From Bradyrhizobium sp. ARR65 (GTDB lineage: Bacteria > Pseudomonadota > Alphaproteobacteria > Rhizobiales > Xanthobacteraceae): a stretch of DNA of 64,000 nt. The notes below the pieces were generated by a model. It was not told the DNA's origin. It saw only the letters and a list, made by a program, of their open reading frames with translations, and did not search any database. Shown piece after piece: positions 1 through 64,000 of this stretch. Location: the NCBI RefSeq assembly GCF_000472385.1, contig NZ_AWZU01000012.1, positions 62,001 to 126,000 on the forward strand, given 5' to 3'. Both the position numbers and the translations under genes were made by a program. Numbering within the stretch: the first letter of the stretch is position 1; each line of letters opens with the position of its first letter.

Positions 1-456
1 CAACATTTCCTGGAACGCACGCGCCACGAGCGTGGGCGCTACATCGGGATATTCGATGCGCTCCGCCCACTTCACGAAGGTGCGCAAGGTCGCAAGCTGG
101 TCCGGCATCTCATGCAGATGCCCGCGCCCCTTGCCCAAAAATTCCGTCGGCACCTGTCCAGTCAGACACAGCACCGGCTCGTTCGAGCCGAAGGCGGTCA
201 GCATGGCCGCGCCCGCATTGAGCACTCCGGGGCCGGGCACGACGCTGAACACGCCTACCTTGCCGCTCGATCGCGCATAGCCGTAGGCCATGTAGCCGCA
301 GGCCTGCTCATGCCGTGCGCCGATCACCTTCAACTGCGCCTGTTGGAACGCGTCGAACAAGCCGTAAACCTGCGCGCCGGGCAGGCCGAACACCGTGTTG
401 ATGCCGTGAGCGACAAGGCCGCTCACGATCGCTTCGCCGCCGGTCATTGTGGTCAT
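1..456 (-). CDS. Thiamine-pyrophosphate-dependent enzyme, N-terminal part (cut by window edge)
   Basis: Reading the minus strand from an ATG at 456 gives 152 open codons that run off the window. The product begins MTTMTGGEAIVSGL and has the layout of the TPP-binding N-terminal domain of the acetolactate synthase/benzoylformate decarboxylase family: FGLPGAQ, then ARHEQ near residue 50, whose Glu activates the cofactor, then GVFSVVPGPG and LTGQVP. The substrate cannot be told from this part. A second ATG at 447 is possible, and neither start has a strong ribosome site. It follows the FAH-family gene in the same direction with a 27-base gap, so it is probably the last visible gene of the homoprotocatechuate operon. 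The family is clear; the role is unknown. Confidence 0.8.
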   Translation of the reverse strand, partial: MTTMTGGEAIVSGLVAHGINTVFGLPGAQVYGLFDAFQQAQLKVIGARHEQACGYMAYGYARSSGKVGVFSVVPGPGVLNAGAAMLTAFGSNEPVLCLTGQVPTEFLGKGRGHLHEMPDQLATLRTFVKWAERIEYPDVAPTLVARAFQEML

Positions 457-483
457 TGCGGGATCCAGTTGATTGCTTGTGGC

Positions 484-1356
484 TTAGAGCACTTCGTCGA
501 CCACGCCGTTGCGCAGCAGGCCGATGCCTTCGGCTTCGACTTCGACGACATCGCCGGGCTTGAGATAGCGCGGCGGATCGAATCGTGCGCCGGCTCCGGT
601 CGGAGTGCCAGTCACGATGACGTCACCCGGAACGAGCGTGGTGAAAGTCGAGATGTAGCTGATCAGATAGCGGAACGGAAAGATCAGCCGCGACGTGCGA
701 TCGTCCTGCCGCGTCTCGCGGTTGACGCGGGTGGTCAGGCGGATATCGGCGATCTGGTTTTCGCTGGTGTAGGGGACGAGCCAAGGGCCGAGGCTGCCGC
801 TGGCATCAAAATTCTTGCCTTGGGTCACGTTGAACTTGGCATGCCGCAGCCAGTCGCGGATGCTGCCCTCATTGCAGAGCGTCAGCGCTGCGATGTGGTC
901 AAGGGCCGCACTTTCCGAAATGTGCCGGCCTGATTTGCCGATCACCAGCACCACCTCGCCCTCGTAATCGAGCTGCTGCGAGGCGCGCGGGCGCACCAGC
1001 AGCGTATTGTGGCCGACGAAGGATCGCGGTGTGCGCATGAACATCGACGGATATTTCGGCGCATCCTGGCCGTCCTTGTATTCCGCGTTGCGATCCGGAT
1101 AATTCACGCCGATGCAGATGATCTTTTCCGGCGCGGGAATCGGCGGCAACCAGGTGATAGCTTCCAGCGGATGATCGGGCGATTGCCGCACGGCTTCGTC
1201 CGCGAGCTTTAAGAGCGTGCCGGCGGCGATGACCTCCCGCAGCGTCGGGTAGTCTTTGCCATAGCGCGCCGAGAGATCGACGATGCCGTTGTCGAGCACG
1301 GCGCCGTATTTCGGCGTGCCGCCAACGGAATATGTCGCAAGGCGAAGCAAGGTCAT
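484..1356 (-). CDS. Fumarylacetoacetate hydrolase (FAH) family protein, candidate HpaG-like decarboxylase/isomerase
   Basis: A 290-residue single-domain FAH-fold protein. The metal-binding Glu pair is visible in DYEGEVVLVIGK; the third ligand region reads NEGSIRDW, and the C-terminal half has VPGDVIVTGTPTGAG, typical of the family. The start at 1356 (MTLLRLATY) has GGAGG just upstream; an upstream ATG would extend the protein into a repeat. It lies downstream of hpaD and upstream of the TPP enzyme on the same strand. In homoprotocatechuate degradation HpaG decarboxylates and isomerises the product of HpaF, and no other HpaG candidate exists in the window, so that role is inferred. Enteric HpaG has two FAH domains and this has one. 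It could also be a generic acylpyruvate hydrolase. Confidence 0.8.
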   Translation of the reverse strand: MTLLRLATYSVGGTPKYGAVLDNGIVDLSARYGKDYPTLREVIAAGTLLKLADEAVRQSPDHPLEAITWLPPIPAPEKIICIGVNYPDRNAEYKDGQDAPKYPSMFMRTPRSFVGHNTLLVRPRASQQLDYEGEVVLVIGKSGRHISESAALDHIAALTLCNEGSIRDWLRHAKFNVTQGKNFDASGSLGPWLVPYTSENQIADIRLTTRVNRETRQDDRTSRLIFPFRYLISYISTFTTLVPGDVIVTGTPTGAGARFDPPRYLKPGDVVEVEAEGIGLLRNGVVDEVL

Positions 1357-1368
1357 CGCGCCCTCCAT

Positions 1369-1497
1369 CGTCGTCCCGGCCAAGCGAAGCGCGAGCCGGG
1401 ACCCATACGGCGTGACCTCTCAGTCAGGCGCGCTGGAAGACGCCCGTCGTCCCAACTGCGCCCTGTGCTTATGGGTCCCGACCTTCGCCGGGACGGC
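1369..1497. repeat. Imperfect palindromic intergenic repeat
   Basis: Arms read CGTCGTCCCGGC...GAGCCGGGACCCATA on one side and TATGGGTCCCGACC...GCCGGGACG on the other, so the RNA could fold into a long stem. It fills the gap between hpaD and the FAH gene. The look is that of the REP-like elements scattered through Bradyrhizobium genomes. Confidence 0.6.
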
Positions 1498-1528
1498 TCG
1501 TGGCGGGAATCTTCGTGGGCAATCATCA

Positions 1529-2512
1529 TCAATCCGCAACCGTCACATCAGCAACAAACAGCGGCTCGCGCACCTTTTGTCCGGTAAACGGCGAGCCCTG
1601 CTCGAACCATGAGCGTGGCGCGGGCGCGCCCCACAGCGTCTGCCGCCGCGGATCCTTCAGCGACCAGCGCAAGGGAGCGTGATCATGGTCCATCGTAAAG
1701 TAGTCGCTGGTGTAGAGCTCCAGCCGATGGCCGTCGGGGTCGCGCACGTAAAGAAAGAACGCGTTCGAGATGCCGTGCCGGCCGGGCCCGCGCTCAAGAT
1801 TTTTCAGATATCCGCTGGAGGCCATGACGTCGCAAAGATGCAGGACGTTCATTGCCGTGGGCACCCAATAGGCGAAATGGTGCAGGCGAGGGCCCTCGCC
1901 ATTGGTCAGCGCAAAGTCGTGTACATTGCCCTTGCGATGCAGCCAGGCCGCCGCCATGCGGCCGTTAGGCCCGTCCTCCTCGGCATATTCGGTGAGGCGG
2001 AACCCGAGCCGGGCGTAGAAGTCGACGGTGTCCTGCACCTCGGCGGCAAACACGTTGAAATGATCGAGCCGTTGCGGATGACAGCCCTTGTAGAGATCGT
2101 AACGGCGCAACAGATGCGGCCGCTTCTCCATCGACGCATAAAGCTCGATCTGGAAGCCGAAGGGATCGGTGAACTGCAGGGTGCGACCCTGGAACGGCTG
2201 GTCCGCAAAGGCGCAAGCGATGCCGTTCTCCTTGAAAAACGAGGCGGCCTTGTCGAGATCGGCCTCATTGCCGACTTTGAATCCCAATCGATTGCAGGCG
2301 GGCGCCGGAGCTTTCCGCAGCACCAGCGAGTGATGCTGATGCTCTTCTGCCGCGCGCAAGTAGATGGTGTTGTCGTCGGCATCCTCGACATGCAGGCCGA
2401 CGGTGGTCTCGTAAAAGCTGCGGCTGAGCTGAAGATCCGTCACGTCAAGGACGACGTGACTTGAACGGATGATGTTGAAGGGCGGGTCGAAGACGTGTTG
2501 TGGAACGGGCAT
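1529..2512 (-). CDS. hpaD: Homoprotocatechuate (3,4-dihydroxyphenylacetate) 2,3-dioxygenase
   Basis: A 327-residue extradiol ring-cleavage dioxygenase of the vicinal oxygen chelate fold. It cleaves 3,4-dihydroxyphenylacetate next to its hydroxyls to give 5-carboxymethyl-2-hydroxymuconate semialdehyde. Two VOC modules are seen, about residues 15-130 and 148-270. Iron ligands appear as His151 (RLDHFNV), His211 or His212 (RLHHFAYW) and Glu265 (HRLELYTSDY). The C-terminal tail, with WGAPAPRSWFEQGS, fits the homoprotocatechuate enzymes. The start at 2512 has GGGGAG upstream; the longer reading frame extends into the palindromic repeat and is rejected. It is third in the hpa operon after hpaE, so its product passes to the neighbouring dehydrogenase. 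Confidence 0.9.
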   Translation of the reverse strand: MPVPQHVFDPPFNIIRSSHVVLDVTDLQLSRSFYETTVGLHVEDADDNTIYLRAAEEHQHHSLVLRKAPAPACNRLGFKVGNEADLDKAASFFKENGIACAFADQPFQGRTLQFTDPFGFQIELYASMEKRPHLLRRYDLYKGCHPQRLDHFNVFAAEVQDTVDFYARLGFRLTEYAEEDGPNGRMAAAWLHRKGNVHDFALTNGEGPRLHHFAYWVPTAMNVLHLCDVMASSGYLKNLERGPGRHGISNAFFLYVRDPDGHRLELYTSDYFTMDHDHAPLRWSLKDPRRQTLWGAPAPRSWFEQGSPFTGQKVREPLFVADVTVAD

Positions 2513-2531
2513 TGTTTCTCTCCCCCGATTT

Positions 2532-2612
2532 GTCATTCCGGGGCCGTGCGCAGCACGGAACCCGGAATCTCGAGATTCCGGGTTCATCGCTGCGCGATGC
2601 CCCGGAATGACG
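2532..2612. repeat. Imperfect palindromic intergenic repeat (CATTCCGGGG family)
   Basis: The outer arms GTCATTCCGGGGC (2532-2544) and GCCCCGGAATGAC (2599-2611) are exact reverse complements, and an inner palindrome AATCTCGAGATT sits at the centre. It lies between hpaE and hpaD inside the operon. Related copies are at 16348-16446 and 52391-52473. Confidence 0.75.
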
Positions 2613-2619
2613 AGTGTGG

Positions 2620-4158
2620 CTAAACTCCCAGTCTCTGAATTTTGTGCGTGCCTCGCGCCAGCGAGACGTGCTTGGTTTCCATGTAGAAGTCGAACGAGTA
2701 GTCGCCGCCGTCGCGGCCGATTCCGGACGCCTTCATGCCGCCGAATGGCGTCGGCAGGTGGCGGACATTTTCCGAATTGAGCCAGATCATGCCGGCTTCC
2801 AGCGCGTCGGCAACGCGCAAGGCGCGGCCCATATCGTTGGTCCAGACATAGCCGGTGAGGCCGTATTTCACGTCATTGGCGATTGCGATGGCGTCCTTCT
2901 CGTCACGAAACGGAATGACCGTCAGGAACGGACCGAACACTTCCTCCTGCGCGACCCGCATCTTTGAGTGTGCGCCGGTGACCAGCGTCGGCTGCACGTA
3001 ATGCCCGCCGCCCGGACCATCATGAGGCTTGCCGCCGACGGCGACTACGGCACCATCCTGCCGCGCGACGTCGAAATAGGAGCAGACCTTTGCCAGATGC
3101 CGCTCGTGAATCAGCGGTCCAATCTCGGTCGCGGGATCGAGGGGATGGCCGACCTTGAGCGCCTTCACCCGCGCGGCGAGCTTTTCGACGAAGGGCTCCG
3201 CGATGCTCTGCTGGATCAACAGCCGGCTCGATGAGGTGCAGCGCTCGCCATTGAGCGAGTAGATCATGAACACTACCGCGTCCAGCGCGCGGTCCAGATC
3301 GGCGTCGTCGAATACGATCACCGGATTCTTGCCGCCGAGCTCGAAATGCACGCGCTTTAGGGTCGGCGCTCCCTGCGCCATGATCGCCGAACCCGTCGCG
3401 CTTTCGCCGACAAAGCCGATCGCCTTGATCGCGGGGTGCTCCGTCAGCGCCTTGCCGGCCTCTTCACCAAAGCCGTGCACGGTGTTGAGCACCCCATCGG
3501 GAATGCCGGCTTCCTTGACGATCTTTGCAAGCAGATCGGCCGTGACCGGCGACCATTCCGCCGGCTTGTGTACGACCGTACAGCCGGCGGCAAGCGCCGG
3601 CGCGATCTTCCAGGTCGAGAGCATGAACGGCGTATTCCAGGGCGTGATCACGCCGACCGGGCCGATCGGCACGCGCGTGGAGATATTCCAATGCTCATCG
3701 CTCGGCATGTTGAGACCGTCGCGGGCATCGGCGCATTTATCCGCGAAGAAGCGGAAGTTTTCCGCCGCCCTGATCGCGGCCTTGGCCATGAAGCGATGGG
3801 CCTGGCCGGTATCGATGCATTCGAGCACGGCGATATCCTCGGCGTGGTCCTCGATCGCGTCGGCCGCGCGATGCAGCAGCTTGCGGCGCAGCGAGGCGGA
3901 CATCTCGCGCCAGGCAGGGAAAGCTTCCGCCGCGACGGTGGCGGCACGGTCGATGTCCTCGGCATTGCCACGGGCGACGGTCGCGAGGACCGCGCCATCC
4001 ACCGGCGATTTGGTCTCGAAGGTTGCGCCCGAGATCGACGGCACAGTCTTGCCGTCGATCATGTGGCCGATGCCGTCAGCTTTCAGTTTGGCAAGCAGCG
4101 GCGCGGCGCGGTCGAGATTGGCCTTGAACTGATCGGCTTTGGCCGTCGCCTTATCCAT
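2620..4158 (-). CDS. hpaE: 5-carboxymethyl-2-hydroxymuconate semialdehyde dehydrogenase
   Basis: A 512-residue NAD(P)-dependent aldehyde dehydrogenase. It oxidises the ring-cleavage aldehyde made by HpaD to the acid. The family landmarks are present: PWNTPF near residue 173, the general base Glu273 in HFELGGKNP and the nucleophile Cys307 in NGERCTSS. The start at 4158 (MDKATAK) is preceded by GGAGG six bases upstream and overlaps the end of hpaF by eight bases, which indicates translational coupling; the longer upstream frame only shadows hpaF. Its placement between hpaF and hpaD supports the HpaE name over a generic aldehyde dehydrogenase. Confidence 0.9.
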   Translation of the reverse strand: MDKATAKADQFKANLDRAAPLLAKLKADGIGHMIDGKTVPSISGATFETKSPVDGAVLATVARGNAEDIDRAATVAAEAFPAWREMSASLRRKLLHRAADAIEDHAEDIAVLECIDTGQAHRFMAKAAIRAAENFRFFADKCADARDGLNMPSDEHWNISTRVPIGPVGVITPWNTPFMLSTWKIAPALAAGCTVVHKPAEWSPVTADLLAKIVKEAGIPDGVLNTVHGFGEEAGKALTEHPAIKAIGFVGESATGSAIMAQGAPTLKRVHFELGGKNPVIVFDDADLDRALDAVVFMIYSLNGERCTSSSRLLIQQSIAEPFVEKLAARVKALKVGHPLDPATEIGPLIHERHLAKVCSYFDVARQDGAVVAVGGKPHDGPGGGHYVQPTLVTGAHSKMRVAQEEVFGPFLTVIPFRDEKDAIAIANDVKYGLTGYVWTNDMGRALRVADALEAGMIWLNSENVRHLPTPFGGMKASGIGRDGGDYSFDFYMETKHVSLARGTHKIQRLGV

Positions 4159-4549
4159 GAACAGCCTCCGTTTTGAGCGCTTCGTGGATGTTGTTGCGCT
4201 TGAAGCTCGTCTCCTTGTCGTTGATCTGCATATCGAACGACAGCGCGAACTTGCTGGCCTTGAATAGGGGATCAAGTTGTTCGGAGAGTGAGCGAAAGAC
4301 GTGCTCGCCCGCCGTCTTGCGCGTGGCGAGATCGCGGCCCTCGCCAAGCCGCAGCACCATGTCGAGAAAGCCGTAGTCCTTCTTGCCGTCCGCTATGGCA
4401 TAATGCTCGCAGCGGATGGCGCGGACGCGGATGCCGCCGAGCGGGAAGATGCCGGTTTCCACCGCGGCCCTGCGAACGACCTCAACTACCTCAGCCATAT
4501 CGAGACGCCCATCGAGGTTGGCGGAGTATTCGATCGTGAAATGCGGCAT
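4151..4549 (-). CDS. hpaF: 5-carboxymethyl-2-hydroxymuconate delta-isomerase
   Basis: A 132-residue small tautomerase-superfamily protein starting MPHFTIEYSANL, so the mature catalytic residue would be Pro1 after Met removal, as in the 4-oxalocrotonate tautomerase group. The length matches known HpaF/HpcD (about 126). It isomerises 5-carboxymethyl-2-hydroxymuconate in the homoprotocatechuate route. The stop overlaps the hpaE start by eight bases and hpaH ends 20 bases upstream, so it is inside the operon. Confidence 0.88.
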   Translation of the reverse strand: MPHFTIEYSANLDGRLDMAEVVEVVRRAAVETGIFPLGGIRVRAIRCEHYAIADGKKDYGFLDMVLRLGEGRDLATRKTAGEHVFRSLSEQLDPLFKASKFALSFDMQINDKETSFKRNNIHEALKTEAVHG

Positions 4550-4569
4550 TGTCTACTCCACGCGCAAGA

Positions 4570-5376
4570 TCAGGCGAAATAACAACTGACGGTTCCGTAA
4601 GGGCCATAGTCGGCCTGGACGGTATCGCCCTTGCGGGTCTCGATCGGGCGAATGAACGAGCCGGCCAGAACCACCTGGCCAGGCTCCAACGCGAGCCCCA
4701 GCGGCGCGATCTTGTTGGCGAGCCAGGCGACCGCGGTGGCGGGATGATTGAGCACGCCGGCCGCCAATCCCGTCTCTTCCAATTGGCCATTGCGGTAGCA
4801 GAGCGCACCGATCCAGCGCAGGTCGGCGTCCAGCGGCCGCAACGGCCGGCCGCCGAGCACGATGCCGGCATTGGCCGCATTGTCCGCGATCGTATCAAAG
4901 ATTTTCCGCGTCGCCTTGGTTTCCGGATCGACGCGCTGGATGCGCGTGTCGAGGATTTCCAACGCGGGCACCACGAACTCCGTTGCATTGAGCACGTCGA
5001 ACAACGTGCAATCGGGTCCCGAAAGGTGCTTGCCCATGATGAAAGCGAGCTCGACCTCTACGCGCGTGGCGATGAAGCGGTCCGAGGGCACGAGCCCGCC
5101 ATCGGCAAAGAACATGTCGTCGAGCAGCACGCCGGAGTCAGGCTCGTCGATATTAAGCGCGCTCTGCATCGCCTTCGAGGTGAGGCCGATCTTGTGGCCT
5201 TTGACGAGGCGTCCTTCGGCGCGCTTGATCTCGATCCACGCCGTTTGAATCGCGTAGGCATCCTCGATGGTGATGGCAGGGAATTCCTGCGACAACTGCC
5301 GGATCTGCCGGCGGCTCTTTTCCGCCTGATGCAGGCGCTCGGCCGCAACGCGGATATCTTGCTGAGAAAGGGCCAT
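4570..5376 (-). CDS. hpaH: 2-oxo-hept-4-ene-1,7-dioate hydratase
   Basis: A 268-residue member of the FAH-related hydratase family (as in MhpD). It adds water to the 2-oxohept-ene-dioate to give 4-hydroxy-2-oxoheptanedioate, the substrate of HpaI. Supporting segments are GHKIGLTS near residue 60, [11 protein letters not shown], the acidic motif [12 protein letters not shown] and [12 protein letters not shown]. It is the first gene of the minus-strand hpa operon and its start is 32 bases from the 16-bp palindrome, so it should be directly controlled by the divergent HpaR. Confidence 0.9.
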
Positions 5377-5407
5377 GCGCGCTCGCGAAAACTTGCTGCG
5401 GGCAAAT

Positions 5408-5423
5408 ACTTAACATGTTAAGT
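5408..5423. promoter_or_regulatory. Putative HpaR operator (16-bp perfect palindrome)
   Basis: ACTTAACATGTTAAGT is an exact inverted repeat in the 112-base divergent region between hpaH (minus) and hpaR (plus). MarR-type dimers bind palindromes of this length, usually over the promoter, so control of both hpaH and hpaR is the simplest reading. Function is inferred from position and symmetry. Confidence 0.65.
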
Positions 5424-5488
5424 TTATCCGGGCAAATCGAATTGATGTTTGCTGCATTGCGAAATTTTACTGCGGATCGGAAGGGCTG

Positions 5489-6025
5489 ATGGGGCGAACG
5501 AAATCATCGAGGCGATCGGGCGTGAGCCCTGCGTTGCAGGGACATCGGGTGCCGATGCGCGAGTTCTCGCGTTCGCTGCCGATGGCGCTGCTGCGGGCGC
5601 GCGAAGCCGTGATGCGGCAATTCCGCCCGTCGCTGCGGCGACATGGGCTGACCGAGCAGCAGTGGCGAATCCTGCGCGCGCTTGCAGCCGTCGACGCGAG
5701 CGAGGTGACGGAACTCGCGCGCACCGCTTTTCTGCTGGGGCCGAGCCTGTCGCGCATCCTGCGCGATCTGGAAGCGCGCCGGCTGATCGAGCGCCGAACC
5801 GCTGAAACCGATCTGCGTCGCGGTGTGGTCTCGATTTCCGAAAAGGGCCTCAAGCTGATGGAAGAGGTCGCGCCGTCGTCGGAAGCGATCTACGCCGCGA
5901 TCACGAGGCGCTACGGCGCGCGCAAGCTCGCCGAGCTCCATGCGATGCTCGGCGCGCTCGAGGCGAGCCTCGCCGGCCTCGACACGGAGGAGGCGAGCGA
6001 GGCCGCGGCATCAGAACAGGAGTAA
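5489..6025 (+). CDS. hpaR: MarR-family regulator of homoprotocatechuate degradation
   Basis: A 178-residue winged-helix protein of the MarR family, somewhat longer than typical because of a basic N-terminal tail (MGRTKSSRR). The DNA-binding core shows LTEQQWRILRAL, then LGPSLSRILRDLEARRLIERR followed by a wing with TDLRRGVVSIS. HpaR proteins repress the meta-cleavage operon until the aromatic substrate arrives. The chosen start has GGAAGGG directly upstream; a later ATG at codon 23 is the alternative. It is divergent from hpaH across the palindrome at 5408-5423. Confidence 0.85.
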   Translation: MGRTKSSRRSGVSPALQGHRVPMREFSRSLPMALLRAREAVMRQFRPSLRRHGLTEQQWRILRALAAVDASEVTELARTAFLLGPSLSRILRDLEARRLIERRTAETDLRRGVVSISEKGLKLMEEVAPSSEAIYAAITRRYGARKLAELHAMLGALEASLAGLDTEEASEAAASEQE

Positions 6026-6039
6026 ATGCAAATTTGCAT
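6026..6039. promoter_or_regulatory. 14-bp perfect palindrome after hpaR, upstream of the ABC transporter operon
   Basis: ATGCAAATTTGCAT starts at the base after the hpaR stop codon and lies about 220 bases before the solute-binding protein gene. It is not a terminator (no GC stem, no U run). It could be an operator for the transporter operon or chance; nothing else in the 232-base gap is recognisable. Confidence 0.35.
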
Positions 6040-6257
6040 GATGATCTGCGGCGGGACGCATAGCTGTAACTTCTGCACAGGGTTTGAGCACAGAAACGTC
6101 CTTGTTTACGGCCTTTCTGCGCCGTTAGTCGAAATCGCTGCGATAACAATTTACTCTCGCCGCGAGAGCCCTTAAAGAGCACCCGGTTTTCGCGATCGCG
6201 CGCGATCGCCAATACCAAGAAGGGCCGACAAGGATGCCCGGCCTCAGGGAGGTAGGA

Positions 6258-7406
6258 ATGAAACTGACGAGACGCGATTTCGCGGCCGGTCTCGCCGCCG
6301 GACTTGCAGCACCTTACATCATCAAGAGCGCGCGGGCGGAAGGCGCCGCGACCATCAAGATCGGCATGTGCGCGCCGGTGACGGGTCCCGCCGCGGAATC
6401 CGGCCGCTACGCCATTCAGGGCGCCAAGATCGCGCTCGAAGCGGTCAACAAGGCCGGTGGCATCCTGGGCAAGCAGGCGGAGCTGGTCATCGAGGATGAT
6501 CAGACCACCAATCCCGGCATCGTGCTCGCATTCTCCAAGCTCGCCGCGCAACCGGACATCGTCGCCTTCCTCGGCTCGATCCGCTCCACGCAGGTGCACG
6601 CCATGGCGCCCGACGTGCTCAAGCTCGGCAAGCCCGTGATGATCGGCGGTACCGATCCTAATCTCACCCACATGGGCAATCAGTGGCTGTTTCGTTTCCG
6701 CCCCAATGACAGCTATTCCGGCCGCGTGATCGCCGAATATGGCGTCAACACGCTGGGCAAGAAGAAGTGGGCGATCCTGCACTCGACCGACGCGTTCGGC
6801 ACCGCCGGCGGCAAGGCGCTGGCGGCGGCGCTGGAAAAGCTCGGCTGTCCGGCCGTGCTCGATCAGGGCTACGCCAACCAGAGCCAGGACTTCACGCCCG
6901 TCGTGCTGGCGATCAAGCAGTCGGGCGCCGACATTCTCGGCTCCTACTTCACCTTCGAGAACGATCTCGGCATTTTCGCCCGTCAGCTCCGTCAGCTCGG
7001 CGTCAATATTCCCTGGGTCGGCTCGCCCTCGATCGTCAACATCACGGCGCTGAAGCTCGCAGGTCCCGCGCTCTACAACACCTTCGGCGTCGCCGACTAT
7101 GCCGAGGACTCCAGCGATGCGGCGAAAGCGTTCGGCAAGGCCTATCGCGATGTCGTCAAGGTTGCTCCCGATAACCAGAGCTCCTGGACCTACGATGCGG
7201 TCAGCGTGCTGTCGGCCGCGATCAACAAGGCCGGTTCGACCGATCCGGCCAAGATCCGGGAGGCGATCCTGGCGACCAAGAAATTCCCGGGCGCCGAGGG
7301 CGAATATAATTTCGACCAGAACGGCGACGGGCTTCACGGCTACAATATCGTGAAGAACGACAAGGGCAACATCGTCTTCGACAAGCACATCGAATTCACC
7401 GATTGA
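6258..7406 (+). CDS. ABC transporter periplasmic substrate-binding protein (LivK/branched-chain type)
   Basis: A 382-residue periplasmic binding protein of the branched-chain amino acid family. The N-terminus carries a twin-arginine-like signal (TRRDFAAG, then a hydrophobic stretch to SARAEG near residue 27), which is common in this family in rhizobia. The core begins ATIKIGMCAPVTGP and includes LVIEDDQTTNPG. The start at 6258 is set by GGGAGG seven bases upstream; an upstream ATG at 6234 lacks that support. Ligands of such proteins in soil bacteria are often aromatic acids, and the surrounding hpa genes make an aromatic or its breakdown product plausible here, but this is inference. Confidence 0.88.
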   Translation: MKLTRRDFAAGLAAGLAAPYIIKSARAEGAATIKIGMCAPVTGPAAESGRYAIQGAKIALEAVNKAGGILGKQAELVIEDDQTTNPGIVLAFSKLAAQPDIVAFLGSIRSTQVHAMAPDVLKLGKPVMIGGTDPNLTHMGNQWLFRFRPNDSYSGRVIAEYGVNTLGKKKWAILHSTDAFGTAGGKALAAALEKLGCPAVLDQGYANQSQDFTPVVLAIKQSGADILGSYFTFENDLGIFARQLRQLGVNIPWVGSPSIVNITALKLAGPALYNTFGVADYAEDSSDAAKAFGKAYRDVVKVAPDNQSSWTYDAVSVLSAAINKAGSTDPAKIREAILATKKFPGAEGEYNFDQNGDGLHGYNIVKNDKGNIVFDKHIEFTD

Positions 7407-7492
7407 GCCTTGCTCACGGCCTCCGCCTGAAGCGGCGGAGGCCGAAGCTCCCATCGCATCATCCAACGGACTTAAGCCAAGCGAAACCGCTC

Positions 7493-8368
7493 ATGGATCT
7501 CGTCCTGCAACTCTTGTTCACCGGGATCGGGATCGGCGCCGTCTACGCGCTGGTTGCGCTCGGCTTCGTGCTGATCTTCCGGGCCACTAATGTGGTGAAC
7601 TTCGCGCAGGGCGAGTTCTCCATGGTCGCCGCCTATCTGATGGTGGTGTTCGCGGTCGATCTCGGCTGGCCCTATTGGCTGTCGTTCTTGATCGCGCTCG
7701 GCGGCATGGCGCTGCTTGGCGTTATCTTCAATCTCGGCGTCTACTATCCGCTGCGCCACCGCAGCTTTCTCCCGGTAATCATCGCGACCATCGGCGCCTC
7801 GATCCTGCTCGCCAATTCCGTGCTCGCAATCTACGGCCCGCAGCCGCAGGTGCTGCAGGGCTGGTTCGAGACACCCGGCATCCAGCTCGGGCCGGTCTAT
7901 CTCGACAGCCAGTATCTCCTGATCATCGCGGTGACCATCGCGCTGGTGATCTTCAACTACTGGTTCTTCGAGCATACGCTGCTCGGCAAGAAGCTGCAGG
8001 CGACCTCGCAGGACAAGGAGATGGCCTCGCTGCTCGGCATTTCCGTCTCCACCATGATCATGATTACCTTCATTTACTCCGCCGTGCTCGGCGGCTTGGC
8101 CGGCATCCTGGTCGCGCCGGTCCTGTTCGTCTCGATCCAGATGGGTTCGACGATCGCGCTGAAGGCCTTTGCCGCGACCATCATCGGCGGCTTCGGCGAT
8201 GTCGCCGGCGCGATCATCGGCGGGCTGGCGCTCGGCGTGATCGAGACGTTCGGGGCAGCGTATATTTCGGTTCCCTACAAGGACGGCTTTGCCTTCCTGG
8301 TGCTGATCGCCTTCCTGGTCTTCCGACCCCAAGGCATCTTCGGCGAACGCGTGGCGGAAAAGGCATGA
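7493..8368 (+). CDS. ABC transporter permease, LivH type
   Basis: A 291-residue inner-membrane permease with about eight hydrophobic segments, starting MDLVLQLLFTGIGIGAVYAL. The LivH signatures FRATNVVNFAQGEF and GGFGDVAGAIIGG are present. The longer frame from 7403 overlaps the previous gene and is not used. Its stop overlaps the start of the next gene in an ATGA, so the two are coupled. It would pair with the LivM half of the next protein to form the channel. Confidence 0.88.
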   Translation: MDLVLQLLFTGIGIGAVYALVALGFVLIFRATNVVNFAQGEFSMVAAYLMVVFAVDLGWPYWLSFLIALGGMALLGVIFNLGVYYPLRHRSFLPVIIATIGASILLANSVLAIYGPQPQVLQGWFETPGIQLGPVYLDSQYLLIIAVTIALVIFNYWFFEHTLLGKKLQATSQDKEMASLLGISVSTMIMITFIYSAVLGGLAGILVAPVLFVSIQMGSTIALKAFAATIIGGFGDVAGAIIGGLALGVIETFGAAYISVPYKDGFAFLVLIAFLVFRPQGIFGERVAEKA

Positions 8369-10146
8369 GCGCAGGAAGCGAGAACATGGCGGCGCCGGCT
8401 CCCGTTATCCGCAGCAAGCCGCTTATCGTGCGGCATCTGCCATATTTCGTCGCCGCCGCGATCTTGGTCGCGCTTGCCGCCGGTATGCAGTTCGACGGTT
8501 ACGTCCTCAACATCCTGATGCAGGCGACGACCTTCTCGATCGCGGTGTTCGGGCTGTCGGTCGTGCTGGGCCTGTGCGGGCAGATCAACCTGGCACAGGC
8601 GGCGTTCTTCGGCTTCGGCGCCTACGCTGTCGGTCTCGGCACCGCCGACCTGCATATGAGCTATTGGCTGTGCCTGCTCGCAGGGTGTCTCGCCGCGCTG
8701 GTCGCGGGCGCCTTCCTCGGCATGTCGACGCTGCGCCTCGGCGGACATTATCTCGCCATGGTGACCATCTCGTTTCAGCAGATCGTCACGCTCGTCATGA
8801 TCAACGCGATCTGGCTCACGCACGGGCCCGACGGCGTCTCCAACATCGGCCGGCCGGCTCTGTTTTCGACCTCGCAGGGCTATCTCGCCTTCTGTGTCGC
8901 GGTGCTCGCGATCGTGGGCTACATCGTCTGGCACCTGCCGGATACCAAGCTTGGACGCGCCATGCGCGCGGTGCGCGACAATGAGCTTGCCGCGGGCGTC
9001 AACGGCATCGACGTGTTCCGCACCAAGATCTACGCCTTTGGGATCTGCGCGGTGCTTGGCGGCCTTGCCGGCGGTCTCTTTGCCGGCGGCTTCGCCTATA
9101 TCAGCCCCGACCAGTTCTCTTTCGCCGACTCCATCGTTTTCCTGACGATGTCGCTGCTCGGCGGTGTCGCCTCACCAATCGGCTCGGCGATCGGCACGGG
9201 GTTGTTGATCCTGATTCCGGAATGGCTGCGCTTCCTGAAGAGCGTGCCCGGCCTCTATCTCGCGATCTACGGCCTGTTCGTCATTCTGATCATCCGCTTC
9301 ATGCCTGATGGCATCTGGGGTTTCGTCGCCAACATCTTCGAGCGGTGGCGCGCCAAGACGCAGGCGCCCGCGGCGGTGAAGCCGCTGCTGTTGAAGCCGG
9401 CGATGGTGGGCGGGGACATCGTGCTCGAGGTGCGCGGGCTCTCGAAGCATTTCGGCGGCCTCAAGGCGGTCGATGGCGTCGACATCGCGGTCAGGCGCGG
9501 CGGCGTGCATGCGCTGATCGGGCCGAACGGCTCGGGCAAGACCACGACGCTGAACGTGCTCTCCGGTCTCTACAAGGCGACCTCGGGCAGCATCATGCTC
9601 GACGGCACCGATATCACCAACATGCCGCCGCATCAGCGCACCGCCGCAGGGCTTGGCCGCACCTTCCAGAACATCCGTCTCTTCCGCTCGATGACGGCGT
9701 TGGAAAATGTCGAGATCGGCGCCGAGCGGCGCGGCAACACCATGGTCGGGCAGGGGGGCGATGCCGCCCTCACCGAGCGCGCGATGGAAGCGCTGACCTT
9801 TGTCGGGCTCGGCCACCGCGCCAACGAGCTGATCACGAGCTTCTCCTACGGCCACCAGCGGCTGATCGAGATCGCCCGCGCGCTCGCGGGCAATCCGACG
9901 CTCTTGTTGCTCGACGAGCCCGCGGCGGGCTTGAACTCCACCGAAAAGCTCGAGCTTCATGAGCTCTTGAAGCGCATCGCAGCCCAGGGACTGACCATCC
10001 TGATCATCGACCACGACATGACGCTGGTCTCGGAGGCGGCCCAGCACATCACCGTGCTCAATTTCGGACGCCGCATCGCGGACGGCGAGTCGATGGCGGT
10101 GCTGCGCCATCCCGATGTTGTCTCCGCCTATCTCGGAAGCGAATAA
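8365..10146 (+). CDS. Fused LivM permease and LivG ATPase of the branched-chain-type ABC transporter
   Basis: A 593-residue fusion. Residues 1 to about 335 are a LivM-type permease (hydrophobic segments, GLCGQINLAQAAFFGFGAYA, LGGHYLAMVT). Residues from about 350 are a LivG-type ATPase with Walker A GPNGSGKTT near 386, a signature variant SFSYGHQR and Walker B LLLLDEPAAGL, followed by IDHDMTLV. Such LivM-LivG fusions are known in rhizobia, so this is not an error. It starts by ATGA overlap with the LivH gene and ends directly against livF. Confidence 0.88.
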   Translation: MSAGSENMAAPAPVIRSKPLIVRHLPYFVAAAILVALAAGMQFDGYVLNILMQATTFSIAVFGLSVVLGLCGQINLAQAAFFGFGAYAVGLGTADLHMSYWLCLLAGCLAALVAGAFLGMSTLRLGGHYLAMVTISFQQIVTLVMINAIWLTHGPDGVSNIGRPALFSTSQGYLAFCVAVLAIVGYIVWHLPDTKLGRAMRAVRDNELAAGVNGIDVFRTKIYAFGICAVLGGLAGGLFAGGFAYISPDQFSFADSIVFLTMSLLGGVASPIGSAIGTGLLILIPEWLRFLKSVPGLYLAIYGLFVILIIRFMPDGIWGFVANIFERWRAKTQAPAAVKPLLLKPAMVGGDIVLEVRGLSKHFGGLKAVDGVDIAVRRGGVHALIGPNGSGKTTTLNVLSGLYKATSGSIMLDGTDITNMPPHQRTAAGLGRTFQNIRLFRSMTALENVEIGAERRGNTMVGQGGDAALTERAMEALTFVGLGHRANELITSFSYGHQRLIEIARALAGNPTLLLLDEPAAGLNSTEKLELHELLKRIAAQGLTILIIDHDMTLVSEAAQHITVLNFGRRIADGESMAVLRHPDVVSAYLGSE

Positions 10147-10878
10147 ATGGCGCTGCTCGAAATCCGCGATCTGGTGGTTCGCTACGGCGAGATCGAAGCG
10201 CTACGCGGCATCTCGCTCACCGTCGAGCAGGGCAAGGTCGTGACTTTGCTGGGTGCCAACGGCGCCGGCAAGTCGACGACCTTGCGCGCCATCTCGGGCC
10301 TGGAAAAACCGGCCGCCGGCGACATCCTGTTCGACGGCAAGTCCATCGCAGGGCAGGGGCCCGAGGCGATCGTGCGGCTCGGCATTTCCCACGTTCCGGA
10401 GGGACGGCGGGTCTTTCCCGGCCTGTCGGTGAAGGAAAACATCATGCTCGGCGCGTCCAACCGCCGCGTCCCCGCCAAGGAGATCTCGCGCGAAGCGGAC
10501 GCGATGTTCGACCTGTTCCCGGAGATCCGCTCGTTCTCCAATGCGCTGGGCTGGACGCTCTCCGGCGGGCAATTGCAGATGGTCGCGGTTGCCCGCGGGC
10601 TGATGGCGAAGCCGCGCCTGTTGCTGCTGGACGAACCCTCGCTGGGGCTCGCACCCGTCATCGTGCAGGCGGTGTTCCGGATCATTTCGCAGATCAGGCA
10701 GAGCACGACGGTCTTGCTTGTCGAGCAAAATGCGCGCATGGGCTTGTCGGTCGCCGATTACGGCTATGTGCTGGAAACCGGCCGGATCGTGCTCGGCGGC
10801 AAGCCTGACGAATTGTGGGGCAACGAAGCCATCCGCGCCGCCTATCTCGGCGGTCATGCTAAGGTTGCGACTGCGTGA
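10147..10878 (+). CDS. ABC transporter ATP-binding protein, LivF type
   Basis: A 243-residue ATPase with Walker A GANGAGKST (residues 36-44), signature LSGGQ, Walker B RLLLLDEPSLGLAP and VEQNARMGLSVAD, the usual LivF ending. It starts at the base after the stop of the fused LivM-LivG gene. It provides the second ATPase of the importer. This completes the transporter: binding protein, LivH, LivM-LivG and LivF. Confidence 0.88.
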   Translation: MALLEIRDLVVRYGEIEALRGISLTVEQGKVVTLLGANGAGKSTTLRAISGLEKPAAGDILFDGKSIAGQGPEAIVRLGISHVPEGRRVFPGLSVKENIMLGASNRRVPAKEISREADAMFDLFPEIRSFSNALGWTLSGGQLQMVAVARGLMAKPRLLLLDEPSLGLAPVIVQAVFRIISQIRQSTTVLLVEQNARMGLSVADYGYVLETGRIVLGGKPDELWGNEAIRAAYLGGHAKVATA

Positions 10879-10952
10879 GACGTATGATCCGAAAGGGCCG
10901 CTGCCGGTTTTCCGCGAAGATCATGCCGAGATGAAAAGAGAACGAACGATCC

Positions 10953-12038
10953 ATGGTCACGATCAAGGTTGAGAACCTCATCGATTTTGTCGCCGATGTC
11001 TTTTCCCATGCCGAGTCCTCGCCCGAGGAGGCACGGCGCATCGCGACCTACCTGACCACGGCCAACCTGACCGGCCATGACAGCCACGGCGTGATCCGCG
11101 TGCCCGTCTATATCCGCTGGAAGAAGATGGGCTCGATCGTGCCGAACCAGACCGCGGAGGTCGTGGTCGATACGCCCTCGCTCGTCGTGGTCGACGGCAA
11201 GTTCGGCTATGGCCAGACCGTGACGCCACAGGCGGTCAAGATCGGCATTGAAAAATGCAAGAAGGCAGGGCTTGCGGCGCTGGCCCTGCGCAACTCCGGC
11301 CATCTCGGCCGCGTCGGCGACTGGGCCGAAATGGCGGCCGCCGAGGGCTTGGTGTCCATACACTTCGTGACGGCCGCCGGCTCGCTCCTGGTGGCGCCCT
11401 ATGGCGGGGTCGAGAAGCGGCTGTCGACCGCGCCCTACTGCGTCGGCATCCCGCGCGAGGGCCAAGATCCCATCGTGCTGGATTTCGCCACCTCGGTCGT
11501 CGCCGAAGGAAAGTGCTTGGTCGCCAGCCGCGGCGGCAAGAAGCTGCCGACCGGCGCCTTGATCGATTCGGATGGCACGTTGAGCGAGGACCCCCATGTG
11601 CTCTACGGGCCCTACACGCCCGACGGGCCGCGTGACCACACCAAGGGCACGGGCGCGATCCGCGCGTTCGGCGAGCATAAGGGCTCCGGGCTCGCCTTTA
11701 TCTGCGAGCTGCTCGGCGGCGCCCTGACCGGCACCGGCGCCACTTCCGCGAACCGCCGCTTCGCCAATGGCATGCTGGCCTTCTACATCGACCCCAAGGT
11801 GGTCGATCCCCAGAACTTCTTCGACGGTGAGGTCACCCGCTATACCGATTTCATCCGGGCGACCAAGCCGGTGGCCGGTGTCGATCAGGTGCTGATCCCC
11901 GGCGATCCCGAACGCAAGACCCGCGCCGAACGCACAAAGAACGGCATCCCCTTGCCTGATGATACCTGGGCGGCGATAGTGAACACCGCACGCGAGGTCG
12001 GCGTCAGCGAAACCAGCATCCAGCGGGCTACCGCTTGA
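10953..12038 (+). CDS. Malate/L-lactate dehydrogenase-family oxidoreductase
   Basis: A 361-residue NAD(P)-dependent 2-hydroxyacid dehydrogenase of the type-2 malate/L-lactate family. Visible landmarks are TGHDSHGVIRVP near residue 41 with the catalytic His, NSGHLGRVGDWAE near 115, and GEHKGSGLAFICELLGGALTG in the last third. The substrate is not predictable from sequence; members act on malate, lactate, ureidoglycolate or sulfolactate. It lies between the transporter and hpaI in the same direction, 74 bases after livF, so it may oxidise a hydroxyacid connected with the aromatic pathway. Confidence 0.82.
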   Translation: MVTIKVENLIDFVADVFSHAESSPEEARRIATYLTTANLTGHDSHGVIRVPVYIRWKKMGSIVPNQTAEVVVDTPSLVVVDGKFGYGQTVTPQAVKIGIEKCKKAGLAALALRNSGHLGRVGDWAEMAAAEGLVSIHFVTAAGSLLVAPYGGVEKRLSTAPYCVGIPREGQDPIVLDFATSVVAEGKCLVASRGGKKLPTGALIDSDGTLSEDPHVLYGPYTPDGPRDHTKGTGAIRAFGEHKGSGLAFICELLGGALTGTGATSANRRFANGMLAFYIDPKVVDPQNFFDGEVTRYTDFIRATKPVAGVDQVLIPGDPERKTRAERTKNGIPLPDDTWAAIVNTAREVGVSETSIQRATA

Positions 12039-12044
12039 GGGTAT

Positions 12045-12125
12045 CGTCATTGCGAGCGTAGCGAAGCAATCCAGAACCGCCGCGAGATTCTGGATTGCTT
12101 CGTCGCTCCGCTCCTCGCAATGACG
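12045..12125. repeat. Imperfect palindromic intergenic repeat (CATTGCGAG family)
   Basis: Outer arms CGTCATTGCGAG and CTCGCAATGACG are reverse complements, with inner arms AAGCAATCCAGAA and TTCTGGATTGCTT. It lies in the gap before hpaI. The element at 15681-15768 belongs to the same family. Confidence 0.75.
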
Positions 12126-12159
12126 GTCGATATGGGCAAAAAGGAAGGAAACGCGATCC

Positions 12160-12939
12160 ATGGCAAACAATAAAGTCAAGCAGATCTGGGCTTCGGGCAA
12201 AGCGGTGGTGAACGCCTGGCTTGCGATTCCGTCCGGCTTCACCGCCGAGGTGATCGCGCAATGCGGCTTCGACAGCGTCACCGTCGACATGCAGCATGGC
12301 GTGCAGGACTACATCTCGATGGTGGAGTGCTTCCAGGCGATGGGCGGCCATCCCATCACGCCGATGGTCCGCGTGCCCTGGAACGAGCCTGGCATCATCG
12401 GCAAGGTGCTGGACGGCGGCGCCTATGGCGTGATCTGCCCGATGGTCAACACGCCCCAGGAAGCCAGAAACCTCGTCTCCTATGCCAAATATCCGCCTGC
12501 GGGCACCCGCTCCAACGGCCCGATCCGCGCCGGCATGTACGGCACCGCGGGCACCTATCAGAAGACCGCCAACGACGAGATCGTGCTGCTGCCGATGATG
12601 GAGACCAGGACCGCAGTCGAAAACATGGAAGCGATCCTCGATGTCGAAGGCATCGATGGCGTCTATATCGGCCCCTCCGATCTCGGCTTCTCCTACGGCC
12701 TCGTGCCGAAACTCGATCGCGACGAACCGGAGATCCTGAAGATCTACGAGAAGATCGTGAAGGAGTGCGACAAGCGCAACCTCAACCCCGGCATCCATTG
12801 CAGCGGCGCCGAAGGCGCGGTGCGTGCAATCAACATGGGTTTCAAGCTGGTGACGTTGTCGAACGAAGTTGGGTTGATGGCCACCTACGCGAAGATGCAG
12901 GTGAACCAGACCCGCAAGGATTCCAGCGGGAAGGCGTAA
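12160..12939 (+). CDS. hpaI: HpcH/HpaI-family aldolase (4-hydroxy-2-oxoheptanedioate aldolase)
   Basis: A 259-residue class II pyruvate-type aldolase. It would split 4-hydroxy-2-oxoheptanedioate, the HpaH product, into pyruvate and succinate semialdehyde. Family features are FDSVTVDMQHGVQDY, the metal-ligand Glu in LPMMETRTAVEN and the Asp in YIGPSDLGFSYG. The start is supported by AAGGAAGG upstream. It stands apart from the hpa operon, on the other strand after the transporter, but no other aldolase is present, so the HpaI role is likely. Related aldolases such as GarL accept sugar-acid products, and the adjacent altronate-dehydratase-like gene keeps that option open. Confidence 0.78.
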   Translation: MANNKVKQIWASGKAVVNAWLAIPSGFTAEVIAQCGFDSVTVDMQHGVQDYISMVECFQAMGGHPITPMVRVPWNEPGIIGKVLDGGAYGVICPMVNTPQEARNLVSYAKYPPAGTRSNGPIRAGMYGTAGTYQKTANDEIVLLPMMETRTAVENMEAILDVEGIDGVYIGPSDLGFSYGLVPKLDRDEPEILKIYEKIVKECDKRNLNPGIHCSGAEGAVRAINMGFKLVTLSNEVGLMATYAKMQVNQTRKDSSGKA

Positions 12940-12960
12940 AGCGCAAGCGACTCTATATCC

Positions 12961-13064
12961 CCTCATGCTGAGGAGGCCCGAAGGGCCGTCTCGAAGCATG
13001 AGGCCCCGCGGCATCGGCGACTATCCTTCGAGACGCAGGCTTGCGCCTGCTCCTCAGGATGAGG
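12961..13064. repeat. Imperfect palindromic intergenic repeat (CCTCATGCTGAGG family)
   Basis: The element opens CCTCATGCTGAGGAG and closes CTCCTCAGGATGAGG. Inside, GGCCCGAAGGGCC and GCAGGCTTGCGCCTGC form small hairpins and the arms TCTCGAAG and CTTCGAGA pair. It fills the gap between hpaI and the next gene. Confidence 0.7.
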
Positions 13065-13103
13065 TCCGCGTATGTTGCGGCAATTTCGAGAGGAGACCCC
13101 ATC

Positions 13104-14627
13104 ATGACCCCGGCACCCGTCATTCGCCTGCACCCGGACGACAGCGTCCTCATCGCGCGTGCGAGCCTGCCGCCAGGGATGGCTGTCGCCGATGGCGTCA
13201 CCACGGCCGAGCGGATTCCTGCCGGCCATAAGGTCGCGATCAAGCCGATCGCGACCGGCGAGCCGATCCGCCGCTACGGCCAGATCATCGGCTTTGCAAC
13301 GCAGCCGATCGCGCCGGGCCAGCACGTGCACACGCAAAATTGCGGCATGGGCGATTTCGCCAAGGACTACGCTTTCGGCGTCGACGTGAAGCCGACGCCG
13401 AACTTCGACTTGCCGGCTACTTTCGACGGCATCCGCCGGCCCGATGGTCGCGTCGCCACCCGCAACTATATCGGCATCCTCACCTCGGTGAATTGCAGCG
13501 CCCATGTCGCGGGGCTGGTCGCCGACGTCTTCAAGAAAAATCCCTTCACCGGCGACAATCCGCTGGCCGACTTTCCCAATGTCGACGGCGTGGTCGCGCT
13601 GACCCACAAGACCGGCTGCGGCATGACCCAGGACGAGCCGCTTGCGCTGCTCCGCCGTACGCTCGGCGGCTATGCGCGGCACGTGAATTTTGCCGCGGTG
13701 GTCGTGCTGGGCTTGGGATGCGAGGTCAACCAGATCGGCGGGCTGATGCAGGAGCAGAAGCTCGCCGGCCGCCTGCGCGCAATGGACATCCAGGAGGTCG
13801 GCGGCACGCGCAAGACGGTGGAGGCGGGCATCGCCTTCGTGAAGGAGGCCCTCACCGACGCCAACAAGGTCAAGCGCGAGCCCGTACCGGCGAGCGAACT
13901 CGTCGTGGCGCTGCAATGCGGCGGCTCCGACGGCTATTCCGGCGTCTCCGCCAATCCCGCGCTGGGCGCGGCGAGCGACCTCGTGGTGCGCCATGGCGGC
14001 ACCGTGATCCTCTCCGAAACCCCCGAGACCTATGGCGCCGAACATCTCTTGACACGGCGCGCGGTCAGCCGGGAGGTCGGGGAGAAGCTGGTCTCCTTGA
14101 TGCGCTGGTGGGAGGAATATACCGCGCGTGAGGGCGCGGAGATGAACGCCAATCCGAGCCCCGGCAACAAGGCCGGCGGCCTGACCACGATTTTGGAAAA
14201 ATCGCTGGGCGCGATGGCGAAGGCCGGCAGCACCAACCTCGTTGATGTGCTGCATTATGCCGAGCCCGTCGCCAAGCGTGGCTTCGTCTTCATGGATACG
14301 CCGGGCTACGATCCGGTCGCGGCCACGGGCCAAGTGGCGGGCGGCGCCAATCTCGTCTGCTTCACCACCGGCCGTGGCAGCGTGTTCGGCTGCAAGCCTG
14401 CGCCCTCGATCAAGCTCGCCACCAACACGCCCATGTACAAGCGCATGGAAGACGACATGGACGTCAATTGCGGCACCATCCTCGACGGCGAGGAAACCGT
14501 GCAGCAATGCGGCGAGCGCATCTTCGATTTGATCTTGAAGACAGCGTCGGGCAAGCCGACAAAGAGCGAAAGCTTCGATTTCGGCGGCGCCGAGTTCGCA
14601 CCCTGGACGCTGGGCGCGACGATGTAA
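13104..14627 (+). CDS. UxaA-family altronate/galactarate dehydratase-like protein
   Basis: A 507-residue protein with an N-terminal SAF-like domain (residues about 1-90, with IRRYGQIIGFA) followed by the UxaA catalytic domain. Landmarks are RPDGRVATRNYIGILTSVNCS, HKTGCGM, LQCGGSDGYSG and FTTGRGSVFGC near the C-terminal third. Members dehydrate sugar acids such as altronate or galactarate using iron. The start at 13104 has AGAGGAGA upstream; a longer frame begins in the repeat. It follows hpaI by 164 bases, so the two could serve a sugar-acid route. The real substrate is unknown. Confidence 0.8.
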   Translation: MTPAPVIRLHPDDSVLIARASLPPGMAVADGVTTAERIPAGHKVAIKPIATGEPIRRYGQIIGFATQPIAPGQHVHTQNCGMGDFAKDYAFGVDVKPTPNFDLPATFDGIRRPDGRVATRNYIGILTSVNCSAHVAGLVADVFKKNPFTGDNPLADFPNVDGVVALTHKTGCGMTQDEPLALLRRTLGGYARHVNFAAVVVLGLGCEVNQIGGLMQEQKLAGRLRAMDIQEVGGTRKTVEAGIAFVKEALTDANKVKREPVPASELVVALQCGGSDGYSGVSANPALGAASDLVVRHGGTVILSETPETYGAEHLLTRRAVSREVGEKLVSLMRWWEEYTAREGAEMNANPSPGNKAGGLTTILEKSLGAMAKAGSTNLVDVLHYAEPVAKRGFVFMDTPGYDPVAATGQVAGGANLVCFTTGRGSVFGCKPAPSIKLATNTPMYKRMEDDMDVNCGTILDGEETVQQCGERIFDLILKTASGKPTKSESFDFGGAEFAPWTLGATM

Positions 14628-14933
14628 GGGTCGGCGACGCAGCTCTCATCAATATCGCCCCGGCGAAAGCCGCGTCCCTCAGCGCGAGCGCTTGCGCTCG
14701 TCGCAGTGAAGCGCGGCGCCAGTCGCTAACCTGCCTCGCTCCCGCAAGCGGGCCCCTTGCGCGTAAGTATCAAGATTCAACTTTCAAGCGAGCGCGCCGT
14801 TGTTCCGGAACCAAGACTTGAGCGGCGGCCGGAACCGGCGACGGTGTGATTGTGGCGACCGCAGATACCTCGGACCCGCCGGCTCGCGAAGAAGTTGAAC
14901 TGCCAGGAGCCATTTGCAAATAGGGAGGCCCGA
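14628..14933. other. Gap of 306 bases without a recognised gene
   Basis: I see no reading frame with family features, no repeat of the types described elsewhere and no convincing terminator. It must hold the promoter of the CBS-BON gene, whose ribosome site AGGGAGG lies at its right end. Confidence 0.5.
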
Positions 14934-15629
14934 ATGCAGGCGCGCGATGTGATGGTCTCTCCCGTCATAACCGTGGGAGAAAACGAGACTGTTCGTGAGG
15001 TGGCCGGGCTTCTGATCGAAAATCGGATCAGCGCAGTTCCGGTTGTCGACGATGCCGGAAAGCTCGTCGGAATTGTCACCGAAGCTGACCTTATGCGGCG
15101 GCCGGAGGCCGGAACTGAACGTCCGTCTTCCTGGTGGGTGTCGCTCCTCCTGGGCGACCGCGCGCTAGCGGCGGACTATGTGAAATCCCGCGCAGTGAAG
15201 GTGAAGGATGTCATGACGCGCAACGTCAAGACCGCCTCTCCCGAAACGCCCCTTTATGAAATCGCCGACCTGTTCGAGGAGAGCCATATCAAGCGCGTTC
15301 CGATCCTGGACGAGGGCGGCGACCTCGTCGGTATCGTCAGCCGCGCCAACATCATCCAGGCAGTCGCAAGCGCTCGGCCCAAGCTCGAAACCACTTTGCC
15401 GGACAGCCAGATTCGCGAGAAACTACTCGACGAGCTGAAAAGGCAGCCGTGGTCCCGCCTTCACAAGCTGAATGTGACCGTCACGAACGGCACTGTCGAT
15501 CTCTGGGGCTTTGTCCAATCCGAGACAGAGCGTCAAGCCATCACGATCGCTGCCGAAGCAATTCCCGGCGTGACCGCCGTCAGCGACCATCTCACGCGCG
15601 ATCCGGAGTTGACTTCCCCTCGGGGTTAG
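14934..15629 (+). CDS. CBS-domain pair with C-terminal BON domain
   Basis: A 231-residue cytoplasmic protein. Residues 1-60 form the first CBS motif (VMVSPVITVGENETV, ISAVPVVDDAGKLVGIVTE). About 88-150 form the second (DVMTRNVKTASPETPL, IKRVPILDEGGDLVGIVSR). Residues 160-228 match a BON domain (LNVTVTNGTVDLWGFV). CBS pairs usually bind adenine nucleotides and BON domains bind lipid or membrane surfaces, so a stress or energy sensor is the usual suggestion for this architecture. The start at 14934 is set by AGGGAGG. It stands alone, flanked by non-coding DNA. Confidence 0.85.
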   Translation: MQARDVMVSPVITVGENETVREVAGLLIENRISAVPVVDDAGKLVGIVTEADLMRRPEAGTERPSSWWVSLLLGDRALAADYVKSRAVKVKDVMTRNVKTASPETPLYEIADLFEESHIKRVPILDEGGDLVGIVSRANIIQAVASARPKLETTLPDSQIREKLLDELKRQPWSRLHKLNVTVTNGTVDLWGFVQSETERQAITIAAEAIPGVTAVSDHLTRDPELTSPRG

Positions 15630-15680
15630 CACATCCGCCGATCAAGTCGCAGAGCCGGACAAGCGCCTTCAACCAGGCTT

Positions 15681-15768
15681 GTCATTTCGAGGAGCGAAAG
15701 CGACGAGGGCAATCCAGACTGCATCCGTGGAGAAAGTCTGGATTGCTTCGCTTGCGCTCGCAATGACG
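15681..15768. repeat. Imperfect palindromic intergenic repeat (CATTTCGAG/CATTGCGAG family)
   Basis: Arms GTCATTTCGAGGAGCG and CGCTCGCAATGACG pair, with inner arms GCAATCCAGACT and AGTCTGGATTGC. It is the same family as 12045-12125. It sits just after the CBS-BON gene and could end its transcript as a stem-loop. Confidence 0.7.
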
Positions 15769-15814
15769 CCGGACGTTGGGCACGCTGCTACTCGACCCCA
15801 AAATGCGTTGCAAG

Positions 15815-16290
15815 CGGGCGCGCGCAAAATCGATTTTCGCTTGAACTCTCAAACTGATTTGGGCTGTCCAGTCCTTTCCGCAAAAATTCTTCTGTTTCGT
15901 ATTTTCAGAAATCGTGCTTAAGTGCGCCCGTTCCGCACCGGCAAGAGGGGCGTACGCGTCGTCACGAACGTGGAGCGGAATGCGGTGGCCGCGGGAGTGC
16001 TGACTGACGAGCGGCACAATTCGCGGACGGCGAAGTCGTGTGGTCCTGGCGCGCCCATGCAGGCGCCAAGCCGGTCGCGATGTTTACGCATCGCACCGGC
16101 GACGGTGGCAATCAAGCTGGTTCACCGAGGAGAGCCCGAAGTAAGCCGCAAACCACTAGCGCAGGGAAGGCCGGAGTGTCTCCGCCTGTACCTGTGGTCA
16201 CGCGCCCTTTGCGCATCTTTTCTGGCGCGAGGGCCCCGGGTGCAGCGGTCACCCGGTCTTCCCTGCACCCTCCGATTTCGAGGAGGGTAA
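15815..16290 (+). repeat. Long dispersed non-coding repeat, copy A
   Basis: About 480 bases that align, with scattered mismatches and small gaps, to the reverse complement of 56401-56890. Shared blocks include TACGCGTCGTCACGAACGTG, CGCGGACGGCGAAGTCGTGT, CGGCGACGGTGGCAATCA, CGCAGGGAAGGCCGG and CCGCCTGTACCTGTGGTCA. The open frames in it are short and differ between the copies, so I treat it as non-coding. The 933-base gap 15630-16562 is made of this repeat plus the palindromic elements on both sides. Confidence 0.8.
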
Positions 16291-16347
16291 GACGGATGCA
16301 AACCTCGGGCGCAATGGGCCGCGAGAACGTGGAGTTATGTCTCTCTC

Positions 16348-16446
16348 CGTCATTCCGGGGCGATGCGAAGCATCGAACTATGGTGCGCAATTGCGCACCT
16401 GAGAATCTCGAGATTCCGGGTTCGCCTTCGACGCCCCGGAATGACG
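16348..16446. repeat. Imperfect palindromic intergenic repeat (CATTCCGGGG family)
   Basis: Arms CGTCATTCCGGGGCG and CGCCCCGGAATGACG flank inner hairpins GATGCGAAGCATC, GGTGCGCAATTGCGCACC and AATCTCGAGATT. It is the same family as 2532-2612. It lies about 115 bases before the transglutaminase gene. Confidence 0.75.
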
Positions 16447-16562
16447 GTGGACCGCTGACGTGCGACGACGCACGACTCCTAGGCACCCACTGCCCGTTGT
16501 TAATGCTTGAACCTTCGCCACAGCAATGTTCTGCTCAAAAAAGCTGCTGGAGCGCGCCACCT

Positions 16563-19500
16563 GTGTCGGTCTTCGTCGCACTGCATCACGTCACGCATTA
16601 CAAGTACGACCGTCCGATCGATCTCGGCCCCCAAATCGTGCGCCTGCGGCCGGCGCCGCATACGCGGACGCCGATCCTGTCCTACTCGCTGAAGGTCACG
16701 CCGCTAAACCATTTCGTGAACTGGCAGCAGGACCCGCAAGGCAATTGGCTCGCGCGCTATGTCTTCCCGGAGAAGGCGACCGAGCTGAAAATCGAGGTCG
16801 ACTTCACGGCGCAGATGACGGTGGTCAATCCGTTCGATTTCTTCGTCGAGCCTTATGCCAACAGCTTCCCATTCGACTACAGCAAGGATCTGAAGACCGA
16901 GCTTGCGCCTTATCTCGAGACGATCGAGCCCGGGCCGTTGTTCAAGGACTATCTCGCCTCGATCCCGCGCGAGGCGGAGTCGACCGTCAGCTTTCTGGTC
17001 GATCTCAATGCGACCTTGCAGAAAAAGATTCGCTACATCATCAGGATGGAGCCGGGCGTTCAGACGCCGGAGGAGACGCTTGGCCGAGGCGCCGGCTCAT
17101 GCCGCGACTCCGCCTGGCTCTTGATCCAGGCGTTGCGGCATCTCGGGCTCGCCGCCCGCTTCGTCTCGGGCTATCTCATTCAATTGCGCCCGGATATCGA
17201 TCCGGTCGAGGGGCCGGCTGAGGTCGAGAACGACTTCACCGACCTGCACGCCTGGGCCGAAGTCTATCTGCCCGGCGCGGGCTGGATCGGGTTTGACGCC
17301 ACCTCCGGCATGCTGGCCGGCGAAGGGCATATCCCGGTCGCGGCCACGCCGCATTATCGCTCCGCGGCGCCGATCGCCGGCAGTGCGGGCTTTGCCGATG
17401 TCGACTTCTCATTTGAGATGAGCGTGAAGCGCATCCGCGAAGCGCCTCGAATCACAAAGCCTTTTTCGGATGAGGCCTGGGCCGCGCTCGACAGATTGGG
17501 CGAACAGGTCGATGCCGATCTGAAGGCGCAGGACATGCGGCTGACCATGGGCGGCGAGCCGACTTTCGTCTCGATCGACGATATGGAATCGCCAGAGTGG
17601 AATGTCGCCGCCGTTGGTCCAACCAAGCGCGGTCTCGCAGATGACCTGATCCGCCGCTTACGCGCGCGCTTCGCGTCGGGCGGGCTGCTGCATTACGGGC
17701 AGGGCAAATGGTATCCGGGCGAGAGCCTGCCGCGCTGGGCCTTTGGTCTTTATTGGCGCAAGGACGGCGTGCCGATCTGGAAGAACGCCGACCTGATCGC
17801 GAATATCGACCGGCCGCGCAGGGCCGGTATCGACGAGGCCGAGCGGTTCGCGCAAGGCACCGCGCGCAAGCTGGGGCTTGAGCCCGATTACGTCATTTCG
17901 GCCTTCGAGGATCCGAACCATTGGCTGCAGCGCGAAGCCACGCTGCCCATCAATGTCGACCCGACCGATTCAAAACTCGCCGATCCCGAGGAGCGCGCGC
18001 GGATGGCGCGCGTCTTCGACCAGGGGCTGAACGTCCCCAAGGGTTTCGTGCTGCCGATCCAGCGCTGGAATGCGCAAGCCCCACGCTGGCGGAGCGAACG
18101 CTGGCAGCTCCGGCGCGGCAATCTGTTCCTGGTGCCCGGCGATTCCCCGCTAGGGCTACGGCTGCCGATCTCGTCGCTGCCGCACATTCCGGCCGAGGAT
18201 TACCCTTACATTATCGAGCAGGACCCGCTTGAGCCGCGCGAGCCGCTGCCGGTGTTCAGCTTCGCAAGCCAGGCGCCCGGCGCGCCGCAACAGCCGGTGC
18301 TGCAGCAGCGCGCAGGTGAGGGCGGCGTGCGCACCGCGATGTCGATCGAGGTTCGCGATGGCGTGCTCTGCGCCTTCATGCCGCCGGTGGAAAAACTCGA
18401 GGATTACCTGGAGTTGGTCGCGGCCGTTGAAGCGACCGCCGAAGACATGCAGATGCAGGTCCATGTCGAGGGCTATGCGCCACCCTTTGATCCGCGCATC
18501 GAAGTGATCAAGGTGACGCCCGATCCCGGCGTGATCGAGGTCAATGTGCAGCCGGCAGCAAGCTGGCGCGAGGCGGTCGACATCACCTTCGGCCTGTATG
18601 AAGATGCCGCCAAGTGCCGGCTCGGCGCCAATCGTTTCCTGATCGACGGCCGCCACACCGGCACCGGCGGCGGCAACCATGTCGTGGTCGGCGGCTCTAC
18701 GCCGCAGGATTCGCCCTTCCTGCGCCGGCCGGATCTGCTCAAGAGCCTCGTATTGTATTGGCAGCGCCATCCCTCGCTGTCGTACTTCTTCTCCGGCCTC
18801 TTCATCGGCCCGACCAGCCAGGCGCCGCGCATCGACGAGGCGCGGCATGACAGCCTCTATGAGCTGGAGATCGCGATCGCGAATGTGCCCGCGCCGGGTG
18901 GCGAGATTCCGCTGTGGCTGGTCGATCGCCTGTTCCGGCACATCCTCGTCGACATCACCGGCAACACGCACCGCGCCGAGATCTGCATCGACAAGCTCTA
19001 TTCGCCTGATAGCGCGACTGGCCGGCTCGGCCTCGTGGAATTTCGCGCGCTCGAAATGCCGCCGGATCCGCGCATGTCGCTGGCGCAGCAGCTTCTGATC
19101 CGGGCGCTGCTCGCAAAGCTCTGGCGCGAGCCGCAGGATGGCAAATTCGTGCGCTGGGGGACGAGCTTGCATGATCGTTTCATGCTGCCGCATTTTCTCT
19201 GGGAAGACTTCCTGGACGTGCTCGAGGACCTCAAGCGCTCCGGCTACCCATTCTCGCCGGAATGGTACCTCGCACAGCTCGAATTTCGCTTTCCCGCATT
19301 CGGCCGGGTCCATCATGGCGGCGTTTCGCTGGAGCTGCGGCAGGCGCTCGAGCCCTGGCACGTGCTGGGCGAGGAGGGGTCTTCGGGCGGCACCGTGCGC
19401 TATGTCGATTCATCGATCGAGCGGCTGCAGGTCAAGGCCGAGGGTTTTGTCGAGGGGCGCCATATCATCACCTGCAACGGCCGGCGCTTGCCGATGACCG

Positions 19501-19838
19501 CGACCGGGCGCGCTGGCGAGGCGGTCGCCGGCGTGCGCTTCAAGGCCTGGCAGCCGGCCTCCGGCCTGCATCCGACAATGGCTGTCCATGCGCCGCTGAC
19601 CTTTGACCTCATCGATAGCTGGAACGGCCGCTCCCTCGGTGGCTGCGTGTATCATGTGACCCATCCCGGCGGTCGCAACTATGAAACAAAGCCGATCAAT
19701 TCCTACGAGGCCGAGGCACGCCGGCTCGCCCGCTTCCAGGATCACGGCCACACCCCCGGCAAGATCGATCCGCCGCGCGAGGAGCGCTCGATCGAATTTC
19801 CGCTCACTCTCGACTTGAGAACCCCGCTGCCGCATTGA
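16563..19838 (+). CDS. Transglutaminase-like protein with DUF2126 domain
   Basis: A 1091-residue cytoplasmic protein. The N-terminal part starts with the bacterial transglutaminase-like beta domain ([14 protein letters not shown]). The papain-like core follows, with a full triad: Cys180 in GSCRDSAW, His229 in LHAWAEVY and Asp245 in GFDATSG. From about residue 325 ([14 protein letters not shown]) to the end is the DUF2126 region, with [14 protein letters not shown] and [15 protein letters not shown]. The GTG start at 16563 is chosen because homologues begin almost at [11 protein letters not shown] and the frame upstream runs into repeats. It is the first of three genes of one predicted system with the ATP-grasp and second transglutaminase genes. 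The triad suggests amidase or transamidase action on a peptide-like product; the substrate is unknown. Confidence 0.88.
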
Positions 19839-19865
19839 AAGATAGGTTTTTGGCAGGAGAGTCGG

Positions 19866-22415
19866 ATGGCGGCCACCAGCGATGAGGCGGGCCAAGGTGC
19901 GGGGCAGGCGGCGGCCGGTCAGGCGCAAGCAGCGGGGCGGCCGCGGCCCAGCCAGCGGCGCGTGGCGCAGTGGATGCGCGACTATGCGCGGCTTCCCGGA
20001 ATCCCCGATGAGTATATCGGCAGCGAGGGACCGCGCGCGGTCTGGACCCGGTTTTTCGATGCGTTTGCCGCCCTGTCGCCCGCCGAGATCGAGCGCCGCT
20101 TCGGCGCGGCCGACCGGCATTTGCGCGAGGCCGGTGTCACCTATCACGCGCCGGGCGAGGCCGCCGAGCGGCTGTGGCCGCTCAGTCACCTGCCGCTTCT
20201 GATCGATGAGGCCGATTGGCTGCAGCTCTCTGCCGGCATCGTGCAGCGCGCCGAACTGCTCGAGCTGGTGCTGCGCGACCTCTATGGCGAGGGCCGCCTC
20301 ATCGCCGATGGCGCCATCCCCGCAGCGGCGATTGCCGGCAGCGCCGAATATTTGCGACCCGTCTGCGGCGTCAAGCCGCCGGGCGGGCGCTACTTGAGCC
20401 TCTACGCCGCCGATGTCGGGCGCGGCCCCGATGGCCGCTGGTGGGTGCTGTCTGACCGCACGCAGGCTCCGTCGGGGGCAGGCTACGCGCTGGAGAACCG
20501 GCTGGTGCTGTCGCGCGCCTTTGCCTCGCTCTACAAATCGATGAATGTCGAACGGCTCGCGCCATTTTTCGAGGCCTTCCGCGACTCACTTCGCGCCAGC
20601 GCCGATCGCGACGAGCCGCGTATCGGCGTGCTTACGCCGGGCAGCTTCAGCGAGACCTATTTCGAGCATGCAACGCTGGCGCGCTATCTCGGATTTCTCC
20701 TGGTCGAGGGCGACGACCTCGCGGTGTCGGGGGACCGGGTCCACATCCGCACCGTTGCTGGCCTGAAGCGGCTCGACGTGCTGCTGCGGCGGGTCGATTC
20801 GAACTCGCTCGACCCGCTCGAGCTCGATGCCTCCTCGCATCTCGGCGTGCCCGGCCTGATCGATGTCCTGCGCAAGAGCGGCGTCGTGGTCGCCAACATG
20901 CCGGGATCGGGCGTGTTGGAGGCGCGTGCATTATTGGGTTTCCTGCCAAGCCTTTGCCGCCGCCTGTTGGGCGAGGACTTGAAGATGCCGCACATCGCGA
21001 CCTGGTGGTGCGGCCAGAAGGCGGCGCGCGAGGAGGTGCTCTCAAGGCTCGACGATTTTGCGATCGAAGGCGCCTATGGCCGGACCGTCCCCGGCTTTGC
21101 CAGCCATGGCCCGGTGCTGGCAAGCGAACTGTCGCCGAGCGAGCGCGAGCAGCTAAAAGCCGCCATCCGCGACCGTGGCATCGATTATGCCGGCCAGGAG
21201 CTGGTGCGGCTGTCGACCATGCCGGTGTGGGACCACGGCCGGCTCGCTCCGCGCCCTTTCGTGCTTAGAGTGTTTGCGGCCGCGACGCCCGACGGCTGGA
21301 TAATGATGCCCGGCGGCTTCTGCCGGATCGCCGAGCAGCTTGATGCGCGCGCGGTCTCCATGGGCGACGGCGCCCGCGCCGCCGACGTCTGGGTGGTCTC
21401 CGACAAGGAGGTGTCGACTCGTACGCTATTGCCGGCCTCCGACACCGTGCGTATCCGGCGTATCGCCGGCGTGTTGCCGAGCCGCGCCGCCGATAATCTG
21501 TTCTGGCTTGGTCGCTATCTCGAACGCGCCGAGGCGACCTTGCGCCTGGTGCGCGCGCTCGGCACGCACCAGCGCGATGCCGGCGAGGGCGCGCCCGGCG
21601 CGCTGCAGGTGGCCGAACGCATCCAGCGGCTGCTCGTTGCCTGGGGCGCGGCCTCGCAGAACGCACGGATGCAACCAGCGAAGGTCGCGGCCGAAGCGCT
21701 GCAGGCCGAGGAGCGGTTCGGCTCCGGCCTCAATTTGGTGCGCGCCGCGCAGCGCACCGCGACGTCCTTGCGCGAACGGCTGTCACCAGATGCCTGGCAG
21801 GTCATCACCGAAATGGCTGAGCGGCTCGCCAACGAGATCGAGGATGATGACGGCGTGATCAGCGCCGCTGAACTCACGCTGCAGGAGCTCGCGAGCTTCG
21901 CCGGCCTCGCCCAGGAGAACATGAACCGCGCCGCCGGCTGGCGCTTCCTTGAAATGGGTCGTCGTGCCGAGCGCGCTATCAACACCACCCGCTTCGCGCG
22001 CCAATTCGCCTACGACGAGGCCAGCGATGAAGATCTCGATACGCTGCTCACGCTGGTCGATTGCCAGATCACCTACCGCTCGCGCTATTTGCTCGCGCCG
22101 GTGCTGGCGCCGGTGCGCGATCTTGCCGTGCTCGATCCTTATAATCCGCGCTCGGTCGCATTCCAGGTGCAGGCTCTGAACGAGCATATCGCGAGTCTGC
22201 CGGCGCTGAAGGAGACCGGCCTGATCGAGCGGCCGCAACGGCTTGCAGTCGCGTTGCAATCCACGCTCACGACCGCGGAAGCGGCTTCGCTCGATACCAA
22301 GACGCTGTTCGGGCTCGAGCAGGACCTTCTCAGTCTCGCCGATGCCATCGGCTCGCATTATTTCCCGCATGGGCCCAACGCCAGCCGGCCCGAGAAGCTG
22401 ACGGGCCTTGCGTGA
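19866..22415 (+). CDS. Circularly permuted ATP-grasp protein fused to alpha-E domain
   Basis: An 849-residue fusion of two parts that are separate genes in many bacteria. The N-terminal part (to about 530) is a circularly permuted ATP-grasp domain, with YLSLYAADVGRGPDGRWWVL, GYALENRLVLSRAF, PGSFSETYFEHATLAR and MPHIATWWCGQ. From about residue 535 (LPSRAADNLFWLGRYLERAE) to near the end is the all-helical alpha-E domain. Permuted ATP-grasp enzymes are expected to form amide bonds using ATP. The N-terminal 25 residues are Ala/Gly/Gln rich and probably disordered. The start has AGGAGAG upstream, 27 bases after the previous stop, and the stop overlaps the next start in GTGA. Activity and substrate are not established. 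Confidence 0.88.
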   Translation: MAATSDEAGQGAGQAAAGQAQAAGRPRPSQRRVAQWMRDYARLPGIPDEYIGSEGPRAVWTRFFDAFAALSPAEIERRFGAADRHLREAGVTYHAPGEAAERLWPLSHLPLLIDEADWLQLSAGIVQRAELLELVLRDLYGEGRLIADGAIPAAAIAGSAEYLRPVCGVKPPGGRYLSLYAADVGRGPDGRWWVLSDRTQAPSGAGYALENRLVLSRAFASLYKSMNVERLAPFFEAFRDSLRASADRDEPRIGVLTPGSFSETYFEHATLARYLGFLLVEGDDLAVSGDRVHIRTVAGLKRLDVLLRRVDSNSLDPLELDASSHLGVPGLIDVLRKSGVVVANMPGSGVLEARALLGFLPSLCRRLLGEDLKMPHIATWWCGQKAAREEVLSRLDDFAIEGAYGRTVPGFASHGPVLASELSPSEREQLKAAIRDRGIDYAGQELVRLSTMPVWDHGRLAPRPFVLRVFAAATPDGWIMMPGGFCRIAEQLDARAVSMGDGARAADVWVVSDKEVSTRTLLPASDTVRIRRIAGVLPSRAADNLFWLGRYLERAEATLRLVRALGTHQRDAGEGAPGALQVAERIQRLLVAWGAASQNARMQPAKVAAEALQAEERFGSGLNLVRAAQRTATSLRERLSPDAWQVITEMAERLANEIEDDDGVISAAELTLQELASFAGLAQENMNRAAGWRFLEMGRRAERAINTTRFARQFAYDEASDEDLDTLLTLVDCQITYRSRYLLAPVLAPVRDLAVLDPYNPRSVAFQVQALNEHIASLPALKETGLIERPQRLAVALQSTLTTAEAASLDTKTLFGLEQDLLSLADAIGSHYFPHGPNASRPEKLTGLA

Positions 22416-23290
22416 TCTACGACATCCGGCACGTCACCACTTACGCTTATGAGAGCGCGGTCAGCTTCGCCCGCTGTACGCTGCGGCTCGAGCCGCTGAG
22501 CGGGCACGGGCAACGATTGATGTCGCACCATGTCGAGATCCGGCCGCGTCCGATCGAGCGCACGATGCGGCGCGACTTCTTCGGCACGCTCACCGAGAGC
22601 GTGGTGATCGAAGCCCCGCATCGCCATCTGCGCATCGACTCGCGCTCGCGTGTGGAGGTCGCGCGCAAGGCGCCCGGTCGCGCCGTGGAGAGCCCCGCTT
22701 GGGAGCGCATCCGCGATATCGCGTTCGGGGCCAACAGCCTCGGTCCCGCGTCGCCCATTGGCTATGTCTTCGCAAGCCCGCTGGTACCGGTGCTTACGCC
22801 GATCACCGCTTACGCCGCCGCGAGCTTTCCGCCGGGCGGCGGGATTCTCCTCGGCGCCGTGGACTTCATGCATCGCATTCGCACCCAGTTCAGATACGAT
22901 GCCAAGGCCACCGCGATCTCCACGCCGCTCAAGGAGGTGTTCGAGAATCGTCACGGCGTCTGCCAGGATTTTGCTCATGTGATGATCGCAGGGCTCCGCG
23001 GCCTCGGGCTGCCTGCGGCCTACGTCAGCGGTTACCTGCGCACCATTCCGCCGCCAGGACAGCCGCGCCTGGAGGGTGCGGATGCGACCCATGCGTGGGT
23101 CTCGCTCTGGTGCGGCGAGGCGCTCGGCTGGATCGGCCTTGATCCGACCAACGACCTGTTGGTCGAGAACGATCACATCATGATTGCGATCGGGCGCGAT
23201 TTTTCCGACGTGTCGCCGGTGGACGGCATCATCGTCGGCTCGCCCAAGCAGAAGCTAAATGTTGCCGTCGATGTGTTGCTCGTGGAGTGA
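22412..23290 (+). CDS. Transglutaminase-like cysteine peptidase/amidase
   Basis: A 292-residue protein starting at a GTG that overlaps the preceding TGA by four bases. The N-terminal beta domain (IYDIRHVTTYAYESAV) is followed by a papain-like core with Cys184 in HGVCQDFAHV, His227 in ATHAWVSL and Asp244 in IGLDPTND, a complete triad. There is no signal peptide, so it acts in the cytoplasm. It is the third gene of the transglutaminase/ATP-grasp cluster. Two amide-cleaving or amide-transferring enzymes around one amide-forming enzyme suggest a made-and-trimmed peptide-like product. Confidence 0.87.
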   Translation: MIYDIRHVTTYAYESAVSFARCTLRLEPLSGHGQRLMSHHVEIRPRPIERTMRRDFFGTLTESVVIEAPHRHLRIDSRSRVEVARKAPGRAVESPAWERIRDIAFGANSLGPASPIGYVFASPLVPVLTPITAYAAASFPPGGGILLGAVDFMHRIRTQFRYDAKATAISTPLKEVFENRHGVCQDFAHVMIAGLRGLGLPAAYVSGYLRTIPPPGQPRLEGADATHAWVSLWCGEALGWIGLDPTNDLLVENDHIMIAIGRDFSDVSPVDGIIVGSPKQKLNVAVDVLLVE

Positions 23291-23450
23291 ACATGTTCCG
23301 CGCGGAAATCAAAAAATGGGAGTTCCACATCACGCAGCGGTGTCGGAACGGCAGGGAACAGCCGGAACAAAGAGCCGCTGTCGGGATTGTTTGTTGCCGT
23401 AGCCCGCCTTGTCGGGCTCATCTTCTCATGCAAGCGATGGAGTGATCCTG

Positions 23451-23828
23451 ATGAGACGATTATCGCTGGCCCTTGGCCTCTTGGCCGCATGTGTCGCCAC
23501 CGGCGCTTCGGCCGAAACGGTCAACCTGACCGGCACCTATCGGTGCATTCAGAACTGCCGGGACGGCATGTTCGGTGCGCCCGCCTTCGTCACCCAGAAT
23601 GGCGAGGCGGTAACGCTGACGACGGAAGCGGGCGACTCATTCAAGGCCTGGCCTGACTGGAACGCGCCCTATAGCCGGATCTGGATCGATGCGCGTGACG
23701 AGGGCGCCGTCTATTCGCCCGACGGCATGCGTATCCAGTTCGACGATGGCCGCGTCTGGCAGCGTGATATCGGCCCGCCGCCTCCGCCGGTTGTGTGGCG
23801 TAGGTCGCGTGCGGAGTGGCGGTACTAA
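23451..23828 (+). CDS. Small secreted protein, function unknown
   Basis: A 125-residue protein with a clear Sec signal (MRRLSLALGLLAACVATGASA, cleavage expected before ETVNLTG). The mature part has two close cysteines (YRCIQNCRDG) and ends in a proline run and an Arg-rich tail (PPPPPVVWRRSRAEW). I do not recognise the family. The start at 23451 has GGAG upstream. It is 160 bases after the second transglutaminase gene in the same direction; it may or may not share its transcript. Confidence 0.7.
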   Translation: MRRLSLALGLLAACVATGASAETVNLTGTYRCIQNCRDGMFGAPAFVTQNGEAVTLTTEAGDSFKAWPDWNAPYSRIWIDARDEGAVYSPDGMRIQFDDGRVWQRDIGPPPPPVVWRRSRAEWRY

Positions 23829-23848
23829 CAAATCAAACGGTGACCGCA

Positions 23849-23883
23849 GGGTGGGCACAGGCGCGTTTGCGCCGCGCCCACCC
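23849..23883. terminator. Hairpin between convergent genes
   Basis: GGGTGGGC (23849-23856) pairs with GCCCACCC (23876-23883), and inside GGCGC pairs with GCGCC. There is no clear U run. It lies between the small secreted protein gene and the chemoreceptor gene, which converge, so it may end both; it also resembles the palindromic repeats of this genome. The sequence to 23965 is pyrimidine rich, with CCTTCTCA repeated in tandem. Confidence 0.5.
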
Positions 23884-23965
23884 GACGTATTGTTATCGCT
23901 TCCCCTTCCCCTTCGTCCTTCGCGCCTTCTCACCTTCTCACCTTCTCACAATGAGGGTTCACCGA

Positions 23966-25672
23966 TTAGGCCACCTTCTGGCCGCCCGCCGGGCCTGCCC
24001 GCAGATTGCGGAAGAATTTTTCAACCTCGTTCGACAGCGTTTGCGCTGTCGAGGCAAGGCCGCCGGAGGCTGAAAGCACCGAGGCCGCCGCAGTCGAGGT
24101 TTCGCCGATGGCGTCACGCAGAGAGGCGATATTGGCGACCAGCGTGTGGTTGCCTTGCGCCGCCGATTGCGCATTGACGGATATTTCGCGCGTGGCGGCA
24201 TCCTGCTGCCCGACGGCGCCGGCAATCGTCGATGTGATGTCGTTGATCTCGCGGACAGCATGACCGATCTCGCGCACGGCGTCGACCGCGTTCTTGGTCG
24301 AGTTCTGGATCAGCGCGACATTCTGGCCGATCTCTTCGGTGGCCTTGGCGGTCTGGCCTGCCAGCGCCTTGACTTCGTGGGCGACCACCGCAAAGCCGCG
24401 GCCGGCATCGCCCGCGCGCGCCGCCTCGATGGTGGCGTTGAGCGCGAGGAGGTTGGTCTGCTCGGCGATCGCCTGGATCAGCGTCAGCACGCCATCGATC
24501 CGCTGCGTGGCCGCGGCCAAACTCTCGATTTCGGCGATCGATTTTTCAGTGCGCGCACCGGTCTGTTCGACGGCGGCTGCGGATTGCCGAACCTGACGGC
24601 CGATCTCCTGCACCGAGGCGGACAGCTCCTCGGTTGCGCTCGCAACGGCGGAGACATTGCCAGAGGCTTGCGCGGTCAGGCCGGCCGCGGCATCCGCGCG
24701 CCCATTGGCGTCCGAGGTCACGCGGTTGATGGTCTCGGCCGTTCCGCGCATCGCGGTCGCATTCTCATCGACGGCACGCACCACCGCGCCGATCGCGTGC
24801 CGGAACTCTTCGACTGCGGCTTCGATGTGCCGGCTGCGCTCTTCACGCGCCCTGGAATCCGCCGACACCTGGGCGTTGAGATTGCGGTTGCGCTCCATCG
24901 CTTCCTGGAAAATGCGGATGGCCCGGGCCAGCGCACCGATCTCGTCACTGCGTTGTGTGTGTGGCACTTGGACGTGGTCGCCGCCTTCGGCGACACGCTC
25001 GATCGTCGCTGTGATGGCCGACAGCGGCCGCGCGATCGAGCGCGCGATTATGACGATGCCGATCACGACGAGCGCCAGCGCGACGCCGCCCAGGCAGGTC
25101 AGCACGAAGGAGAGCTCGCGGTTGAGTTCGGTCTCCGCCGAGATCTGCCGGCCGCGTTCGGCATAGACCTTTGACAGAGCCTCAAGGTCCTTGTTCAGTG
25201 CCGAACGCACCGCGCGGTTGGCATCATTGTCGCCCCATTCACGCCCCGCCGCGGGGTTGATCTCGTAGGCGCGGCGCACCAGCTCTTTGCGGAAATCGAC
25301 GAATTGCTCGATGCGCTTCTTAAAAGTTGCGAACTGCGCGGCATCGTCAACCTGGACGATACTTTCCCATTTCTGGACGATGCCGAGAATTTGGTCGTTG
25401 AACTTGAGCAGGCCGTCGCCGAACTTCCTCACAGCCGCCGGATCGGTCGACATGTAGACGCCGCGGGACTCCATGACCACCGCATAGACCAGCGAATTGA
25501 CGCGCTCGACATTGAGAGCAGCAAGGTTGGCCCGCTCGATGGCCGCGGTGAGTTCGGTATTGCGGCGGCTGTTATAGTCGGACAGCACCGCGATCGCCGC
25601 GGTCAGCACGGCGAACAGCGTGAAAATCGAGTACAGCCTCGCTGCAAGCGAAAGGCGCGAAAACAGGCTCAT
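23966..25672 (-). CDS. Methyl-accepting chemotaxis protein
   Basis: A 568-residue membrane chemoreceptor. It has an N-terminal transmembrane helix (about residues 8-30, [17 protein letters not shown]), a periplasmic four-helix-type sensor of about 150 residues and a second membrane helix ([20 protein letters not shown]). A HAMP domain ([17 protein letters not shown]) and the signalling domain follow. The hairpin tip reads [21 protein letters not shown], which is the conserved region that contacts CheA and CheW. There is no C-terminal CheR-binding pentapeptide. The start at 25672 (MSLFSRLSL) is preferred to the ORF that begins 138 bases upstream. It is divergent from eutB; a link to ethanolamine sensing is only positional. 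Confidence 0.9.
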
Positions 25673-25844
25673 GATGGAATTTCGGCTGTTGAAATGTTGG
25701 GCCGACGGGCTCCCCCTGAACCTGGCAAGTGCGCCAGCCGATGCGTGATTGTGCAGGGTTCCGATGGATAAAATCTTAATGCGCGAGCCCTTGTGCGCTG
25801 CAACTTGCACAGGAATTGCCTATCGGAATCATACTTTTGCAGGG

Positions 25845-25909
25845 GCCGGTAAGGTGTCAAAGCCGGCTCTTGGGAGAATCCCGTAGTAATACAGGACACC
25901 TCGGCCGGC
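25845..25909 (+). other. Possible structured leader upstream of eutB
   Basis: AGGTGTC (25852-25858) pairs with GACACCT (25895-25901) and GCCGG (25845-25849) pairs with CCGGC (25905-25909), giving a two-part stem about 65 bases long. It encloses AGCCGGCT, which could pair instead with the outer arm, and a small GGGA/TCCC hairpin. It ends 46 bases before the eutB start. I found no B12-box like that of a cobalamin riboswitch. A switchable leader is possible but unproven. Confidence 0.3.
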
Positions 25910-25955
25910 GCCGTTTACCTTTGCAACGCACAGGACGCGCAGGGAGCCAGTCGCC

Positions 25956-27356
25956 ATGGGCTATCGCCACACCATCGCCGCCACTGCTTACCTGTTCGAC
26001 GATCTGCGCGATCTCCTCGCCAAGGCGACGCCGCCGCGCTCGGGCGACCGGCTGGCGGGGATCGCGGCCCAAACCGCCGAACAGATGATCGCTGCGCGCA
26101 TGGCGCTGGCTGACGTTCCGCTGCGGCAATTCCTCAACGAGGCCGTGATCCCCTACGAGGACGACGAGGTTACCCGCCTGATCATCGATACCCATGACGA
26201 ACAGGCGTTTGCGCCGGTCGCCGCCATGACGGTCGGCGCGTTCCGCGATTTTCTGTTGTCGGATGCGGCGGCGACCGGCGCACTGCAAAAGCTTTCGCGC
26301 GGCGTCACGCCGGAAATGGCGGCGGCGGTGTCGAAACTGATGCGCAACCAGGACCTGATCCTGGTCGCAAAAAAGTGCCAGGTGACCACGGCCTTTCGCG
26401 ACACCATCGGCCTGCCGGGCCGCATGAGCGCGCGGCTGCAGCCGAATCACCCCTTCGACGATGCCAGGGGCATCACCGCCTCCATCCTCGACGGCCTTCT
26501 GCTCGGGTCAGGCGATGCCTGTATCGGCATCAATCCCGCAAGTGACGATCCGGCCGTTATCGGCAGGTTGCTCCACCTCCTCGACGAGGTGATTGCGCGG
26601 CTGAAGATCCCGACTCAAGGATGCGTGCTGACCCACGTCAGCACGAGCCTTGACCTGATTAATCAGGGTTTTCCGGTCGACCTCGTCTTCCAATCCATCG
26701 CCGGGACCGAAGCCGCCAACCGCAACTTTGGCGTCGAATTGAAGTTGCTCCGGGAAGCGTATGAGGCGGGTCGCTCGCTGCGGCGCGGCACGGTCGGCGA
26801 AAATCTGATGTACTTTGAGACGGGGCAGGGCTCTGCGCTGTCGGCTAATGCCCATCATGGCGTCGACCAGCAGACCTGCGAAGCCCGCGCCTATGCGGTG
26901 GCGCGCGCGTTCAATCCGCTCCTGGTCAACAGTGTGGTCGGCTTCATCGGGCCCGAGTACCTCTACGACGGCAAGGAGATTATCCGCGCAGGCCTCGAGG
27001 ACCATTTCTGCGGCAAGCTGCTGGGCCTGCCGCTCGGCGTGGATGTCTGCTACACTAACCATGCCGAGGCCGATCAGGACGACATGGACAATCTCTTGAC
27101 GCTGCTCGCTGCGGCGGGCGTCACCTACATCATGGGTGTACCCGGGGCCGACGACGTCATGCTGAACTATCAGTCCACCTCCTTCCACGATGCACTTTAT
27201 ATCCGCGACCTCTTCGGCCTGAAGCGCGCGCCGGAATTCGACGACTGGCTACTTCAGGTCGGGCTCGCCGATTCCAGCTTCCGGCTTGCCGGCGATGCAG
27301 GGCAGTTACCCGAATTTGCCTCGCGCTTGATCGAACAGGAGAGCCCCGCCATTTGA
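25956..27356 (+). CDS. eutB: Ethanolamine ammonia-lyase, large subunit
   Basis: A 466-residue protein of the EutB family (usual length about 453). With EutC and adenosylcobalamin it converts ethanolamine to acetaldehyde and ammonia. Recognisable segments are YRHTIAATAYLFDDL at the start, GRMSARLQPNHP, VFQSIAGTEAANRNFGVEL, MYFETGQGSALSAN and CYTNHAEADQDDMDNLLTLL. The start has GGGAG 10 bases upstream. No shell-protein, reactivase (EutA) or regulator genes are nearby, so this is the simple, non-compartment version. Its partner eutC is not adjacent: a radical SAM gene lies between. Confidence 0.92.
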   Translation: MGYRHTIAATAYLFDDLRDLLAKATPPRSGDRLAGIAAQTAEQMIAARMALADVPLRQFLNEAVIPYEDDEVTRLIIDTHDEQAFAPVAAMTVGAFRDFLLSDAAATGALQKLSRGVTPEMAAAVSKLMRNQDLILVAKKCQVTTAFRDTIGLPGRMSARLQPNHPFDDARGITASILDGLLLGSGDACIGINPASDDPAVIGRLLHLLDEVIARLKIPTQGCVLTHVSTSLDLINQGFPVDLVFQSIAGTEAANRNFGVELKLLREAYEAGRSLRRGTVGENLMYFETGQGSALSANAHHGVDQQTCEARAYAVARAFNPLLVNSVVGFIGPEYLYDGKEIIRAGLEDHFCGKLLGLPLGVDVCYTNHAEADQDDMDNLLTLLAAAGVTYIMGVPGADDVMLNYQSTSFHDALYIRDLFGLKRAPEFDDWLLQVGLADSSFRLAGDAGQLPEFASRLIEQESPAI

Positions 27357-27489
27357 ACCGAGGCCGTGAAGCGAGCGTCTTTAAAGCATCGATGAGAGCG
27401 GCGGTCACAATCTTGAGCATTTTTGGGCCCAGCTTTGTCGCACGCGCTGATGATTTGCCGGACCGGTGCGCAATGGCGGAGGGGAGTCG

Positions 27490-29073
27490 ATGAGAGCTGC
27501 AAGCAGCGAGATGGTGCGTCGCATTCTTTGTGTGTTCCCGCGCTATACGTCCGCTTTCGCGACCTGGGAATACGCCTATCCATTGACGGACGGCGTTCGG
27601 GCCTTGATGCCCCCGCAGGGCCTGCTGCTGATCGCCGCCTACCTGCCGGAAAACTGGCAGGTGCGCTTCGTCGATGAGAACATCCAGCCGGCAGCGAGGC
27701 AAGACTTCGAGTGGGCCGACGCGGTCTTCGTCAGCGGCATGCACATCCAGCGCAAGCAGATGAACGACATTTGCCATCGCGCACATGAATATGACCTGCC
27801 CGTCGCCATCGGCGGGCCCTCCGTGAGCGCCTGCCCGGAATATTATCCAGCCTTCGACTATCTTCACCTCGGCGAGCTGGGCGACGCGACCGATGCATTG
27901 CTCGCGCAGCTTGCGCGCGACGTCTCGCGGCCGCCGGAACAGATCGTGTTCAAGACGCTCGATCGCCTGCCAATGACCGAATTTCCGGTGCCGGCCTACG
28001 AGCTCGCCGACTTGGACAAATATTTCCTGGCCAACATCCAATATTCGAGCGGCTGTCCCTATCAATGCGAGTTCTGTGATATTCCCGGCCTCTACGGCCG
28101 CAATCCGCGCGTCAAGACGCCGCAGCAGATCATCGCCGAGCTCGACAAGCTGCGCGAAGGCGGATCAACCAACACGGTCTATTTCGTGGACGATAATTTC
28201 ATAGGCAACCGCAAGGCGGCACTGGAGTTGCTGCCGCATCTGATCGAATGGCAGAAGAAGCACGGTTATCCGACGCGGCTCGCCTGCGAGGCGACGCTCA
28301 ACATCGCGAAAAGGCCCGAAATTCTGGAGAAGATGCAGGAGGCGTTCTTCATCACCATCTTCTGCGGCATCGAGACGCCCGATCCCGACGCGCTCAAGGC
28401 GATGCAGAAGGACCACAATATGATGGTCCCGATCCTGGAGGGCGTGCGCACAATCAACTCCTACGGCATGGAAGTGGTCTCGGGCATCATCATGGGGCTC
28501 GACACTGATAAGCCCGATACGGCCGATGCGCTGCTGCAATTCATCGACCAGTCCAGAATCCCGATGCTGACCATCAATCTCTTGCAGGCATTACCGAAGA
28601 CGCCGCTATGGGATCGGCTGGAGCGCGAGGGCCGGCTCATTCACGACGAGGGCCGCGATTCCAATGTCGACTTCCTGCTGCCTTACGACCACGTGGTCAG
28701 CGAATGGAGGCGGTGCATGGAAATAGCCTATGATCCGGAAAGGCTCTTTGATCGTTACAACTATCAATGCGAATATACCTATGCCAACCGGGTGAAGCCG
28801 CCCGTCCGCGGGCAGGCGACCTGGGCCAACATCAAGCGCGCGCTCGTCATCCTGCGTAATGTGTTCTGGAAAGTCGGCGTGCTCGGCGACTACCGACGCG
28901 TATTCTGGAAGTTTGCGCTCAAGCGGCTGCGGAAGGGTGATATCGAAGGACTGCTAGCGGCAACGCTGGTCGGCCATCACCTGGTCAGGTTCGCTCAGGA
29001 AGCCACGAGGGGCAATCAGAACGCCTCGAACTATTCGGTCAGGCTGCGCGAGGCGGCGGTACCCGCCGAATGA
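27490..29073 (+). CDS. hpnP: B12-binding radical SAM protein, probable hopanoid C-2 methylase
   Basis: A 527-residue protein. Residues 8-150 form a cobalamin-binding-like domain ([47 protein letters not shown]), which lacks the DxHxxG axial His. The radical SAM core has Cys189, Cys193 and Cys196 ([12 protein letters not shown]), then FVDDNFIGN and GIETPDP. The C-terminal region ([30 protein letters not shown]) matches the DUF4070-type tail of HpnP. HpnP methylates C-2 of the hopane A ring. The start at 27490 has GGAGGGGAG seven bases upstream, better than the GTG at 27466. The call rests on remembered HpnP sequence and the hopanoid locus 5 kb away; a related methylase of other substrate is the alternative. 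It stops four bases before eutC. Confidence 0.75.
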
Positions 29074-29077
29074 GTGT

Positions 29078-29854
29078 ATGACCACACCGACCCGCCGATC
29101 AGTCTCGCGCTTGCGTGAGCTCACGCCAGCGCGCGTGGCGCTGGGTCGTGCCGGCGCGAGCCTGACGACGAAAGCTCTGCTTGACTTCACCCTGGATCAC
29201 GCGCGCGCTCGCGACGCCGTGCAGGCGGCGTTCGACGCGCGCAGTTTGATGGCGGCGCTTGGCGCGCTTGGCCTCGATGTCCGCGCCGTCAACAGCCGAG
29301 CGGCGAGCCGGCAGGATTATCTCAAGCGTCCCGATCTCGGCCGCCGGCTCGATCAAGCGAGCATCGAGATGCTGCAAGAACGCAAGGGCGCGACGTGCGA
29401 TGTCGCGATCGTGGTAGGAGACGGCCTGTCGCCGACAGCCGTGCACACCCATGCGGTCGAACTGATGCGGCAGCTCTTGCCGCGCCTTGCGGCCGACCAC
29501 ATCGAGGTTGGCCGAACTGTGGTTGCCTCCGGGGCACGGGTCGCGCTCGGGGACGAAATCGGCGCGCTGCTTGGCGCGCGCATGGCCGTGATGTTGATCG
29601 GCGAGCGACCCGGACTGTCGGCGCCCGACAGTCTCGGGGCTTATCTCACTTTTGCGCCGCGGCTGGGCCGTTCGGATGCCGAGCGCAACTGCGTTTCCAA
29701 CATCCATCGCAACGGGCTGACTTACGACGAAGCCGCCTTCAAGATCGCCTGGCTGGTTCGCGAGGGGTTGAGGCGGAACGTCACAGGCGTTGCACTAAAG
29801 GATGAAAGCGGGGAGTTAGCGCAGCCGCGAATCTCGCCAGTGTCCTCTGCGTGA
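29078..29854 (+). CDS. eutC: Ethanolamine ammonia-lyase, small subunit
   Basis: A 258-residue protein of the EutC family, which binds adenosylcobalamin with EutB. Features are [12 protein letters not shown] near residue 16, [48 protein letters not shown]-type segment [34 protein letters not shown] and [19 protein letters not shown]. It begins four bases after the radical SAM gene, so eutB, hpnP-like gene and eutC are almost certainly one transcript. The next gene starts 246 bases later. Confidence 0.92.
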
Positions 29855-30099
29855 CATATTCGCCACGCGCGGCGCAAAAGCATCAAAGACGATCGATTTT
29901 TCACGCTTTCGTGGGGGGAACTTGCGAGTCGAGCGCCAGACCTGCTAAACCGCCAGCCGTGATTTTTCGAAACATTATCGAAGCTTAGTGCCGATCAATG
30001 AAGGCCGCGCGCAGTGATTTGACGTCCGCCTTCTGGCACAATCGCGCGTGCGGAAGTTAAGCTATAGACATTTGTTCCCATTCCAGAACCGGTCAGGGC

Positions 30100-32466
30100 A
30101 TGCTCGAGAAGAATTACGACAGTCAGGTCCATGTCGAGCAGGTTGAAGAGCGTCCCACGGGGAGCATCGCCTTCGGCCTGGAGCGGATCGGGCTGATCGC
30201 GGTCAAGGCGCCGATCCTGTCCTGCATCATTCTGGCCGCCCTCGTCGTCGCCGCCGTGTTCGGCATCCAGCGCATCAAAATCGACGATTCGCTCTCCCAG
30301 CTATTCCGCTCCGACACCAAGGAATTCCACCAGTACGAGGAGGTGACCAAACGCTTCCCGGCCGAGGAATTCGATGTGCTCGTCGTCGTCGAAGGCAAGG
30401 ACCTCCTGGCGCGCGACAATCTGGAAAAGCTGCGCGACTTCGTCACCGACCTGCAGCTCGTCGACGGCACGCGCGGGCTGGTGTCACTGTTCTCCGCCCG
30501 GCAGGCCCCGGCTCCGGGCAAGTTGCCGGCCGCGCTGTTCCCGAGCGAACTGCCGACCGGAGAGGCCTATAACAAGTTCATCGAGACCGTCAAAAGCAAC
30601 GAGATCATTCGCGGCAAGCTGCTCTCGGAAGACGGCACGCTGGCGTTGATCGTGCTGTCGCTCGAGCCCGATGTCGTCTCCTCGAATAAGCTCGCCACGA
30701 CGGTCGGCGATATCCGCAAGCTGGTGTCGCAGGACCTCGGCGATACCGGACTCAACGTCGAACTCTCCGGCGTGCCGGTCATGCAGCTCGAGATACGCAA
30801 CGCGGTGGAGCGCGACGGGCTCACCTATAATGTCCTCGGCATCGTTGCCGGTTGCGTCATCGCCATCATCTTCTTCCGCAAGATCTCCTTTATGGTCGTG
30901 GCGGCATTCCCCCCGATGATCGCGATCCTGCTGGCACTCGGCGGGCTCGGCTGGGCCAATTTCAACCTCAACATGTTCCTGAACGTGATGACACCGCTCA
31001 TCATGGTGATCAGCTTCTCCGACTCGATGCAGCTCACTTTCGCTGCACGCGACCGGCTGATCGCGGGGCAGGACAAGTTTACCGCGTTCAAGAACGCGGT
31101 GCTGGTGGTGGGACCTGCCTGCGTGCTGACGCACGCGACCGCCGGCATTTCCTTCATCGCCCTGCAGTTCTCCGACTCCGACCTGATCCGCAAGTTCGGC
31201 GAGGCAGGCTTGGCCGCGACCATCATTGCGCTGCTGGCCGTGCTGTCGCTGGTGCCGGTGTTCGGTGTCCTGCTCGTGCGCAACGAGAATGTCTTCGCGG
31301 TCAAGTTCCAGCGCGCCGACGCCGGCGTGCAGATGCTGCGCAATTTTTGCTACTGGATCGCGGTGCGCATGGTCAGCCGTCCCGGCCTGTTCAGCCTGAT
31401 CGCGGTGTTGTTCGTAGGCAGCCTTGGGGTGGTCTATGCCAACCTGCAGCCGCGCTACCGGCTCGCCGACCAGGTGCCGGACAAGCGACAGGCGGTCGCG
31501 GCGAGCGAGCGGCTGGACGCAAAGCTCACCGGCGCCAATCCGATCAACGTGCTGATCGAATTCCCCAAGGGCGCATCGCTCTATTCGCCTGAGACCTTGC
31601 AGACGATCGCCGATGTTCACGCTACGGTCGAGCGCGCGGCCGGCGTGGGCAACGTCTGGTCACTGGAGACGCTGCGCCGCTGGCTCGCCGAAAAGGTCGG
31701 CACCACCGATGTCGGAACATTGAAGGAATATGTCGACCTCATTCCCAAATATCTGGTGCAGCGCTTTATCGACCCCGAACAGGACGCGGTCGTGGTGGCG
31801 GGCAGGGTGCCTGACAAGGACTCCAGCCAGCTTCTGCCTGTGGTCGAGAAGCTCGACCATGAACTGGACGCGGTACGCAAGAAGCACCCGGGCTATGAGA
31901 TCGCTGTCACCGGGCTGGCTGCGATCGCCGCGCGCAACTCGGCCAACATGATCGAGAAGCTTAACCGCGGTCTCACGATCGAATTCGCTTTCGTCGCGAT
32001 CTTCATCGGCCTCGCGTTCCGCTCCTGGGTGGTGATGTTGGCCTGCATCCTGCCGGGCATCTTCCCGGTGGTGATGTCGGGCACGCTGCTCTACTTGCTG
32101 GGAGAGGGGCTGCAATTTGCCAGCGTCGTCGCGCTGACGGTGTCCTTTGGCCTCGGGCTAAGTGCGACCATCCATTTCCTGAACCGCCTGCGCTTGCAAA
32201 CCAAGCCTGGCGTCACCTCGGCAGTGGCGGTAGAGCGCGCCACCGTGCTGGTCGGTCCGGCACTGATCCTGACGACGGTGGTGCTGGCCTGTGGCCTTGG
32301 CGTTACTATCTTCTCCGACCTGCCTTCGCTGCGGCTGTTCGGCTGGCTCAGCGCGTTTTCGATGGTGGCAGCGCTTGTCGCCGACCTCTTCATCCTGCGG
32401 CCGACCGCGATGTGGCTGATCAATCTGCACGAGCGCATCCACGGGCCGGAGAAACGCTCGGTGTGA
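30100..32466 (+). CDS. MMPL/RND-family exporter, HpnN-related
   Basis: A 788-residue inner-membrane protein of the MMPL branch of the RND superfamily. It has one membrane helix near residue 40, a periplasmic loop and a five-helix bundle (about 250-420). A second loop and a second five-helix bundle follow (about 640-780, EFAFVAIFIGLAFRSWVVML). Conserved MMPL segments are YNVLGIVAGCVIAIIFF, SFSDSMQLTFAAR and VSFGLGLSATIHFLNR. MMPL proteins export lipids; HpnN, encoded at 40447, carries hopanoids to the outer membrane. This second, shorter member lies next to the probable hpnP, so a lipid cargo is plausible. The 245-base gap before it holds no gene. Confidence 0.82.
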   Translation: MLEKNYDSQVHVEQVEERPTGSIAFGLERIGLIAVKAPILSCIILAALVVAAVFGIQRIKIDDSLSQLFRSDTKEFHQYEEVTKRFPAEEFDVLVVVEGKDLLARDNLEKLRDFVTDLQLVDGTRGLVSLFSARQAPAPGKLPAALFPSELPTGEAYNKFIETVKSNEIIRGKLLSEDGTLALIVLSLEPDVVSSNKLATTVGDIRKLVSQDLGDTGLNVELSGVPVMQLEIRNAVERDGLTYNVLGIVAGCVIAIIFFRKISFMVVAAFPPMIAILLALGGLGWANFNLNMFLNVMTPLIMVISFSDSMQLTFAARDRLIAGQDKFTAFKNAVLVVGPACVLTHATAGISFIALQFSDSDLIRKFGEAGLAATIIALLAVLSLVPVFGVLLVRNENVFAVKFQRADAGVQMLRNFCYWIAVRMVSRPGLFSLIAVLFVGSLGVVYANLQPRYRLADQVPDKRQAVAASERLDAKLTGANPINVLIEFPKGASLYSPETLQTIADVHATVERAAGVGNVWSLETLRRWLAEKVGTTDVGTLKEYVDLIPKYLVQRFIDPEQDAVVVAGRVPDKDSSQLLPVVEKLDHELDAVRKKHPGYEIAVTGLAAIAARNSANMIEKLNRGLTIEFAFVAIFIGLAFRSWVVMLACILPGIFPVVMSGTLLYLLGEGLQFASVVALTVSFGLGLSATIHFLNRLRLQTKPGVTSAVAVERATVLVGPALILTTVVLACGLGVTIFSDLPSLRLFGWLSAFSMVAALVADLFILRPTAMWLINLHERIHGPEKRSV

Positions 32467-32530
32467 GTCTCTTCTGTATTCTTCCCTTGCCCTGAAGCGG
32501 GGCCAGGGAAACCTCGTCCTTGGCTGAATG

Positions 32531-32572
32531 AAAAACCCCCGGCTCTCGATCCGCCTGAGAGAGTGCCGGGGG
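32531..32572 (-). terminator. Rho-independent terminator for the minus-strand secreted protein gene
   Basis: CCCCCGGC (32536-32543) pairs with GCCGGGGG (32565-32572), with inner TCTC/GAGA pairing. Read on the minus strand the stem ends in TTTTT (complement of 32531-32535), the classic form. On the plus strand it follows the MMPL gene and could also slow that transcript. Confidence 0.8.
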
Positions 32573-32603
32573 CGAACTTTGCGTAAAACAGCGTTGAGAG
32601 CGT

Positions 32604-33107
32604 TCAGCTCCTGACCATCGTGATGTTGACGCCCCGGATCTCACCTTTGGAGTTGATCTGCACGGTCTGCTTGTTGCCGGTGGTGCGCAACGTCAGGTTG
32701 GCGGCAAATCCGTTGGCCTCGACGAAGACCTGAATCTGGCCGCCGCCGGCGGTGCCCTGCAAGCTGCCATTGATGTTGCGGCTGGCTTCGCTCCAATTGC
32801 CAGAAAGCCGGTCGCCGTTGCTGGTGACGTCGCTGGTCAGATCGAACTTGTAGCTGTCGCTGGCGCACCGCAGGGTCTGCCGCAGACCCAACCCCGTGCC
32901 GTCGACCTTGTAGTCCGCCTTGCAGCGAATGCGCTCGACGGTGCCGTCAGACAGCGCAACCGTTCCGGTGCCGGACCAGGCGCCGTTGAAGCCGGCGAAC
33001 GGGCTGCCCGACTGCGCATGCCCCGCCGAGACGGACATCATCAGTGCGGCGCCGACGCCTGCGGCTTTCATCGCCTGCGCAAACGGACTGGAGCCAAACA
33101 GTTTCAT
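32604..33107 (-). CDS. Secreted protein of unknown function
   Basis: A 167-residue protein with a Sec signal (AAGVGAALMMSVSAGHA, cleavage near residue 31). The mature part looks like a small beta-barrel: FAGFNGAWSGTGTVALSDG, ERIRCKADYKV, TLRCASDSYKFDLTSDV, LSGNWSEASRNINGSLQG. It has two cysteines that may form a disulfide. I recall similar alphaproteobacterial proteins without a named role. The start at 33107 (MKLFGSS) has GGGAAA upstream. It converges on the MMPL gene and is followed by a strong terminator. Confidence 0.75.
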   Translation of the reverse strand: MKLFGSSPFAQAMKAAGVGAALMMSVSAGHAQSGSPFAGFNGAWSGTGTVALSDGTVERIRCKADYKVDGTGLGLRQTLRCASDSYKFDLTSDVTSNGDRLSGNWSEASRNINGSLQGTAGGGQIQVFVEANGFAANLTLRTTGNKQTVQINSKGEIRGVNITMVRS

Positions 33108-33555
33108 ATCGCGTTTCCCATCTCTCAAAAATGACGCCTGTCATTCATGGCGCGCGCGTCGCTGCATCGAAAGTTTAGTGTTGCTGCACTGTCTCAGGTT
33201 CAAATGACAGGGCCGCGCGCCCGTAAAGCGAATCAGCCGATTTGTGAGCCTCTCGCATAGCGGATCCTCGACCGATCGGCCCTAGCCTCCCGGCCGGGAT
33301 TGCATGCTTGCAACAGCCAAGTACGAAAAGCAATCGCGGCAGAATAATGTTCTAGTATCAAAAGCTTATCTGTGCCAATGAACGACATCCCGGAAGCCCA
33401 CAAAGGGTGAGGCGGTCGCCGCAAATTTGGCCGCATTTGTCCACGCTTGTGCTTCTCGAAGCGACGCGCGGGGGTTCGCGGCGCTTTTAATCCCAAAAAC
33501 CTTCCCGGCGATGCCTCGCGCGGGGCGGATAGACTCTGCTTCAGAATGAAGGAAC
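33108..33555. other. Gap of 448 bases between divergent small secreted-protein genes
   Basis: The stretch must hold promoters for the genes on both sides. I see no gene, no strong hairpin and no member of the palindromic repeat families. It is less GC rich than its flanks around 33330-33370. Confidence 0.5.
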
Positions 33556-33792
33556 ATGATGCGTAAATATCTTCTGGCCCTTGCGCTGTCGTCGCTTGTC
33601 TTTTCCACCGCTTCCTTCGCTGACAATGGGCGTGGAACGCCGGAGGAGCAGAAGGCTTGCACCCGTGACGTGCAGAAGCACTGCCGTGCCGTCATCGATC
33701 AGGGCGACTTCACCATTCTTGCCTGCCTCAAGGAAAATCGTGCCAAAATCAGCCCGGCCTGCGACTTGGTGCTGAAGTCCCACGGGCAATAA
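33556..33792 (+). CDS. Small secreted cysteine-containing protein
   Basis: A 78-residue protein with a Sec signal (KYLLALALSSLVFSTASFA, cleavage before DNGRG). The mature part of about 55 residues has four cysteines: CTRDVQKHC, ACLKENR and PACDLVL. The spacing recalls the cysteine-rich repeat found in small secreted alphaproteobacterial proteins. It has AAGGAAC upstream of its tandem ATGATG start. It lies just before the hopanoid genes but is separated by a strong hairpin, so it is probably its own transcript. Confidence 0.75.
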   Translation: MMRKYLLALALSSLVFSTASFADNGRGTPEEQKACTRDVQKHCRAVIDQGDFTILACLKENRAKISPACDLVLKSHGQ

Positions 33793-33800
33793 TCGCCAAG

Positions 33801-33825
33801 CCTGGCGCGTCAGCGACGCGCCAGG
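33801..33825 (+). terminator. Strong hairpin after the small secreted protein gene
   Basis: CCTGGCGCGTC (33801-33811) pairs exactly with GACGCGCCAGG (33815-33825) around a three-base loop. There is no U run, but the position eight bases past the stop codon fits a transcription end ahead of the hpnC transcript. Confidence 0.6.
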
Positions 33826-34002
33826 CGCGTTAACAATTGCCATCGCGCCCCCGCAAAAGCCGGGCCGGGGGCGGCGGAACACCCAGACAGCATTGGTTTT
33901 GAAAGCATATTCGCCTATATGGGAGCCGTGCTTCGCGGTTTTGCGCGAAGATCGTTTGGTGACCTTCAGGCCTTCGCGCCCAACGGATGTAGCCAGTTCC
34001 CG

Positions 34003-34881
34003 ATGACCGCCGCGAGCGAATTGCGATCCGGAAAGACGCACCGCGACGAGAACTTTCCGGTCGCCTCGTTTCTGATTCACCCGCGGCACCGAGCGCTGAT
34101 TCTCGCCTTCTACAATTTTGTCAGGACCGCCGACGATATCGCCGACCATGCAACGCTCGCAGCAAGCGACAAGCTCGCCTATCTCGACCTGCTCGAGGCC
34201 GAGTTGCTCGGCAAGGGCGACAGCCAGAAAGAGGCGGTTATTTTGCGGCGGGCGCTCGCCGAGCGCGGCATGCCGCCGCGCCACGCGCTTGATCTGCTCG
34301 CCGCATTCCGGATGGACGTGACCAAGCTGCGCTACGAGAACTGGGACGACCTCATCCACTATTGCCGCTATTCCGCGATGCCGGTCGGCCGCTTCGTGCT
34401 GGACGTCCATGGCGAGAGCACCTCGACCTGGCCGGCCAATGACGCACTCTGCGCGGCGCTGCAGATCAACAACCATTTGCAGGATTGCGGCAAGGATTTT
34501 CGCAATCTCAATCGCGTCTACCTCCCGCTCGACGCGCTGGAGGCCTCGGGTGCATCGGTCGAAATGCTTGGAGGCGACAAAGCGCCGGCGGAGCTGCTGC
34601 AGTGTCTGCAGGCGCTCGCCGCGCGCAACGAGCGTCTGCTCGAAAACAGCAAATCGTTCAGCGCCGAAGTGAAGGATTTTCGGCTTGGGCTTGAAATCTC
34701 GGTGATCTATGCCTTCGCCGAGAAGATCGTGCGGTTGCTCAAAGTCCGCGATCCCCTGAGCGAGCGGGTGCATCTGAGCCCGCTCGAGCTGCTCTTCTAC
34801 ACTCTGGGCGGCATGGCCGCCGAGACGGCGCGCCGCGTAATGGGCCGGCGGCCCGTGTCTAAAGCGGCGGCGGGCCGATGA
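34003..34881 (+). CDS. hpnC: Hydroxysqualene synthase HpnC
   Basis: A 292-residue prenyl-synthase-fold protein. In the HpnCDE route HpnD makes presqualene diphosphate, HpnC turns it into hydroxysqualene and HpnE reduces that to squalene. The two Asp-rich motifs are DDIAD (44-48) and QDCGKD (Asp161, Asp165). The family N-terminus ELRSGKTHRDENFPVAS is present. The start at 34003 (MTAASEL) is chosen because homologues begin there; an ATG at 33919 would add 28 residues of unlikely sequence. The stop overlaps hpnD in ATGA. Confidence 0.9.
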   Translation: MTAASELRSGKTHRDENFPVASFLIHPRHRALILAFYNFVRTADDIADHATLAASDKLAYLDLLEAELLGKGDSQKEAVILRRALAERGMPPRHALDLLAAFRMDVTKLRYENWDDLIHYCRYSAMPVGRFVLDVHGESTSTWPANDALCAALQINNHLQDCGKDFRNLNRVYLPLDALEASGASVEMLGGDKAPAELLQCLQALAARNERLLENSKSFSAEVKDFRLGLEISVIYAFAEKIVRLLKVRDPLSERVHLSPLELLFYTLGGMAAETARRVMGRRPVSKAAAGR

Positions 34882-35717
34882 CGGTTCAAGCTGCCGCGTC
34901 TGATACCAATTACGGCACGACTGCGTCCGGCAGTTCGTTCTATGCCGCCATGCGCATCCTGCCGCGCGAGCAGCGCGACGCGATGTTTCAGATCTACAGC
35001 TTCTGCCGCCAGGTCGACGACATCGCCGATTCCGACGGCCCGCGCCCGGAGCGGCTGAGGGCGCTGCAGCAGTGGCGCGAGGACATCGATGCGCTGTACC
35101 GGGGCAATCCGCCGCCGCGTCTGCGCGACTATGGCGCCTCGGTGAAGAAATTCGGCCTGCAGCGCGAGGATTTCCTCGCCATCATCGACGGCATGGAAAT
35201 GGACGTGCCGCAGGAGATCCGCGCGCCGGACCTTGCGACGCTTGATCTCTATTGCGATCGTGTGGCGAGCGCGGTCGGGCGGCTCTCGGTGCGGGTGTTC
35301 GGGCTGCCCAGCGATGATGGCATTCTGCTCGCTCATCATCTCGGCCGGGCGCTGCAGTTGACTAATATCCTGCGCGACATCGACGAGGACGCGAGCCTCG
35401 GCCGGCTCTACCTGCCGCGCGAGGAGCTGGAAAAGAACGGCGTCACCTCGACCGACCCGCTCAAGGTCGCGACCGAGAAAGCGCTGCCGAAGGTTTGCGC
35501 GGCGCTGGTCGAACGGGCGCGGGGCCACTTTATCGAGGCCGACAAAATCATGGCGCGCTACCCACGCCGCGTCGTGCGCGCGCCGCGGATCATGTCGAAA
35601 TATTATCACGCGATCCTGCAACTGCTGATCGCGCGGGGATTTGCGGCCCCGCGCGCGCCGGTGCGCGTCAGCAAATTCGCCCGCCTCGCCATCGTCTTGC
35701 GCTACGCCTTCATCTGA
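34878..35717 (+). CDS. hpnD: Presqualene diphosphate synthase HpnD
   Basis: A 279-residue squalene/phytoene synthase-family protein. It joins two farnesyl diphosphates into presqualene diphosphate. Asp-rich motifs are VDDIAD (46-51) and LRDIDEDASLGRLYLP (Asp167, Asp171). FYAAMRILPREQRDAM near residue 21 is typical of the family. It is translationally coupled to hpnC (four-base overlap) and to hpnE (one shared base). Confidence 0.9.
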   Translation: MTVQAAASDTNYGTTASGSSFYAAMRILPREQRDAMFQIYSFCRQVDDIADSDGPRPERLRALQQWREDIDALYRGNPPPRLRDYGASVKKFGLQREDFLAIIDGMEMDVPQEIRAPDLATLDLYCDRVASAVGRLSVRVFGLPSDDGILLAHHLGRALQLTNILRDIDEDASLGRLYLPREELEKNGVTSTDPLKVATEKALPKVCAALVERARGHFIEADKIMARYPRRVVRAPRIMSKYYHAILQLLIARGFAAPRAPVRVSKFARLAIVLRYAFI

Positions 35718-36970
35718 TGCCAAAGACCGTCCACATCATCGGCGCCGGAATTTCGGGCCTGTCCGCGGCCGTACGGCTGGCAGACGCGAACCATCAAGTG
35801 CATGTGCACGAGGCCACGCAGCAGGCGGGCGGCCGCTGCCGTTCCTATTTCGACGCGGCGACCAATCTCACCATCGACAACGGCAACCACCTGCTGCTGT
35901 CAGCCAATCATCATGCGCTGGCCTATGCGCGCGCCATCGGCAGCGAGAAGGGGTTGGTCGGGCCGGCGCGGGCGCAGTTTCCCTTTGTCGATCTAGCGAC
36001 CGGGCGGCGCTGGCAGCTCGACCTTGGTGATGGGCGGCTGCCGCTTTGGGTGCTCGATCCAAGCCGCCGCGTGCCCGATACCAGCTTGGCCGACTACCTT
36101 GCGCTGGCGCCCTTGATCTGGGCCAAGGAGAGCAAGCGGATCGACGAGGCCATCCGCTGCGAGGGCACACTGTATCATCGGCTGGTGCAGCCACTCCTGC
36201 TCGCAGCGCTCAATCTTGATCCGCCCGAAGGCTCGGCAGGCCTCGCCGGCGCGATCGTGCGCGAGACCCTGCTCGCCGGTGGGCAGGCTTGTCGGCCGCT
36301 GATCGCACGCGACGGCTTGAGCGCGGTGCTGATCGAGCCTGCGATCAAGCGTCTCCAGGCCAAGGGGGCGAGTGTCCGCATCGGTCATGAGCTGCGCGAG
36401 CTCGTGATGGCGGGGGACCGCGTCAGCGCGCTGAAATTCGGGGGCGAGGACACCATCCCGCTTGGCGTGGATGATGCCGTGGTGCTGGCCGTGCCGCCGC
36501 GGGCGGCGGCCTCGCTGCTGCCGGGCCTGAAAACGCCGACGAAATTCCGCGCCATCGTGAACGCGCATTTCCGCTTTGACCCGCCCCGCGATGCGCCGCC
36601 CATCCTGGGCGTCGTCGGCGGGCTCGTGGAATGGCTGTTCGCCTTCCCACAGCGGCTCTCGGTCACCATCAGCAATGGCGACCGCCTGGTGGATCAGCCG
36701 CGCGAGGAGCTCGCGCAGGCCATTTGGCGGGACATCTGCAAGGCCGCGGGCGTTGCCGGCGAGTTGCCGCCCTGGCAGATCGTGCGCGAGCGCCGTGCGA
36801 CCTTCGAGGCAACACCCGCGCAAAATGCTCTTCGTCCGGGGCCGGTCACGGCTTTCAAGAACCTGTTTCTCGCGGGCGACTGGACGGCTACGGGACTGCC
36901 AGCGACGATCGAGGGCTCGGTCCGGTCAGGGGACAGCGCCGCGGATCATGTGCTGGCCGCCGGCTCGTAA
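35717..36970 (+). CDS. hpnE: Hydroxysqualene dehydroxylase HpnE
   Basis: A 417-residue FAD-dependent amine-oxidase-family protein. It reduces hydroxysqualene to squalene. The dinucleotide motif GAGISGLSAAVRLA begins at residue 9, followed by VHVHEATQQAGGRCRS. The C-terminal FAD segment is NLFLAGDWTATGLPATIEGSVRSG. The start at 35717 shares its A with the hpnD stop (TGATG). It should supply squalene to a squalene-hopene cyclase, but that gene is not next in line here. Confidence 0.9.
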   Translation: MPKTVHIIGAGISGLSAAVRLADANHQVHVHEATQQAGGRCRSYFDAATNLTIDNGNHLLLSANHHALAYARAIGSEKGLVGPARAQFPFVDLATGRRWQLDLGDGRLPLWVLDPSRRVPDTSLADYLALAPLIWAKESKRIDEAIRCEGTLYHRLVQPLLLAALNLDPPEGSAGLAGAIVRETLLAGGQACRPLIARDGLSAVLIEPAIKRLQAKGASVRIGHELRELVMAGDRVSALKFGGEDTIPLGVDDAVVLAVPPRAAASLLPGLKTPTKFRAIVNAHFRFDPPRDAPPILGVVGGLVEWLFAFPQRLSVTISNGDRLVDQPREELAQAIWRDICKAAGVAGELPPWQIVRERRATFEATPAQNALRPGPVTAFKNLFLAGDWTATGLPATIEGSVRSGDSAADHVLAAGS

Positions 36971-37226
36971 CGCCGGCAAACGAACGGCACGCGCTTTGCT
37001 TGTTAGGGTTGCGGGCGGGATAGATCATCCGGCCGTGGCGCGCAGGGGCGATACCCACTTGCAACACATTCCGAAAAAGGCTTGTGGAACGGCGACGTTC
37101 GATGGCAACCGGATTTCCACGGGTATTTTATCTGCGCTAGATGGGTATTGTGAATTCGTCCCGCCGAGGGGGCCGGTGCGGGATCGGAATTGAAAACACC
37201 AACAGCAGGGTGGCAGGGGTCGAGAA
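36971..37226 (+). other. hpnE-hpnG gap: expected squalene-hopene cyclase gene is absent
   Basis: Only 256 bases separate hpnE and hpnG. In related rhizobia and Rhodopseudomonas the roughly 2-kb shc (hpnF) gene usually lies in this interval. None of the frames shows a cyclase hallmark such as DXDDTA or QW repeats, nor an obvious cyclase start or end fragment. No repeat or mobile element scar is evident. Confidence 0.7.
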
Positions 37227-37961
37227 GTGAGTTTGGGGGCGGAGGACGAGGCTACCGCGGATAAGGGGATCGATCCGCGGCCAGTTCTGATTGTGACCGG
37301 TCTGGTGCAGGAGGCCCGCATTGCGGCTGGCCCTGGCATGGTTGTCATTTGCTCGAGCAGTGATCCCAAACAGTTGCGCGCGCTGCTGACCGTGTTTGAT
37401 CCGACGACGATCCGCGGCGTCATCAGCTTTGGCGTGGCGGGCGGCCTCGATCCGTCGTTGAAACCGGGCGATATCGTGCTGGCTACCGAAGTCGTCGCCG
37501 GCGACGGCCGCTGGCTCGCCGAGCTGTCCTTGAACGAAGAGGTGGTGGCGAGCGTGGCGCTCAGGCGCCGGCGCATCATCCGTGGCGGCCTTGCCGGGGC
37601 GGAGGAGGTGGTTGCCGCCCAAGCCCGTAAGGCGGCCCTGTGGCTGCAGACGGGCGCTAAGGCGGTCGACATGGAAAGCCACATCGCCGCGGCCTATGCG
37701 GCCGATGCCGGCCTGCCGTTCGCGGCGCTGCGCGTGATCAGTGATTCGGCTCACCGCTCGCTGCCGGCCCTTGCCAAATCGGCGATTAGGCCGGATGGCA
37801 AGGTCGATCTGCGCAAGATCTTCTCCGGCGTGGTCCGCAATCCGCGGACACTCAGCGCGCTGGTCTCGACCGGGATCGATTTCAACCGCGCGCTGCGCTC
37901 CTTACGCGGCTGTCGAGGCTTTCTGCTTGGCAGCGAGGGCCTCCTCGCGGCGGATCTCTGA
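37227..37961 (+). CDS. hpnG: Hopanoid phosphorylase HpnG
   Basis: A 244-residue nucleoside-phosphorylase-family protein. HpnG removes adenine from adenosylhopane, giving a phosphoribosyl or ribosyl hopane on the way to bacteriohopanetetrol. Features are VIVTGLVQEARIA-type LIVTGLVQEARIA, GVISFGVAGGLDPSL, VDMESHIAAAYA with the family's Met-Glu-Ser motif, and ALRVISDSAHRSLP. The GTG start has AGGGG upstream. Its last 60 bases overlap, on the opposite strand, the end of hpnH. Confidence 0.88.
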   Translation: MSLGAEDEATADKGIDPRPVLIVTGLVQEARIAAGPGMVVICSSSDPKQLRALLTVFDPTTIRGVISFGVAGGLDPSLKPGDIVLATEVVAGDGRWLAELSLNEEVVASVALRRRRIIRGGLAGAEEVVAAQARKAALWLQTGAKAVDMESHIAAAYAADAGLPFAALRVISDSAHRSLPALAKSAIRPDGKVDLRKIFSGVVRNPRTLSALVSTGIDFNRALRSLRGCRGFLLGSEGLLAADL

Positions 37962-39050
37962 GAGCTTCTTCTGGACCTGCTCTGAGAAGATGTACTGCGC
38001 CGGGCGCTGCTTGGAGAGGTCGATCTCCGGCGCCATGGGACCCGTGGTGCGGATGCCGCGCAGCGCCACCCACATCGCCTTGAGCGGGTTGTTGATCGCC
38101 GCCGTCGCCGCGGTCGGCTCGTAACCGCAATGCGCCATGCAGTTGGCGCACTTCTCGTACTTGCCGGTGCCGTAGGAATCCCAGTCGGTGGTCTCCATCA
38201 GCTCCTTGAAGGTCTTGGCGTAACCTTCGCCCAGCAGATAGCAGGGCTTCTGCCAGCCGAAGATGTTGCGCGCGGGCATGCCCCACGGCGTGCATTCGAA
38301 ATTCTGGTTGCCGGCCAGGAAGTCCAGAAAAAGGCCCGAATGCATGAAATTCCACTTCTTGCCCTTGCCCAGCGCGAAGACGTCGCGGAAGAGCCGCTTG
38401 GTCTTGGTGCGGTTGAGGAAGTGCTCCTGATCGGGCGCGCGCTCATAGGCATAGCCCGGCGACATCGATACGCCGACGCCGAGCTCGGTGCAGAAGTCGA
38501 GGAATTTGGCGATCTCTTCCGCCGGATGGCCGTCGAAGATGGTGGCGTTGACGTTGACGGTAAAGCCGCGCGCCTTCGCCGCCTTGATCGCGGAGACGGC
38601 GCGGTCGAACACGCCCTTCTGCGAGACCGACTTGTCGTGGTGATCGCGCAGGCCGTCCAGATGCACGGAGAAGAACAAATAGGGTGAGGGCTCGAACAGG
38701 TCGAGCTTCTTCTCCAAGAGCAGCGCGTTGGTGCACAAGGAGACGAACTTCTTGCGCGCAACGAGGCCCTTGACGATCTCGCCGATGTCCTTGTGGATCA
38801 GCGGCTCGCCGCCCGGAATTGCCACCATCGGCGCGCCGCATTCGTCGGCAGCGTCCAGGCATTCCTGCACCGTCATGCGGCGGTTGAGGATAGCGTCGGG
38901 ATAGTCGATCTTGCCGCAGCCGGCGCAAGCGAGGTTGCAGCGAAACAGCGGCTCCAGCATCAGCACCAGCGGATAGCGCTTCCGGCCGAGCAGCTTCTGC
39001 TTGATCAAATAGCTGCCGATACGCAGCTCCTTCAGGAACGGTATTGCCAT
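37902..39050 (-). CDS. hpnH: Adenosylhopane synthase HpnH (radical SAM)
   Basis: A 382-residue radical SAM enzyme. It joins a 5'-deoxyadenosyl radical to diploptene to give adenosylhopane, the first step of side-chain extension. The cluster cysteines are 38, 42 and 45 (FRCNLACAGCGK). GGEPLIHKDIG and FFSVHLDGLRDHHD follow, and the C-terminal half has further cysteines (KYEKCANCMAHCGYEP) as in HpnH. It is transcribed with ispH, 36 bases downstream of it, and converges on hpnG. Confidence 0.92.
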   Translation of the reverse strand: MAIPFLKELRIGSYLIKQKLLGRKRYPLVLMLEPLFRCNLACAGCGKIDYPDAILNRRMTVQECLDAADECGAPMVAIPGGEPLIHKDIGEIVKGLVARKKFVSLCTNALLLEKKLDLFEPSPYLFFSVHLDGLRDHHDKSVSQKGVFDRAVSAIKAAKARGFTVNVNATIFDGHPAEEIAKFLDFCTELGVGVSMSPGYAYERAPDQEHFLNRTKTKRLFRDVFALGKGKKWNFMHSGLFLDFLAGNQNFECTPWGMPARNIFGWQKPCYLLGEGYAKTFKELMETTDWDSYGTGKYEKCANCMAHCGYEPTAATAAINNPLKAMWVALRGIRTTGPMAPEIDLSKQRPAQYIFSEQVQKKLSEIRREEALAAKQKASTAA

Positions 39051-39086
39051 TACGGGTTTTCTTTCTCGAGTCTCAACGGTTGCCGT

Positions 39087-40043
39087 TCAGCCTGCCGCCA
39101 ATTCGGCGGGCAGGCGAAATTCAATATTTTCTTCCCGACCCGGCAGCACCGATACCGTCACCGGGCCGATACGCCGGAGCGCCTCAATAACGTCGTCGAC
39201 TAGCACTTCCGGCGCCGAAGCACCGGCGGTGATGCCGACGGCCCTGGCGCCCTTCAGCCAGTCGGGGTTTAATTCGCTCCCGTCCGCAATCAGATAACTC
39301 GCGACGCCGGCCTCGGTGCCGATTTCGCGCAATCTGTTCGAATTGGAGCTATTGGCGGCCCCCACCACCAGGATCACATCCACCAGCTTGCTAAGATCCC
39401 TTACCGCAGTTTGCCGGTTCTGTGTCGCATAGCAGATATCCCGGATATCCGGTCCTTGAATATCTGTAAATTTGGCCTGGAGCGCCGCGATGATGTCCTT
39501 GGTGTCGTCGACCGAAAGGGTGGTCTGCGTGATGTAGGCCACCGGCGTATCCGCTTGCAGCGTCAGAGCCTTCACATCCTCGACATTCTGCACCAGGAGC
39601 ACGGGACCGGGGACCTGGCCCATGGTGCCCTCGACCTCGGGATGGCCGGCATGTCCGATCAGGATCACGGTCCGGCCCTTCGACATGTAGCGCTTGCCCT
39701 GATTGTGGACCTTGGTCACGAGCGGGCAGGTCGCATTGAGCACCGGCAAGCCGCGCTCGGCGGCCTCCTCCTCGACGGAGCGCGCCACGCCATGGGCGCT
39801 GAACACGGTCACCGCCATCGGCGGCACCTCCGAGAGATCCTCGACGAAGATGGCGCCCTTGTTTTTCAGGCTTTCGACGACGTATTTGTTGTGCACGATC
39901 TCGTGGCGCACATAGACCGGCGGTCCGTACTTCTCCAGCGCACGCTCGACGATCTCGATCGCGCGGACCACGCCGGCGCAAAATCCGCGCGGCTGCGCGA
40001 GATAGATCTGTCTCGGATGTTCGTTATCCGTACCCAAACTCAT
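39087..40043 (-). CDS. ispH: 4-hydroxy-3-methylbut-2-enyl diphosphate reductase
   Basis: A 318-residue iron-sulfur enzyme of the MEP pathway. It makes isopentenyl and dimethylallyl diphosphate, the isoprenoid precursors. The three cluster cysteines are Cys22 (PRGFCAGV), Cys106 (NATCPLV) and Cys204 ([11 protein letters not shown]). [16 protein letters not shown] and [11 protein letters not shown] are family hallmarks. As first gene before hpnH it links precursor supply to hopanoid synthesis. Confidence 0.95.
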
Positions 40044-40446
40044 TCCTCGTCACCTCCGGGTGCCACGAACATCTGCAATCTCCGCACCACCACGATGTTT
40101 CCTGTTCCCGGTCCACGCGAGCCGCGCGGGAACCAGGGGTTTGTGTCAAAAATTCAGCAGCGCGAAAGGCAGATCGGCTCAGAAACGGGCCGCGAGCCGA
40201 TGCGGTACTATAGTAGTCAGCGCTAAGTTACGGAAGCTAAAGCCCTTATTACCTCACGTGTTCGCCACTTTACCGCCCAGCAATCCCGGTTATATCAGCC
40301 GCATCGCGTGAGCGCTGTCGTTTTCCTGCCACGCTCGGGCAGTCCTTACGAGGAAGAAAGTTCAAATCCAGGTTAATCCGGCCTAGGAAACGCCGCCAGA
40401 CAGCCGGACGTTTCCGGCGACCCCTGAACCATTAGAAAGAAAAGAA
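40044..40446. other. Gap of 403 bases between divergent ispH and hpnN
   Basis: It should carry both promoters. I see no gene, no tRNA-like cloverleaf and no copy of the palindromic repeat families. Short A/T-richer patches occur near 40201-40270, the likeliest promoter area. Confidence 0.5.
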
Positions 40447-43035
40447 GTGCTGACAAGTATCGTTGTTTCGATCGTCAGAGCCTGTACCCGATTCGCCGTT
40501 CTGACTTTACTTGTCGGATTCGCTCTGGCGATTGCGGCCGGCTATTACACGGCGCGGCATTTTTCCATCAACACCGACATCAACACGCTGATTTCGGAGA
40601 AGCTGGATTGGCGCCAGCGCGATCAGCAGTTCGACCGGGCCTTCGATCGCGACAGCACGATTCTGGCCGTGGTGGAAGCGCCGACGCCCGAACAAACCAT
40701 CGCCGCAGCGAGCGCACTCCTGGACAAGCTCAAGAGCGACACCACGCACTTCATGTCGACGCAGCCGCTCGGCTGGGGCGAGTTCTTTGACAGGGAAGGC
40801 CTGCTGTTTCTGCCGACGGAGGAAGTTCGCGAGATCACGGGCCAATTCGAATCCGCCGCGCCCCTGGTCGAGATCATGGCGGGCGATCCTTCGATCCGCG
40901 GGCTCACCGGTGCGCTGGAGACCGGGCTTGCCGGCGTCAAGCGCGGCGAGGTGAAGCTCGACAACACCGCGCGGCCTTTCAACATGATTGCGCAGACCGT
41001 GGAGGACGTCCTCAACAAGCACAACGCCAACTTCTCCTGGCGTGCGCTCACCAGCGATCAACCGCTCACAGATTCCGACAAGCGCGCCTTCATCGAGTTC
41101 AAACCGGTCCTGGATTACAATGCGCTCGAGCCTGGCAGAGCGGCCACCGATGCAATCCGGAGCGCGGCTGCCGACCTCGACTTTGCCGGCAAATATCAGG
41201 CGCGGGTCCGCCTGACCGGGCCGGTGCCGATCGCCAACGAAGAATATTCGACCGTGCAGGAGGGCGCGATCATCAACGGGATCGGCACCGTGATCGTGGT
41301 GCTGGTCATCCTGTGGCTCGCGCTGCACTCGGCGAAGATCATCCTGGCCGTGTTCGTCAACCTGTTCATCGGGCTTGCGATCACCACGGCCGCGGGATTG
41401 GCGCTGGTGGGCTCGCTGAACATCTTGTCCGTCGCCTTTGCGGTGCTGTTCGTGGGCCTGGGTGTGGATTTCGGCATTCAGTTCAGCGTCCGCTACCGCT
41501 CGGAGCGCTTCAAGAACAACGATCTGAAGCAGGCGCTGGCCCAGGCGGCGCGTCGCGTCGCGGTGCCCTTGTCGCTGGCGGCGATGGCGACGGCGGCAGG
41601 CTTTCTGTGCTTCATGCCGACCGACTACAGGGGCATTTCCGAGCTCGGCGAGATTGCCGGCGTCGGCATGCTGTTTGCGTTTCTCTCCAGCATCACCGTG
41701 CTGCCGGCATTGTTGACCCTGCTCAACCCGCCCGGCGAGAAGGAGCCAGTCGGCTATGCCTTCCTGGCGCCGGTCGATCATTTTCTGGAGAAGCACCGTA
41801 TCCCGATCGTGGTTGGCACGCTGGCCGTGTCGGTGGCCGGCCTGCCGCTGCTCTACCAGATGCGGTTCGACTTCAACCCGATGCATCTGCGCAATCCGAA
41901 TGCCGAGTCGATCGCGACCTATCTCGACCTGCGCAAGGATCCGAACACCGGCGCCAGCGCCATCAATGTGCTGACGCGTTCCGATGCCGAGGCCCAGCAG
42001 ATCAAGGCGAAGCTCGAGAAGCTGCCGGAGGTGCTGCGCGTGATGTCGCTGGATAGTTTCGTGCCGGAGGACCAGGGACCGAAGCTGAAGCTGATCGCGC
42101 AGGCCGCGAAGACGCTTGGTCCCGCGCTCAATCCTGATTCCGTCGATCCTGCGCCCTCCGATCAGGAGAACATCGATTCCCTGAAGAGCTCGGCTGCCGC
42201 CCTGCGCCGCACGGCGGGCGACGACAAGGGGCCGGGTGCCATGGCCTGCCGACGGCTCGCCGATGCCTTGGAAAAACTCGCCGCCGCGACTGAGGCCACG
42301 CGCAACAAGGCGCAGGCGATTTTCGTCACCCCGATGAATGTCGTATTCAACCAGCTAAGGAGCGCGCTGCAGGCGCAGCCGGTCAGCCTGGAGACGCTGC
42401 CGCAGGGCTTGGTGCGCGAATGGAAGAGCAAGGACGGCCTGATGCGGGTCGAGGCGCTGCCGCGCGGCGATCCCAATGATAACGATAATTTGCGCAAATT
42501 CGCCAGCGCCGTGCTCGCCGCCGAACCGACCGCGATCGGTGGGCCGGTCTCGATCTTGAAATCGGGCGACACCGTGGTCAGCGCCTTTGTCCATGCGGGC
42601 ATCTACGCGCTTGTGGTGATCAGCCTGTTGCTGTGGATCACGCTGCGGCGGATCACCGACGTGCTGATGACGCTCGTGCCGCTGTTGGTCGCGGGTGCCG
42701 TAACGCTGGAAATCTGCGTGCTGATCGGGCTGCCGCTCAACTTCGCCAACATCGTCGCGCTGCCGCTCTTGCTCGGCGTCGGCGTTGCGTTCAAGATTTA
42801 TTATGTCACGGCGTGGCGCTCGGGAAGGACGAATCTGTTGCAGACCAGTCTGACGCGGGCGATCTTTTTCAGTGCCATGACCACGGCGACCGCTTTCGGC
42901 AGCCTCTGGCTGTCGAGTCATCCCGGCACATCCAGCATGGGCAAACTGCTCGCGCTTTCGCTGTTGACCACGCTGGCCGCCGTGCTGCTGTTTCAGCCTG
43001 CGCTAATGGGCAAGCCCCGCGATATCAGGGAGTAG
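40447..43035 (+). CDS. hpnN: Hopanoid transporter HpnN (RND/MMPL family)
   Basis: An 862-residue inner-membrane exporter that moves hopanoids toward the outer membrane. It has an N-terminal membrane helix (LLVGFALAIAAGYYTA), a periplasmic domain and a first five-helix bundle (about 278-430, VEFGIQ-type GVDFGIQFSVRYRSERF). A second periplasmic domain and a second bundle follow (about 720-855). The GTG start at 40447 follows GAAAGAAAAGAA, a weak ribosome site. Its last 33 bases overlap the end of the opposite-strand DUF2147 gene. Confidence 0.9.
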   Translation: MLTSIVVSIVRACTRFAVLTLLVGFALAIAAGYYTARHFSINTDINTLISEKLDWRQRDQQFDRAFDRDSTILAVVEAPTPEQTIAAASALLDKLKSDTTHFMSTQPLGWGEFFDREGLLFLPTEEVREITGQFESAAPLVEIMAGDPSIRGLTGALETGLAGVKRGEVKLDNTARPFNMIAQTVEDVLNKHNANFSWRALTSDQPLTDSDKRAFIEFKPVLDYNALEPGRAATDAIRSAAADLDFAGKYQARVRLTGPVPIANEEYSTVQEGAIINGIGTVIVVLVILWLALHSAKIILAVFVNLFIGLAITTAAGLALVGSLNILSVAFAVLFVGLGVDFGIQFSVRYRSERFKNNDLKQALAQAARRVAVPLSLAAMATAAGFLCFMPTDYRGISELGEIAGVGMLFAFLSSITVLPALLTLLNPPGEKEPVGYAFLAPVDHFLEKHRIPIVVGTLAVSVAGLPLLYQMRFDFNPMHLRNPNAESIATYLDLRKDPNTGASAINVLTRSDAEAQQIKAKLEKLPEVLRVMSLDSFVPEDQGPKLKLIAQAAKTLGPALNPDSVDPAPSDQENIDSLKSSAAALRRTAGDDKGPGAMACRRLADALEKLAAATEATRNKAQAIFVTPMNVVFNQLRSALQAQPVSLETLPQGLVREWKSKDGLMRVEALPRGDPNDNDNLRKFASAVLAAEPTAIGGPVSILKSGDTVVSAFVHAGIYALVVISLLLWITLRRITDVLMTLVPLLVAGAVTLEICVLIGLPLNFANIVALPLLLGVGVAFKIYYVTAWRSGRTNLLQTSLTRAIFFSAMTTATAFGSLWLSSHPGTSSMGKLLALSLLTTLAAVLLFQPALMGKPRDIRE

Positions 43036-43608
43036 GCAGATGTCGCCGACCGGATCGTTCGGATGGGCGGACGCGTGCTTCTGAGCAGGCGAGGTGGCCG
43101 CACCGGTGGTCCGCGGCGGGTTGGGCACTGTCGGAGGCGCGTTGCTCTTCGGAGCACCGCCTTTCGCCATGCTGTTGGCGGGGCTCGAGGGAATCGGCGG
43201 CGCGACGCGGGTCCAGGTCTCGCCGCCGCAGAGAAAGCCGAGCACGCAGCCCTGAATTTCGAGATGGTTGGGGTCGGTGGGCTTGATGGTAGAACTATAG
43301 GTCTGCCCATCCTTAGCGTTGTAGACTTGCCCCTCCCACTGATCGGTGCTGGGCTTTTTCTTCATATCGAGCAGGATTGGCATGCCCAAAGTCGGCCTAT
43401 TCCGTTTTGACGGATCGGGGTTATTGGTGTCGCGACCGCCCGGCTCTTTCTCCCAGGCGATCACGCCCCACATGTCGCCATTACATTGCGCAACCCGGAC
43501 ATTTGCGACACCATCGGCCACCCGCCAGTCTCCTGTCGGGTCAAGAGCCAAAGCAGGCACGATGCTACTGAGAAGAAAAACCCCCGAAAAAATACCGACT
43601 TTACGCAT
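43003..43608 (-). CDS. Secreted DUF2147 protein
   Basis: A 201-residue exported protein. A Sec signal (GIFSGVFLLSSIVPALA) precedes LDPTGDWRVADGVANVRV, the start of the DUF2147 domain, which ends near residue 125 (LEIQGCVLGFLCGGETWTR). The remaining 75 residues are Pro/Ala/Ser rich and probably disordered. DUF2147 proteins are periplasmic, with no defined activity. The start at 43608 (MRKVGIF) fits the signal; the upstream ATG adds eight residues. It overlaps hpnN tail-to-tail by 33 bases. Confidence 0.82.
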   Translation of the reverse strand: MRKVGIFSGVFLLSSIVPALALDPTGDWRVADGVANVRVAQCNGDMWGVIAWEKEPGGRDTNNPDPSKRNRPTLGMPILLDMKKKPSTDQWEGQVYNAKDGQTYSSTIKPTDPNHLEIQGCVLGFLCGGETWTRVAPPIPSSPANSMAKGGAPKSNAPPTVPNPPRTTGAATSPAQKHASAHPNDPVGDICLLPDIAGLAH

Positions 43609-43732
43609 GAACTTTCGTGGGCAGTGCAGCATGGCTCAAACCTGTGCTTGCTTTGAGGGTGTGAATGAGGGCAAAACGCCGCATTGAGCGTTTTCAGTTG
43701 ACGAGATGGCCATCAACCGAAGTATGTAGCTG

Positions 43733-45124
43733 ATGCTAAGTCCGAATCTAGACGTTTCCGAGATGTTTGTTGAGCGTCAGGCGCAGCGTAGCGCCATGCA
43801 TGCGCGCCACCTCAATGAGCAGCTCGTCCGCGTACTCAAAACGATCGGGTACGATGTTGGGTTCCAGAAGGGGCAGGGCCAATATCTCTACGACCGCGAT
43901 GGCGTCCGCTATCTGGATCTGTTGAGCGGTTTCGGCGTCTTCGCCATCGGGCGCAATCATCCCACCTTGCGCGCGGCCTTGAAGAGCGTGCTCGACAGCG
44001 ACCTGCCCAATCTGGTGCAGCTCGATGTCTCGACCCTCGCAGGTGTCCTGGCCGAACGCCTGCTCAAGTTTGTCCCATATCTCGATAAAGTATTTTTCGC
44101 CAATTCCGGCGCCGAGACGGTGGAAGCGGCGATCAAATTCGCGCGCGGCGCGACGGGCCGCCCCGGCATCGTCTATTGCGGCCACGCTTATCACGGGCTT
44201 TCCTACGGCGCGCTGTCGCTGACGGACGACCCGAACTTCCGCAAGGGTTTCGAGCCCCTGTTGCCCGGCTGCACGCCGATCCCGTTCAACGATCTGGCCG
44301 CGCTGGAGCAGGCCCTGTCGTCGCGCGAGATCGCCGGCTTCATTGTCGAGCCGATCCAGGGCAAGGGCGTCAACATGCCGACCGACGAGTTTCTGCCGGG
44401 TGCGGCGGCGCTGTGCAAGAAATATGGCACGCTGTTCATCGCCGATGAAATCCAGACCGGCATGGGCCGTACCGGCCGTTTCACCGCGGTCGAGCATTGG
44501 AATGTCGAGCCCGACATGGTGCTGCTCTCCAAGGCGTTGTCCGGCGGCCATGTCCCGGTCGGCGCGCTGCTCACGCGCAAGAGTATCTTCGACAAGATCT
44601 TCAACCAGATGGATCGCGCGGTCGTACACGGCTCGACATTTGCGAAAAACGATCTTGCGATGGCGGCGGGCATCGCCACGCTCGAAGTGCTGGAGTCGGA
44701 AAAGCTGATCGAGGCCGCCGCCAAGCGCGGCGCAGAGCTCCGGCTGGCGCTGACCCGCATGGTGCCGGGCTACGAGCTGATGAAAGAGGTTCGCGGCAAG
44801 GGCCTGATGATCGGCGTCGAGTTCGGTCCGCCGAAATCGCTGCGGCTGAAGGCGTCCTGGAACGTGCTGGAAACCGCGAGCAAGGGGCTGTTCTGTCAGC
44901 TCATCACCGTGCCGCTGTTCAAGGATCACAAGATTCTCACCCAGGTCGCCGGCCATGGCAGCCATACCATCAAGCTGCTGCCGTCACTCAACATCACCGA
45001 AGAGGACTGCAACTGGATCGCGACCGCGTTCGACAGCGTGATCGCCGCCAGCCACAAGGTCCCCGGCGCGATCTGGTCGCTCGGCAAGACGCTGGTCGAC
45101 AACGCGGTGCGGAAGTCGGCGTAA
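43733..45124 (+). CDS. hpnO: Hopanoid aminotransferase HpnO
   Basis: A 463-residue class III PLP-dependent aminotransferase. HpnO converts formyl-type hopane intermediates into aminobacteriohopanetriol. The PLP Lys is Lys267 in VLLSKALSGGHVPVG, with Asp238 in FIADEIQTGMGRTGRF; the phosphate-binding turn is FFANSGAETVEAAIKFARG. The call over ornithine or acetylornithine aminotransferases rests on its position after hpnN and on the extra N-terminal 40 residues. A palindromic repeat follows its stop. Confidence 0.82.
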   Translation: MLSPNLDVSEMFVERQAQRSAMHARHLNEQLVRVLKTIGYDVGFQKGQGQYLYDRDGVRYLDLLSGFGVFAIGRNHPTLRAALKSVLDSDLPNLVQLDVSTLAGVLAERLLKFVPYLDKVFFANSGAETVEAAIKFARGATGRPGIVYCGHAYHGLSYGALSLTDDPNFRKGFEPLLPGCTPIPFNDLAALEQALSSREIAGFIVEPIQGKGVNMPTDEFLPGAAALCKKYGTLFIADEIQTGMGRTGRFTAVEHWNVEPDMVLLSKALSGGHVPVGALLTRKSIFDKIFNQMDRAVVHGSTFAKNDLAMAAGIATLEVLESEKLIEAAAKRGAELRLALTRMVPGYELMKEVRGKGLMIGVEFGPPKSLRLKASWNVLETASKGLFCQLITVPLFKDHKILTQVAGHGSHTIKLLPSLNITEEDCNWIATAFDSVIAASHKVPGAIWSLGKTLVDNAVRKSA

Positions 45125-45140
45125 CACTGGGGCATCAGCC

Positions 45141-45219
45141 GTAGTCCGCATGAGCGTAGTAACATGCGGGAAATGGCACGGGTCACCCGGATATCGCTTC
45201 GTTCATTCCGGGCTACGCT
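45141..45219. repeat. Palindromic intergenic repeat (CCCGGATATCGC family)
   Basis: Two hairpins lie side by side: CCGCATG (45146-45152) with CATGCGG (45163-45169), and ACCCGGATATCGCTTCGTTC leading to CCGGGCTACG. This paired-hairpin element is familiar from Bradyrhizobium intergenic regions. It lies between convergent hpnO and the anti-sigma gene and could end both transcripts. Confidence 0.65.
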
Positions 45220-45987
45220 CTATCCCTCCTTATTCGCGCGCGTCGCGGCCTCGAATTTCTCGCTGAACTCGGCGAGTTCATCCGCGCCGATATCGCTGAT
45301 CGCCCAGAACTTCAGGCCGCGGTCGCTCCAGGTGCGGATGTTGTAGCCCTGCAGTGTCTCGGTTCGGGCCGCACGATGCTCGGTGTTCGCGGTCTGCGCG
45401 ACGAACAGATTGATCACGTGCGCCCGCCGCTTGTAGACGACGGCTCCGATCGGGCGGGCGTCGACATAGTCAAGGCGGCCGCCGATCAGGGTAAAGCCCT
45501 GTGCAGTGAGGTCGATCACGGGCGGGGCGACGTCGATCCTGCCGTTGAACCATGGCTTGACCGTGTGCTGGTCGGTCGAGAGCACGTCGGTGAGGTGGCC
45601 GGCCTGCAGTGAGCGCAGATGCGCGGAGACGATCTCGGACATGATGCGCTGCTCGTCGTCCTCGCGCAGCACGATGGCGACGAGCCCGGTTGCGGCAAGC
45701 GCCGACACTGCTGATCCCATCGCAAAACCGCGCAGCACCAGGCGCCGGCTCGGCGCTGCGGCCGTCGCCTTTGGCAGCGCGGCTTCGACGCGGCGCCGCA
45801 GGCTTTCCGGCGCGGTATAGCGCAGAGCGGCGCCCGCGATCACCTGGCTCATCTGGCGATAGGCGGCGAGGGCGGCGGTGCAATGCGTGCACGCGGCGAC
45901 ATGGGCCTCGACCTCGCGCGCGTGGCTCGCATCGAGCTCGCCGTCGATCAGCGCGTGAATCAGGATTTCGGCTTCCTCGCATGTCAT
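45220..45987 (-). CDS. Anti-sigma factor with zinc-binding motif
   Basis: A 255-residue membrane-anchored anti-sigma factor. The N-terminus has the HxxxCxxC motif (His29, Cys33, Cys36 in HVAACTHC) of zinc anti-sigma domains. A single membrane helix lies near residues 87-107 (GSAVSALAATGLVAIVL). The periplasmic part (DVLSTDQHTVKPWFNGRID, GGRLDYVDARPIGAVVYKRR) is like that of FecR-less transmembrane regulators. AGGAGG precedes the start, which overlaps the sigma gene stop by four bases, the usual sigma/anti-sigma coupling. It should hold the ECF sigma factor inactive until a periplasmic signal. Confidence 0.88.
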   Translation of the reverse strand: MTCEEAEILIHALIDGELDASHAREVEAHVAACTHCTAALAAYRQMSQVIAGAALRYTAPESLRRRVEAALPKATAAAPSRRLVLRGFAMGSAVSALAATGLVAIVLREDDEQRIMSEIVSAHLRSLQAGHLTDVLSTDQHTVKPWFNGRIDVAPPVIDLTAQGFTLIGGRLDYVDARPIGAVVYKRRAHVINLFVAQTANTEHRAARTETLQGYNIRTWSDRGLKFWAISDIGADELAEFSEKFEAATRANKEG

Positions 45988-46544
45988 CTCGACGCCTCCT
46001 GTTCCGCGATCCATGCCGCGCGCAGCATGGCGCGGGCGCGTGCGAGACGGGACATCACGGTGCCAACCGGCGCCCCGACCGTCTCGGCAATTTCGCGGTA
46101 GGACAGGTTGTTGATTTCGCGCAGCACGAAGGTCTCGCGGAACGGCTCGGCGAGCGTATCGATCAGCCGGCGGATGGCATCCGCGTCGCGCTCGCGCAGG
46201 ATCTGCGCCTCCGGCGTCTCCTGGCTCTCGTGCCACAGTGGCGTTTGCTCTGCCGCTTCCGGCGTGTCCTCGATGGTCGCGGCGGGCGCGGCGGCGCGGC
46301 GCGCGTATTCGGCGCGGCAGATATTGCGCAGGATCGCGAACAGCCAGGGCCTGATCGCCGGACCGCGATAGGTGTCGAAATGCTTCAGCGCGCGCAGATA
46401 GCATTCCTGCACCGCGTCCTCGGCATCCGCGGCATCGCGCAGCAAATAGCGCGCAAGCGTGTAGACGTCGTTCAGATGCGGCAGCGTCAATTCGCGAAAG
46501 CGCCGCGTCCTGTCGGGATCATGATCGAAACTGAAGACCGGCAT
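45984..46544 (-). CDS. ECF-type RNA polymerase sigma factor
   Basis: A 186-residue sigma-70 family protein with only regions 2 and 4. Region 2 shows DVYTLARYLLRDAADAEDAVQE and AIRPWLFAILRNICRAEYAR. Region 4 shows LAEPFRETFVLREINNLSYREIAETVGAPVGTVMSRLARAR, of which the helix-turn-helix is the YREIAETV part. The start at 46544 (MPVFSFDHDP) is chosen because the longer frame overlaps the cupredoxin stop and a GC-rich hairpin. It is coupled to the anti-sigma gene. Confidence 0.9.
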   Translation of the reverse strand: MPVFSFDHDPDRTRRFRELTLPHLNDVYTLARYLLRDAADAEDAVQECYLRALKHFDTYRGPAIRPWLFAILRNICRAEYARRAAAPAATIEDTPEAAEQTPLWHESQETPEAQILRERDADAIRRLIDTLAEPFRETFVLREINNLSYREIAETVGAPVGTVMSRLARARAMLRAAWIAEQEASR

Positions 46545-46576
46545 CGCCTTTTGCCCGGCGGTTGCAGAAGACGCGG

Positions 46577-46610
46577 GTGCCCGGCCGGCTTTAGGCCACC
46601 GGCCGGGCAC
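46577..46610 (-). terminator. Strong GC hairpin between cupredoxin and sigma genes
   Basis: GTGCCCGGCCGG (46577-46588) and CCGGCCGGGCAC (46599-46610) form a perfect 12-bp stem with a 10-base loop. There is no U run. It sits between the cupredoxin stop and the sigma start, so it may reduce read-through and lower sigma/anti-sigma expression relative to the upstream genes. Confidence 0.55.
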
Positions 46611-46635
46611 TATTGTGATGCCTTGGTTTGCGGCA

Positions 46636-46983
46636 CTACTCAACCTTGATCATTCCCGTCATGTGCGGGTGCAGCGAACAAAAATATTTGTAGTCGCCGG
46701 CCGCGGTGAAGGTGAAGGAGAAGCTGTTGTCGGTATCCATGGTCTTCGACCTGAATTTGCCTGCCGATACCACCGTGTGCGGGATGTCATCGTGATTGGT
46801 CCAGGTGACGGTGTCGCCGAGCTTCACCGTCAGTTCGGGCGGAGTGAAGGTGAAGTTGTCGATCGTCACCTGCACCTCCTGGGCCTGCGCGCTGTAGGCG
46901 CCGAGCGTGAGGGGAATGATCGCGGCGAGCGCGAAGCGAAGCAGGAGGTGGCGACCCAAGCCGCGGAAATAGGTCAGCGTCAT
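46636..46983 (-). CDS. Periplasmic cupredoxin (amicyanin/plastocyanin-like)
   Basis: A 115-residue exported blue-copper-type protein. A signal peptide (FALAAIIPLTLGAYSAQA) precedes a cupredoxin fold of about 80 residues: VQVTIDNFTFTPPELTVKLG, then His69 (DIPHTVV), Cys102, His105 and Met108 (YFCSLHPHMTG), the expected copper ligands. It starts 12 bases after the metallophosphoesterase stop, so the two are an operon. Its likely job is periplasmic electron transfer or copper handling. Confidence 0.88.
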   Translation of the reverse strand: MTLTYFRGLGRHLLLRFALAAIIPLTLGAYSAQAQEVQVTIDNFTFTPPELTVKLGDTVTWTNHDDIPHTVVSAGKFRSKTMDTDNSFSFTFTAAGDYKYFCSLHPHMTGMIKVE

Positions 46984-46995
46984 TTGCGAATTCCC

Positions 46996-47937
46996 TTAGC
47001 CCTGCAGCGGCGTGTCGATGATGGCGAGGCGCTGATCGCCTTGCTTGAAGTTGACGCTGGCAATCCCGAGCACGCTGCGCAGCCTGCTGTCTTCGACCTT
47101 CATTGGTCCGGGCGAGGGGGCGGTACCGGGTGCGGGTTGCGGGAAGGCCGTGGAGCGTGCGGTGTGGAAGGTGACGTTGCCTTCGACCTTCTGCATCACC
47201 TGGTGGATATGCCCGTTGAGCACGGTGACCGAGCCGAAGCCCTTAAGATATTCCAGCGCACGCGCGCTGTCCTCGGTGCCCCAGCCCCATTGCTGATAAA
47301 CGGTCCACAGCGGGATGTGCGCGAACACCACGATCGGCGTGGATTTCGATTTTCCCTTGAGGTCGTCTTCGAGCCATTCGAGCTGCTCGGCGCCGAGATT
47401 GCCGAGGCCGCCGGCCTTCAGGTCTACGACGTTGACGAGGCCAACGAAGTGCACGCCATTGGCATCGAACGAATAATAGCCCGGGCCCTTGGTGCCCTTG
47501 CCGTAGCGTTCCTTGTAGAACTTGACCTCTTCATCGAGGAAGTCGTGCTCGCCCGGCACGTAATGCACATCCAGCTTGGCCTGCGAGATGATGCGGTCCG
47601 CATCGTCGAACTCGGAGGCCTTCGACAGGTGCGAGATGTCGCCGGTATGAATCATGAAGGCGGGCTTGGTCTGTAGGGCCTTCACCTTGTTGATCGCCTC
47701 TTCGAGCGTGCCGAGGGCGTGGGGGTTGGCCGGCTTGTCGAATCCGACATGGCTGTCGCTGATTTGCAGGAATGTCAGCCCGGGCTCGGCGGCGCTCGCG
47801 GCATCGACCAGCCCGAGCGAGCGCGGCACGCCGCCGGAAATGGTCCAGAGCACGCCGGTGCCCGCCCAGGTCATGCACTCCAGCACTCTGCGGCGGCTGA
47901 CGCCGGCTTCCTCGTCGTGATGGTGATCGTGGCTCAT
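46996..47937 (-). CDS. Tat-exported metallophosphoesterase
   Basis: A 313-residue calcineurin-like phosphoesterase. A twin-arginine signal is visible (VSRRRVLECMTWAG) after a His-rich N-terminus (SHDHHHDEE). Metal ligands follow the family order: LQISDSHVGF (Asp61, His63), IHTGDISHLS, PGEHDF (Glu-His in place of the usual Asn-His), FAHIPLW and LNGHIHQ. It is the first gene of a minus-strand group with the cupredoxin and, further on, the sigma pair. GGGAATAA on the minus strand at 48005-47998 is a possible minus-35-like element but unproven. Confidence 0.85.
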   Translation of the reverse strand: MSHDHHHDEEAGVSRRRVLECMTWAGTGVLWTISGGVPRSLGLVDAASAAEPGLTFLQISDSHVGFDKPANPHALGTLEEAINKVKALQTKPAFMIHTGDISHLSKASEFDDADRIISQAKLDVHYVPGEHDFLDEEVKFYKERYGKGTKGPGYYSFDANGVHFVGLVNVVDLKAGGLGNLGAEQLEWLEDDLKGKSKSTPIVVFAHIPLWTVYQQWGWGTEDSARALEYLKGFGSVTVLNGHIHQVMQKVEGNVTFHTARSTAFPQPAPGTAPSPGPMKVEDSRLRSVLGIASVNFKQGDQRLAIIDTPLQG

Positions 47938-48081
47938 CGCGCTCTCTCCTTGGACCCATGATCGGGCTCCACGGCCTTGATCGAGCGCGCTCGGAGTTTA
48001 TTCCCACCGCATCCGCGGCAGCCGCTGGCGTTGCGGCAGGGTTAATGACGTTTGCGTGAACTGGTGCGGGATTCGTCTGGG

Positions 48082-48264
48082 CTACAGCAGATCACGCTCG
48101 GCGCGTTGCTGATGAGCCGCACGCCATTTCGGGCCGCGCCCGCGCATGTAGTGCAGCTCGGGCCGATAGGGATCACAGGCGGCTTTGATCAGCCTCTGCC
48201 ACCCCGCAGCGATCACATGTAGGCTGCGTCGAAGCGGAGACAAGGACGGCTGCGCGATCGGCAT
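48082..48264 (-). CDS. Small basic protein, function unknown
   Basis: A 60-residue protein (MPIAQPSLSPLRRSLHVIAAG) rich in Arg, with WQRLIKAACDPYRPELHYM in the middle. It may fold as a short helical basic protein, like the DUF1127 group, but I cannot assign it. GAGGA lies five bases before the chosen ATG; another ATG nine codons upstream is possible. It sits between the metallophosphoesterase and the metallo-beta-lactamase-fold genes on the same strand. Confidence 0.55.
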   Translation of the reverse strand: MPIAQPSLSPLRRSLHVIAAGWQRLIKAACDPYRPELHYMRGRGPKWRAAHQQRAERDLL

Positions 48265-48325
48265 GGTGTCCTCACCGCCGGAATTCATCAAAGCCGTGGA
48301 GTAACGCGGCCCACGATGTTCCCCA

Positions 48326-49366
48326 TCACGAATTCCACAAGGCCAGCGTCGCCTGCGCGCATTCGTTCATCACGGTCAGCGCGCGTTGCACGGTTGCTTC
48401 GCCGAGCACGAACGGATTGGGTCCCTCGGCCGACTTCGCGGCCAGCTTCTCCACCGCGCCGTCGTAAAGATTGTGGTTGGAGAGGAAGACATCCACGCCT
48501 TGCAGCTTGGCGATCTTGAGCGTGCGCGCCGTCGCGTCGATATAGGCCTGCAGCCGCTCGGGCTTTTTGCCGAAATTGAAGGCGGTGCCGCCCCACAACA
48601 GAGCGCGATGCTTCTGCGAGCCCGACCAGACGTCGAACAGCGGAGAAATCGTGCCCATGGTGTGACCGGGCGTGATCAGGATATCGATGGTGGTGTCGCC
48701 GAGCGTCACCTTGGCGCCGTCGCCGACGGAGACATCGCGCTTTGGCGGCCGACCCCAGAGCGGGCTGTCGAACTCGAGTTTGGTCTCCATCATCGTCCAG
48801 TCGGCTTCGCTTGCGACGATGCGCGAATCGTATTTCCGCACGAAATAATTGGCGCCGCCATAGTGATCCCCATGGCCATGCGTGACGATGATCGTTTTCA
48901 CCTCGGCCGGATCGAGCCCCAACGTCTTGAGCCCGCCCTCGACGATCCGCGCGGCCTCTTCCTCATTGTCCATGGCGTCGATCAGGATGATGCCGCCGGA
49001 CGTGGTGATCGCCCAGCTACTCACCCATTTGCTGCCGACAAAATAGAGATTGTCGAACGCTTTTCCGGGTGGCGGTGCCGGCATCTTCATGAGTGCCGCA
49101 AGGTCAGGCGCCTCCGGTTTGAAGTTCGGATCGGCTGATTGCCCAAGCGTGAGATAGGCTCCGAGATCGGAGCCGGCGGCTTCCTTGGCCGCCGCGAGAT
49201 GCCGCGCCACGTCAGGAGAAGGCGTCTGCGCATGCGCAAAAGGTGCCGCCATGACGGCACAGCACGCGCATCCCAGCTTCAGGAAGCCACGCCGGCTGGT
49301 GCCGACTTCGGAGGACGTGTCTTCGGCACGAAATGATGGCGGCGTCGGGCGCTGGAATAGCGTCAT
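48326..49366 (-). CDS. Tat-exported metallo-beta-lactamase-fold hydrolase
   Basis: A 346-residue MBL-fold protein. A Tat-type signal (TSRRGFLKLGCACC) precedes the mature protein. The zinc motif is VTHGHGDHYGG (His163, His165, Asp167, His168). LITPGHTMGTISPLFD and LLWGGTAFNFG resemble subclass B3 lactamases and related periplasmic hydrolases. The start at 49366 has GGGGAGG upstream. Substrate is unknown; real carbapenemase activity is not implied. The next gene upstream, the GMC oxidoreductase, ends 25 bases before it. Confidence 0.85.
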   Translation of the reverse strand: MTLFQRPTPPSFRAEDTSSEVGTSRRGFLKLGCACCAVMAAPFAHAQTPSPDVARHLAAAKEAAGSDLGAYLTLGQSADPNFKPEAPDLAALMKMPAPPPGKAFDNLYFVGSKWVSSWAITTSGGIILIDAMDNEEEAARIVEGGLKTLGLDPAEVKTIIVTHGHGDHYGGANYFVRKYDSRIVASEADWTMMETKLEFDSPLWGRPPKRDVSVGDGAKVTLGDTTIDILITPGHTMGTISPLFDVWSGSQKHRALLWGGTAFNFGKKPERLQAYIDATARTLKIAKLQGVDVFLSNHNLYDGAVEKLAAKSAEGPNPFVLGEATVQRALTVMNECAQATLALWNS

Positions 49367-49391
49367 TTTATCCTCCCCATTGTTGAACGCG

Positions 49392-51008
49392 CTAGGGCGC
49401 ATCTTCCAGGATCATTGTGGCGCCTTTTTCGGCGATCATCGCGGTCGGTGTATTGGTGTTGCCTGAAGTGATCGTCGGCATGATCGAGGCGTCGACCACG
49501 CGAAGCTGGCCGATGCCGAAAAACCGCAGCCGCTCGTCGACGACGGCAAGCGGGTCGGTTGCGGCGCCCATCTTCGCAGTGCCCACGGGGTGGAAGATGG
49601 TGGTGCCGATATCGCCGGCGGCCTTCGCGAGCGCGGCGTCGTCATCCCCGACGCTGGGGCCGGGCAGGAGTTCGGACGGCGAAAAGCGCGCCAGGGCGTT
49701 CTGGCGCATCAGCCGCCGCGTGGTGCGGATGGCGTCGGCGGCGACCTGGCGGTCGTCCTCGGTCGACAGATAGTGCGGCGCGATCGAGGGCTTCTCATTT
49801 GGATCGGCTGAGCGGATGCGTATCTCGCCGCGTGAGGTCGGCTGCAGATTGCAGGCGCTCACGGTGATGGCGGGGAAGCGGTGCAGGGGGTCGCCGAATT
49901 TGTCCAGCGACAAAGGCTGCACGTGGAATTGGATGTTGGCGCGCTCGCGCGTCGCGTCCGACCGGGTGAAGATGCCGAGCTGCGAGGGGGCCATGGTGAG
50001 CGGCCCGCGGCGACGGAAGACATAATCGAGCCCCATCAGGCCGCGCCGCGGCAGCGACCAATAGGTCTCGTTCAGCGTTCGCACGCCACTGACCTTGTAG
50101 ATCGCGCGCTGCTGCAGATGATCCTGCAGATTGCGCCCGACGCCAGGCTTGTCGCGCAGGACCTCGATGCCGAGCGGGGAGAGCCAATGCGCGGGCCCAA
50201 TGCCGCTGCGCTGCAGCACCTGCACAGATCCGATTGCGCCGGCACACAGGATCACCTCGCCTTTGGCACGCGCCTCGAACGTCTCGCCGTCCCGAGCGAA
50301 GCGTACGCCCACCGCACGGCCGTCCTCGATCACGAGCCGATCGACCAGCACGTGTTTTTCGAGCCGCAAATTGGGGCGGCCTAGTGCGGGCTTGAGAAAG
50401 CCGCGCGCGCTGGACCAGCGCCGCCCGCGCTTCTGGTTGACGTGGAAATAGCTGACGCCTTCGTTGTCGCCCGTGTTGAAATCGGGGATTTTCTTGATCC
50501 CCATTTCTTCCGCGGCATTCCCCACTGCGTCCAGAATGGCCCAGGATAGCCGCGGCGCCTCGATGCGCCAGCCGCCACCTACGCCGTGGTGCTCGCTTTC
50601 GCCCAGGAAATGATCTTCGAGTTTCTTGAACAGCGGCCAGACGTCGTCGCGGCCCCAACCGGTGAGCCCGAGCTGCCGCCAATGGTCATAGTCGGCTCCC
50701 TGGCCACGCATCGAGATCATGGCGTTGATGGCGGAGCAGCCGCCGATCACCTTGCCGCGAGGGTAGGCCAGCGAGCGTCCGTTCAGGCCGGGCTCGGGGT
50801 CGGTGCGAAACATCCAGTCGGAGCGGGGATTGCCGATGGCGAACAGGTAGCCGACCGGAATGTGGAACCAGATCCAGTTGTCGTCGCCGCCGGCTTCCAG
50901 GATCAGCACGCGGTGCTTCGGATCGGCCGACAGGCGGTTGGCGACGATGCAGCCGGCCGTGCCCGCGCCGACCACGATATAGTCGAACTCGCCCTCAAGC
51001 CGTCTCAT
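49392..51008 (-). CDS. GMC-family FAD oxidoreductase (choline-dehydrogenase-like)
   Basis: A 538-residue flavoprotein. The FAD motif VVGAGTAGCIVANRL begins near residue 12, followed by LILEAGGDDN and the GMC signature PRGKVIGGCSAINAM. The second signature GAIGSVQVLQRSGIGP and the catalytic-His segment FHPVGTAKMG near the C-terminus are present. GMC enzymes oxidise alcohols; the substrate is not clear (choline, polyethylene glycol or long-chain alcohols are possible). It is divergent from the M20 amidohydrolase across 140 bases. Confidence 0.88.
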   Translation of the reverse strand: MRRLEGEFDYIVVGAGTAGCIVANRLSADPKHRVLILEAGGDDNWIWFHIPVGYLFAIGNPRSDWMFRTDPEPGLNGRSLAYPRGKVIGGCSAINAMISMRGQGADYDHWRQLGLTGWGRDDVWPLFKKLEDHFLGESEHHGVGGGWRIEAPRLSWAILDAVGNAAEEMGIKKIPDFNTGDNEGVSYFHVNQKRGRRWSSARGFLKPALGRPNLRLEKHVLVDRLVIEDGRAVGVRFARDGETFEARAKGEVILCAGAIGSVQVLQRSGIGPAHWLSPLGIEVLRDKPGVGRNLQDHLQQRAIYKVSGVRTLNETYWSLPRRGLMGLDYVFRRRGPLTMAPSQLGIFTRSDATRERANIQFHVQPLSLDKFGDPLHRFPAITVSACNLQPTSRGEIRIRSADPNEKPSIAPHYLSTEDDRQVAADAIRTTRRLMRQNALARFSPSELLPGPSVGDDDAALAKAAGDIGTTIFHPVGTAKMGAATDPLAVVDERLRFFGIGQLRVVDASIMPTITSGNTNTPTAMIAEKGATMILEDAP

Positions 51009-51148
51009 AACTCCCTCACTTTCCTCGGATTTTTACGCGCTCGCGCATTTTTGCTGCACCTGTATAGACTGCCGCGGCGCTGGGCGGAACACGGCTTGCA
51101 TGCTAGAGAGGACTACCCGCCATCCGAACCAAACAGCCGAGACTTTCC

Positions 51149-52321
51149 ATGCCCATCGTCAATCGCGTCGCCGATCTGCACCCCGAAATCCAGGCCTGGC
51201 GCCGCGACCTCCATGAACATCCGGAACTGCTCTATGACGTCCACCGCACCGCAGCCTTCGTGGCGGACAGGTTGCGGGAATTCGGCTGCGATGAGGTCGC
51301 AACCGGCCTTGGCAAGACCGGAGTCGTCGGCGTCATCAAGGGGAGGAAGGCCGCGACAAATGGCGAGGTCAAGGTGATCGGCCTGCGCGCCGACATGGAT
51401 GCCTTGCCGATCGAGGAGCGGACCAATCTTCCCTACGCCTCCAAGACCAAGGGCATGATGCATGCCTGCGGCCATGACGGCCACACCGCCATGCTGCTCG
51501 GCGCGGCGCGCTATCTCGCGGAGACCCGGAATTTCGCCGGCAACGCCGTCGTGATCTTCCAGCCGGCGGAAGAGGGCGGCGCGGGCGCGGCCGCGATGAT
51601 CAAGGACGGCTTGATGGAGCGCTTCGGCATCGAGCAGGTCTACGGCATGCATAACGGCCCGGGCATCCCGATCGGTTCCTTTGCGATCCGTACCGGCCCG
51701 ATCATGGCGGCCACAGATGCGATCGATATCAGGATCGAGGGCCATGGCGGGCATGCGGCACGGCCGCACAAATGCATCGACTCCGTGATGGTCGGCGCAC
51801 AACTCGTGACCGCTCTGCAGCAGATCGTGTCGCGCAACGTCGACCCGCTCGAATCGGCTGTCATTTCGATGTGCGAATTCCACGCCGGCAATGCCCGCAA
51901 CGTGATCCCGCAGACCGCGGAGCTGCACGGCACCGTGCGTACGCTGACGCCGGAGGTGCGCGACCTCGTGGAGCGGCGGGTGCGCGAGGTGGTGGCGGGC
52001 GTCGCCCAGATCACCGGCGCCAGGATCGACCTCACTTACGAGCGGGGCTATCCCGTCACCGTCAACCACACCGCGCAGACCGAGCAGGCGATCAGCATCG
52101 CCAAGCAGGTGGTGGGCGAGGGCAATGTGCACGAGACGCCGCCGCTGATGGGCGCGGAGGATTTCGCCTATATGCTGGAAGCACGGCCGGGCGCCTTCAT
52201 TTTCTGCGGCAACGGCGACAGCGCAGGCCTGCATCACCCCGCCTATAATTTCAACGACGAGGCGATCCTCTACGGCACCTCCTATTGGATCAAGCTGGTG
52301 GAGAACACGCTGGCAGCGTGA
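51149..52321 (+). CDS. M20-family amidohydrolase (hippurate hydrolase/aminoacylase-like)
   Basis: A 390-residue zinc amidohydrolase. Features are WRRDLHEHPEL, GLRADMDALPI, the metal-binding MMHACGHDGHT (Cys107, His109), the catalytic Glu pair in FQPAEEGGAGA (about 141-142) and MGAEDFAYML near the end. Family members remove acyl groups from amino acids or act on IAA conjugates; the exact substrate is not readable. The frame is intact and ends in a palindromic repeat region. Confidence 0.88.
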   Translation: MPIVNRVADLHPEIQAWRRDLHEHPELLYDVHRTAAFVADRLREFGCDEVATGLGKTGVVGVIKGRKAATNGEVKVIGLRADMDALPIEERTNLPYASKTKGMMHACGHDGHTAMLLGAARYLAETRNFAGNAVVIFQPAEEGGAGAAAMIKDGLMERFGIEQVYGMHNGPGIPIGSFAIRTGPIMAATDAIDIRIEGHGGHAARPHKCIDSVMVGAQLVTALQQIVSRNVDPLESAVISMCEFHAGNARNVIPQTAELHGTVRTLTPEVRDLVERRVREVVAGVAQITGARIDLTYERGYPVTVNHTAQTEQAISIAKQVVGEGNVHETPPLMGAEDFAYMLEARPGAFIFCGNGDSAGLHHPAYNFNDEAILYGTSYWIKLVENTLAA

Positions 52322-52390
52322 GGCCGGGCTTATGGCGGCGGTTCGGAGGTGATCATTGCGCTCCACGATTTGTGCTTTCAAGCGATCGGG

Positions 52391-52473
52391 CGTCATTCCG
52401 GGACGCCTCGAAGAGGCGAAACCCGGAAGCTCGTCATTCGGGGTTCGATGCTTCGCATCGCCCCCGAATGACG
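52391..52473. repeat. Imperfect palindromic intergenic repeat (CATTCCGGG family)
   Basis: Arms CGTCATTCCGGG and CCCCCGAATGACG pair imperfectly, with inner hairpins GCCTCGAAGAGGC and GATGCTTCGCATC. It is the third copy of the 2532-2612 family. It separates the convergent amidohydrolase and secreted-protein genes and may act as a transcript end. Confidence 0.7.
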
Positions 52474-52500
52474 GGCGAGACAATTTAGACCAGCCTTGTT

Positions 52501-53121
52501 CTAAGAGTGCGCGCGGAGGATGGTGACCCGGGTTTCGTCCACGAAGCTCCGCTCGTCCTGACCGGCTTGCCGGAACAGGCTGCGCTCTACCACGAGGGCG
52601 CGTCCATCGGTCGTTTTGGTACATTTCTCCTTGATGTAAACCCCGCCGACCGGTTGTTCGCCGGCATCCGGCTGGGCCTGCGTGCAGGTCCAGCCCTCGG
52701 ATCCATAGCGCGCCTTCACCTGGGGACCGAACAGGAAGGCCTTCTTGCGCAGATAGAGCCTTGCCTTTGGATCGGTCTCGATCTTCAGGCCGGCAACGGT
52801 GCCGGCGTCGTCGATCAGCGCTGTCAGGTTAGCCGGATGGCCGGCTACGATGGTGCCGTCCTTGCTCGTCGCGGGGTCGTAGCCAAAGCGTAGCGACCGC
52901 AATTGATCCGTGCCGACCGGACAACTACGCCAGTCGGACCAGCCTGAAAGCTTGCGGCTGGCATCGGTCGCGCAAGCAAAATCCGTATAGCCAGTACCAG
53001 GAAGATCGGCGACGGCCATTCCGATCCTGATGTCGCGCAGATCGTTGCCGGAGAAGTCCTCGGCCGCTGCTTGCTGCAATGTCAGCACAATAGCTATCGC
53101 CAATGGGGTCCACGGCTTCAT
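52501..53121 (-). CDS. Secreted protein of unknown function in the PQQ dehydrogenase operon
   Basis: A 206-residue exported protein with a short signal (PLAIAIVLTLQQAAA). The mature part shows DLRDIRIGMAVADLPGTGYTDFACATD, a repeat-like pattern of cysteines (FACATD, WRSCPVG, EGWTCTQAQ, KEKCTKT) and no known domain that I recognise. The start overlaps the cytochrome stop by four bases (ATGA), so it is coupled to that gene and is probably part of the alcohol-oxidation module. Confidence 0.75.
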   Translation of the reverse strand: MKPWTPLAIAIVLTLQQAAAEDFSGNDLRDIRIGMAVADLPGTGYTDFACATDASRKLSGWSDWRSCPVGTDQLRSLRFGYDPATSKDGTIVAGHPANLTALIDDAGTVAGLKIETDPKARLYLRKKAFLFGPQVKARYGSEGWTCTQAQPDAGEQPVGGVYIKEKCTKTTDGRALVVERSLFRQAGQDERSFVDETRVTILRAHS

Positions 53122-53654
53122 TTCGACTGCCCCGATGTGGCTGTATTCGTATCGGTCGATTGCTGCGCCTTGTAGACGTCGCAGACGCGAGATCCCTCGC
53201 CGAAAAACGCGATGCATTCGCCGTAGTTCGGTTCGCCTTTACCTTTGATATGGGAAATGACGTAATCCGCCACGGCTTCGATGTCCTTGGGACGTAAGAA
53301 GGTGTTGGCCTCCGGCGGCATCCGGCCGCCGACGTCCTGGCGCGTCATCTCGTAGCATTTGACGGTGTCATAGGCGCCGCGGGTGAAGAACGGCATGCCG
53401 GTTCCCGGCCTGCCGCATCCCACGGTTTCGATGATCTGTTCACGCGTCAGCTCGGTCTTTCGTAACGAGAGTGCATCGCCGCCATAGCCGCCGCCACCGT
53501 TACCGTGCCATTTGTGGCAGCCAACGCAATTGGCTCGCTTGAAGATGGCCTTGCCGGCGTCGGTGGGATCCGCCGACTGCGCCGCTGCCCCTGTCGTCAT
53601 CGCCGCCGCTGCGACCATGACGAACGCCGCAGCAGCCCTGTTAAGTCCAATCAT
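53118..53654 (-). CDS. Periplasmic c-type cytochrome, likely electron acceptor of the PQQ dehydrogenase
   Basis: A 178-residue cytochrome. A signal peptide (AAAAFVMVAAAAMTTGAAA) precedes the single haem site Cys43-Cys46-His47 (NCVGCHKWHG). Met87 in PGTGMPFF is a good axial-ligand candidate; extra cysteines (Cys80, and those in VKCYEM, GECIAF, RVCDVY) may form disulfides. PPEANTFLRPKDIEAVADYVI is typical of the class. It starts 70 bases after the dehydrogenase gene, consistent with accepting its electrons. Confidence 0.85.
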   Translation of the reverse strand: MIGLNRAAAAFVMVAAAAMTTGAAAQSADPTDAGKAIFKRANCVGCHKWHGNGGGGYGGDALSLRKTELTREQIIETVGCGRPGTGMPFFTRGAYDTVKCYEMTRQDVGGRMPPEANTFLRPKDIEAVADYVISHIKGKGEPNYGECIAFFGEGSRVCDVYKAQQSTDTNTATSGQSK

Positions 53655-53724
53655 TTTCTCTTGCCGATCCGTTCTTGCGAAGAGGAGCGGGCGAAAGGAC
53701 ATCCAATCGCCCGCTCGCGATTGC

Positions 53725-55506
53725 CTAGAGCGAGAACACGTAGAGCATCGATCCCGGCTGCATCTTTTTCAGTTCAGGCGTGGCATCGATGAACCACTTG
53801 TCCCAGGCGCCGCCCAGCCCGACGAGGATCGCAACATATTGCTTGCCGTCGACGGAGAACGTGATCGGAGGCGCATTCACGCCGCCGCCCGTGTTGAACT
53901 CCCAGAGCTTCGCCAGCGTCTTGCCGTCCAGTGCCATCACCTCGCCGGAGGGCTGACCGGAGAAGACCAGATCCGGGGTTGCGAGAATGCCGCCCAGATT
54001 CGGGAACGGCGTCTCGAACTTGCCCGCGATCTTGCCGCTCGTCACGTCGATCGCGGTGACGCTGCCGGTGATGCGAACCGGCTGGCTCGGGCCACCGCCG
54101 GTCCAGAACTCGCGTTTTTTCAGCTTCGCCGGCGTTTCTTCCTCGACCGTGATGCGGTTGCAGCTTTCGATCACCGGGATGTACCAGAGTTTCAGCTCCG
54201 GATTGTAGGCCGTGGGCGGCCAGTTCTTGCCGCCCATATTGCCGGGGCAGATGTCGGTGACCTTGTTTTGCCGACTCGGCGTGACCGCGGCATTGTAGAG
54301 CTGCACCTGCTTGCTGGGGTCGTATTCGGCCGGCTTGCCGGTCTCGGGATCAAGGCCCTTGGTCCAGGTCACCTTCTTCACGAAGGGTAGGCCCCAGACG
54401 AACTTGCCGTTGGTGCGGTCGACCGCATAGGCAAAGCCGTTGCGGTCGGCCTCCAGCGCGAGCTTCTCGGTCGAGCCGTTGGGGCCGGGAACATCGACCA
54501 GTACGTTCTCAGCCACGCTGTCGTAGTCGTAAGGGTCGTTTGGCGTGTGCTGATAGTGCCATTTGATCTTGCCGGTATCGGCATCGAGCCCCAGCGAACT
54601 GTCCGTGTAGAGATTGTCGCCGGGCCGATATTCATTGTCCCAGTCCGGCCCGGGATTGCCGACACCCCAGACGATGGTGTTGCTTGCCGGATCATAGCTG
54701 CCGGTCACCCACGTTGAACCGCCGCCGCTCGCGGCTGCGTTCTGGTCGTCCTTCCAAGTCTCGTGCCCGGGCTGATCCTTGCCGGGGATCGTGTAGGTGC
54801 GCCACACCTCCTTCTGCGTGGTCAGATCGGTCGCCGCGATCCAGCCGCGGATGCCATATTCCGCGCCGGCGACGCCCGTGATCGCCATGTTCTTGACGAT
54901 CAATGGCGCGCCGGTGACGACCTCGCCCTTGTCGGGATCGGCGACCTGCCGTTGCCAGGCGACTTGGCCGGTCTCCTTGTCGGTCGCGATCAGCCGGCCG
55001 TCGAGCGTATGCGAAATCACGAGATTGCCCCACAGCGCGACGCCGCGGTTGTCAACGCCGCAACAGGCCACCGCGCCCGCCCAGTCGTGGTCGGTCTTTG
55101 GATCCATCTTCCAGAGCAACGTGCCTTTGCCGCCATGGGTGTCGATCTTGTAGACCGAGCCCCATCCGTCGGTGACATACATCATGCCATTCTCGACGAT
55201 CGGCGTCCCTTCGAGACCGCCATGGGTCCAGATGCCGCCGCCCTCGACGCCGCCAAGCTGCATGGTCCATGCAACCTTGAGGTCTTTCACATTGCCCTTG
55301 TTGATCTCGGAAAGGTTGGAGAAGCGGGTGGCGGAAAAATCCTTATGATGAAGAAGCCAGTTGCCGGGCTCCTTGTCTGCATTCAGCAGCCGCTCGGGCG
55401 TGACCTCATCCGCCTTGCCTGGCAGCGCGGCGATGGTCGCGACCGCCGCGACGGTTGCGAGCAATGCGGCCCGCAACGACAGCCTGTGCCTTGTGAAGTC
55501 CTTCAT
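53725..55506 (-). CDS. PQQ-dependent alcohol dehydrogenase with lanthanide-type active site
   Basis: A 593-residue periplasmic quinoprotein. After a signal (AALLATVAAVATIAALPGKA) comes an eight-bladed propeller with tryptophan docking motifs. The adjacent-cysteine disulfide is Cys148-Cys149 (AVACCGVDN). Metal and active-site residues seem to be Glu216 (AGAEYGIRG), Asn284 (GVGNPGP), catalytic Asp327 and Asp329 in DPYDYDSVAE. The second Asp, two residues after the first, is the known marker of lanthanide-using enzymes; calcium enzymes have Ala or Ser there. The family reading as methanol/ethanol dehydrogenase is firm, the alcohol is not. AAGGAGG precedes the start. A cytochrome and a secreted protein follow. 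Confidence 0.88.
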   Translation of the reverse strand: MKDFTRHRLSLRAALLATVAAVATIAALPGKADEVTPERLLNADKEPGNWLLHHKDFSATRFSNLSEINKGNVKDLKVAWTMQLGGVEGGGIWTHGGLEGTPIVENGMMYVTDGWGSVYKIDTHGGKGTLLWKMDPKTDHDWAGAVACCGVDNRGVALWGNLVISHTLDGRLIATDKETGQVAWQRQVADPDKGEVVTGAPLIVKNMAITGVAGAEYGIRGWIAATDLTTQKEVWRTYTIPGKDQPGHETWKDDQNAAASGGGSTWVTGSYDPASNTIVWGVGNPGPDWDNEYRPGDNLYTDSSLGLDADTGKIKWHYQHTPNDPYDYDSVAENVLVDVPGPNGSTEKLALEADRNGFAYAVDRTNGKFVWGLPFVKKVTWTKGLDPETGKPAEYDPSKQVQLYNAAVTPSRQNKVTDICPGNMGGKNWPPTAYNPELKLWYIPVIESCNRITVEEETPAKLKKREFWTGGGPSQPVRITGSVTAIDVTSGKIAGKFETPFPNLGGILATPDLVFSGQPSGEVMALDGKTLAKLWEFNTGGGVNAPPITFSVDGKQYVAILVGLGGAWDKWFIDATPELKKMQPGSMLYVFSL

Positions 55507-55588
55507 GTCGTTTCCTCCTTCTTTGTTCATCGACCATTTGCTTCATTGACCTCGTGCAGAGGTATCGCTGTTGCGCTTGCGAACGATC

Positions 55589-56068
55589 TTAGGGAAGTTG
55601 GCGGACGTTCACCTCCGTTTCGATTGTTCCTGCCTTCTGGAACGCGATTGAGCAAGTGAACCGTTCGCCCGTCACGAGCGGCTGCCGGGTCTGGAGAAGC
55701 ATCACGTGATAGCCGTCCGGCTTGAGCACCGTGGTGCTGCCAGCGGCAAGCGGGATTTGCGGGATCATTCGCATCGCGGGCGCACCTTCGCCGCGATCTA
55801 CTGTATGCCTTTCGGAGAAATTTGCGACGGGGCATCTGACGCGCAGAAGCGCATCTGCGGCATCGGCTTCGTTGCGGATGGTCAGCAGCAGCGGCACATC
55901 GCTGCCGATCCGATCTGTCGCCGGAACCCACGCATCGACGATCCGCAGCGCCTCGTCGCCGGCGAGTAAGATCGAATGGCTCGCTATCAAACCGACTGCA
56001 ACGATGAGCAGCCCGCGTGCCGCAGCGGCAAGTGCCTTGCGCTTCACGATCGGCCACGTTGCCGACAT
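55589..56068 (-). CDS. Periplasmic PCuAC-family copper chaperone
   Basis: A 159-residue exported protein. A hydrophobic N-terminus (ARGLLIVAVGLIASHSILLAG) acts as signal or anchor. The domain starts ALRIVDAWVPATDRIG and ends FQKAGTIETEVNV. Copper ligands in this family follow H(M)x10Mx21HxM; here His in FSERHTV, Met in PAMRM and HVM in GYHVMLLQ fit roughly. The start at 56068 has GAGGACA upstream; the longer frame runs through unrelated upstream DNA. It lies 82 bases upstream of the PQQ dehydrogenase in the same direction. Confidence 0.8.
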   Translation of the reverse strand: MSATWPIVKRKALAAAARGLLIVAVGLIASHSILLAGDEALRIVDAWVPATDRIGSDVPLLLTIRNEADAADALLRVRCPVANFSERHTVDRGEGAPAMRMIPQIPLAAGSTTVLKPDGYHVMLLQTRQPLVTGERFTCSIAFQKAGTIETEVNVRQLP

Positions 56069-56986
56069 TGGTTTGTCCTCAGCCTTTCCAAACGCGTCAC
56101 GGGCGGACGTTGTGTCACAACAATCCTCGCGTCGCACGCCTGGACGTTTCCCCAAATACGCTTTGCTGAAGTTGAGTTGAAGTGACAATTGTGGCGGCAC
56201 GTCGATGACGCACTGCGAAGCATGATCGCCGATCCGACATTTCTGCCTTGTCCGTCTCGCATCGTTAAATCCTCTGCATCCGTGATGCCAGTGGTGCGAA
56301 CGGCGCTCGGGCTGGGATGCCAAGGCCCGGCATCGCAGGACCCGGCTGACATGCCTTCGTGTTCTCGCGGCGCGTGGCGTCCGAGCTGTGCCAGGAGCTT
56401 CGCCCTCTTAAGATCAGAGGGCGCAGGGAAGGCCGGGTGGCCGCTGCACCCGGGGCCCCCGCGCAAAGAAGGTTGCGCGAGCGCGCGTTGACCACAGGTA
56501 CAGGCGGTGATCACACCGGCCTTCCCTGCGCGAGTGGTTTACGGCTTACTTCGTGCTCTTCCCGGTGAACCAGGCTGATTGCCACCGTCGCCGGCGCGAT
56601 GCGTCAGCATCGTCCGCCAGCTTGACGCCTGCAAGGGCGCGTCAGAACCACACGACTTCGCCGTCCGCGAGAGAGGCCGCTCGTCCATCGGCCCCCCGCG
56701 TCCACCGCATTCCGCACCACGTTCGTGACGACGCGTAACGCCCCTCATGTCGGCGCGGAACGGAGAGGAGTAATCATCAATTTCTGAAAAAGCGAAAGGG
56801 GAATATTTTTGCGCTGGGATCTGGACGGCCCAAATCGGATTGAATTGCCTCGGCAAATTCGATTTTTCGCGCACGTGAAATTCGCAGGCTTTCGCGCCGT
56901 TCAGCGGGTGCGACAATCGAAAATTCAACTGGTTTGGCTGCCCGACGGGCGAATCGAGGGATCGCCGAGCGATATCCCCGCATCGA
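56069..56986. other. Gap of 918 bases without a gene
   Basis: Most of it is repeat copy B (56401-56890). The left part, 56069-56400, should contain the promoter of the copper-chaperone gene and shows no other feature. Between 56890 and 56986, a segment GCCCGACGGGCGAATC recalls one at 59800-59816. Confidence 0.5.
56401..56890 (-). repeat. Long dispersed non-coding repeat, copy B (inverted)
   Basis: The reverse complement of this stretch aligns over its length with 15815-16290. Shared blocks are CGCAGGGAAGGCCGG, TGACCACAGGTACAGGCGG, TGATTGCCACCGTCGCCGGC, ACACGACTTCGCCGTCCGCG and CACGTTCGTGACGACGCGTA. The end near 56771-56830 (AATTTCTGAAAA and GGCCCAAATC) also matches the other copy. It is opened by CGCCCTCTTAAGATCAGAGGGCG, a hairpin that has a divergent counterpart in copy A. 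Confidence 0.8.
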
Positions 56987-58183
56987 TCAGTTCGTCGAAC
57001 TGCGCATGATGCGTCCGACGCCATACTGATCTCCAACGCGGCTGACCTTGCCATCGGCAAAATCGATCTCGATCATGTCCTCCGACGAACCGATCAGGCC
57101 CACGGACTTGTGTGTGTGAGCGTCGAATATCTCGGTCGGATCATCGCTGCTCTTGTTGGGCGCGACATAAGCGTAGTTGCCTTCGATGTCGAAGGTAAGC
57201 CAATGTGCCCCGCGATGACTTTTCATGCTGATCCGCTCCACCAGGACCGGGGCCATCGGATCGCGCATGCTCCATACATAGATGTGCGGATCGCCCGCGC
57301 TGCTGCTCTGCCACACCTCGCGCTCATCGGGCGTCCAGCCAATCCCGTGCAGCAGCCCGGGCTCGCCGTGCGGATGCTCCGCAAGACCGGCGGTGACGAT
57401 GCGGCCGCTCTTGAGGTCGGCGACCTGCATCCCCCACAGGCCGGTCACGTTGTTCACCACGTAGCGGCTCGTGCCATCAACCGCGTAGGGGCCGAGAATG
57501 CCCGCGTAAGGGCCGGTGCGTGAGACCGCGTAGCTCTGCGGATCGATCAAATAGAGGTATTTCCCGCTTCCGTCCTCGGCCTTGGTCTCCTGAAAGAGCG
57601 GCCCGGAAACCGGGAAGAGGGTGTCGTGCGATCGATTAGAGAAATACACCTTGCGAACGGCATCACCCGTGCTGGCGTCCAGGACATTGATAAAGGGGGC
57701 CGAGCCGTCTTCCGAAGTCGGAACGTACAAGAGCTGCCCGCCCGGATGAATCGCCAGCCGATCGACGTCGGGATCGATGGCGCGATTCCAGAGCACTCCA
57801 TCCTTGTAGACATCGAGGCAGTAGATCATCCCGACGCCCGAGCGGTTGCGGTAGGCCACGTAGAGCCGGCCGGTCGCCGTGCTGGCGGCGACCCCTCTCA
57901 CGTCGTCCACCTCGCGAACGGTCTCGATGGTCTTAACAAGGCGATGCCCGGCGCTGATGTCGTAGACCGATATCGAGCCCCGTGTGGTCGCCGCCTGATT
58001 GACTGCGTAGAGGAAACGCCCGGTGCGCGGTTCGTGTGCGGCAAGCATTGGGCTCTCCGTCGACGTGCTGCTCGTTGATGCAGCGAGAGGTGTGGCCGCG
58101 GCGCTGCCGACCCTAGACCCGATCATTACGGTCGCCATGGCAACCGCGCAGGCAAGTCGAATCCGGTGCTGTCCAGCTGTCAT
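56987..58183 (-). CDS. Secreted beta-propeller protein, YncE/lactonase-like
   Basis: A 398-residue exported protein with a signal peptide (LACAVAMATVMIGSRVGSAAA). The body is a string of roughly 45-residue repeats such as GRFLYAVNQAATTRGSISVYD, GRLYVAYRNRSGVGMIYCLD and GGQLLYVPTSEDGSAPFINV, which read as propeller blades of the YncE/YVTN type. No enzymatic motif is evident. The start at 58183 has GGGAGACGGG upstream. It could bind or sense something in the periplasm; the function is unknown. Confidence 0.78.
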   Translation of the reverse strand: MTAGQHRIRLACAVAMATVMIGSRVGSAAATPLAASTSSTSTESPMLAAHEPRTGRFLYAVNQAATTRGSISVYDISAGHRLVKTIETVREVDDVRGVAASTATGRLYVAYRNRSGVGMIYCLDVYKDGVLWNRAIDPDVDRLAIHPGGQLLYVPTSEDGSAPFINVLDASTGDAVRKVYFSNRSHDTLFPVSGPLFQETKAEDGSGKYLYLIDPQSYAVSRTGPYAGILGPYAVDGTSRYVVNNVTGLWGMQVADLKSGRIVTAGLAEHPHGEPGLLHGIGWTPDEREVWQSSSAGDPHIYVWSMRDPMAPVLVERISMKSHRGAHWLTFDIEGNYAYVAPNKSSDDPTEIFDAHTHKSVGLIGSSEDMIEIDFADGKVSRVGDQYGVGRIMRSSTN

Positions 58184-58409
58184 CCGCCCGTCTCCCGAAG
58201 CGCGAACGCGATCAATAACCGTAAGGCATTTTGCGCAATGCCGGTATCCTCCTTCCGGCATCAGTGCGATCGTTGAGCGCGTAGGCGCAATCGCGCCAGC
58301 GTAACGCGGATAAACCGCTTGTTGCCTGCCTTGCCAGCCAACAATCGATGGAACATCATCGCCGCCTACCCGCAGCCATTAGGCAAAACAACGAACAAGG
58401 GAGGAAAGC

Positions 58410-59705
58410 ATGAAAGCTGCGCTGAGACTGCTGCTTGTCACGACGACCTTGGTTCTCGCCGGTCACGCCTTTGCAGAGGTACTACCAACCGCGGAGCCCG
58501 TAACCGTCGATGTTTCGCCGGACCGGCTCTCCCGCATTCGGACGGTATTGCAAAAGGAGATCGACGCTGATCGCATGCCCGGCGCAGTCGTGATGATCGC
58601 TCGCCGAGGCCAGTTGATTTATTCCGAAGCGATCGGGTTCCAGGACAAGGCGGCCAGCAAGCCAATGACCAAGGATGCGATCTTCCGCATCTATTCCATG
58701 ACGAAACCCCTGACTTCGGTTGCCGCCATGATGCTGGTCGAGGAAGGCAGGATGCAGCTCACTGATCCGGTCGCGAAGTTCCTGCCGCAGTTCGCCAAGA
58801 TGGAGGTGCTTGTCACGGACAAGGATGGCAAGACCACGCGGGAGACCGCCAAGCATCAAATGACCATTCAGGATCTCTTCAGGCATACGGCAGGCTTCAC
58901 GTACGGAGAATTCTCGAATGTCCCGGAAATCAAAGCGGCCTACGCAGAAGCAAAGCTTTACCGGCCCGACATCACCGCAGAATCCCGCATGATCACGCCG
59001 GATCAATTCGTCACCGGCATCGCCAAAGCGCCACTGGTGCACGAGCCGGGCACGACATGGGAGTACAGCATGGCCGTCGATGTGCTCGGGCGCGTCGTCG
59101 AAGCGATCTCGGGTCAGCGGCTCTCGGCATTTCTCGATGAGCGGCTGTTCCGCCCCCTCAACATGGCCGACACAGGCTTCAAGGTTCCTGAGGCGCAATG
59201 GAGCCGCATCGCTGAGCCGTTGCCGAAAAATCCGCTCACGGGCGCCCCTAATGACGTCATGCTCGATGTGAAGATCGACCCCTTGAATGACTCCGGCGGT
59301 GGCGGCGCGGTGTCGACTGCCGCCGACTATTTGCGCTTCTGTCAAATGATGCTGAATGGTGGCTCGCTGGATGGCCGCAGGTACCTGAGCCCAACCAGCG
59401 TGAAGCTGATGACCTCAGATCACTTGGGCAATCGCCCTGGATCACCTCTTACACCTGGCGCTCTTCTAATGGGTGTGGATGGCTATACGTTCGGACTCGG
59501 CTTTATGGTTCGACAAGGACCAGGGCTTGCCGGTGTACCCGGCTCTGAGGGCGAGTACATGTGGGCTGGTGCCGGTGGAACATTCTTCTGGATAGATCCG
59601 AAAGAGCAACTCGCCGTTGTTTACATGGCGCAAACACCAGGTGCCATCCGGCCGTACTACCGCCGGATGATCAAAGCGCTGGTGGCTCAGGCGTTGGATA
59701 AGTGA
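58410..59705 (+). CDS. Periplasmic serine hydrolase of the class C beta-lactamase/esterase family
   Basis: A 431-residue exported protein with a Sec signal (RLLLVTTTLVLAGHAFA). The catalytic Ser96-x-x-Lys99 pair is in IYSMTKPLTS. A second conserved region, TTWEYSMAVDVLGRVVE, supplies the Tyr of the YxS/YxN motif, and GAGGTFFWIDP is the third. The pattern is that of EstB-like esterases and D-aminopeptidases as well as AmpC. Antibiotic resistance cannot be inferred. It is divergent from the propeller gene. Confidence 0.85.
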   Translation: MKAALRLLLVTTTLVLAGHAFAEVLPTAEPVTVDVSPDRLSRIRTVLQKEIDADRMPGAVVMIARRGQLIYSEAIGFQDKAASKPMTKDAIFRIYSMTKPLTSVAAMMLVEEGRMQLTDPVAKFLPQFAKMEVLVTDKDGKTTRETAKHQMTIQDLFRHTAGFTYGEFSNVPEIKAAYAEAKLYRPDITAESRMITPDQFVTGIAKAPLVHEPGTTWEYSMAVDVLGRVVEAISGQRLSAFLDERLFRPLNMADTGFKVPEAQWSRIAEPLPKNPLTGAPNDVMLDVKIDPLNDSGGGGAVSTAADYLRFCQMMLNGGSLDGRRYLSPTSVKLMTSDHLGNRPGSPLTPGALLMGVDGYTFGLGFMVRQGPGLAGVPGSEGEYMWAGAGGTFFWIDPKEQLAVVYMAQTPGAIRPYYRRMIKALVAQALDK

Positions 59706-60276
59706 CGTAGCGATAGCCGCAGGCGGACCATCACGTGCGCCTGTGGCCCTGATAGGCGGCGAGCGGCCTGTGAGAACCAAAAGTCCAACCGATTTGCGCA
59801 CCCGGCGGGCGAATCGGTTGTGCCGCCCACCGGATGCGATTGTTACGAATGTAACTGGTGATCGCTGATGCGGCTGAAATCCGCCAGCGCGGCCGATCAC
59901 AAAGGGGCCTTCATCGCGTGAATGATTTGGCTCTTCGTCCACGATCTCAACTTTGTGAGACAGTTTGACGGCTCGATTGAGCTAACGCTGGCAAAAAGCT
60001 GCGACGCGATGGCGTCACCATAGCGCGGCCGCGCAGCGCTGGCCTCCGCATGTCACCGATCCGCTCCGAGCAGATGTTGGAGGATGTGCGACGAAGATCA
60101 ATTTTGAAATAACTGCAGGGCAATTGAGGGCGGCCCTAACGAGCCTCACTGAATTGTCACGCTGGGGAGATATCGCGCCTGCTTTCTATCACTGGCGCGA
60201 ATTGTCACCCGGCGTATAAGATCACCAACAGCGGACCAGAGGTCCAAGACCGAACCAATGGGAGCCAGCGAGGGCA
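59706..60276. other. Gap of 571 bases before the histidine kinase, with one hairpin
   Basis: The only clear structure is CAACCGATT (59786-59794) paired with AATCGGTTG (59812-59820), about 80 bases after the hydrolase stop, a possible terminator without a U run. The rest shows no reading frame with family features. The right end carries GAGGG just before the kinase ATG. Confidence 0.5.
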
Positions 60277-61629
60277 ATGAGACGAGCAGCTCGGACGAGA
60301 AGCATGGCCGGCCGGCGCACGCCGCGCCCGCGCCTTCCATCTCGGTTGGAGCTGCGAGAGCAGGTTGCCGAATTGGTTGCGCAGCAGGCGGCGATGTCTG
60401 AAGTGCTCCGCGCAATCGCCAGCTCGCCGCACGACCTGCAGCCGGTCTTCGAGACAATCCTCGACAGCGCCACGCGGCTCTGCCGGGTCGAGTCGGCTGC
60501 CTTGCGCCTCTCCGAAGAGGGGGGAGCGCGCCGCGTCGCACAGCGACTCGCTCCGGATGCTGCCGCGCGGTGGACAGGACCGCCGACCCTGGCGCCGCGA
60601 GGCACCTTTCTCGGCGATCTCGCTACCAGAAAGACGGCCCTCCACATTCCCGATATCGCGCAGCATGAAAGCTATCTTCGGGGTGACCCCACCGTCGTGG
60701 CCGGCGTCGATTTGGCTGGACTTCGAACACAGCTCTCCGTGCCGCTGTTAAAGGACGATCATGTCATCGGATATATCGGCCTTGCACGGCGCCGCCGGCA
60801 GCCGTTCACGGACCGAGAGATCGCGCTCGTCACTGACTTCGCGAGGCAAGCGACCATTGCGCTGGACATAACTCGTCGCGAGCGCGAACTTCGTAAGGTC
60901 CAGAGTGAGCTGGCACGCGCGAACCGCGTTGCCATCCTTGGCCAACTCGCCGCCTCGATCGCTCATGAGCTCAGGCAGCCATTGACCAGCCTGGCCGCGA
61001 ACGGCGACGCCGGCCTGAACTGGCTTGCAATGCAGCCGCCCAATCTTGGACAGGCAAAACGCTCTTTCGAAGCCATCGTCGCCGACAGCCGCCGTGCAAA
61101 CAGCATCGTAAATGGCTTGATGGGTCTTACGAAGAAGAAGGCTCCGCGCAAGGAGTGTCTGGACATCAACCACGCGATCATGGAGGTCGCTGCACTGATC
61201 CAAAGCGAAGCCCTCAAGAATGGCGTGTCGATAGACACGCGGCTCGCGCCCCGCCTGCCACCCCTGCGGGGCGACCGGGTGCAACTGCAGCAGGTGATTC
61301 TAAATCTGACCGTCAATGCCATTCAGGCGATGAGCAGCCTCTCGGGGAGCAAGCGAGAGCTGGAGATCAGCACCGAGAGAACGGAGAACGGCGTGCGAGT
61401 TGCGTGCCGGGACACCGGTCCAGGGTTGACGCCGGAGAGCCTGGACCGGCTCTTTGAGCCATTCTACACGACAAGGCCTGACGGCGTCGGCTTGGGATTA
61501 TCGATCTGCCGCTCCATCGTCCAAGCACACGGAGGACGACTGTGGGCGACCGCGGCCGAGCCGAACGGCGCTTTGTTTCAGTTCACGATCCCTGCCGATC
61601 AAGGCCCAGGTGCCGATCAGGAACCATGA
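60277..61629 (+). CDS. Soluble GAF-domain sensor histidine kinase
   Basis: A 450-residue kinase with no membrane helix. Residues 1-25 are basic. Residues 26-45 are a short coiled coil (REQVAELVAQQAAM). About 50-200 form a GAF domain (LQPVFETILDSATRLC, LRTQLSVPLLKDDHVIGYIGL). The phosphoacceptor His230 is in AASIAHELRQPLTSL. The ATPase has N-box LNLTVNAIQAMS, G1 CRDTGPGLTP and G2 RPDGVGLGLSICRSIV. No response regulator is adjacent, so it is an orphan in this window. It converges on the cyclase gene. Confidence 0.88.
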   Translation: MRRAARTRSMAGRRTPRPRLPSRLELREQVAELVAQQAAMSEVLRAIASSPHDLQPVFETILDSATRLCRVESAALRLSEEGGARRVAQRLAPDAAARWTGPPTLAPRGTFLGDLATRKTALHIPDIAQHESYLRGDPTVVAGVDLAGLRTQLSVPLLKDDHVIGYIGLARRRRQPFTDREIALVTDFARQATIALDITRRERELRKVQSELARANRVAILGQLAASIAHELRQPLTSLAANGDAGLNWLAMQPPNLGQAKRSFEAIVADSRRANSIVNGLMGLTKKKAPRKECLDINHAIMEVAALIQSEALKNGVSIDTRLAPRLPPLRGDRVQLQQVILNLTVNAIQAMSSLSGSKRELEISTERTENGVRVACRDTGPGLTPESLDRLFEPFYTTRPDGVGLGLSICRSIVQAHGGRLWATAAEPNGALFQFTIPADQGPGADQEP

Positions 61630-61653
61630 GCTATCGGCAACGTGGCCCCGGCC

Positions 61654-62853
61654 TCAGCCATCATACGCAAACAGTTCGATTGGTTCACTGAAGCCCCGCA
61701 CCGGATATTCGCCGACGCGCTCGAGATCGAAATCGCTTTGCACGAAGTCGGCGAACGCGCGGGACAGCAGCACCTTTCGACCGAGTTGTTTGGTCAGGGC
61801 TTCGAGACGCGAAGCCATATTCACCGCGGGACCGATCACCGTGAAGTCGAGCCGGCTGCGCGAGCCGATATTGCCGTACATGACGTCTCCGACGTGGACG
61901 CCGATACCGTAGTTCAGCGGCACACGACCGGTTTCGCTGTTCTTTTGGTTCAGGGCAATCATGGACTGACGGGCCTCGGTAACCGCGTGCAACAGATTTG
62001 CGCAGGCCGAGGGCTGGCTGAGCGGAAAAATGGCCAGAAGACCGTCACCCATAAATTTCAGTATTTCCCCGCCATGTCGCGCGATCGGCTCCGAGATCGC
62101 GTCAAAATAGTCGTTCAGAAGATCGATGACGTCATCGCGCGGCCAGTTATCGGAGATCGCAGTGAAATCGCGCAGATCGCAGATCATGATGGCGGCGCGT
62201 ACGGTTGTCCCGCTTCCGCGCCTGGTGGCGCCAGCCAGAATGAGTTCGCCGGCATGGGACCCGACATACGTTTCGAGCAGCGTTCGCGCCAGCCGGTTCT
62301 TGACACGGATTTCGCTGACCAGCGCCAGAAGCGGCAACAGTCTCGACAGGCTGGCGATCTGCGTGTCGTCGAAACCACCTGGCCGGTCGGTTGCAAAGGT
62401 CACCATGTGGCGCTTGCCTAGGGTATGATACAGCGGCCACGCCACATAGTCGGTCAAGCCCTTGGCCCGCATCTCATCATAGACGGCGTGCTTACGGCCC
62501 ACCGACGGATCGCGTTCGAGATTTTCGCGCACCTCGGCGGCACCCTCATGGATTTCGTTTGCGGGACTGCCGATGTATTCGGATCGTCCCCTGACGTCGT
62601 AATCGACTCTCGCAATCTCGGCCTCGCGCATTCCGTCGGCCCACATGATCCGGGCGCCAAGCCATTGCGGGTGGTGGATCAGGAAATGAAGCGACGCCCG
62701 CTTGACGGGAATGCCGGCTCGCTGAAGACGGATACATAGCTCGGCGAAAATATTGTCGATGAAGCGTTCATCGCGCGTGTGGTTTGTCAACCACTGCACA
62801 ACGTCGTTCTCGGAATAGTCAGCGCCGGCATCGATGTTTGGCGGCGAGTTCAT
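61654..62853 (-). CDS. Soluble class III adenylate/guanylate cyclase
   Basis: A 399-residue cytoplasmic cyclase. About residues 30-200 resemble an input domain of the GAF type, with HHPQWLGARIMWADG. The catalytic domain begins near 215: metal Asp226 in MICDLRDFTAIS and Asp270 in KFMGDGLLAIF, Lys266 as a candidate base-recognition residue, and LDFTVIGPAVNMASRLEAL with the transition-state Asn and Arg. The residue set looks adenylate-type but base choice is not proved. The start at 62853 has GAGGAG upstream. Confidence 0.88.
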   Translation of the reverse strand: MNSPPNIDAGADYSENDVVQWLTNHTRDERFIDNIFAELCIRLQRAGIPVKRASLHFLIHHPQWLGARIMWADGMREAEIARVDYDVRGRSEYIGSPANEIHEGAAEVRENLERDPSVGRKHAVYDEMRAKGLTDYVAWPLYHTLGKRHMVTFATDRPGGFDDTQIASLSRLLPLLALVSEIRVKNRLARTLLETYVGSHAGELILAGATRRGSGTTVRAAIMICDLRDFTAISDNWPRDDVIDLLNDYFDAISEPIARHGGEILKFMGDGLLAIFPLSQPSACANLLHAVTEARQSMIALNQKNSETGRVPLNYGIGVHVGDVMYGNIGSRSRLDFTVIGPAVNMASRLEALTKQLGRKVLLSRAFADFVQSDFDLERVGEYPVRGFSEPIELFAYDG

Positions 62854-63163
62854 ATCCTGCTCCTCAGTGGTGACCTGGATTGATGGTATACGACATCTCG
62901 CGTCCGCGCTCGACGGAGAAGTCCGCCCGCAATTTGCTTGCGCCAGCGGGGCTGCCGGTCGCGGGGCTTTGGCGGATGGAGCGCACGGGCCGCGGCCGCA
63001 GTCGGCCATTGGATCGGAATAGCGCCACACTTGTTACTCCCGGCGTTCGATTTCCGGTGCCAAAACCATCTCGCCACTAACAACGCGCGATGAGCGGCGA
63101 ATGGTGCCGCGCCTGCAACCTGGCGACGCGGGCATTCGCCCAAATCAGGAGGTTTGAGGAGCC
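62854..63163. other. Divergent gap of 310 bases between cyclase and DUF899 genes
   Basis: It should contain both promoters. I see no gene, palindromic repeat or terminator. The right end carries AGGAGG and GAGGAG before the DUF899 ATG. Confidence 0.5.
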
Positions 63164-63961
63164 ATGACTACATCAGCCGAGAACGGACGGAAGGGCGGAC
63201 AGCCTGCCATGCAAACACCACCTGTCGTGTCGCCGCAGGCCTGGGAGGCGGCCCGCCAGCAGTTGCTCGTGAAGGAAAAGGCCCTGACGAAGGCCCGCGA
63301 CGCTTTGGCCGCCGAACGACGGCGGATGCCGTGGATGGCCGTGGAGAAAGCGTATGCGTTCGAGGGTCCTGCGGGAAAGGTCAGCCTGCTCGACCTGTTC
63401 GACGGCCGGCGTCAGTTGATCGTCTACCGGGCATTCTTCGAGCCGGGGGTATATGGCTGGCCCGACCACGCCTGCCGCGGCTGCTCCATGGTGGCCGATC
63501 AGGTCGCCCACGTCGCCCATCTGAACGCCCGCGATACGACCCTCGTCTTCGTCTCCCGTGCGCCGCAGGCGGACATCGCGCGGTTGAAGTCGCGGATGGG
63601 CTGGCAGATACCGTGGTTCACCATCACAGACGGCTTCGACGCCGACTTCGGCGTGGGCGAGTGGCACGGTACGAACGTGTTCTATCGCGACGGCGACCGC
63701 GTGTTCCGCACCTACTTTATCGACAACCGCGGCGACGAACAGATGGGGAGCACCTGGAACTACCTCGATATCACGCCGCTGGGCCGGCAGGAGGTCTGGG
63801 AGGATTCGCCCGAGGGTTATCCTCAGACTCCGACCTACAAATGGTGGAACTGGCACGACGCTTACGTGGCGGACGCACCGCCCGACAAGAAGTGGGTCGA
63901 GGTGTCGGACGCCGGAGAGGCGGCATTCCGGAATAAGAACCAGCAGGGCCAAAGCTCCTGA
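63164..63961 (+). CDS. DUF899 thioredoxin-like protein
   Basis: A 265-residue cytoplasmic protein. The N-terminal third is helical (AWEAARQQLLVKEKALTKARD). The thioredoxin-like part holds MPWMAVEKAYAFEGPAGKVSLLDLF, then CRGCSMVADQV with a CxxC pair, FVSRAPQADIARLKSRMGW, NVFYRDGDRVFRTYFIDNRG and TWNYLDITPLGRQEVWEDSPEG, all typical of DUF899 (AhpC/Tsa-like). Members are presumed redox proteins without a proven substrate. The start has AGGAGG upstream. It is the last gene; 39 non-coding bases follow. Confidence 0.85.
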   Translation: MTTSAENGRKGGQPAMQTPPVVSPQAWEAARQQLLVKEKALTKARDALAAERRRMPWMAVEKAYAFEGPAGKVSLLDLFDGRRQLIVYRAFFEPGVYGWPDHACRGCSMVADQVAHVAHLNARDTTLVFVSRAPQADIARLKSRMGWQIPWFTITDGFDADFGVGEWHGTNVFYRDGDRVFRTYFIDNRGDEQMGSTWNYLDITPLGRQEVWEDSPEGYPQTPTYKWWNWHDAYVADAPPDKKWVEVSDAGEAAFRNKNQQGQSS

Positions 63962-64000
63962 TGTCCAAGGCAACCTGTCTTACCTTCCGCAAACCGCGAG

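Follow-up and report, generated by a model that had tools for sequence, protein, structure and literature searches.

The genome of Bradyrhizobium sp. ARR65 (G000; an assembly of 8.61 Mb in 139 contigs) encodes one intact squalene-hopene cyclase (SHC), which was located by Pfam and TIGR01507 searches of the assembly at G000:C1:248044-250143 on the minus strand and which belongs to a second SHC type, here named SHC2; the place of the ordinary cyclase gene, between hpnE and hpnG, holds only a scar, and the same state is found in 12 more genomes of the genus. We consider it highly probable that ordinary shc was lost, that SHC2 replaced it, and that the scar later came under constraint in 10 of the 13 genomes. 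In this course of events SHC2, of an origin other than the ordinary shc lineage, would have arrived while shc was still present; shc would then have been deleted between hpnE and hpnG, with ~250 nt of its 3' end left behind and still supplying the start and ribosome-binding region of hpnG. The squalene made by HpnC, HpnD and HpnE would be cyclised by SHC2, encoded beside hemH, with HpnH, HpnG and the remaining enzymes acting as usual on the product, and a strong new constraint at the nucleotide level would later have been placed on part of the scar.

The window, i.e. the whole stretch of 64,000 nucleotides that was analysed, carries the following hopanoid genes, whose names (the aminotransferase excepted) correspond to NCBIfam profile matches above curated cut-offs:

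33919..34881, + strand: hpnC (TIGR03464, 288 bits, cut-off 250)
34878..35717, + strand: hpnD (TIGR03465, 353 bits, cut-off 279)
35708..36970, + strand: hpnE (TIGR03467, 416 bits, cut-off 283; ATG at 35708, stop ending at 36970)
36983..37230, + strand: decayed 3' end of ordinary shc (hpnF), from blastn to congener loci and alignment
37227..37961, + strand: hpnG (TIGR03468, 228 bits, cut-off 187; GTG start)
37902..39050, - strand: hpnH (TIGR03470, 568 bits)
39087..40043, - strand: ispH (NF002188, 505 bits, cut-off 420)
40447..43035, + strand: hpnN (NF052374, 1334 bits, cut-off 1100)
43733..45124, + strand: class-III aminotransferase, hpnO by position (no NCBIfam model above cut-off)

The first seven enzymes listed in a preliminary description of this locus, hpnC, hpnD, hpnE, hpnG, hpnH, ispH and hpnN, are all borne out by these matches. 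Its hpnO is an aminotransferase at the expected position, which we presume to be hpnO from its position, as it reached no NCBIfam cut-off. The absence of shc after hpnE was likewise confirmed, as tblastn with SHC2-type and ordinary SHC queries found no cyclase gene in the whole 64-kb window; the sole match below 1e-3, residues 513-657 of the ordinary SHC at 36802-37221 (E 8e-6, 30% identity), is interrupted by stops and marks a remnant of shc in the gap. This gap (36971-37226) is indeed 256 bases long, as first described, but it consists of the remains of shc rather than of ordinary non-coding DNA. Since hpnE and hpnG lie on one contig in G000 and in all 12 other genomes without shc there, among them the single-contig genomes G112, G113, G125 and G262, the missing gene is not an assembly gap.

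What is left in the gap can be read against the intact gene of related strains. The segment 36950-37260 of the window, which overlaps hpnE and hpnG at its two ends, matched the intact shc/hpnG junction at 23 of 23 congener loci with 70-73% identity over 269-318 nt (blastn, E 3e-33 to 4e-46) and the single locus from outside Bradyrhizobium with E 3e-5. The gap alone was searched against 23 loci, 22 of them from congeners (L021 left out) and one from a different genus; it was 73% identical to the shc 3' end over 248 nt (E 2.4e-38), compared with a best E of 0.03 among 20 shuffles of the gap. The alignment identifies the gap as the 3' end of ordinary shc in a decayed form: it begins ~255 nt ahead of the former stop codon, so that ~250 nt remain. 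The overlap of that stop with the hpnG start codon persists, as does the purine-rich stretch forming the ribosome-binding region of hpnG. In-frame stops and frame changes interrupt the alignment, and the differences from locus L023 are spread over codon positions 1, 2 and 3 (22, 24 and 38), as opposed to intact shc pairs, which differ mainly at the third position (7, 8 and 34, for example). No shc 5' leftover after hpnE and no homology to the left of the scar boundary rose above shuffles in the genomes tested. In most of the genus the ordinary alphaproteobacterial shc/hpnF, the source of the scar, occupies this pathway step between the same flanking genes (hpnCDE-shc-hpnG); in G000, by contrast, that gene is deleted and the scar simply is its decayed end.

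Is this arrangement peculiar to one genome? A TIGR01507 match was present in 262 of 265 genomes of the genus; SHC2 is the only cyclase in 13 of the 265 (84-100% identical to the SHC2 of G000), and the other 249 have a match of the ordinary type, which was assigned by score and, in doubtful cases, by identity. Among 24 congeners checked by position, 23 carry shc directly after hpnE, and the last (G016) carries an SHC fragment there that is cut by the contig end. The idea that close relatives never have shc at this site does not hold: 12 more genomes lack it, but all 24 of these other congeners have the gene or a fragment of it, and the surprise of its absence therefore stays. Scars were found in 13 of 13 SHC2-only genomes, in gaps of 256-600 nt with best E values from 2e-38 to 4e-8, and the longest matches (G000, G174, G127 and G060) begin 252-255 nt before the former shc stop. 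Five genomes (G010, G015, G046, G114 and G198) have an SHC2-type gene (54-57% identity) in addition to an ordinary shc, and this gene falls on a separate branch.

The locus of SHC2 itself is also shared. Its neighbours on contig C1 of G000 are a gene for a 132-aa protein and two genes which we take to be hemH and that of an M3-type peptidase, and in 10 of 10 SHC2-only genomes tested (G042, G126 and G240 not counted) SHC2 lies 0.6-0.8 kb from hemH. The plainest empty site is that of G015, where the peptidase and 132-aa genes are 13 nt apart; other congeners have different ORFs there.

Beyond the genus, a scan of named genomes yielded 19 loci. Matches of 65-87% came from Bradyrhizobium, Hyphomicrobiales MAGs, Parvularculaceae-type bacteria and two Rhodopseudomonas; the two remaining loci, at 36-38%, are planctomycetal. 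Each of the 17 of these genomes that were searched has one SHC gene. An hpnE locus was present in 16 SHC2-type genomes, 14 of which leave no room for shc between hpnE and the hpnG that comes next; in the remaining two the locus ended before the following gene became visible. A control genome with ordinary shc has the gene after hpnE. In a class-wide sample of 385 genomes, 103 had a match at 1e-60, of which, besides G000, eight were SHC2-like (58-63%) and the rest gave long matches of 33-42%, or fragments of up to 49%. Rhodopseudomonas faecalis and R. palustris JSC-3b have SHC2 as their only cyclase, and their gaps of 211 and 209 nt, compared with ordinary shc 3' ends in search of a scar, reached E values of 1e-3 and 1e-5 at best, respectively.

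This distribution might also go back to a time when both cyclases were present together, at the base of the genus or of some wider group, and were then lost differentially without any recent transfer. We regard such an old coexistence as plausible, though we lean against it. SHC2 occupies the same hemH site in G174 and in the other SHC2-only lineage, the SHC2 of 18 Hyphomicrobiales rows form one group, and the identity of ~76-79% to the Rhodopseudomonas SHC2 implies a divergence not above that of HpnE (74%). However, no remnant of SHC2 was found at its site in 11 congeners with ordinary shc, the Rhodopseudomonas SHC2 does not lie beside the hemH neighbours, and the nearest outer SHC2 rows belong to Parvularculaceae, a distant family.

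The loss of ordinary shc is not a single clean event. The hpnG tree unites all SHC2-only genomes but one in a single group of 12 (support 94/89); the exception, the groundwater MAG G174, falls with ordinary-shc genomes (100/98). The hpnE tree places G174 likewise apart with ordinary-shc genomes and joins G020, which has ordinary shc, to G000 and the other 11 in a polytomy. A tree of five markers near hemH, which sampled 10 of the 13 SHC2-only genomes and did not contain G020, grouped nine of them (100/99) with G174 apart, again among ordinary-shc genomes, and a single clade of the ten was rejected (p-AU 1.3e-7); being adjacent to the SHC2 locus, these markers are not independent of it. The placement of G174 implies that shc was lost at least twice, or that the loss or SHC2 was moved by recombination. 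The common scar boundary favours one event, and the trees speak against it.

A part of the scar has a history of its own. In 10 of the 13 SHC2-only genomes (G042, G060, G112, G113, G125, G126, G217, G240, G249 and G262) a stretch of 122 alignment columns shows a mean pairwise identity of 0.950 with 103 invariant columns, rising to 0.985 in the best 70 columns, within gap sequence that is mostly unalignable. By comparison, the mean for four-fold sites in hpnE and hpnG on either side is 0.682 in these ten genomes (261 columns). When 122 of these columns were resampled 20,000 times, no sample attained 0.950, the highest value being 0.760, and 41 adjacent four-fold columns gave at most 0.742. When the DNA of the whole genus was searched with 146 nt of this block, the ten genomes were found at 94-99% and STM 3843 at 82%, but neither G000 nor G174 at 1e-3. 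A further 67 genomes matched at 72-79%, one of them also through a 29-nt match elsewhere, and in 26 of 26 genomes compared by position the match lies within the 3' end of intact shc, an independent line of evidence that the block descends from it.

Could the constraint have been present already in the living gene? That shc had contained a regulatory element all along, which merely outlasted the gene, seems unlikely to us. Such an element would account for the high synonymous conservation of the last ten codons of intact shc, which overlie the hpnG ribosome-binding region (top 1-3%), and of a stretch near the left scar edge (top 6-8%). Yet the most conserved part of the block lies where 22 intact shc genes reach only 0.49-0.52 synonymous conservation, compared with a mean of 0.74, i.e. 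in the lowest 1-3% of 651 windows. These low and high values indicate that the constraint on the block is new and that on the last bases is old.

Slightly less likely still is a small protein gene of 42 aa or more, derived from the cyclase C-terminus. An ATG-started frame, which is the old shc frame, is open in all ten genomes, but the variable columns fall on codon positions 1, 2 and 3 in numbers of 7, 7 and 5, with no codon periodicity, and in STM 3843, where 82% of the nucleotides are preserved, the frame ends at codon 17. Both observations make a protein improbable.

The element would then most likely be a cis-regulatory region or an (unstructured) small RNA at hpnG. Its folding is no more stable than that of shuffled sequences (z -0.07 and -1.32), both-sided changes were seen in 4 of 83 base pairs, and searches at four loci gave no Rfam match to the element. 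It is a general idea that the remnants of dead genes can be co-opted as pseudogene pieces under new constraint, and we favour the reading that in the group of BTAi1 the scrap of shc was turned into a nearly frozen non-coding element upstream of hpnG. Such an element may act as a promoter or operator, as a leader, or as a small RNA read from one strand or the other, and may tune the late hopanoid steps or something else. It would differ from other co-opted pseudogene pieces in being bacterial, non-coding and datable against intact orthologues of the same genus, which also preserves intermediate states (G000, G174 and STM 3843), and it would make the scar an uncommon and testable example of a bacterial gene whose dead remnant became a constrained non-coding element.

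Three smaller observations concern the same region. The block carries one promoter-like site on its minus strand, against 0.1 expected in shuffles of that 751-base stretch; this is only a lead. An antisense small RNA ending in a U run complementary to AAAAAA was considered and rejected, as its folds did not surpass those of shuffles (z -0.69 to 0.96 in ten genomes) and its hairpin was weak; the site in STM 3843 does not fit the antisense-RNA pattern. An Rfam match to MIR1151 (35.9 bits, threshold 90) lies outside the block and was attributed to chance.

The remaining question is what kind of enzyme SHC2 is. It matches PF13243 and PF13249 over the full protein with 435 and 336 bits (cut-offs 26) and TIGR01507 with E 4.7e-194, and it scores 555 bits (E 2e-165) against the Alicyclobacillus SHC structure 1gsz, compared with 444 bits for the ordinary SHC. 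The DXDD motif is present as PDVDDTA, aligned with identical letters in 1gsz, together with six matches to Q...G.W, the consensus of the QW repeat. It is not an ordinary hpnF orthologue, as it lies outside the shc group of the genus and is not encoded between hpnE and hpnG. That ordinary shc was plainly relocated to the other contig, as a single intact SHC elsewhere in G000 might suggest, is hardly tenable, as SHC2 is 35% identical to the ordinary shc product, compared with 79-95% for ordinary shc among the congeners compared, as one branch with support 100 separates 39 SHC2-type rows, G000 included, from 47 ordinary ones (SH-aLRT, quick method, 86 rows, three duplicates omitted), and as the former gene has left its 3' end behind at the original site. 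The preliminary description had rightly allowed for a cyclase encoded elsewhere, and the genome-wide search it proposed did return a single intact SHC on another contig, but one of a different type, so that relocation is not what was found.

PMC12583986 describes a 'second' and distant group of Shc encoded away from the hopanoid cluster, less than 40% similar, which it excludes from its account ('data not shown'), and states that all Bradyrhizobium genomes contain shc and that there is no clear evidence of transfer. SHC2 fits this description in similarity and position; compared on that description, however, the 'second' Shc sits beside the first, whereas in the SHC2-only genomes SHC2 is the only cyclase. 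The claim of no clear hopanoid-gene transfer in this class needs re-examination, and SHC2-only lineages would be overlooked or misinterpreted in surveys restricted to ordinary Shc. We found no report of the shc swap, the scar or the 122-nt element in the open-access literature, including the accessible parts of PMC5613085, PMC12583986, PMC11005386 and PMC4743980.

Photosynthetic bradyrhizobia such as BTAi1 serve as models for hopanoids in symbiosis, and BTAi1 is one of the 13 genomes, namely G060: 8 kb of the 228,826-bp second replicon of G060 are 100% identical to NC_009475.1, and the sole SHC of this strain is SHC2. An shc mutant of BTAi1 was reportedly made by Silipo in 2014. According to the accessible part of PMC5613085, such a mutant is hopanoid-deficient and its lipid A carries no hopanoid. 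With no other SHC in the genome, the mutated gene should be SHC2, and SHC2 very probably supplies hopene in this group; for G000, this is a strong inference by way of BTAi1. The earlier suggestion that this lineage makes squalene derivatives in a new way finds no support, given this phenotype and the DVDDTA-containing SHC. In the accessible parts of PMC5613085 and PMC11005386 the gene is called 'the shc gene', with no mention of a different type or of the scar, and PMC11005386 sets the BTAi1 results beside those for the shc of B. diazoefficiens, although the two enzymes are of different types and ~35% identical.

In Rhodopseudomonas palustris JSC-3b and R. faecalis (loci L239 and L240), SHC2 is the sole cyclase type and hpnE adjoins hpnG, with gaps of 209 and 211 nt, respectively, that both show a weak likeness to shc 3' ends. 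Among the genomes with a second, SHC2-type cyclase gene are G015 and G010:

L065:9480-11933, second, SHC2-type cyclase of G015
L066:9116-11164, second, SHC2-type cyclase of G010

The third-position GC of these second genes is low (0.66 in G015 and 0.63 in G010) compared with 0.85 for the SHC2 gene of G000, the genome of the window, and the copy of G010 resides on a 402-kb replicon.

One open frame of 929 aa spans both the shc and the hpnG matches in G144:C142 and G145:C133 (loci L118, L132, L117 and L129), an apparent cyclase-HpnG fusion in these two genomes. In two single-contig genomes, ordinary shc is divided over two frames (G255:C1:2470458-2472271 and G257:C1:2392388-2394207), which represents either a broken gene or a sequencing error.

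The genome search returned no SHC match in G188 (4.3 Mb, 95% complete) and only a sub-cut-off HpnG match; this genome is probably without hopanoids. Within G000, a second HpnG-like match (G000:C11:115596-116207, 166 bits) also fell under the cut-off.

Two further features lie beside the hopanoid genes of the window:

30100-32466, large RND/MMPL-type transporter gene, directly upstream of the hopanoid genes
43003-43632, minus strand, small ORF whose product looks secreted; it overlaps the end of hpnN and is followed by the aminotransferase gene

The transporter matched the HpnN models weakly, under the cut-off, and the small ORF resembles another at L063:848-1573, close to the SHC2 region.
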